Source: a virus
Reading direction: 5' to 3' (one strand)
Length of the DNA: 24,930 nucleotides
Virus record (IMG/VR): IMGVR_UViG_3300047998_000039
Coordinates: 1 to 24,930 of that record
Below the pieces are notes generated by a model. That model was not told the DNA's origin, made no database searches, and saw only the letters and a list, made by a program, of their open reading frames with translations. A program made the translations under genes and the position numbers. Below, piece by piece: positions 1-24,930 of the stretch (the stretch's first letter is position 1; each line of letters begins with the position of its first letter).

Positions 1-1
1 G

Positions 2-328
2 TATGAGAAGCATGAATTCGGATATACAATTCCAGCAACTAATCATACTTACAAACCAGACTTTAGATTACCTAATGGTATATTCATAGAGTCAAAGGGG
101 TGGTTCTTGCCCGATGATAGGAAGAAACATCTTTTAATCAAAGAGCAGAATCCTGACGTAGATTTACGGTTTGTTTTACAATCTCCCAATGGTAAAATTT
201 ACAAAGGTTCTAAGACCACTTACGCACAATGGTGTGAGAAGAATGGGTTCAAGTGGGCTAAGAAGGAAATACCTCAAGACTGGATTGACGAAAAACCTTC
301 CGTTGATTTCTTTGATTATTCAAAATAA
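2..328 (+). CDS. T7-type endonuclease I (Holliday junction resolvase), 5' truncated
   Basis: The gene enters from the left edge, so its start is not visible; 108 residues and the stop remain, against 149 in T7 gp3. The visible part follows T7 endonuclease I almost block for block: the IPA.NHTY.PDF segment, the NGIFIE.KG segment, DDRKKHLLI.EQ, YKGS.T.Y..WCEK and the final IP.DWI. The catalytic Asp of PDF, the Glu of FIES and the Lys of SKG, equivalent to T7 D55, E65 and K67, are all present; the N-terminal catalytic Glu (T7 E20) would lie outside the window. The enzyme resolves branched DNA and Holliday junctions during phage recombination and before packaging. It lies 18 bases before the primase gene, in a replication and recombination cluster. 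T4 itself uses an unrelated resolvase (gp49), so this is a replacement or addition. Family assignment is firm; whether the missing N-terminus is intact is unknown. Confidence 0.93.
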   Translation, partial: YEKHEFGYTIPATNHTYKPDFRLPNGIFIESKGWFLPDDRKKHLLIKEQNPDVDLRFVLQSPNGKIYKGSKTTYAQWCEKNGFKWAKKEIPQDWIDEKPSVDFFDYSK

Positions 329-346
329 TTTCGTATATTAGTAGTT

Positions 347-1282
347 ATGGAAGAAAGACTACTTGAATTATTAGAGTCCGTACTTGGGTCATCCAAGAAA
401 ACGAGTGGGGATAACTATGCATTCTATTCACCATTTGTTGACCATTACAAACCAAAGTTAGAGATTAATATACGAATTAATTCTAAAGGAAACAACCCGT
501 GGCATTGTTGGATTTCTGATGAGAAGGGTAGAAGTATAAAAACACTCTTCAAGAAACTTCGTGTATCAAAACATACTTGGGATGAATATAACTCAATCTT
601 CAGCAAGGTTAATCGGTATCGTAGTGAGTACGATACTACTGATGTAATAGAGCAGGTTCAACTTCCAAAAGAATTCCAACCACTTTATAAACCAACATCA
701 TCCTACAAACGGAAACACGCACTAAACTATTTGTTAGGTCGTGGTATTAGACCTGAGGATATTGTAAAGTATAACATTGGGTTTTGTGATGAGGGTGAGT
801 ATAGAGATAAAATCATTATACCATCATATGATGAACGTGGTAAGTTAAACTTCTTTGTGGGTAGGTCATTCTATCAGACTCAGTACAAGCATAAGAATCC
901 GAAGGTGTCCAAAGACATTGTGGGATTTGAGTTGCTTATTAATTGGGACACTCCATTAGTGTTATGTGAGGGTGCATTTGACGCATTAGCTATTCGTAGA
1001 AATACAATACCACTCTTTGGAAAATCCATCCAATCTGAATTAGAGAAGAAAATAATTGGAAATTCCGTAAAAAAGTTGTATATTGTATTAGATTCGGATG
1101 CTATAAAGAATGCAATCCGTTTAGCAAAGAAGTTTATGTCGTATGGAATTCAGACTCATTTAGTAGATTTGGGTGATGAAGACCCATCCGATATGGGCTA
1201 CGATAAAATTAACGAATTAATTTATAATACTCCACCAATGGACCTTAGAAAGTTGGTTGAGTATGAACTATATAGAGTATGA
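347..1282 (+). CDS. DNA primase (DnaG/T4 gp61-like, Toprim domain)
   Basis: This 311-residue protein has the length of T4 gp61 (342) and would make RNA primers at the phage fork. A Toprim core is visible: VLCEGAFDALA with the motif Glu at residue 208, then VLDSDA with Asp 249 and Asp 251, then DPSDMG. The N-terminal 70 residues align by spacing with the CHC2 zinc ribbon of DnaG-type primases (residues 27-69, ending in a GRSIKTLFKKL helix), but three of the four expected metal ligands are gone: Ser 28 and Val 31 replace the first pair, and Cys 54 is followed by Ser 57. No helicase domain is fused. The ATG has no clear Shine-Dalgarno sequence. The end overlaps the next start by four bases (ATGA), which suggests translational coupling with the recombination gene. 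Function as primase is likely from the family; activity without the zinc site is not shown by sequence. Confidence 0.85.
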   Translation: MEERLLELLESVLGSSKKTSGDNYAFYSPFVDHYKPKLEINIRINSKGNNPWHCWISDEKGRSIKTLFKKLRVSKHTWDEYNSIFSKVNRYRSEYDTTDVIEQVQLPKEFQPLYKPTSSYKRKHALNYLLGRGIRPEDIVKYNIGFCDEGEYRDKIIIPSYDERGKLNFFVGRSFYQTQYKHKNPKVSKDIVGFELLINWDTPLVLCEGAFDALAIRRNTIPLFGKSIQSELEKKIIGNSVKKLYIVLDSDAIKNAIRLAKKFMSYGIQTHLVDLGDEDPSDMGYDKINELIYNTPPMDLRKLVEYELYRV

Positions 1283-4200
1283 AACGACTCAAAAAAATTA
1301 AAGTCGGTATAGAAAAGGTAAACAAAGTTTATCATATCGCAGATGTACATATAAGAAACCTCAAACGACACAAAGAGTATCGTGATGTCTTTTCCCAACT
1401 TTATGGGTATATTCTATCCACAATGGAGGAAAATGACATCATATACATTGCTGGTGATATTGTTCATGCCAAGACTGATATGTCACCTGAAGTGGTAGAT
1501 TTGACTCAAGAGTTCTTTACTCGATTATCAGACTTACTACCAACAATTGTAATTCCTGGTAACCATGATGCTAATCTAAACAATACGTCAAGGTTAGATG
1601 CACTTTCTCCGATTGTAAAGGCATTGGGGCATCCAAATCTATTTTATCTAAAGGATACTGGTGCATGGTCTCTTGGTAACATGACGATAGTACATCAATC
1701 AGTTTGGGACAAATCACCAGGATTCCCACCAGCAGTTGATTATAAAGGTGATGTAAAGGTTGGTGTATTCCACGGACCAGTTGACAAGATTGAGACTGAA
1801 CATGGATTTGCAATAGAAAATAAAAACATTAACGTTGGTAACTTTAAAGGTTACGATATGGTAATGTTAGGTGATATCCATAAACCAAATAATGCAGTTC
1901 AAGGTGTTGATACAATAAAGTACGCAGGTTCACTTATAGTTCAGAATCATGGTGAGGCAAAATATCCAGACCATGGTATTTTAGTTTGGGATGTTGAAAC
2001 TCGTACAAGTGAGTTTGTAAGAATTCCAAATGACTATGGTTATGTAACTGTTGACATTGAAGAAGGTAAGATTGTTTCTAACACACCCATACCTCAAAAA
2101 CCACGAATGAGAGTTCGTGTAAAGGACACTAAGGCATCTGAACTAAATAAGATTATAGCAGAGCTAAAGAAGGGTAGACAGGTACAAGAGTTAACTATTC
2201 AGAAAGTTATCACTCGTAAAGGTAGTGGTGATAGTGAAAAGATTATTCTTCAGAATGTACGTGATACCGCTTTCCAAAATAAACTGATTGAAGATTTCTT
2301 AAATGAAAACGAACACCTTACCGAAGAACAACTTGAAGTTGTTAAAGGTATTAACAACGACATCAACTCAAAGTTGGGAAGTCAACGAACCATTACGAAC
2401 TCCACTTGGATACCAAAGAAGTTTGAATTCTCGAATATGTTCTCTTATGGTACTAACAATGTTGTAGACTTTAGTCAGATGAAGGGGGCGTATGGTATCT
2501 TTGCTCCAAACGCAAGTGGTAAGTCAACCCTATGGGATGCTCTTTCATTTTGTATATTCGATAAATGTTCAAGAACTTCTAAGGCAGAAGACGTTATGAA
2601 CTATTCTAAGATGTCATTCAATTGTTCATTTACATTTGAGTTAAATGGAGTGGATTATATCATCGAACGTACTGCAAAGAAATCACCAAAACGAGGTACT
2701 GTAAAAGTTGATACTGAATTTTATAGAATCATTGATGGTCAGAAGGAATCCTTAAATGGTGAACAACGTAGAGAGACTAATGCAAATATAAGAGAATATG
2801 TTGGAACATACGACGATTTCATCCTTACGGCGATGTCAACGCAATCAAACAATAGTGGGTTCATCGAGAAGTCACAAAAGGAAAGAAAAGAACTTCTTGC
2901 TCAGTTCTTGGACATGGACATCTTCGAAGGATTATACCAAATCGCAAGTGAGGAGATTAAGGAATTATCAGCCCTTTTAAAGGACTATAAAAACCAAGAC
3001 CTACCAACACAACTCGCAGAGGCAGAAGATACCTTAACGTCCATCACTGGGTCTTTAACTGACTTACAAGATAGAAAGGTGGAGTTAGATACCAAACGTG
3101 ATAATGTTAACACCAAGATTGAATTTGAGATGGGTAATCTTAAATCGGTAGAAGACTTGGGTGATGTTTCCGATTTAGAAGATAAACTCATACAACAACA
3201 AGAGTATATCAAAAAGCAACAAGTGTCGTGTGATTCGGTTATCGACTTAATTAAAAACACAAAACTTGACATAACTAATATCAATAAGAAGTTATCTAAG
3301 TTTAACGAAGTTGAACTACTTGAGTCAGACAAACAATATACCCTACTTGATACCAAATTTAATCAAATGGGTATTACAATGGATAAGTTAGAATCAGAAA
3401 TGGTTCACGCAAAAAAACACTTAGATGGTATTGGGTCATTAACCTTTGACGAAAATTGTGACCATTGTGTAAAAAACAAAAACACCCCATTCGCTAAACA
3501 AGCACAAACACTTGAGGTAGAATTAGAACGTTTGGGGAAAGAGTACTCGGAGTTGGTTTCAAGTAGGTTAGATGTGATGTCCGAACGAGACACCCATGAT
3601 GTATCAGCTAAACTAAAAGTATACAATGAGTTGGTATCAGACTCTAAGGAATTGTATAGTGATTTAAGTAATTATGAATCCGACCACAAAGGATGTTTAC
3701 TTCGTGTTGAGAATATGACCTTGGAGATGGAGTCCTTAAAAGAAAAGTTCGACCGAGCTAAGAACCAACAAGAATCCGTAAGCCATAATGCAAATATCCA
3801 AGAAAAGATAAAATCTTTTAAAGTCACACGAGACAAACTCAAGGAAGAGATTCGTGATATCACTGGTGAGATTATGGATGTGAACTCCGATATCAAATTA
3901 GCTGAGAAAACAATCGAGATGGTAAATGAGTCAATCGATAAACTTAGTGATATGGAAATTCGATTTGATGGTTACGAGTATTACTTAAAGTGTGTTAAAC
4001 GTGATGGTATCCCATACAATTTAATATCAGAAGTATTACCAAAGTTAGAGATAGAGATTAATAACATCTTATCACCAATCGTAGATTTCCAAATTATGTT
4101 GAATACGGATGGTAAGAATATAAACTCATACATTGCATACGGAACTGACGAGTACTGGCCATTAGAACTTACAAGTGGTATGGAAAAGTTCATATCTTCT

Positions 4201-4446
4201 ATTGCAATTAGAACCGCATTAATTAATGTATCAAATCTACCAAGACCTAACTTTATCGCTATTGATGAAGGATTTGGTTCATTAGACACGGATAACTTTA
4301 ATTCTTTATATTTATTATTTGACTACCTAAAGACACAATTTGACTTTATCATAACAATATCACATATTGATAAGACGCGTGATATGGTAGACCAGATAAT
4401 TGATATAAACAAAGTTAGGGGATTCTCTAAGGTATCATATTTATAA
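1279..4446 (+). CDS. Single-chain Mre11-Rad50 (gp47-gp46/SbcD-SbcC fusion) recombination nuclease-ATPase
   Basis: A 1055-residue protein joins two subunits that are separate in T4 (gp47, 339; gp46, 560). Residues 15-260 are a calcineurin-like nuclease: D22-x-H24, GD60, GNH (N95, H96), then FHGP and LGDIHKP. From about 385 comes a Rad50/SbcC ATPase half: Walker A region at 409-417 (APNASGKST, with Ala instead of the usual first Gly), a long coiled coil interrupted by a zinc-hook CxxC at C727 and C730, a second coiled coil, the ABC signature TSGMEK at 965-970, and Walker B FIAIDE with D996 and E997. The complex resects double-strand ends for recombination-dependent replication. There is no stop or frameshift between halves, so the fusion is read directly. 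The start is coupled to the primase stop. Function is secure at family level. Confidence 0.95.
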   Translation: MKRLKKIKVGIEKVNKVYHIADVHIRNLKRHKEYRDVFSQLYGYILSTMEENDIIYIAGDIVHAKTDMSPEVVDLTQEFFTRLSDLLPTIVIPGNHDANLNNTSRLDALSPIVKALGHPNLFYLKDTGAWSLGNMTIVHQSVWDKSPGFPPAVDYKGDVKVGVFHGPVDKIETEHGFAIENKNINVGNFKGYDMVMLGDIHKPNNAVQGVDTIKYAGSLIVQNHGEAKYPDHGILVWDVETRTSEFVRIPNDYGYVTVDIEEGKIVSNTPIPQKPRMRVRVKDTKASELNKIIAELKKGRQVQELTIQKVITRKGSGDSEKIILQNVRDTAFQNKLIEDFLNENEHLTEEQLEVVKGINNDINSKLGSQRTITNSTWIPKKFEFSNMFSYGTNNVVDFSQMKGAYGIFAPNASGKSTLWDALSFCIFDKCSRTSKAEDVMNYSKMSFNCSFTFELNGVDYIIERTAKKSPKRGTVKVDTEFYRIIDGQKESLNGEQRRETNANIREYVGTYDDFILTAMSTQSNNSGFIEKSQKERKELLAQFLDMDIFEGLYQIASEEIKELSALLKDYKNQDLPTQLAEAEDTLTSITGSLTDLQDRKVELDTKRDNVNTKIEFEMGNLKSVEDLGDVSDLEDKLIQQQEYIKKQQVSCDSVIDLIKNTKLDITNINKKLSKFNEVELLESDKQYTLLDTKFNQMGITMDKLESEMVHAKKHLDGIGSLTFDENCDHCVKNKNTPFAKQAQTLEVELERLGKEYSELVSSRLDVMSERDTHDVSAKLKVYNELVSDSKELYSDLSNYESDHKGCLLRVENMTLEMESLKEKFDRAKNQQESVSHNANIQEKIKSFKVTRDKLKEEIRDITGEIMDVNSDIKLAEKTIEMVNESIDKLSDMEIRFDGYEYYLKCVKRDGIPYNLISEVLPKLEIEINNILSPIVDFQIMLNTDGKNINSYIAYGTDEYWPLELTSGMEKFISSIAIRTALINVSNLPRPNFIAIDEGFGSLDTDNFNSLYLLFDYLKTQFDFIITISHIDKTRDMVDQIIDINKVRGFSKVSYL
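4436..4445 (+). promoter_or_regulatory. AT-rich promoter-like element (CATATTTATA) before the fibre gene
   Basis: CATATTTATA lies at the end of the recombination gene, 21 bases before the fibre start. Very similar elements precede five other starts in this window. It is read as a candidate late promoter core by repetition and position only; no transcript data are available. Confidence 0.45.
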
Positions 4447-4466
4447 GAAAGTAATGGAGTCCGTTA

Positions 4467-7400
4467 ATGGGATTGGAATTAAAACGTAGGTCTAAACAAT
4501 TTTTAAAAAAGATACCAAATGCACGTGACATTGACGAGCAGGAGGCATTTGAGGTATTCGGTCTTCGAGAACTTCCATCATTTCTTGGGGAAGGTAAGAA
4601 CTCATTCAGAATCAGACCACAACTATCACGAGATATTATACCAAATACTAAGATTGAAATCGAAGTACTTGATTCTAACGGAAATCCTGTATATTGGGAA
4701 GTTCCTTCTTACAAGGATGATGATAAATCGCAAGTAATATCAATATGGGTATACAACGATAATAACGATAAGTATAATACGCCAGATGGTGTTTGTGAAA
4801 TAATACTCGTAGCATCTACGACTCGTGGTCCAATCCGTGGTACGTTAAAAGTAAATGTAGTAAAAAATAAACAATCTGCTTCTGATATAATTTTTGTAGA
4901 CTCACCACGTGGTAATGTATCCGCATCAGTCGAATCGTTTAACGAACTACCACAGGGTAATGGTGAGTTAACACGAACAACACAATCAGGTCAGTTCACT
5001 TATAAGAAATCTATATATGGTGATGATGTTTCGTTTGAAACATCGACTGCTATTATAAATGGTGAAATGATAAGTGGTAGTTTAGAATTAGACCTATCAT
5101 CAACTACATTATTTCCACGATTGGGTGGCAGTCAATCACAACCAACGAGTGTAACCGCAAGTATTACTGAGATTGTATCCAACAAAATATTTAGAGTATT
5201 ATTACCTATAACTGCGAGTGATAATAGAAGTGATGGTTCAATTCACACGTATGAGTATTCTAATGATACCATAACTGGTAATATAAAATATCTATCTACT
5301 GGGTCATTAAATACTACTCAAAATCAATCTGCAATTGCAAACGTTACATTAACCAATGTAAACCCAACGTTAGGTAGAGTTCATTCAGTATCCACGTTAA
5401 TAAAATCTCAAGGACTTCCTAATTCTGATTTTGAATTAATCGCAAATACAAGTGTGCCAAATGAAACTGACATTTCATACAAAATATCTATACCAACCGA
5501 ACAATTAAATGACCCCAAAACAATAAAGATTCAATTCTTAAATATTAATGGTGATGTATCATCTACTGAGGTTATTATAGAAGATGTTATATTCGAGGGT
5601 GGTAACGTATACATTGGTGGTAGTCAGTCATTAGTAACAGGCTCTATGTTTATATCCAATGCAATTGGTAGTGGTTTAGAGATAGGTGGGCATTCGAGTG
5701 GTTTTATGAAATCGGTTGGATATGAAGGACAAATATCAGCATCAGAAGGTAAGGGGCCCGGTGGGTTTATCATATACAGTGGTAGTAATGCATTACAAAT
5801 GGGCGCTGATGTCCTACAAGGTGTTGGTATGCAATTCGTTGGTGATAACGATGATAGACACCTTATATTTACAACGGCCAATGGTGGTATATTAGACGTT
5901 AAAACTGATAAGTTTTTTATTGGTACAACCAACACTCAATTTATAAGTGGGTCTGATTCTAATATAGAAATCAGTTCTTCACTATTTCACTTAGACCCCA
6001 AGAATGACCGATTGGTAATTGGTGCTGATGCTATTATAGAAGCAGACTTATCAGCAAACAATATTCGTACTCCTGCGACAATTGGTGGAGTACAATCTAC
6101 TGATTTAAATGCAAGTTCTTCTATAACTCAAGATGGATTCGCACGATTTGTATCTGCAAGTATTGCTGGATTTACTGTAAATACTGAAGAGATTAAATCA
6201 TCCGATGATTCACTTAGACTAAAGTCCAATGGTCAAATGACTGGTTCGGCAATTTTACTTGGAGATAAAGTTGGTGGTAACTTCGTACAATTCGCAGACT
6301 CCACACTAACAGTCCGAGGTGATTTAGCAGTTGACCAAATTACTACACCATCAACAATTGGCGGGTCACCCTCAAACCTAACCAATGCAAGTGCATCTAT
6401 TACGGCAGATGGATTTGCTAAGTTTGTATCTGCGTCTATTGGTGGGTGGGATATTACAACTGGTTCAATTGAAGGTAGTAACCTTATAATGAAACCAGCC
6501 GGTATATTACAAACACGAGACTTTGCAAGTGGTGTTAAGGGTTGGAAGATATCAAGTGAATTAAATGGGTATGCTGAATTTGAGAACGTAAAGATTAGAG
6601 GTACACTCGCAACTACCACATTCGAAAAAGAATCGGTAAATGCAGTTGGTGGTCAATTATACGTTGCAAACTCGACAACATTAAGTGGGTCGTTTAGCTC
6701 AAGTATAGACTCAGTGTCGTCCGCTGGTGTTACATCATCAACAACACTACCTACTCAGTTTGGTGACAATAGTACGGATAAGATTGAATTTCCGCTTAGT
6801 ACTCCATATCAATTAGTATCTGTTCAAGATTCCACAAAGTTTACTATTGATACACCAATCTTCGCAAATGGTGGTACTGCATATTTGTATTATAGTTCAA
6901 GTAACACATTTGGTTCACAAATATCAGCAAGTGAAGAAGTTACAGTAAGTACAACAACACCATATTCAGCATCGTTCCTAAATCGGAATCCTGTTAATAA
7001 TGGTGAGGGTAACTTTGAATACACTAACTTTGTTGTAAATACTCCTGGAAGTGGTCAGGAATCAGATTTTCTAAATATAATATGTACCATTACGGAAGTA
7101 AATGGGGCAAGTGTATTTAGTAATAGTAGTGATACAGCCACCGCAACGCTGACCTCTGTAGGCCCTCCAACTGAGATGACACTTTTAAGTGGGGTTACAT
7201 TTAATGGAACTTATGGTGGTCAAACTTTAGAATTCGCATTATCATTTACAGACTCTACGAGTGTAACTGAAGCCCAAGCAACTAATATTGTTCATAAGAA
7301 AGTTGGAACTTGGCCAACTTCAATTGTAGATGATGGGGAGATTACATTTGACGATGGTGGTGGTAGTCATACATTCGATATCCTCGAGCGTGTTAGTAAT

Positions 7401-9728
7401 ACACAACTAAGAATAGACACATCATCACATAAACCAAATACCAGCGCGTCGTTTGTAGCCGCATCTGGTAATTATTCACAATCATTATCCGATACAAGAA
7501 CTATAAGTGCTGGGACATTCACAACTACTGAATTTGTATATACTGATATATCACCAACTGCAAGTATATTTATCGCAGACAATGTAACTGGATTTGCTAA
7601 TGGTGAAATACTTACACTTAAAAAAGTAACTAATACTGGGTTTGCTACCGAGTATGTTAAAGTGGATTCAACTGAACGAAGAGATGGAGGTTCAGATTCA
7701 GACCTATCAGGATACTTAACAGTAACACGTTCTTACGGAAGTGGTACTACGGGTGACTCCAGCTCTCTTGGTGATATCGCATCCGTTGGCCAATCCTATG
7801 AAGAGGGTCAAGTGATTGTATCTACTGGTAAGATAGGTAGTGGTTACATACGACTAAACGCAAATCCAAATGACCCATCAACTCCATATATGGATATTGT
7901 TGAGAGAACTGGCAGTGGGTTATATGATATAGAATTAAAAGCAAGGTTGGGTGATTTAAGTGGATTGGCTAATAGTGACTTAGTTCACGGAAGGTCTAAT
8001 CCTGGCTTTGGTCTCGCAACGGATAACGTATATCTACAAGGTGGTATCATTGCAACCTTTGGTGAGATTGGTGGGTTTGGTATAAATGCAACTACGATTT
8101 CATCATCAAATAATAATCTTATTTTAAGAAGCAATGGTCAGATAACTGGATCTGCCGCATTATTAAGTGGTAGTGACGTTGTAATTGATGTAGAAGACTT
8201 TACTTTAAACTCAACAAACTTTAAAGTAAATAGTGCTGGTGATATTACCGGCTCTAATGTGTTATTCGATGGTGGTACTATCGGTGGATTTGAATTGGGG
8301 TCTAATATTATATCATCATCAAATGGTGACCTAATTCTAAAATCGAATGGTGAGATAACCGCATCAGCTGTTAAATTAGAGGGTGATATTACCGCAAACA
8401 CGGGTCGATTTGATGATGTTACAGTTGCAGGTATAATCGCACAAGACGACTCGGATGATTACATATTAGAATCTTGGATTACCTCGTCAACGTTTATTTC
8501 ATCATCTTACAACTATGGGGGGTCACTTGTTAACGCCGGTATTCTTGGAGAAACATTCAAACATGGTGTGCTTACATGGACTCTCGATAGTGGTTCTGAT
8601 GTTACGTATGATGTATTTATCGGACAAACCGTATCAGCTTCAAAATATGAAAAAGCAACACCACAAGATACCCAAGCAACTTCACCACCAACATTTAAAC
8701 GTTGGGCTGATATTAAAGGATTTGGAGGCGTCCATAGCATAGGTGTCCCATATGGGTATCCTAATGAATACGTAACACCATCTACTGTCGAGAATATAAT
8801 ATTTCCATTTCCAAACTACAACCCATCTGCTGCCGGTGATACTCATAATTTTTCGATAACAAGTAATACCATATCCCTACCATCCACTTTAATATCTGGA
8901 AATGTTTTAAATGGGTTAGTACTTCAAACTGCAGTTAGATTCGGACCATCCTTTGGTGGGTTTTCACCAACATTTAGAGTGGAAATATTAAAACCAGATA
9001 ATACAGTAGTTAAACAATTTGATATCGCATCGCGTAACGCGGGTGAGTGGTTACCAATATCACTCCCCTTGACTGATGCATTAATTAATGTGACGAGTAC
9101 GGCCGTAACCATTCAGGATGAACTTAAAATTAAACTATCATGGTTTAAACAATCACCTAATGCCGGTGGTGGTTCTATAAAAGAAATACGTATTGGGGAA
9201 CTTCGTATTGTTAAAGCAGCTGCATCCGAAGGATTATTCGTAAAAGGACTTCAGTTTGAACAATCTTCATTATTACCTACAAAATATGGAACCGCCCATC
9301 ATGGAAACTTCGTACCAGGTGAGGATAATACGTATGATTTAGGACAAATTGGTAATGTAGGTACTGGAACACCAAACCAACGATGGGACGATATTTATGC
9401 TACCAATGGTACTATTCAAACTTCCGATGAAACTCAAAAGACAAATATAACATCTTCGGATTTGGGATTATCATTTGTAAATGAGTTACGACCAGTTAGT
9501 TATAATTGGATAAACAAGACACGTACACATTACGGGTTGATTGCACAAGAAGTCAGTTCATCGTTAAATGTATTTAGTAAAACTACTTCTGATTTTGCCG
9601 GAATAACGACCGGGTCATTAATGGGATTACGATATAATGAACTTATCTCACCAATGATTAAAGCAATACAAGAACTTTCTGACGAAGTAAATCAACTAAA
9701 AATAGAGTTAAGTCAGAGTAGAGGATAA
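4467..9728 (+). CDS. Giant tail-fibre/spike-like protein with C-terminal S74 intramolecular chaperone
   Basis: A 1753-residue beta-rich protein, high in Ser, Thr, Gly and Asn, with few Cys. The last 101 residues form a Peptidase_S74 chaperone: the self-cleavage motif reads TSDETQK with Ser 1653 and Lys 1658, followed by RPVSYNWI and HYGLIAQEV. In this family the domain trimerises the fibre, then releases itself by cutting before that Ser. It is preceded by DNTYDLG...RWDDIYATNG, the usual lead-in to S74 domains. Internal duplications occur around residues 535-595 and 627-682 (TIGG...DGFA.FVSASI.G) and around 1199-1232 and 1269-1303 (GGF...ISSSN..LIL.SNG.I). The first about 150 residues look like a separate beta domain, perhaps for baseplate attachment. 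GGAG lies 9-12 bases before the ATG. Role in host attachment is inferred from S74 fibres; the receptor is unknown. It sits, unusually, straight after recombination genes. Confidence 0.8.
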   Translation: MGLELKRRSKQFLKKIPNARDIDEQEAFEVFGLRELPSFLGEGKNSFRIRPQLSRDIIPNTKIEIEVLDSNGNPVYWEVPSYKDDDKSQVISIWVYNDNNDKYNTPDGVCEIILVASTTRGPIRGTLKVNVVKNKQSASDIIFVDSPRGNVSASVESFNELPQGNGELTRTTQSGQFTYKKSIYGDDVSFETSTAIINGEMISGSLELDLSSTTLFPRLGGSQSQPTSVTASITEIVSNKIFRVLLPITASDNRSDGSIHTYEYSNDTITGNIKYLSTGSLNTTQNQSAIANVTLTNVNPTLGRVHSVSTLIKSQGLPNSDFELIANTSVPNETDISYKISIPTEQLNDPKTIKIQFLNINGDVSSTEVIIEDVIFEGGNVYIGGSQSLVTGSMFISNAIGSGLEIGGHSSGFMKSVGYEGQISASEGKGPGGFIIYSGSNALQMGADVLQGVGMQFVGDNDDRHLIFTTANGGILDVKTDKFFIGTTNTQFISGSDSNIEISSSLFHLDPKNDRLVIGADAIIEADLSANNIRTPATIGGVQSTDLNASSSITQDGFARFVSASIAGFTVNTEEIKSSDDSLRLKSNGQMTGSAILLGDKVGGNFVQFADSTLTVRGDLAVDQITTPSTIGGSPSNLTNASASITADGFAKFVSASIGGWDITTGSIEGSNLIMKPAGILQTRDFASGVKGWKISSELNGYAEFENVKIRGTLATTTFEKESVNAVGGQLYVANSTTLSGSFSSSIDSVSSAGVTSSTTLPTQFGDNSTDKIEFPLSTPYQLVSVQDSTKFTIDTPIFANGGTAYLYYSSSNTFGSQISASEEVTVSTTTPYSASFLNRNPVNNGEGNFEYTNFVVNTPGSGQESDFLNIICTITEVNGASVFSNSSDTATATLTSVGPPTEMTLLSGVTFNGTYGGQTLEFALSFTDSTSVTEAQATNIVHKKVGTWPTSIVDDGEITFDDGGGSHTFDILERVSNTQLRIDTSSHKPNTSASFVAASGNYSQSLSDTRTISAGTFTTTEFVYTDISPTASIFIADNVTGFANGEILTLKKVTNTGFATEYVKVDSTERRDGGSDSDLSGYLTVTRSYGSGTTGDSSSLGDIASVGQSYEEGQVIVSTGKIGSGYIRLNANPNDPSTPYMDIVERTGSGLYDIELKARLGDLSGLANSDLVHGRSNPGFGLATDNVYLQGGIIATFGEIGGFGINATTISSSNNNLILRSNGQITGSAALLSGSDVVIDVEDFTLNSTNFKVNSAGDITGSNVLFDGGTIGGFELGSNIISSSNGDLILKSNGEITASAVKLEGDITANTGRFDDVTVAGIIAQDDSDDYILESWITSSTFISSSYNYGGSLVNAGILGETFKHGVLTWTLDSGSDVTYDVFIGQTVSASKYEKATPQDTQATSPPTFKRWADIKGFGGVHSIGVPYGYPNEYVTPSTVENIIFPFPNYNPSAAGDTHNFSITSNTISLPSTLISGNVLNGLVLQTAVRFGPSFGGFSPTFRVEILKPDNTVVKQFDIASRNAGEWLPISLPLTDALINVTSTAVTIQDELKIKLSWFKQSPNAGGGSIKEIRIGELRIVKAAASEGLFVKGLQFEQSSLLPTKYGTAHHGNFVPGEDNTYDLGQIGNVGTGTPNQRWDDIYATNGTIQTSDETQKTNITSSDLGLSFVNELRPVSYNWINKTRTHYGLIAQEVSSSLNVFSKTTSDFAGITTGSLMGLRYNELISPMIKAIQELSDEVNQLKIELSQSRG
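6069..6252 (+). repeat. Fibre internal repeat A, copy 1
   Basis: Codons 535-595 of the fibre gene encode a block with TPATIGG, then DGFARFVSASIAGF, then LKSNGQMTGSA. The same order recurs about 275 bases downstream. This is a protein-level duplication typical of elongated trimeric fibres. Confidence 0.6.
6345..6513 (+). repeat. Fibre internal repeat A, copy 2
   Basis: Second block, codons 627-682: TPSTIGG, then DGFAKFVSASIGGW, then NLIMKPAG. Twelve of fourteen residues match copy 1 across DGFA..FVSASI.G-aromatic. Confidence 0.6.
8061..8163 (+). repeat. Fibre internal repeat B, copy 1
   Basis: Codons 1199-1232 encode GEIGGFGINATTISSSN followed by NLILRSNGQITGSA, a unit that recurs about 200 bases downstream and is related to the end of repeat A copy 1 (LKSNGQMTGSA). 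Confidence 0.6.
8271..8373 (+). repeat. Fibre internal repeat B, copy 2
   Basis: Codons 1269-1302 encode GGTIGGFELGSNIISSSN followed by DLILKSNGEITASA, matching repeat B copy 1 in order and spacing. Confidence 0.6.
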
Positions 9729-9736
9729 TTATTATT

Positions 9737-12025
9737 ATGGGAAAATTAATAAACGAATGGGTAACGGAATCAATCCTTACCGAAGACATTAAAAAAACAG
9801 TGGTAACTTACGTAGGTAGGTTTCACCCATTCCATTCTGGTCATAACGCTACATACCAACATTTGGTAAAAAAGTTTGGTAAAGATAATGTATACATTGG
9901 TACATCCGATAAAGTACAATTACCAAAGTCACCATTTACTTTCAAAGAAAAGGTTCAGATAATGACCACTATGTTTGGGATTCCCAAAAATAAAATAGTA
10001 AAGGTAAAGAACCCATATTCTCCAAAAGAAATACTACAATCATTTTCAGAAGAGACTACTGCATTTATCACAGTAGTTGGTGAGAAGGACAAGAGTAGAT
10101 TGGGTGGTAAATACTTTGAACCATATAAGGGTAAGGTAGAAAAGGGTTATGCTGATGCTGGTTATGTTTATGTAGCCCCATCACAAGGAAACGGAATATC
10201 TGGTACTCAAGTTCGTAAAGGTATGTCTGACTCAGATGAGAAATCTCGTACTAAGTTTTTCAAGTCAGTATACCCAAAGTTCAACCAAAAAATTTATGAT
10301 TTAGTTTCATCTCGTTTAATAAAAGTAGAATCCGTAATGGAATCGTTCTTACAAACATTTGATATTAACGAAATGTTATCCGAAGCTTCATCATTACCAC
10401 CAAGTGGTAAGGGTATAGTAGATGATGGTCCGGGCGCTTTCTATGGTAATATGAAAACTTTTAAGAAAGAGATGGAAGATGTGACTTCTACATTAGGGTG
10501 GGAAATTATATCATATCTAATGGATGATGATTCCATGGAGTCATTTGATACATCATACCCTAACGGTCCTGGTAGATATCCGGTATCATTTTTTCCAAGC
10601 GGTGATACCATGGATGGTCAGAAAAAGAGATATGGTAAGGATGTAACCGGCCGACCGGGATATAGAAAGTGGGCTAAACATATTAAGAAAGTTGCCCTTC
10701 GTTTGGGTATGGAATTCGTTAAGTTTGCTGAACCAAAGGATATTCAAAATCTTACTTCTAAAATTGATACTGAAAAAACCAAAGATAAAAAAAATAATCT
10801 GAAAGAAAGTATTCTTAATGAAGGTGGTGCATATGGTCATATGAATCACCCATTCGATACTGAGTTGGGATTGACCTTTGGTGATTTAAGAATAATCATA
10901 GATGGTGCACTTAATGGTAAGTTAGAGTTCACACGAGAAAAGACCGATGGACAAGCACTTGCTATTTCATATAGAAAAGATAAAGGTATCATCGCTGCAA
11001 GAAATAAATCACACCTAAAGGATAGTGGTGCTGGTGCATTAGACATTAAAGGAGTTTCAGATAAGTTTGCTAATAGAGGTGGATTGACCGATGCGTATAA
11101 TTTCGCAATGAGAGATTTGAGTAATGCAATCTCAAAACTATCAGATGCACAAAAAGAGAAAGTCTTCAAGAATGGTTCAAAATTTATGAACATTGAAGTC
11201 ATCTGGCCGGAGTCAGTAAACGTAGTACCATATGGTCAACCCCTATTAGTATTCCACGGAACAATGGAGTATGATGAGAATGGTGTCGCTATCGGAGCAG
11301 ATACCTCAGACGCAAGAATACTTGCCGGTATGATTAAACAAGTAAACGCTGAGGTTCAAAGTCAATACACTATTCAAGGACCGCCCGTTGTAAAACTACC
11401 TAAGAGTCAAGAACTATCTAAAATGAAATCAAAATTCTTTAGTCAATTGTCAAAGGTGCAAAAAGAGTTCAAACTCAAGGATACTGATGGTGTTGCTGAA
11501 TACCACCAAAGATGGTGGGAAGAATACGTTGATAAGAACTCACCATCCTCTTTGGATAACAAAACTAAAATGGGATTGGTAAAGAGATGGGCATTCTACG
11601 ATAAAGGATTCCGATTGGATAAGAAAAACATTACCGACTCTAAAACATTAGATTGGGCTAAGAAGACTGACAAACAAGACCAAGCTAAGATAGCAAAAGA
11701 AAATACACGTAAGTTTGAAGATATCTTCTTAGGTGTAGGTGCAGAAGTATTATCATTTATGTCATCAGCACTTACTGTAAATCCAGACAAAGCACTTAGA
11801 GATATGCAGAAACGATTGGACACTACAATCAAAGATGTTAGAAAAAGTGGTGACCCTAAAAAGATTGCTAAACTAAAGATGGAATTAGAAAGATTAAACG
11901 CAGTTGGTGGTAGAGATAAGATTGTACCAAACGAAGGACTTGTATTCGCTTATAAAGGATATACAATGAAGTTAACTGGTACATTTGCATCACTAAACCA
12001 AATCTTAGGTTTAATGTATTTCTAA
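9737..12025 (+). CDS. Adenylyl/cytidylyltransferase (HxGH) fused to an ATP-dependent ligase-type nucleotidyltransferase
   Basis: This 762-residue protein has three parts. Residues 20-200 form an HxGH nucleotidyltransferase: YVGRFHPFHSGH with H33 and H36, and ISGTQVRKG with T157 and R160, as in NMN adenylyltransferases and cytidylyltransferases. Residues 217-356 are unrecognised. Residues 363-762 look like the covalent nucleotidyltransferase core of DNA/RNA ligases: motif I EKTDG with Lys 402, FMNIE with Glu 487, EGLVF with Glu 733, and KLTG with Lys 745. The parts are separated by MLSE-A (216/217) and ILNE-G (362/363), which look like T4 gp21 cleavage sites. The N-terminus, MGKLINEW...TESILTED, resembles a capsid-targeting peptide. 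It may therefore be cut in the prohead into an NAD- or nucleotide-forming enzyme and a ligase. Substrates cannot be told from sequence. GAGG lies 12 bases before the ATG. Confidence 0.75.
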   Translation: MGKLINEWVTESILTEDIKKTVVTYVGRFHPFHSGHNATYQHLVKKFGKDNVYIGTSDKVQLPKSPFTFKEKVQIMTTMFGIPKNKIVKVKNPYSPKEILQSFSEETTAFITVVGEKDKSRLGGKYFEPYKGKVEKGYADAGYVYVAPSQGNGISGTQVRKGMSDSDEKSRTKFFKSVYPKFNQKIYDLVSSRLIKVESVMESFLQTFDINEMLSEASSLPPSGKGIVDDGPGAFYGNMKTFKKEMEDVTSTLGWEIISYLMDDDSMESFDTSYPNGPGRYPVSFFPSGDTMDGQKKRYGKDVTGRPGYRKWAKHIKKVALRLGMEFVKFAEPKDIQNLTSKIDTEKTKDKKNNLKESILNEGGAYGHMNHPFDTELGLTFGDLRIIIDGALNGKLEFTREKTDGQALAISYRKDKGIIAARNKSHLKDSGAGALDIKGVSDKFANRGGLTDAYNFAMRDLSNAISKLSDAQKEKVFKNGSKFMNIEVIWPESVNVVPYGQPLLVFHGTMEYDENGVAIGADTSDARILAGMIKQVNAEVQSQYTIQGPPVVKLPKSQELSKMKSKFFSQLSKVQKEFKLKDTDGVAEYHQRWWEEYVDKNSPSSLDNKTKMGLVKRWAFYDKGFRLDKKNITDSKTLDWAKKTDKQDQAKIAKENTRKFEDIFLGVGAEVLSFMSSALTVNPDKALRDMQKRLDTTIKDVRKSGDPKKIAKLKMELERLNAVGGRDKIVPNEGLVFAYKGYTMKLTGTFASLNQILGLMYF

Positions 12026-12035
12026 CATACTTATA
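12025..12035 (+). promoter_or_regulatory. AT-rich promoter-like element (ACATACTTATA)
   Basis: ACATACTTATA overlaps the stop of the fusion gene and lies 24 bases before the next ATG. The same eleven bases recur at 16571-16581, and close variants precede four other starts. Candidate late promoter. Confidence 0.5.
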
Positions 12036-12059
12036 GTAGTAAAAGTATATAAAATAGTT

Positions 12060-12635
12060 ATGTCAAAATTAAATAATATCAAGGCTGTTAGTGAAATGAT
12101 AGCCGGTAATCACCGAACACAAACCAAAAACACGGTATCGTTTGGTGAAAATAAAGAATTCGTTAAACGTGAAGTTGGTGACCAATGGACTGATGACGAA
12201 GGTAACACATGGGAACAAAAGGGGGGATACAAGGTAAAACTTGGTAAACTTTCAGAGTTAAGAAATGACATTAACACATTCCCAAAATGTGACAAGGATG
12301 TATGTACTTGTACGAACCCAAATCGTAATGACCTCAAAATGAAGTCTATTCACGGTAAGTGTTTTGATTGTGTGATTGATATGGAACACCAATTAAAGAT
12401 AGAGGGTAAGTATGATGAGTATGCCCGAAACAAGAAATTAGAGAATGCAAAGGCTTGGTTAAAACAAGCTGAACTTGAAAAGGAAACTATCAAGTCTGCT
12501 CTAAAAACCAAATTCATCAATGAGGATGGTTCGTTTGAAGAGTGGGGTGGTACTTCTTGGGAAGAGACTGAAGCAAAGATAGACAAAGAGTTTCAAGATT
12601 TTAGAGAAAACTTTATCCAAAAATTGGAGAAATAA
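12060..12635 (+). CDS. Unknown phage protein with a five-cysteine cluster
   Basis: A 191-residue protein that I do not recognise by function. Residues 77-104 contain C77, C82, C84, C101 and C104, ending in CFDC, a pattern that suggests a small zinc-binding knuckle. Before it is a short beta-like region (residues 38-62) built around WTDDEGNTWEQKGGY. After it, residues 108-191 are highly charged and probably helical, rich in Glu and Lys. There is no signal peptide or membrane segment. The ATG is preceded by an A-rich leader without a Shine-Dalgarno sequence and by a promoter-like element. A zinc role is inferred; it opens the run of small genes that leads into the modular proteins, so a virion or assembly role is plausible but unproven. 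Confidence 0.7.
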   Translation: MSKLNNIKAVSEMIAGNHRTQTKNTVSFGENKEFVKREVGDQWTDDEGNTWEQKGGYKVKLGKLSELRNDINTFPKCDKDVCTCTNPNRNDLKMKSIHGKCFDCVIDMEHQLKIEGKYDEYARNKKLENAKAWLKQAELEKETIKSALKTKFINEDGSFEEWGGTSWEETEAKIDKEFQDFRENFIQKLEK

Positions 12636-12636
12636 A

Positions 12637-13047
12637 TTGAAAACATTTATTAAAGAAACTTACAAACTATACACTGAAGATGGTATACCTCATACATTAG
12701 CTATGGAGTATACCATTTCCGATGTTTACGAGCGACTATGTTCTGAAGGTGTAATGACCGAGGATTTACGTAAGTGGTTTGGTAAAGGTAAGACTGGTTC
12801 AAACGATGGTGGGGGCTGGGATAGATATAGTTCCGATGGTAAGAAGTTAGGTAAGTGTGGTGATGGTAAAGATGGTGGTGCATACGCTGCATGTTTATCA
12901 AAAGAAAAAGCTGCAAAACTTGGACCAAAGGGTAGAGCGTCTTTCGTAAATAGAAAAAGAGCTGCACAAAAGAAAAGTGGTGACTCTAAACGTGGTGGTA
13001 ATAGTACCAAAGGAAAAAAACCAACATACTCAAAAACTGGGGCATAA
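12637..13047 (+). CDS. Small basic Gly/Lys-rich protein with Trp/Cys module; TTG start
   Basis: A 136-residue protein starting at TTG two bases after the previous stop; no ATG offers a better start. The N-terminus MKTFIKETYKLYTEDG resembles the T4 internal-protein targeting peptide MKTYQEFIAEA. Residues 44-112 hold a compact module: WFGKG, GGGWDRYSSDGKKLGKCG with C74, AACLS with C86, then a basic helix KAAKLGPKGRASFVNRKRAAQKK. I recall modules of this type, with a W..Y...G..C pattern and a basic tail, in many aquatic phage proteins but cannot give a family name. Residues 113-136 are a disordered Lys/Gly/Ser tail. Strong positive charge suggests nucleic acid binding, perhaps inside the head; that is inference only. 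Confidence 0.65.
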   Translation: MKTFIKETYKLYTEDGIPHTLAMEYTISDVYERLCSEGVMTEDLRKWFGKGKTGSNDGGGWDRYSSDGKKLGKCGDGKDGGAYAACLSKEKAAKLGPKGRASFVNRKRAAQKKSGDSKRGGNSTKGKKPTYSKTGA

Positions 13048-13048
13048 T

Positions 13049-13348
13049 ATGATTAAGCTAAAACAATTACTAAACGAGAGTGATTACAAGATATATCACA
13101 AGTCATTTACTGAAGCATCTGAAGAAGCAAGGAAGCTTGCTGAAAAACGTGGATTTGAAATTGATGAAGACGATTGGCAGTCTCAGATTGTAATGGGTGG
13201 TCGTAACAAACGTTCAAGGCCAAGTGAAGGTAAAACTACTGAATTCACAATTAGATTGCTTAAAGGTGGTAAACCACAACGTAAGTCTCTTCAAATCCAA
13301 GTATATGGTATGAAGAAGGGTTATGAGTTAAACGCATACATCAACTAA
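13049..13348 (+). CDS. Small phage protein with capsid-targeting-like N-terminus (99 aa)
   Basis: The frame stays open upstream into the previous gene, but the ATG at 13049, one base after that gene's stop, gives the sensible product MIKLKQLLNES..., 99 residues. The first eleven residues look like a T4-type capsid-targeting peptide, with LLNE-S as a gp21-like cleavage site after Glu 10. The remainder is one compact alpha/beta module: a helix SFTEASEEARKLAEKRG, an acidic turn DEDDW (residues 40-44), a basic loop GGRNKRSRPSEGKT, and two strands FTIRLLKGGKPQRKSLQIQVYGM ending in YELNAYIN. I have no functional name for it. Its position beside the modular protein, and its size, match one freestanding cargo module. 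Confidence 0.7.
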   Translation: MIKLKQLLNESDYKIYHKSFTEASEEARKLAEKRGFEIDEDDWQSQIVMGGRNKRSRPSEGKTTEFTIRLLKGGKPQRKSLQIQVYGMKKGYELNAYIN

Positions 13349-13356
13349 GGAGTATT

Positions 13357-15597
13357 ATGAATACTAAGCTAAATAAATCAGTTAAAAAGTTTTTAGATGA
13401 TTATCTAAAAGATGAGAAAAAGAATTCGCCAGAACATCACGAATCGGTTATGCTGATTATGAGAGGCGCCTTAACTGATGCTAACTTTCATAGTGAAGCA
13501 AAGCAATTAGGTAAATACTTTCCAAAAGCAGGTAAGAAATTCATTGGTACACCAATGGAAGATGTAATTGAAAGTAAGGGTATTGCTATTGCTAAAGCTG
13601 CAAAGTACGATGGTCACGATATAATTGACGCATTTGCATTTTATCTAAGTATGTCAATTGGTGGGTCTTTCGGAAATAGATTGATGTCACTAAAAGAATC
13701 ACTCGAAGAATCATTGGTGATTGAGGGTGAAAGACTTGATGAAAAGAATTGCCCTACTGATGCATCAAAGTGGTCTTACTACAAATCACAAGCAAAGAAG
13801 AAGTTTGATGTATACCCATCAGCATACGCAAACGGATGGGCATCTAAACAATACAAAGCCGCAGGTGGTGGTTGGAAACAATGTGCTGGTGAATCGGTAG
13901 AGGAATCAGTTGATGAGAACTTTGCAGTCCATATGGCAGTAGCAAAGGCAATTGCTGACCAAAAGGTAAAGAATCCTCAAACTAAGAAGGATGTTAAAGC
14001 AACAACTGCATTGAAAGATAAAAAACATCCTGCTCATAAACAAGCAAAATCACTTCTTCAAAGATTGAAAGATAAATTCTCTAAGAAAGAGAGTATTGAT
14101 GAAAAGATGATTACTCCACAAAGAGGACACAACTACTATCAGTTATATAGAGATACTCCAATCAAATATGTATCAGGTCACTCAGGAATTGGATTGAAAG
14201 TTCCTGGTGTATTACTTCATAACGAATATGATACAATCAAAGGTAAGGAGGGTGCTTATATCATAGATTACTTTGGCGCACATTTCTATGTGGATATGAA
14301 AAACAAATTTGCATCAAGAATTGCACATCCAGATAATAGAGAGCAGAACAAAGATTTGAGAAAAAATATGGGTCGTACTGCACTCGCACCTGAACACAAA
14401 GATTGGAAGAAATATATGAACGAATCAGTAAATGAAGCTGGAGTAAATGTTTGGTATTTTTACAAAAAAGCTAACAAAGATAAGAATAAATTTTTTAAGA
14501 TGTTATCTGATTTTCGTAAAAAGCATAGTGATACTGAATGGATAAAGATGTTAAATTATGCTCTTGAGGATTTTAATGAAAACCCAACGAAGTATAAAAC
14601 AATTGATGATAAGCAAAATATATTGTTTAAAAATCTTCAAACCAATAAAAAGGCATACGAATCAGTAAATGAAGGTTATGGTGAATTCATTAAAGCTAAA
14701 AATCTTACTGATATCATTAAATTATCAAAGCAAAAGAAAAACGCAACATTCTATGTAACTGATGATAACAATTCTCGTATTGGTGCATTTTATTTAAAGA
14801 ATGGTAAGTTTGCTAAAGCAACTACTGCAAACCCTAGCTATGATTTACAAAATAACAAAACTAAGTTAAGAGATAGAAGTGATGTAATCTACAAGTATAA
14901 AGTAGACGAATCAGTAAACGAAGCTAAGGATAAAGTATTTGTAGTGATGTTTAAGGACAAAAAAGATTTACCTAACAAAAATATAAAACCATCATCAGCT
15001 GTATATGCAAAAGAAGCTGATGCTAAGAAATTCTTAAAATCGGTTGAGAAAGATGGTGCTAAGGGTATGATTGTAAAATCTAACAAACCCGTTGGTGTAA
15101 AGGTAAATGAGTCTACAACAAGAACTGCAATGGAAATTGGTGGTTTGACTGGCATGAATAAAGATGCTATCCAAAAGTTTGTTGATGATAACAACTTAGA
15201 CATTGAAAAAGTATACCAATTCGTTAAGAAAGGTAAACTTGCTGATAGAATGAAGTTAGTATCTGCAATCGCAGGTAAACCTAATAATCCAGTTCAAAAG
15301 AAAATGGTTAAACAATTCGGTGAAGGTATCATTAGAGAAGCAAAAGTAAGATTGGGTAAAGACTCGGTAAACTTTAAAGTGATGGGTGATTCAAAAGGAT
15401 TGACTCTAATCGCTGCAAGTGGTAATGACTTAGATGGTCTCCAAGGTGCAGTTGAAAATGATGTCGATGTGAAAGAAGAATTGAGAAAGACACTTGAGAA
15501 ACAACTTAAAGTTCCAGTTGAAGTGGATAGAGATTACGATGGTGCTGGTTTTAGATTCAACATTGACTTTTACTCATTAGCTAAAAAGGTAAAATAA
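13357..15597 (+). CDS. Nine-module polyprotein with ESVNE-type linkers (predicted capsid-internal cargo)
   Basis: A 746-residue protein made of unrelated small domains: 1-112, 131-178, 188-244, 250-355, 361-434, 440-517, 523-584, 586-655 and 662-746. Between them lie short Glu-rich linkers: 113-130 (including LVIE-G at 123), ESVEESVDE (179-187), ESIDE (245-249), ESVNE-A (356-360), ESVNE-G (435-439), ESVNE-A (518-522), NES (584-586) and EGIIRE-A (656-661). Most end in hydrophobic-x-Glu followed by a small residue, the context cut by T4 gp21. Module 2 has KKKFDVYPSAYANGW with flanking C132 and C177, module 8 an all-helical KFVDDNNLDIEKV fold, and module 9 an alpha/beta unit starting VRLGKDSVNFKV. 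No catalytic motif is visible. There is no signal or membrane segment. AAGGAG precedes the ATG by four bases, the clearest Shine-Dalgarno site in this region. Processing and packaging are inferred; the modular layout is directly visible. Confidence 0.75.
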   Translation: MNTKLNKSVKKFLDDYLKDEKKNSPEHHESVMLIMRGALTDANFHSEAKQLGKYFPKAGKKFIGTPMEDVIESKGIAIAKAAKYDGHDIIDAFAFYLSMSIGGSFGNRLMSLKESLEESLVIEGERLDEKNCPTDASKWSYYKSQAKKKFDVYPSAYANGWASKQYKAAGGGWKQCAGESVEESVDENFAVHMAVAKAIADQKVKNPQTKKDVKATTALKDKKHPAHKQAKSLLQRLKDKFSKKESIDEKMITPQRGHNYYQLYRDTPIKYVSGHSGIGLKVPGVLLHNEYDTIKGKEGAYIIDYFGAHFYVDMKNKFASRIAHPDNREQNKDLRKNMGRTALAPEHKDWKKYMNESVNEAGVNVWYFYKKANKDKNKFFKMLSDFRKKHSDTEWIKMLNYALEDFNENPTKYKTIDDKQNILFKNLQTNKKAYESVNEGYGEFIKAKNLTDIIKLSKQKKNATFYVTDDNNSRIGAFYLKNGKFAKATTANPSYDLQNNKTKLRDRSDVIYKYKVDESVNEAKDKVFVVMFKDKKDLPNKNIKPSSAVYAKEADAKKFLKSVEKDGAKGMIVKSNKPVGVKVNESTTRTAMEIGGLTGMNKDAIQKFVDDNNLDIEKVYQFVKKGKLADRMKLVSAIAGKPNNPVQKKMVKQFGEGIIREAKVRLGKDSVNFKVMGDSKGLTLIAASGNDLDGLQGAVENDVDVKEELRKTLEKQLKVPVEVDRDYDGAGFRFNIDFYSLAKKVK
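14422..14437 (+). repeat. ESVNE linker DNA repeat, copy 1
   Basis: GAATCAGTAAATGAAG encodes the linker at residues 356-360 of the nine-module protein. Five sites in two genes carry this 16-mer with only a T/C change at base 12. Confidence 0.85.
14659..14674 (+). repeat. ESVNE linker DNA repeat, copy 2
   Basis: Identical to copy 1 over all 16 bases; encodes residues 435-439, followed by Gly. Confidence 0.85.
14908..14923 (+). repeat. ESVNE linker DNA repeat, copy 3
   Basis: GAATCAGTAAACGAAG, one synonymous change from copies 1 and 2; encodes residues 518-522, followed by Ala. Confidence 0.85.
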
Positions 15598-15598
15598 A

Positions 15599-16552
15599 AT
15601 GACTGAAAAACAACTCAAAGAATTAATCAGAGAAGAATACCATAATGTAAAAAACTTTATGGAAGACAAGTATGGTTTTACTCCTGAGTTGGGTAAGGTC
15701 ATTGACAACCCATATGTATCATCATTTAAAAATGAAGCAACCTATTCAAGTGGATTATATATGATACTTGATAAAGATGGTAAAGTCGTTGATAAGGGAC
15801 TTGAAACCAATATGTGGTATTCCTTTGAAAAATATAGAGGTAAGGGAACACACTACATAGTATCAAAGAAAAACCTAAGTAAAGCACAATCACTTATCAA
15901 AAAATACCAATCAGACCTTAGTAATACTAAGTTCAGAGATTCGATGTTTAAACTATATAAGGAATCGGTATCAACTGAAGCACTATCGGATTATGAGAAA
16001 GATGGTGTTGATTATGAAGAACTATATAAAGACTATCTCTACTCTAAGAAGAGAAGAAACGAAGGTGATGAGTCTGATTCTGAAATGGCAGTAGACCAAT
16101 TAGAAACTTCAATCAGAAGAGCACAAGAGTTAATCACAAAACTACAAGGTAAGGGTGACTTAGAACCATGGGTTCAGTCTTTGATTACAAAAGCAGAAGA
16201 TTACATTTCAACAGTATCAGATTATGGTGAGGTTGATGAATATGATGTAGAGAACGAGCAAGACATCAAAGAGTTTGTTCAGTTTATGAGAGAATACACA
16301 CCATCACTTAATGAAGCTGAGTATCAAGGTAGAAAAGTTGAACTTGGTAAGATTATGCAAGGTGATGTTAAGAAGTTCAAAGTATATGTAAACAACGACA
16401 AAGGTAACGTTGTTAAAGTAAACTTTGGACAAAAGGGTATGACCATCAAAAAAGGTAATCCGGGTGCTCGTAAATCATTTAGAGCAAGAATGAATTGTGA
16501 CTCTCCAGGTCCAAGATGGAAAGCTAGATATTGGTCTTGTCGTAAGTGGTAA
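15599..16552 (+). CDS. Four-module linker protein, second predicted capsid-internal polyprotein
   Basis: A 317-residue protein starting one base after the nine-module gene. The N-terminal helix MTEKQLKELIREEYHNVKNFMEDKYG leads to an alpha/beta module at 53-128 ending in YKESVSTEA. That module is paralogous to residues 283-358 of the 412-residue protein: both have Y.I.D..G, a Y.V strand, KYQ.D..N.K, D.M..LY and ESV. A helical module follows at about 160-212 (LEPWVQSLITKAEDYISTV), then SLNE-A at 236-240, a gp21-like site. The last module, 240-317, is beta-rich and ends with ARKSFRARMNCDSPGPRW and YWSCRKW, containing C300 and C314 or so. I have seen this C-terminal module in other phage proteins but know no function for it. 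It is basic and may bind nucleic acid. Cleavage is inferred. Confidence 0.7.
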   Translation: MTEKQLKELIREEYHNVKNFMEDKYGFTPELGKVIDNPYVSSFKNEATYSSGLYMILDKDGKVVDKGLETNMWYSFEKYRGKGTHYIVSKKNLSKAQSLIKKYQSDLSNTKFRDSMFKLYKESVSTEALSDYEKDGVDYEELYKDYLYSKKRRNEGDESDSEMAVDQLETSIRRAQELITKLQGKGDLEPWVQSLITKAEDYISTVSDYGEVDEYDVENEQDIKEFVQFMREYTPSLNEAEYQGRKVELGKIMQGDVKKFKVYVNNDKGNVVKVNFGQKGMTIKKGNPGARKSFRARMNCDSPGPRWKARYWSCRKW

Positions 16553-16570
16553 CTTAATTAACTTTGAGTT

Positions 16571-16585
16571 ACATACTTATATAAT
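16571..16585 (+). promoter_or_regulatory. AT-rich promoter-like element (ACATACTTATATAAT)
   Basis: The first eleven bases equal the element at 12025-12035. It runs into TATAAT at 16580-16585, a perfect bacterial -10 hexamer, though no matching -35 stands 17 bases upstream. It lies in the 61-base gap before the next gene, 28 bases before its ATG. ACTTAT (16575) and ATAAGT (16589) form a short inverted repeat around it. Confidence 0.55.
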
Positions 16586-16613
16586 ACAATAAGTTTAACA
16601 AAAAAACAAAATC

Positions 16614-16931
16614 ATGACAAAACTTAAAAATTGGTTCATCGGTCTATGGAATAGATTATTGAACAAAACTACCATTGATGAACAAATCATGGAAACAGTA
16701 GCAGATGCAAAGGAAAAGCTACAATCAGTTAAAGAAGAGTTTGCAGACGTAGCAGATGAACTTCAAGATGTAATGTCGGCTATCAAAGGAAAGGTTACTA
16801 AAAGTAAACTTCGTTCGATGACAAAAGTACAAATGCTTGAGGCTGCTAAAAAAGACCACAATGTTGATTTGGATTCTAAATTAAACAAGACGAATCTAAT
16901 TAATAAAGTTTACGAACTTTACAACAAGTAA
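16614..16931 (+). CDS. Small helical protein with SAP/HeH-like C-terminus
   Basis: A 105-residue protein. Residues 1-18 are amphipathic with Trp and Leu (NWFIGLWNRLL) and could touch a membrane. Residues 25-62 form a likely coiled coil (ADAKEKLQSVKEEFADVADELQDV). Residues 64-105 look like a small helix-extended-loop-helix of the SAP/HeH type: SMTKVQMLEAAKKDHNVDLDSKL followed by NKTNLINKVYELY, a fold that often binds DNA. The ATG follows a long A-rich leader with no Shine-Dalgarno site and a promoter-like element. It lies two genes before the large terminase, but I see no specific similarity to T4 gp16, so a small-terminase role is not claimed. Confidence 0.65.
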   Translation: MTKLKNWFIGLWNRLLNKTTIDEQIMETVADAKEKLQSVKEEFADVADELQDVMSAIKGKVTKSKLRSMTKVQMLEAAKKDHNVDLDSKLNKTNLINKVYELYNK

Positions 16932-16934
16932 TTT

Positions 16935-17516
16935 GTGAGAAATTATTTCGGAGATATCAAGACCCTTCTGATAGTAGTATTGGGAGTTATTATATTTCTG
17001 ACACGTGGTTGTCAGAACGGGTCTGATATTACCGAACCGCAAGTTATTACTGAAGTAGTCACAAAATGGGATACTGTACAAATTGAAAAAACCAAGTACA
17101 TCCCAACGGTAGTGGAGAAGGTAGTAGTTAATATTGATACATTTACTACACCAATTGATACATTATCAGTATTAAAAGATTATTACGCAAAATACTTTTA
17201 TACTGATACTATTATGTTAGATTCGCTGGGTTATGTTACTATTAACGATACGATAACACGTAATCTAATTTCATTTAGAGATGTTCAATCCGAGATACTC
17301 ATCCCAACAACTACAATTACTAATACTGTTTACATCAACAAACGTGAACTCTATGTGGGTACTACGTTAAATGGTGACCGAACTCAACTAAATAACTTGA
17401 GTGGTAATCTTTTATACAAAACAAAAAAACGTAATGTATATAATATTGGGGTAGGTGTAGATAGTGACTTCAAGCCCGTTTACACAATCGGTATGTATTG
17501 GAAACTAAGTAAATGA
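16935..17516 (+). CDS. Membrane-anchored phage protein of unknown function; GTG start
   Basis: A 193-residue product starting at GTG three bases after the previous stop. Residues 10-23 (TLLIVVLGVIIFLT) form one hydrophobic helix, followed by RGC with Cys 26; this could be a membrane anchor, and less likely a lipoprotein signal because the Cys context RGC is poor. The rest is predicted outside the cytoplasm and beta-rich: repeated D-T pairs, as in WDTVQIEKTKYIP, NIDTFTTPIDT and YTDTIMLDSLGYVTINDTI, then a C-terminal pair of strands NIGVGVDSDFKPVYTIGMYWKL. It might span the periplasm, but I cannot assign it to lysis. The terminase start follows directly (TGATATG), so it is in the same transcript. 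Confidence 0.65.
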   Translation: MRNYFGDIKTLLIVVLGVIIFLTRGCQNGSDITEPQVITEVVTKWDTVQIEKTKYIPTVVEKVVVNIDTFTTPIDTLSVLKDYYAKYFYTDTIMLDSLGYVTINDTITRNLISFRDVQSEILIPTTTITNTVYINKRELYVGTTLNGDRTQLNNLSGNLLYKTKKRNVYNIGVGVDSDFKPVYTIGMYWKLSK

Positions 17517-17517
17517 T

Positions 17518-19092
17518 ATGCCAAAAGATGTAAAAAGTCTCATACGAGAAGAGTGGGTCAAATGTGCTAAAGACCCAACATATTTCTTCAAGAAGTATTG
17601 TTATATCCAACACCCCCACCGCGGAAAGATTCTATTTAACCTATATCCATTCCAAGAGGACTTGATGGATAACGTTAGTAATAATCGTTTCAATGTAATT
17701 CTCAAATCACGTCAGTTAGGTATTTCAACAATGTCAGCCGGATATTCATTATGGTTGATGTTATTTCACGAAGATAAAAACATATTGGTAATTGCAACTA
17801 AACAAGAAGTTGCAAAGAACCTCGTTACCAAGGTAAGGTTTATGCATGACAACTTACCATCTTGGTTAAAGGGTCAGACTGAAGAAGATAACAAACTATC
17901 CTTACGATTACGAAATGGTTCTCAAATTAAAGCAACATCTGCCGCAGGTGATGCTGGTCGTTCCGAGGCATTGTCGATGTTGATTATTGATGAGGCTGCA
18001 TTTATTAATAATGTAGAAGAGATTTGGACTTCGGCGCAATCGACACTTTCTACTGGTGGTGGCGCAATTGTATTATCTACTCCGAATGGTGTTGGTAATT
18101 GGTTTCATAAAATATGGGTACAAGCACAACAAGGTGACCAGTGGTTTCCAACGGAACTACATTGGACAGTCCATCCTGAAAGAAATCAAACTTGGAGAGA
18201 TGAACAAGAAACATTATTAGGAACTAAGGGAGCAGCACAAGAATGTGATTGTGACTTTATTAGTTCTGGTCATACGGTAGTAGAGGGTTCTACTCTACAA
18301 TGGTATGAAGAAACTTATGTAAAAGACCCAATAGAAAAACGTGGGTTTGATGGTAATTACTGGTTATGGGATTATCCAAATTATTCTCGTGATTATGTAG
18401 TGGTGGCTGATGTAGCAAGAGGTGACTCATCAGATTATTCAGCATTCCATGTATTTGATGTAGAGACTGTTGAACAAGTTGCAGAATACAAAGGTAAGAT
18501 TGATACCAAACAATATGGTGCAATGTTAACCTCAATAGCATCGGAATGGAACAACGCAATGTTGGTGATTGAAAACGCAAATATTGGCTGGGCTGTAATC
18601 CAAGAAGTAATTGATAGAAACTATGATAACTTATATTACTCATATAGGGATGTAGGTTATATTGATGAGGATATCCATTTAAGAAAAGGATTCGACCTTA
18701 AACGTAAAGAGGATATGGTGCCAGGTTTCTCAATGACCTCAAGAACACGACCATTGGTAATTTCAAAGTTAGATATGTATATGAGAGAGAGAACTCCTAT
18801 AATACATTCTAAGCGACTCATAGAAGAATTGTTTGTATTCATATGGAATGGTAGTAGAGCTGAGGCACAACGTGGTTATAATGACGATTTAGTGATATCA
18901 TTCTCTACTGGTCTTTGGGTACGTGATACGGCACTGAAATTAAGACAACAAGGTATTGATTTAACAAGAACTACATTAGGTCATATTGGCAAGTCAAGTA
19001 CTGGTGTATATTCTAATAGAAGTATAGGACAAGACCCTTGGAAACAAAAAGACCAACATGGAAATGATAACGATTTAACTTGGTTATTATAA
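17518..19092 (+). CDS. Terminase large subunit (T4 gp17-like ATPase-nuclease)
   Basis: A 524-residue packaging motor. The N-terminal ATPase follows T4 gp17: the Walker A region is LKSRQLGIST at 62-71, where T4 has SRQLGKTT, so the usual Walker Lys is Ile 69 here. Walker B is LIIDEAAF with D158 and E159; coupling motif STPNGVGNWF follows. The C-terminal RNase H-like nuclease starts with VVVADVARGDSSDYSAF, with D298 equivalent to the first catalytic Asp of T4 gp17. The protein docks on the portal, pumps DNA into the prohead and cuts it. Lys 63 just upstream, or the Arg in SRQ, may stand in for the missing Lys. T4 gp17 is longer (610), mainly at its termini. Next gene but for a 74-base gap is the portal, the standard partner. 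Confidence 0.95.
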   Translation: MPKDVKSLIREEWVKCAKDPTYFFKKYCYIQHPHRGKILFNLYPFQEDLMDNVSNNRFNVILKSRQLGISTMSAGYSLWLMLFHEDKNILVIATKQEVAKNLVTKVRFMHDNLPSWLKGQTEEDNKLSLRLRNGSQIKATSAAGDAGRSEALSMLIIDEAAFINNVEEIWTSAQSTLSTGGGAIVLSTPNGVGNWFHKIWVQAQQGDQWFPTELHWTVHPERNQTWRDEQETLLGTKGAAQECDCDFISSGHTVVEGSTLQWYEETYVKDPIEKRGFDGNYWLWDYPNYSRDYVVVADVARGDSSDYSAFHVFDVETVEQVAEYKGKIDTKQYGAMLTSIASEWNNAMLVIENANIGWAVIQEVIDRNYDNLYYSYRDVGYIDEDIHLRKGFDLKRKEDMVPGFSMTSRTRPLVISKLDMYMRERTPIIHSKRLIEELFVFIWNGSRAEAQRGYNDDLVISFSTGLWVRDTALKLRQQGIDLTRTTLGHIGKSSTGVYSNRSIGQDPWKQKDQHGNDNDLTWLL

Positions 19093-19117
19093 AATTTGGT
19101 AGTTAAGTTTATTTTTT

Positions 19118-19128
19118 GTATATTTATA
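19118..19128 (+). promoter_or_regulatory. AT-rich promoter-like element (GTATATTTATA) before the portal gene
   Basis: GTATATTTATA lies 38 bases before the portal ATG in a 74-base gap. A perfect 12-base palindrome, AAGTATATACTT, follows at 19137-19148 and might be an operator or part of the promoter. The match to the other five elements is the main support. Confidence 0.5.
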
Positions 19129-19166
19129 ACTTGTAGAAGTATATACTTTTAGTTAGAGACACAATT

Positions 19167-21014
19167 ATGGCAAATAAATCATTATTTAATAGGCTAAACA
19201 AACTATTCAACACACAAGTTGTTGTACGTAGGATTGGCAAGGGTAAAACTCAGACAATCGATACTCAGAGATTACAATCTCAAGGTAACCTACGTAGTTC
19301 ATCTTATTATGATAGATTTGGTAGACTACATACCTCTCGTAAAAATTGGGAGACGTACAATAACCAATTTAATTTCCATTCAAATAAATTAGAACTATAT
19401 ACCGACTATGAAGCAATGGATAAAGATTCCATTCTAAATTCAGTATTAGATATTTACGCAGATGAATGTACACTCAAAAATGATATGGGTGATGTTCTAA
19501 GAATAAAAACCGCAGATGAGGATATTAAAAATATTCTTCATAATTTGTTTTACGATGTAATGAATATTGAGTTCAATCTATGGGCATGGATTCGTGGTAT
19601 GAGTAAGTATGGTGACTATTACTTACATCTTGATATTGAAGAAGGTATTGGTATTGTGAACGTATCACCAATGTCAGCATATGAAGTAGAACGAGAAGAG
19701 GGATTTAATCCTGAAAATCCATATGAAGTAAGATTTAAGTTGGGTTCTATGGGTACTGCTCATGGAGCAAGTGTAAACAAGAACGCAGATTACTTCCAAT
19801 TTTATCAGATTGCACATTTCCGTTTGATGGCAGATACAAACTTCCTTCCTTATGGTCGTTCGTTATTAGAAGGTGCAAGAAAGACTTGGAAGCAGTTGAC
19901 TCTTATGGAAGACGCTATGATGATTCATAGAATTATGAGAGCACCTGAAAGACGTACATTTAAAATTGACGTAGGTAACATTCCACCTGGTGAAGTTGAT
20001 AACCACATGAGAGGTATCATCGACCAAATGAAGAAAGTACCATATCTTGACCAAAATACTGGTGATTACAATCTCAAGTTTAATCTAATGAATATGTTAG
20101 ATGACTACTACCTGCCAGTTCGTGGTGGTCAAAGTGGTACTGAGATAGATACATTAAGTGGTATGGAGTTCGGTGGTATTGATGATATCGAATACCTAAG
20201 AAATAGAATGATGGCTGCACTAAAAGTACCAAAAGCATTTGTTGGGTATGATGAAGCAGTTGAGGGTAAAGCAACTCTTGCACAGGAGGATATTAGATTC
20301 GCACGTTCAGTTGAGAGAATCCAAAAGATTGTCCTTTCTGAATTAACCAAGATTGCAATCGTTCACTTGTATTCACAAGGTTATGAAAATGAAGACCTCG
20401 TTAACTTTGAGTTGGAACTTACAAACCCATCTATCATATACGAACAAGAGAAAGCAAACCTTTGGTCTGAAAAAGTATCATTGGTATCTGATATGAAAGA
20501 CCTCAAAATGGTTTCTCAAGAGTGGATGTATAAAAATATATTCAATATGTCTGAAGAGGAGTTTGAACATGAAAAGCATGGTGTTATCAAAGACCTTAAA
20601 CTTGGATTCAGACATGAACAACTCCAACAAGAAGGTAATGACCCATTTAAAACTGGTGAGTCATTTGGTACACCACACGATTTAGCATCGATGCACCAAA
20701 CGTCTGATAAGGGTGGTTCACCTGAGGGTGGGTTTGATGGGGCAGGTCGACCATCTAAGTCGGGTAACTACAAAACTGATGACAGTACATTTGGTAGAGA
20801 CCCACTTGGTCAGAAAACCGATATCAAACCAGCCGCAACATATCATAAATATAAAAACTCCCCACTTGCATATGAGCAAACGGAGGCTTTGAAATCATCT
20901 TTAAAAAACGTTAAACGTAAGACAAATACGATTCTAAATGAGTCATTGTCAGAAGACGAAAAGACTGAATCAGGTTTATTAGACGAGAGAAATCTAATAG
21001 ACGACACGATTTGA
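19167..21014 (+). CDS. Portal protein (T4 gp20-like)
   Basis: A 615-residue protein with T4 gp20 hallmarks: SVLDIYADECT, GDYYLHLD, LPYGRSLLEGARK, LMEDAMMIHRIMRAPERRTF..DVGNIPP, EIDTLSGMEF and MMAALKVPKAF, the last in the clip/stem and crown order seen in T4. Twelve copies form the vertex ring through which DNA enters. Compared with T4 (524) it has a long polar C-terminal extension from about 500, rich in Gly, Asp, Lys and Ser. That extension contains ILNE-S at 589-593, a site like those cut by gp21, followed by 23 acidic residues, so the end may be trimmed at maturation; this is inference. The ATG has only a weak AGAGA upstream. It opens the head operon with the core proteins, protease and scaffold candidate downstream. 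Confidence 0.93.
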   Translation: MANKSLFNRLNKLFNTQVVVRRIGKGKTQTIDTQRLQSQGNLRSSSYYDRFGRLHTSRKNWETYNNQFNFHSNKLELYTDYEAMDKDSILNSVLDIYADECTLKNDMGDVLRIKTADEDIKNILHNLFYDVMNIEFNLWAWIRGMSKYGDYYLHLDIEEGIGIVNVSPMSAYEVEREEGFNPENPYEVRFKLGSMGTAHGASVNKNADYFQFYQIAHFRLMADTNFLPYGRSLLEGARKTWKQLTLMEDAMMIHRIMRAPERRTFKIDVGNIPPGEVDNHMRGIIDQMKKVPYLDQNTGDYNLKFNLMNMLDDYYLPVRGGQSGTEIDTLSGMEFGGIDDIEYLRNRMMAALKVPKAFVGYDEAVEGKATLAQEDIRFARSVERIQKIVLSELTKIAIVHLYSQGYENEDLVNFELELTNPSIIYEQEKANLWSEKVSLVSDMKDLKMVSQEWMYKNIFNMSEEEFEHEKHGVIKDLKLGFRHEQLQQEGNDPFKTGESFGTPHDLASMHQTSDKGGSPEGGFDGAGRPSKSGNYKTDDSTFGRDPLGQKTDIKPAATYHKYKNSPLAYEQTEALKSSLKNVKRKTNTILNESLSEDEKTESGLLDERNLIDDTI

Positions 21015-21023
21015 TGAGTTTTT

Positions 21024-21034
21024 ACATATTTATA
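21024..21034 (+). promoter_or_regulatory. AT-rich promoter-like element (ACATATTTATA)
   Basis: ACATATTTATA lies just after the portal stop and 29 bases before the next ATG. It is the closest match to the consensus of the six elements. Confidence 0.5.
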
Positions 21035-21063
21035 AATTGGAATAGTAATAGATAAGGTTTACA

Positions 21064-21909
21064 ATGGCCAAATTAAAACATAGTAAGTTTAAGAATACAG
21101 GTATTCTATTTGAATTACTCGTAAAGCAAATCGCATCAGATACATTAGCGAATAAAGATTCACTTGCCCTTGAGATAATCAAGAAGCATTTTAAAAAAGG
21201 TACGGAACTTAACAAAGAGTTAAAACTGTATCAATCTTTGACCAAAGAGAACTTTGACAATCAGTATCAAGCTCAAGAGTTTCTTAATATTGTATTAGAA
21301 GAACGTAGAGGTTTAAATGAAGGAATCTTACGTAGACAAAAGTATAATTTAATTAAGTCAATTAAGGGGTCTTTTGTTATGGAAGACTTTTTTAAGTATC
21401 GTGTAAGTAATTATCGCGAAACTGCGTCGGTTTACAAATTGTTTGAAAATACGAACAATATTGCACCAAAAGAGTATGTTACTTGTAAAAACACAATACT
21501 TGAGACAATCACAAAGTCTAATGTTGAAATAGTAACTGAGTCCACTAATAAAGAATATGCGGGTGAGTCCAAAGAAGTTCGTATGTTAGCATATAAGTTT
21601 TTGGTTGATTCGTTTAATTCAAAATACACAAATTTATCTGAAGACCAACAATTTATTCTAAAAAATTATATCAACAACATTGATAATTCAGCTAAATTAA
21701 AAACATTCGTTATTTCCGAGGTTAAAAAACTTAAAAAAAGTTTTAAATCAGTAAACGTGTCGGATAAGGTTGCTAAAATAAAATTAACTGAAACTATTAA
21801 TCTGATTGATAATATTACCAATTCAAAAATAATCAATGAAAATCAGATTCTTTCATTGTTAAGATATCACGAACTTCTACAAGAATTAAGGAGGTTATCT
21901 AATGTCTAA
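21064..21909 (+). CDS. Unknown head-operon protein (281 aa, helical)
   Basis: A 281-residue, Lys-rich, largely helical protein without signal or membrane segments. Seen features are the N-terminal block MAKLKHSKFKNTGILFELLVKQ, a helix-rich centre with QEFLNIVLEERRGLNEGILRR, and a C-terminal helix LSLLRYHELLQELRRLSNV. I remember similar openings in other T4-like aquatic phages but no assigned role. It lies between portal and protease, where T4 has the small core genes 67 and 68, so a prohead core or portal-assembly role is plausible from position only. AAGG stands 7-10 bases before the ATG. Its last eight bases overlap the next gene, and the AGGAGG ribosome-binding site of that gene is inside it, so the two are probably coupled. 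Confidence 0.7.
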   Translation: MAKLKHSKFKNTGILFELLVKQIASDTLANKDSLALEIIKKHFKKGTELNKELKLYQSLTKENFDNQYQAQEFLNIVLEERRGLNEGILRRQKYNLIKSIKGSFVMEDFFKYRVSNYRETASVYKLFENTNNIAPKEYVTCKNTILETITKSNVEIVTESTNKEYAGESKEVRMLAYKFLVDSFNSKYTNLSEDQQFILKNYINNIDNSAKLKTFVISEVKKLKKSFKSVNVSDKVAKIKLTETINLIDNITNSKIINENQILSLLRYHELLQELRRLSNV

Positions 21910-22432
21910 ATTTTTATTAGAACAATTAGACGAAAAGTTTGAAGAGATGGAATCTATGGAAACTCTTCAAGAAGACGACGAGATTGATGAGGCTAATGTA
22001 ACTGGTAATATGGATGGTGGCGCAGGCCCACCTAAAACACCAAAAGCCTTTTCTAAAAGTAATGATGAGGATGATTTGGATACCGACCACATCGAGGTGT
22101 TAGGGTATAAGAAAGCTAAGAAGAGTAAATTAAATACGGAGTCTAAGACAATGAAAAAGTTAGAAGATAGATTAGAAGCTATAATTGAAGCTACTTACCG
22201 AGACTACAAAAAAGATGACTCTATGAAAGCACATCAAAAGGTTAACAAATCTATAAAAGAGATTAACCGAATGATGTATGAAGTAGAAAAGATTGTAAAC
22301 CAAAACACTAAACTCAAAAACGAGATGGGTGTATCTAATGAACAATATTGGAAGTCTACCCAAAAAAGATTCGGAAAGATTTCAGAACGTATGTTAAAAG
22401 TTGCTCGTAATCTAAAGGAATTGAGTGCATAA
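21902..22432 (+). CDS. Acidic/coiled-coil prohead core-like protein
   Basis: A 176-residue protein. Residues 1-30 are strongly acidic (LLEQLDEKFEEMESMETL), ending in EIDE-A at 30/31, a gp21-like cleavage context. Residues 31-80 are low-complexity (GGAGPP, NDEDDLDTDH), and residues 85-176 form long charged helices (KKLEDRLEAII, KEINRMMYEVEKIVNQNTKLKNE). This composition resembles T4 core proteins gp67/gp68, which are cut to peptides by gp21, but there is no specific sequence identity I can point to. A strong AGGAGG lies seven bases before the ATG, inside the previous gene. It is followed after one base by a tiny Cys gene and then the protease. Confidence 0.7.
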   Translation: MSKFLLEQLDEKFEEMESMETLQEDDEIDEANVTGNMDGGAGPPKTPKAFSKSNDEDDLDTDHIEVLGYKKAKKSKLNTESKTMKKLEDRLEAIIEATYRDYKKDDSMKAHQKVNKSIKEINRMMYEVEKIVNQNTKLKNEMGVSNEQYWKSTQKRFGKISERMLKVARNLKELSA

Positions 22433-22433
22433 T

Positions 22434-22574
22434 ATGTCGTGTGGGTGTAACAATAATAAAATAAACGAAGAACTCGAAGTACAAGACCTCGAAGATATCA
22501 GATTGATGATACGTAGAGAGCTTGCAAGAGTTTTCTTTGATTTATATCGTAAGAAAAAAGTGTGGGAAAAGTAA
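22434..22574 (+). CDS. Tiny Cys-containing protein in the head operon (46 aa)
   Basis: A 46-codon frame, MSCGCNNNKINEEL then a charged helix with RLMIRRELARVFFDLYRKKKVWEK, starts one base after the previous stop and ends one base before the protease ATG. Such exact packing between genes supports it being real. The C-G-C start could bind a metal or be exposed. A helix DIRLMIRRELARVFFDLYRKK is amphipathic. No function known. There is only a weak ribosome-binding site, so it may depend on translational coupling. Confidence 0.6.
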   Translation: MSCGCNNNKINEELEVQDLEDIRLMIRRELARVFFDLYRKKKVWEK

Positions 22575-22575
22575 G

Positions 22576-23214
22576 ATGAAACAACTACTTGTAGATACAA
22601 TGATATTTGAAGTAACACCTACGATGTTACAAGAAGCAAAGCAACAACACGGTCGATTCTTAGTAAATGGTGTGTTACAACGTGCTGATGCTAAAAACCA
22701 AAATGGTAGAGTGTATCCACGTAACATCTTAGAACGTGAAGTAAAGAAATATCAAGGACGTGAAATCAAAGAGAATCGTGCTTATGGTGAATTAGACCAT
22801 CCTGAAAGTGGTGTGGTAGAATTAAAGAATACATCACACATTGTAAGAGACGTTTCTTGGAATGGTGACGATGTTGTAGGTACAGTTGAGATACTCAACA
22901 CACCAGCTGGTAAAATCTTACAAGAACTCATCAAAGCAGATTGTACTGTTGGTATCTCGTCAAGAGGTATGGGTTCAGTAAAACAAATAGGTGAAGATAC
23001 AGTAGCGGTAGAACAAGACTTTGATTTGATATGTTGGGACTTTGTTTCTAACCCATCAACTCATGGAGCATTTTTGTCACCAACAAATGAGGGTGTAATC
23101 AACGAATCGATTACCACAAAAAATAATACTTATAAATACGATAAAGCCAATAATATGATGAGAGACATTATGTGTGAAGTTGGTGGATATTGTGAATGTG
23201 ACTTTGGAGTTTAA
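22576..23214 (+). CDS. Prohead maturation protease (T4 gp21-like serine protease)
   Basis: A 212-residue protease; the ATG at 22576 is chosen because it gives the T4-like length (T4 gp21 is 212) and follows the previous stop by one base, although the frame is open upstream. Blocks shared with T4 gp21 are NQNGRVYPRNILEREVKKY, AYGELDHPES with catalytic His 75, and VGISSRGMGS with the catalytic Ser in S128-S129. In T4 it assembles inside the prohead core, activates itself, then cuts core, capsid and internal proteins after Glu in L/I-x-E or L/I-x-x-E sites. VINE-S at 174-178 near the C-terminus may be a self-cleavage site. The C-terminal end carries Cys 200, 206 and 208, unlike T4. It provides the enzyme that the linker sites described in this window would need. 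Confidence 0.92.
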   Translation: MKQLLVDTMIFEVTPTMLQEAKQQHGRFLVNGVLQRADAKNQNGRVYPRNILEREVKKYQGREIKENRAYGELDHPESGVVELKNTSHIVRDVSWNGDDVVGTVEILNTPAGKILQELIKADCTVGISSRGMGSVKQIGEDTVAVEQDFDLICWDFVSNPSTHGAFLSPTNEGVINESITTKNNTYKYDKANNMMRDIMCEVGGYCECDFGV

Positions 23215-23217
23215 ATT

Positions 23218-24456
23218 ATGAAATTAAAAAACATATTAAATGAATCATCATATGGCCGTGGGCCTAAAATTGGTGAAGAAAAAGAAAAGGGAATGACTAA
23301 CGAAGAAAAACGTGAATTCCTTAAAGCTGTTTCTGAATACAAGAAATTCGGTGAGTCAATCTACCGTTCAGGTAATTTGGCAGAAGTATACGAATCTATT
23401 AAAGGTATCGTAGAGACTGCACACAAGGTAACTCTTGAAGAAACTGGTGATTGGTTTGACAAAGTAACTGTTGGTAGACACATGAAGTCTATGAACGAAT
23501 CATTCAAAGTATTCTCTAACACTATCAAGGAAGTAAACACTCTACAACAAAGACTTGAGTCTTGTTATGATGAGATGGGTGAAGTTCTTGGTAAATACTA
23601 CGAAATCAAAGAAGGTAATGAGTTCGGTGCTGCAAGAGCAAAAGCAATTGCTAAAGGTGATGATGAGTTCGAAGTAGATGGTAAGAAGTTCCCAGTCAAA
23701 GATGTTGATAAGGATGACAAAGAGAATGCTAAGAAGTTTGCTAAAGAATCAGTAAACGAAGGTAAATTTGATAGAGATGTTGAAAGATTGTACGATGCAA
23801 AGGAGTTCGATAGATTTATCAAAAAACATAAATCTAAGTTTGATAAAAAAGACTACAAAGAACTCTTAGATTACGCAAAGTCGTTTAATTACGAAGAGAA
23901 GGATTTTGAAAGTGAAGATTTCGATGACCCATTCGATGAACAAAATGCTGAAATGCAATTAGATACTTCTCGTGAGGATTTGAAAGACCTTATATTGAAA
24001 ACATTGAAAGAATCAGTAAACGAAGAATCGTCAATGAAACTAACTGATATACTAAGTGAAAACAAATACTCAATAATAGACCCAAAGGGAAACCAAAAGG
24101 GTATTGGTACTAAAGACCAAGCAAATAAACTACAAAAGAAATTAGGTGGTTCTAAAAAAGGATACTTTGTAGTTGCTGCTAAATCGGCATTGAAAGCCAG
24201 AAGAGCAATGGAAAAGTATCAGTTTGATTTTAAAAACCCTAAACTTCAAGATAAGATGTCTGACCTTTACTTTGAATCAGTAACCGAAGATATTATTGGA
24301 GAAGGTGCTTCTAGCGAAGAAAAAAGAATTGTGATGTTGGCAGTTCGTAAAATATCAAAATATCGTCAAGTACCAATTAATATATCAGTTGTAGATGTAT
24401 TAAGAGCTGCAGAAGAGTTGGAAAGAGATATCAAAAAAGGTAAGGTTAAGAAATAA
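23218..24456 (+). CDS. Modular prohead core/scaffold candidate with ESVNE linkers
   Basis: A 412-residue protein in the place of T4 gene 22 (scaffold), right after the protease. The N-terminus MKLKNILNE-S resembles a capsid-targeting peptide. Residues 25-130 form a helical domain (GESIYRSGNLAEVYESI, ETGDWFDKVTVGRHMKSMNE, LQQRLESCYDEMG); 133-176 a short unit DEFEVDGKKFPVKDV; then ESVNE-G (177-181), a charged helical domain to 264, ESVNE-E (265-269), and a second targeting-like stretch MKLTDILSE-N at 273-281. Residues 283-358 are paralogous to 53-128 of the 317-residue protein and end in ESVTE (353-357). A last helical module runs 363-412. It may be scaffold, cargo or both; no plain similarity to gp22 was recognised. 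GGAG lies 9-12 bases before the ATG. Confidence 0.7.
   Translation: MKLKNILNESSYGRGPKIGEEKEKGMTNEEKREFLKAVSEYKKFGESIYRSGNLAEVYESIKGIVETAHKVTLEETGDWFDKVTVGRHMKSMNESFKVFSNTIKEVNTLQQRLESCYDEMGEVLGKYYEIKEGNEFGAARAKAIAKGDDEFEVDGKKFPVKDVDKDDKENAKKFAKESVNEGKFDRDVERLYDAKEFDRFIKKHKSKFDKKDYKELLDYAKSFNYEEKDFESEDFDDPFDEQNAEMQLDTSREDLKDLILKTLKESVNEESSMKLTDILSENKYSIIDPKGNQKGIGTKDQANKLQKKLGGSKKGYFVVAAKSALKARRAMEKYQFDFKNPKLQDKMSDLYFESVTEDIIGEGASSEEKRIVMLAVRKISKYRQVPINISVVDVLRAAEELERDIKKGKVKK
23746..23761 (+). repeat. ESVNE linker DNA repeat, copy 4
   Basis: GAATCAGTAAACGAAG, identical to copy 3 at 14908 nearly 9 kb away; encodes residues 177-181 of the 412-residue protein. Confidence 0.85.
24010..24025 (+). 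repeat. ESVNE linker DNA repeat, copy 5
   Basis: Identical to copies 3 and 4. A sixth, slightly diverged version, GAATCAGTAACCGAAG, lies at 24274-24289 and encodes ESVTE. Confidence 0.85.
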
Positions 24457-24614
24457 TGAATCGTGATTTAGAACGACTTCAAGAAATAAGTGTTGATTTT
24501 TCATCATTTATCAAAAAGAACCTTAAAAAGATTAAGATGTTACCAAAAGATAAACAAAAAGAATTTGGTAATCTTATATCAGACTTTAAAGAAGGTTTGG
24601 ACAAAATGTCTTAA
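24456..24614 (+). CDS. Tiny charged helical protein (52 aa)
   Basis: The ATG overlaps the previous stop by one base (TAATG), a usual sign of coupled translation. The 52-residue product MNRDLERLQEIS... is basic and helical (FIKKNLKKIKMLPKDKQKEFGNLI). No motif, signal or membrane segment is visible. It closes the head transcript: a terminator begins 26 bases after its stop. Function unknown; its reality rests on the start-stop overlap and in-operon position. Confidence 0.55.
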   Translation: MNRDLERLQEISVDFSSFIKKNLKKIKMLPKDKQKEFGNLISDFKEGLDKMS

Positions 24615-24626
24615 TTAACTTCCTAA

Positions 24627-24638
24627 ACACTATTTATA
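24627..24638 (+). promoter_or_regulatory. AT-rich promoter-like element (ACACTATTTATA) before the bS21 gene
   Basis: ACACTATTTATA shares TATTTATA with the elements at 4436, 19118 and 21024. It stands two bases before a terminator hairpin and 49 bases before the bS21 start, so a transcript starting here would carry or disrupt the hairpin. Confidence 0.4.
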
Positions 24639-24640
24639 GA

Positions 24641-24673
24641 CACCTATCGTTAGTTCGGTAGGTGTTTTGTTTT
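24641..24673 (+). terminator. Rho-independent terminator
   Basis: CACCTATCG pairs with CGGTAGGTG (nine pairs with one T-G wobble) around loop TTAGTT, followed by TTTTGTTTT. It lies after the last head-operon gene and before bS21, so it should end the long late transcript. Confidence 0.88.
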
Positions 24674-24687
24674 ATAAAAAAATAGAT

Positions 24688-24930
24688 ATGGCAGAAAATA
24701 CAGAAAAACGAGTAAAAAAAGAACGTAAAGAAATGTTCATATATGGTCACGCAAATGGTGTAAATGTTATTAATAATAATATTGAAGCTGCGTTACGTAA
24801 GTGGAAACGTATTATGAAAGATAATGGTGTAATTGACCATATCAAAGAAAATAGACAATATACTAAACCAACCACTAAAAGACGTAAACAACTCAATGAT
24901 GCTAAATACCTTCAATGGGTTAAGAATCAA
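24688..24930 (+). CDS. rpsU: Phage-encoded ribosomal protein bS21 homologue, 3' truncated
   Basis: Eighty-one residues are visible and the gene runs off the right edge. Residues 30-74 follow bacterial bS21: E. coli has VALRRFKRSCEKAGV then YEKPTTERKRAK, here AALRKWKRIMKDNGV then YTKPTTKRRKQL. Residues 1-28 are an extra charged extension (MAENTEKRVKKERKEMF) absent from E. coli bS21, which starts only about ten residues before the conserved helix. bS21 sits on the small ribosomal subunit near the 16S 3' end and aids initiation; phage copies, known from a Pelagibacter myophage among others, are thought to enter host ribosomes. The start lacks a Shine-Dalgarno site (TATAAAAAAATAGAT precedes it). 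It has its own segment after a terminator. Identity is good; effect on host translation is inference. Confidence 0.85.
   Translation, partial: MAENTEKRVKKERKEMFIYGHANGVNVINNNIEAALRKWKRIMKDNGVIDHIKENRQYTKPTTKRRKQLNDAKYLQWVKNQ

Follow-up and report, generated by a model that had tools for sequence, protein, structure and literature searches.

Several described systems come close to the protein analyzed here, namely, packaged polyvalent proteins, the packaged proteins of phage T4, the DUF6267-cytidyltransferase unit represented by PHROG 455, and the NMN adenylyltransferase (NMNAT)-like proteins of cyanophage virions. In T4, packaged proteins carry a capsid-targeting sequence (CTS), and the head protease gp21 cleaves after L/I-X-E (PMC9026906). 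NMNAT-like proteins have been detected in virions of S-SZBM1 (S-SZBM1_140; PMC9146016), S-SCSM1 (PMC9602691), S-CREM2 and, as cited there, S-CBWM1 (PMC10665884), with the authors pointing to possible carry-over in CsCl preparations (PMC9602691, PMC10665884). Every phage bearing NadM in a published survey also has NadV (PMC9503650), and phage systems for RNA end repair have been described as well (PMC9503650, PMC7824862).

The window discussed below is the whole 24,930-nt stretch of IMG/VR record IMGVR_UViG_3300047998_000039 (positions 1 to 24,930). It carries a T4-like head module with genes for the terminase, the portal, and a gp21-type protease. The ORF at 9737-12025 probably, though by no means assuredly, codes for a packaged, protease-cut polyprotein of a T4-like phage that includes a new ligase-like family and acts early in RNA repair or NAD supply.

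Domain layout of the 762-residue protein

The first-pass annotation read this ORF as an HxGH nucleotidyltransferase, a middle domain of no known type, and a KxDG domain in one chain. That layout is confirmed, and the motifs lie as follows (a hyphen marks the predicted cut).

9737..12025, + strand: whole polyprotein ORF, a single open frame of 762 aa with an ATG start
9737..9784, + strand: N-terminal leader, residues 1-16 (MGKLINEWVTESILTE-D), with sites after E11 and E16, similar to the T4 capsid-targeting sequence
9785..10339, + strand: HxGH nucleotidyltransferase domain of the NMN-adenylyltransferase type, residues 17-201 (PF01467, PHROG 395/3041, PDB profile)
9833..9844, + strand: HSGH motif, residues 33-36 (H33, G35, and H36 invariant in the nucleotidyltransferase alignment)
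10196..10216, + strand: ISGTQVR motif, residues 154-160 (S155, G156, T157, and R160 invariant)
10340..10384, + strand: linker with paired sites VME202-S and LSE216-A, recognized from the site count
10385..10822, + strand: central domain, residues 217-362 (146 aa), with terminal sites LKE357-S and LNE362-G; no Pfam or PHROG match
10823..12022, + strand: ligase-like KxDG nucleotidyltransferase domain, residues 363-762 (motifs, AlphaFold, Foldseek, and the upstream [L/I]xE)
10940..10951, + strand: motif I, KTDG, residues 402-405 (K, D, and G invariant), with K402 as the predicted nucleotide-accepting lysine
11189..11200, + strand: motif III, NIEV, with E487 (invariant; aligned to E159 of T4 Rnl1)
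11933..11938, + strand: motif IV, EG, residues 733-734 (invariant)
11969..11980, + strand: motif V, KLTG, with K745 (K, T, and G invariant)

Several unrelated enzyme domains thus share one chain near virion genes, as is characteristic of polyvalent proteins. The central domain, which gave no match in the Pfam and PHROG searches, has a DDG[PA] signature that is present in 82 of the 168 relatives.

The nucleotidyltransferase (NTase) domain scores above the Pfam cut-off for CTP_transf_like (PF01467; E = 1.2e-4) and matches PHROG 395 (E = 1.6e-14) as well as PHROG 3041. When a 27-sequence profile of this domain was compared with the PDB, all 11 matches were NMN adenylyltransferases (best E = 5e-8), and the domain carries the GRFxPxHxGH and SGTxxR motifs that, together with such a profile match, distinguish these enzymes. 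Assignment to the NMN-adenylyltransferase type, first suggested by the signature motifs, is therefore supported at the level of sequence. An identity as a glycerol-phosphate cytidylyltransferase was also considered and was dropped, all profile matches being NMNATs. NadV, the source of NMN, was sought in 12 large relatives and was absent, which means that these phages do not encode NAD salvage in full.

The KxDG domain (residues 363-762) gave no match in sequence searches of Pfam, PHROGs, and the PDB, including no Pfam match to the profile of the T4 Rnl1 family (PF09511). Nevertheless, a set of 58 diverse relatives shows no variation at K402, D404, G405, R422, E487, E733, G734, and K745, and EK[TL]DG is found in 164 of 168 relatives, the other four being cut off or split ahead of the motif. 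Motifs I, III (E), IV (EG), and V (K) follow each other in the order that marks the ligase superfamily. An AlphaFold model of the domain based on a 57-sequence alignment reached a pLDDT of 86.5 and a pTM of 0.82; an earlier model from 34 sequences (pTM of 0.66) had no clear fold match, a shortcoming that the more diverse alignment fixed. In a Foldseek comparison with 350,542 PDB chains, ranks 1 to 28 were all occupied by ligases, mostly RNA ligases, with probabilities of up to 0.94. The top ligases included the Palaeococcus and other archaeal Rnl3-type RNA ligases, the fungal tRNA ligase, AsfvLIG, T4 Rnl1, T4 Rnl2, and the Naegleria ligase. No match fell below an E value of 0.001, and TM-scores were ∼0.2, probably because ∼200 mostly helical residues separate motifs III and IV. 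The case for a ligase nucleotidyltransferase fold in residues 363-762, drawn from the predicted structure, is strong but not conclusive. Alignment by hhalign placed KTDG on K99-x-D-G of T4 Rnl1 and NIEV (E487) on NFEY (E159), with an E value of 0.05 and a score of 22.7 against a column-shuffled decoy maximum of 22.3; since the comparisons with T4 Rnl1 and Rnl2 were not significant against shuffled decoys, only the motif register was used. The chain ends 14 residues past the KLTG of motif V, leaving no room for an OB domain, so that its build differs from that of DNA ligases and capping enzymes.

Inteins favor active sites. At one locus (L048:3576-7080), a split intein interrupts the polyprotein gene between the K and the T of KTDG (Hint, E = 4e-8; C-terminal intein part, E = 3e-5), and the position of the intein exactly in this motif provides independent support for a ligase-like active site. 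Between the intein-split halves lies a stand-alone ORF (5163-5903; DUF7487), as in “fractured genes.” Two of the checks named in the first-pass annotation, the predicted fold of residues 363-762 and the retention of the HxGH and KxDG residues in homologs, came out in its favor: ligases rank first for the predicted fold, and neither motif has been lost.

Cleavage-type sites, head genes, and interchangeable cargo

The following genes of the window bear on how the protein would be packaged and processed.

13357..15597, + strand: second probable multisite packaged protein, 746 aa, with eleven [LIV]xE[AGSD] sites
17518..19092, + strand: terminase large subunit of the head module (Pfam Terminase_6N, T4likevirus type; PHROG 2)
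19167..21014, + strand: portal protein of the head module (PHROG 213, E = 2e-68)
22522..23214, + strand: prohead protease of the gp21 type, the predicted processing enzyme (Peptidase_S77, E = 4e-30; PHROG 207, E = 3e-51)

The gp21-like sites originally noticed between the domains (MLSE-A at residues 213-217 and ILNE-G at residues 359-363 of the 762-aa protein) are present and exceed the shuffle expectation, and the leader sites after residues 11 and 16, missed earlier, can be added to them. In total, six [LIV]xE-[AGSD] sites were found (11/16, 202/216, and 357/362), two per junction and none within the domains, versus 2.3 in composition-preserving shuffles (P = 0.03 for the number alone). Among 38 nonredundant relatives, the sites observed versus those expected from shuffles were 0 versus 0.36 in the NTase core, 0.26 versus 1.33 in the ligase-like domain, and 5.7 versus 2.6 in the linker plus cargo. 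Directly before GGAYGHM, [LIVMF]xE ends 101 of the 105 distinct ten-residue contexts, the window's ILNE-G included, which is given as a count and not as a probability because the relatives are not statistically independent. Nearly all these contexts have L or I at position -3, whereas positions -5 and beyond vary; the four contexts without the E are LLLM (twice), LLLC (once), and that of locus L159. The [L/I]xE is thus kept before the KxDG domain although the upstream domain is swapped between relatives, and [LIM]xE is found near the N terminus, before the NTase domain, in 36 of 37 distinct leaders. An S77 protease is encoded in 17 of the 20 records carrying a relative. Sites of the L/I-x-E type at the leader and the junctions, combined with an encoded S77 protease, make up the sequence pattern of gp21-processed packaged proteins, and the head protease of the phage probably cuts the window protein into an NMNAT-type enzyme, a small domain, and a ligase-like enzyme.

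In six loci (L188, L194, L202, L219, L244, and L245), LLLM-GG replaces LxE-GG before the ligase-like domain, following a conserved NGKELLLM, and this subgroup may have lost the cut or shifted it elsewhere. In L163 (1194-4823), a ROS/MUCR-like and HNH-like stretch, possibly a mobile element inserted at the junction, interrupts the polyprotein and ends in LLLC-GG.

The 13357-15597 ORF has 11 sites versus 2.1 in shuffles, a number reached in none of 500 shuffles, and its sequence looks like that of a second packaged polyprotein made up of small unknown domains. Many of its sites have the form ES-V-N-E[AG]. The 412-aa ORF adjoining the protease gene (23218-24456) begins with MKLKNILNES and has seven cleavage-type sites (P = 0.004); its product is perhaps a prohead core or scaffold protein. 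The 4467-9728 ORF codes for a 1,753-aa fiber-like protein with a C-terminal endosialidase-type chaperone (Peptidase_S74, E = 2e-11).

Searches with one protein query and with profile queries yielded ∼160 further loci, and no fewer than 581 stretches of IMG/VR matched. Relatives are about 640 to 1,846 aa long, and most of the full-length ones contain both the NTase and the KxDG domains, while the part between or before them varies. Cargo recognized by Pfam includes a PolyA_pol/CCA-type nucleotidyltransferase (PF01743, E values down to 5e-31), HD and AAA_33/zeta-like P-loop kinase domains (PF01966 and PF13671), and a Zn_protease-type domain (PF05618); HExVH metallopeptidase and ParB-like domains were recognized by motif only. 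The window protein has its small central domain instead of CCA, HD, or kinase modules, and in three loci (L041, L161, and L164) the KxDG domain stands alone after a short leader. The cargo region of L232 (1450-5058) contains a retropepsin-like module (Zn_protease, PF05618) and a Pol-beta-type nucleotidyltransferase module. Among the 12 large relatives, a CCA-type domain was found in 2, at the polyprotein's own coordinates, and an RNA-ligase Pfam domain only in the Microcystis phage. Among named isolates, Microcystis phage Mel-JY01 alone was found to carry the fused protein. A search of genome contigs gave a single match, in a Pelagibacteraceae MAG, which is probably a phage contig.

The cyanophage pair and candidate functions

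In S-CAM9, the cytidyltransferase is preceded by a 400-aa protein with KWDG, EGFV, and KLVD that corresponds to Pfam DUF6267 (E = 9e-140), and PHROG 455 holds DUF6267 and the cytidyltransferase within one 764-position profile. The two are neighbors in S-CAM9, S-CAM1, S-RIM44, S-PM2, S-H9-2, S-RIM14, S-SSM4, and S-SZBM1. In S-PM2 (L319, 2492-4271), a frame change splits DUF6267, the C-terminal part of which shares its frame with the annotated cytidyltransferase and runs into it. An HxGH partner was not seen in the fetched stretches of HTVC008M, S-SSM7, and EniLVp02. The window domain has no match to DUF6267 (PF19782) above the Pfam cut-off, and profile comparison by hhalign gave a borderline score of 27.0 (maximum of 23.6 for shuffled and 24.9 for reversed profiles). 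We propose, with that borderline standing, that DUF6267 belongs to the same ligase-like family as the window domain. A DUF6267 protein is matched in 465 phage records, and the literature searched yielded no mention of DUF6267. The virion-detected S-SZBM1_140 begins with MRFRQFIIE-A, a leader of the T4 internal-protein type.

The mechanism that we propose builds on domain identities, motif conservation, site placement, the protease, genome context, and the relatives' cargo, all supported by sequence comparison and structure prediction. The 16-residue leader would target the polyprotein to the prohead core, and, as the head matures, the gp21-type protease of the same window would cut after L/I-x-E at the three paired junctions. 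The cuts would free the NMNAT-type adenylyltransferase, the small central domain, and a divergent member of the ATP-dependent RNA-ligase superfamily of nucleotidyltransferases, and these pieces would exit the head together with the DNA and be at work ahead of all phage gene expression. Leader-directed packaging, S77 cleavage, and joint ejection of protein and DNA are modeled on T4 and cyanophage homologs; for the window protein, we infer cleavage and injection as well as catalytic activities and substrates. The ligase-like domain is predicted to adenylylate K402 and to seal host or phage RNA cut by host anticodon nucleases or similar defenses, and the NMNAT-type enzyme could sustain the NAD(+) level or supply another adenylylated product. 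Relatives would widen the kit by CCA-type nucleotidyltransferase, HD, P-loop kinase, or metallopeptidase modules. Immediate RNA repair and supply of an adenylylated cofactor, serving as counter-defense, appear to be the most likely role, as RNA end repair would be expected to involve partners such as the CCA, HD, and kinase modules found in relatives, although the window protein itself does not have these modules, which counts against this reading; NAD supply by the NTase domain is the less secure part, given the absence of NadV from the 12 large relatives. In the packaged kit for NAD synthesis and sealing that was first imagined for this locus, the packaging gained support from the CTS-like leader, the S77 protease, and a homolog in virions. 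Synthesis of a capped nucleotide by the window protein was dropped, nothing in the analysis pointing to such a product. A much broader reading is offered tentatively, as a possibility that falls somewhat short of even: an ocean- and lake-wide family of T4-like phages would carry in the head a protease-released kit with a constant NMNAT-type enzyme and a new family of RNA ligases, DUF6267 among them, combined with swappable RNA-repair or counter-defense modules, so that tRNA could be mended before phage expression.

The main rival to RNA repair is DNA nick sealing, with the protein packaged and cut likewise and the ligase-like domain closing nicks in the injected phage DNA before replication. 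The DNA ligase AsfvLIG is among the top structural matches with the highest probabilities (0.94), and no ATP- or NAD-type DNA-ligase Pfam domain was found in the 12 large relatives, so this could be the phage's only ligase. However, most of the top 28 Foldseek matches are RNA ligases, the chain stops short of the OB fold needed for nick binding by DNA ligases, and the CCA-type nucleotidyltransferase, HD, and P-loop kinase cargo of relatives suits RNA repair better; we consider nick sealing unlikely. It is also conceivable, if quite improbable, that the two enzymes act on small molecules, proteins, or RNA ends and not in strand sealing, with NAD as the product of the NMNAT and a host target receiving AMP from the KxDG enzyme (for example, by end capping or AMPylation), so as to reprogram the host. 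The persistent pairing of NMNAT-type and KxDG-type enzymes, fused or separate, suggests linked chemistry, and T4 Alt is a precedent for a packaged NAD-using enzyme (PMC9026906), but the window protein has no ART or NAD-using domain, and the usual reaction of the ligase superfamily is strand joining. Finally, an unpackaged, late-expressed metabolic fusion, in which L/I-x-E would reflect linker composition and the cyanophage virion detection would be carry-over, is in line with the caveat in the virion papers and with the E- and L-rich linkers of these phages but is very improbable given that sites are enriched in linkers and depleted in domains relative to composition-preserving shuffles, that [L/I]xE is fixed while neighboring residues vary, and that the leader is CTS-like with an S77 protease encoded within the same module.

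Comparison with known systems

Packaging followed by early RNA repair, the preferred reading, would give a possible function to an unnamed protein family in hundreds of marine phage genomes and a reason for the recurrence of NMNAT-like enzymes in cyanophage virions. It predicts exact new N termini at residues 17, 217, and 363 and, if the ligase is active, would make RNA repair a virion-delivered, and not only an expressed, counter-defense. The first-pass annotation knew of no description of the pairing of these activities with maturation sites, which, within the literature searched, holds for the cut architecture and the ligase identity but not for polyvalent proteins, PHROG 455, and virion NMNATs, which were already known. 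What appears to be new is the ligase-superfamily assignment, the protease-cut layout with its statistics, the modularity of the cargo, and the connection with the paired cyanophage genes. No description of the ligase-like identity or of the protease-cut architecture was found in the literature searched, with an earlier mention in the RNA-repair literature being possible.

Among NMN adenylyltransferases, the archaeal NMNAT and the phage NadM (PMC9503650) share GRFxPxHxGH and SGTxxR with the window NTase, whose best PDB matches belong to this group; unlike those systems, the window NTase has no Nudix or kinase partner, and NadV was absent from the 12 large relatives. T4 RNA ligase 1 and the archaeal Rnl3 have in common with the window domain the KxDG, the motif III E, the EG, the K, and the fold matches, whereas the latter has no significant sequence match to them, has ∼200 residues, mostly helical, separating motif III from motif IV, and has no C-terminal domain after motif V. 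The DUF6267 proteins of Kyanoviridae (PF19782, PHROG 455) are, like the window domain, ∼400 aa long, with KWDG, EG(F/Y)V, and K-L in the same order and with similar spacings (KxDG to EG, 331 in the window domain versus 319 in DUF6267; EG to K, 12 in both). Both adjoin or are fused with a cytidyltransferase or NTase, but the order is ligase-NTase in the DUF6267 cyanophages and NTase-ligase in the window protein.

Polyvalent proteins (Iyer et al. 2017, PMC5512222) resemble the window protein in being large, multidomain, encoded near late genes, and thought to enter with the DNA, and they also swap enzyme domains (metallopeptidase, ParB-like, and Pol-beta types). In the text available from that source, the ligases mentioned are separate phage RNA ligases and not domains of polyvalent proteins, and processing there relies on embedded peptidases, in contrast to the separate prohead protease acting at L/I-x-E that is predicted here. 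The T4 internal proteins and Alt (PMC9026906) share with the window protein an N-terminal targeting leader, L/I-x-E sites for an S77 protease, and delivery with the DNA, which for the window protein is a prediction. These T4 proteins are trimmed at their termini, whereas the sites of the window protein separate two enzymes and a third domain.
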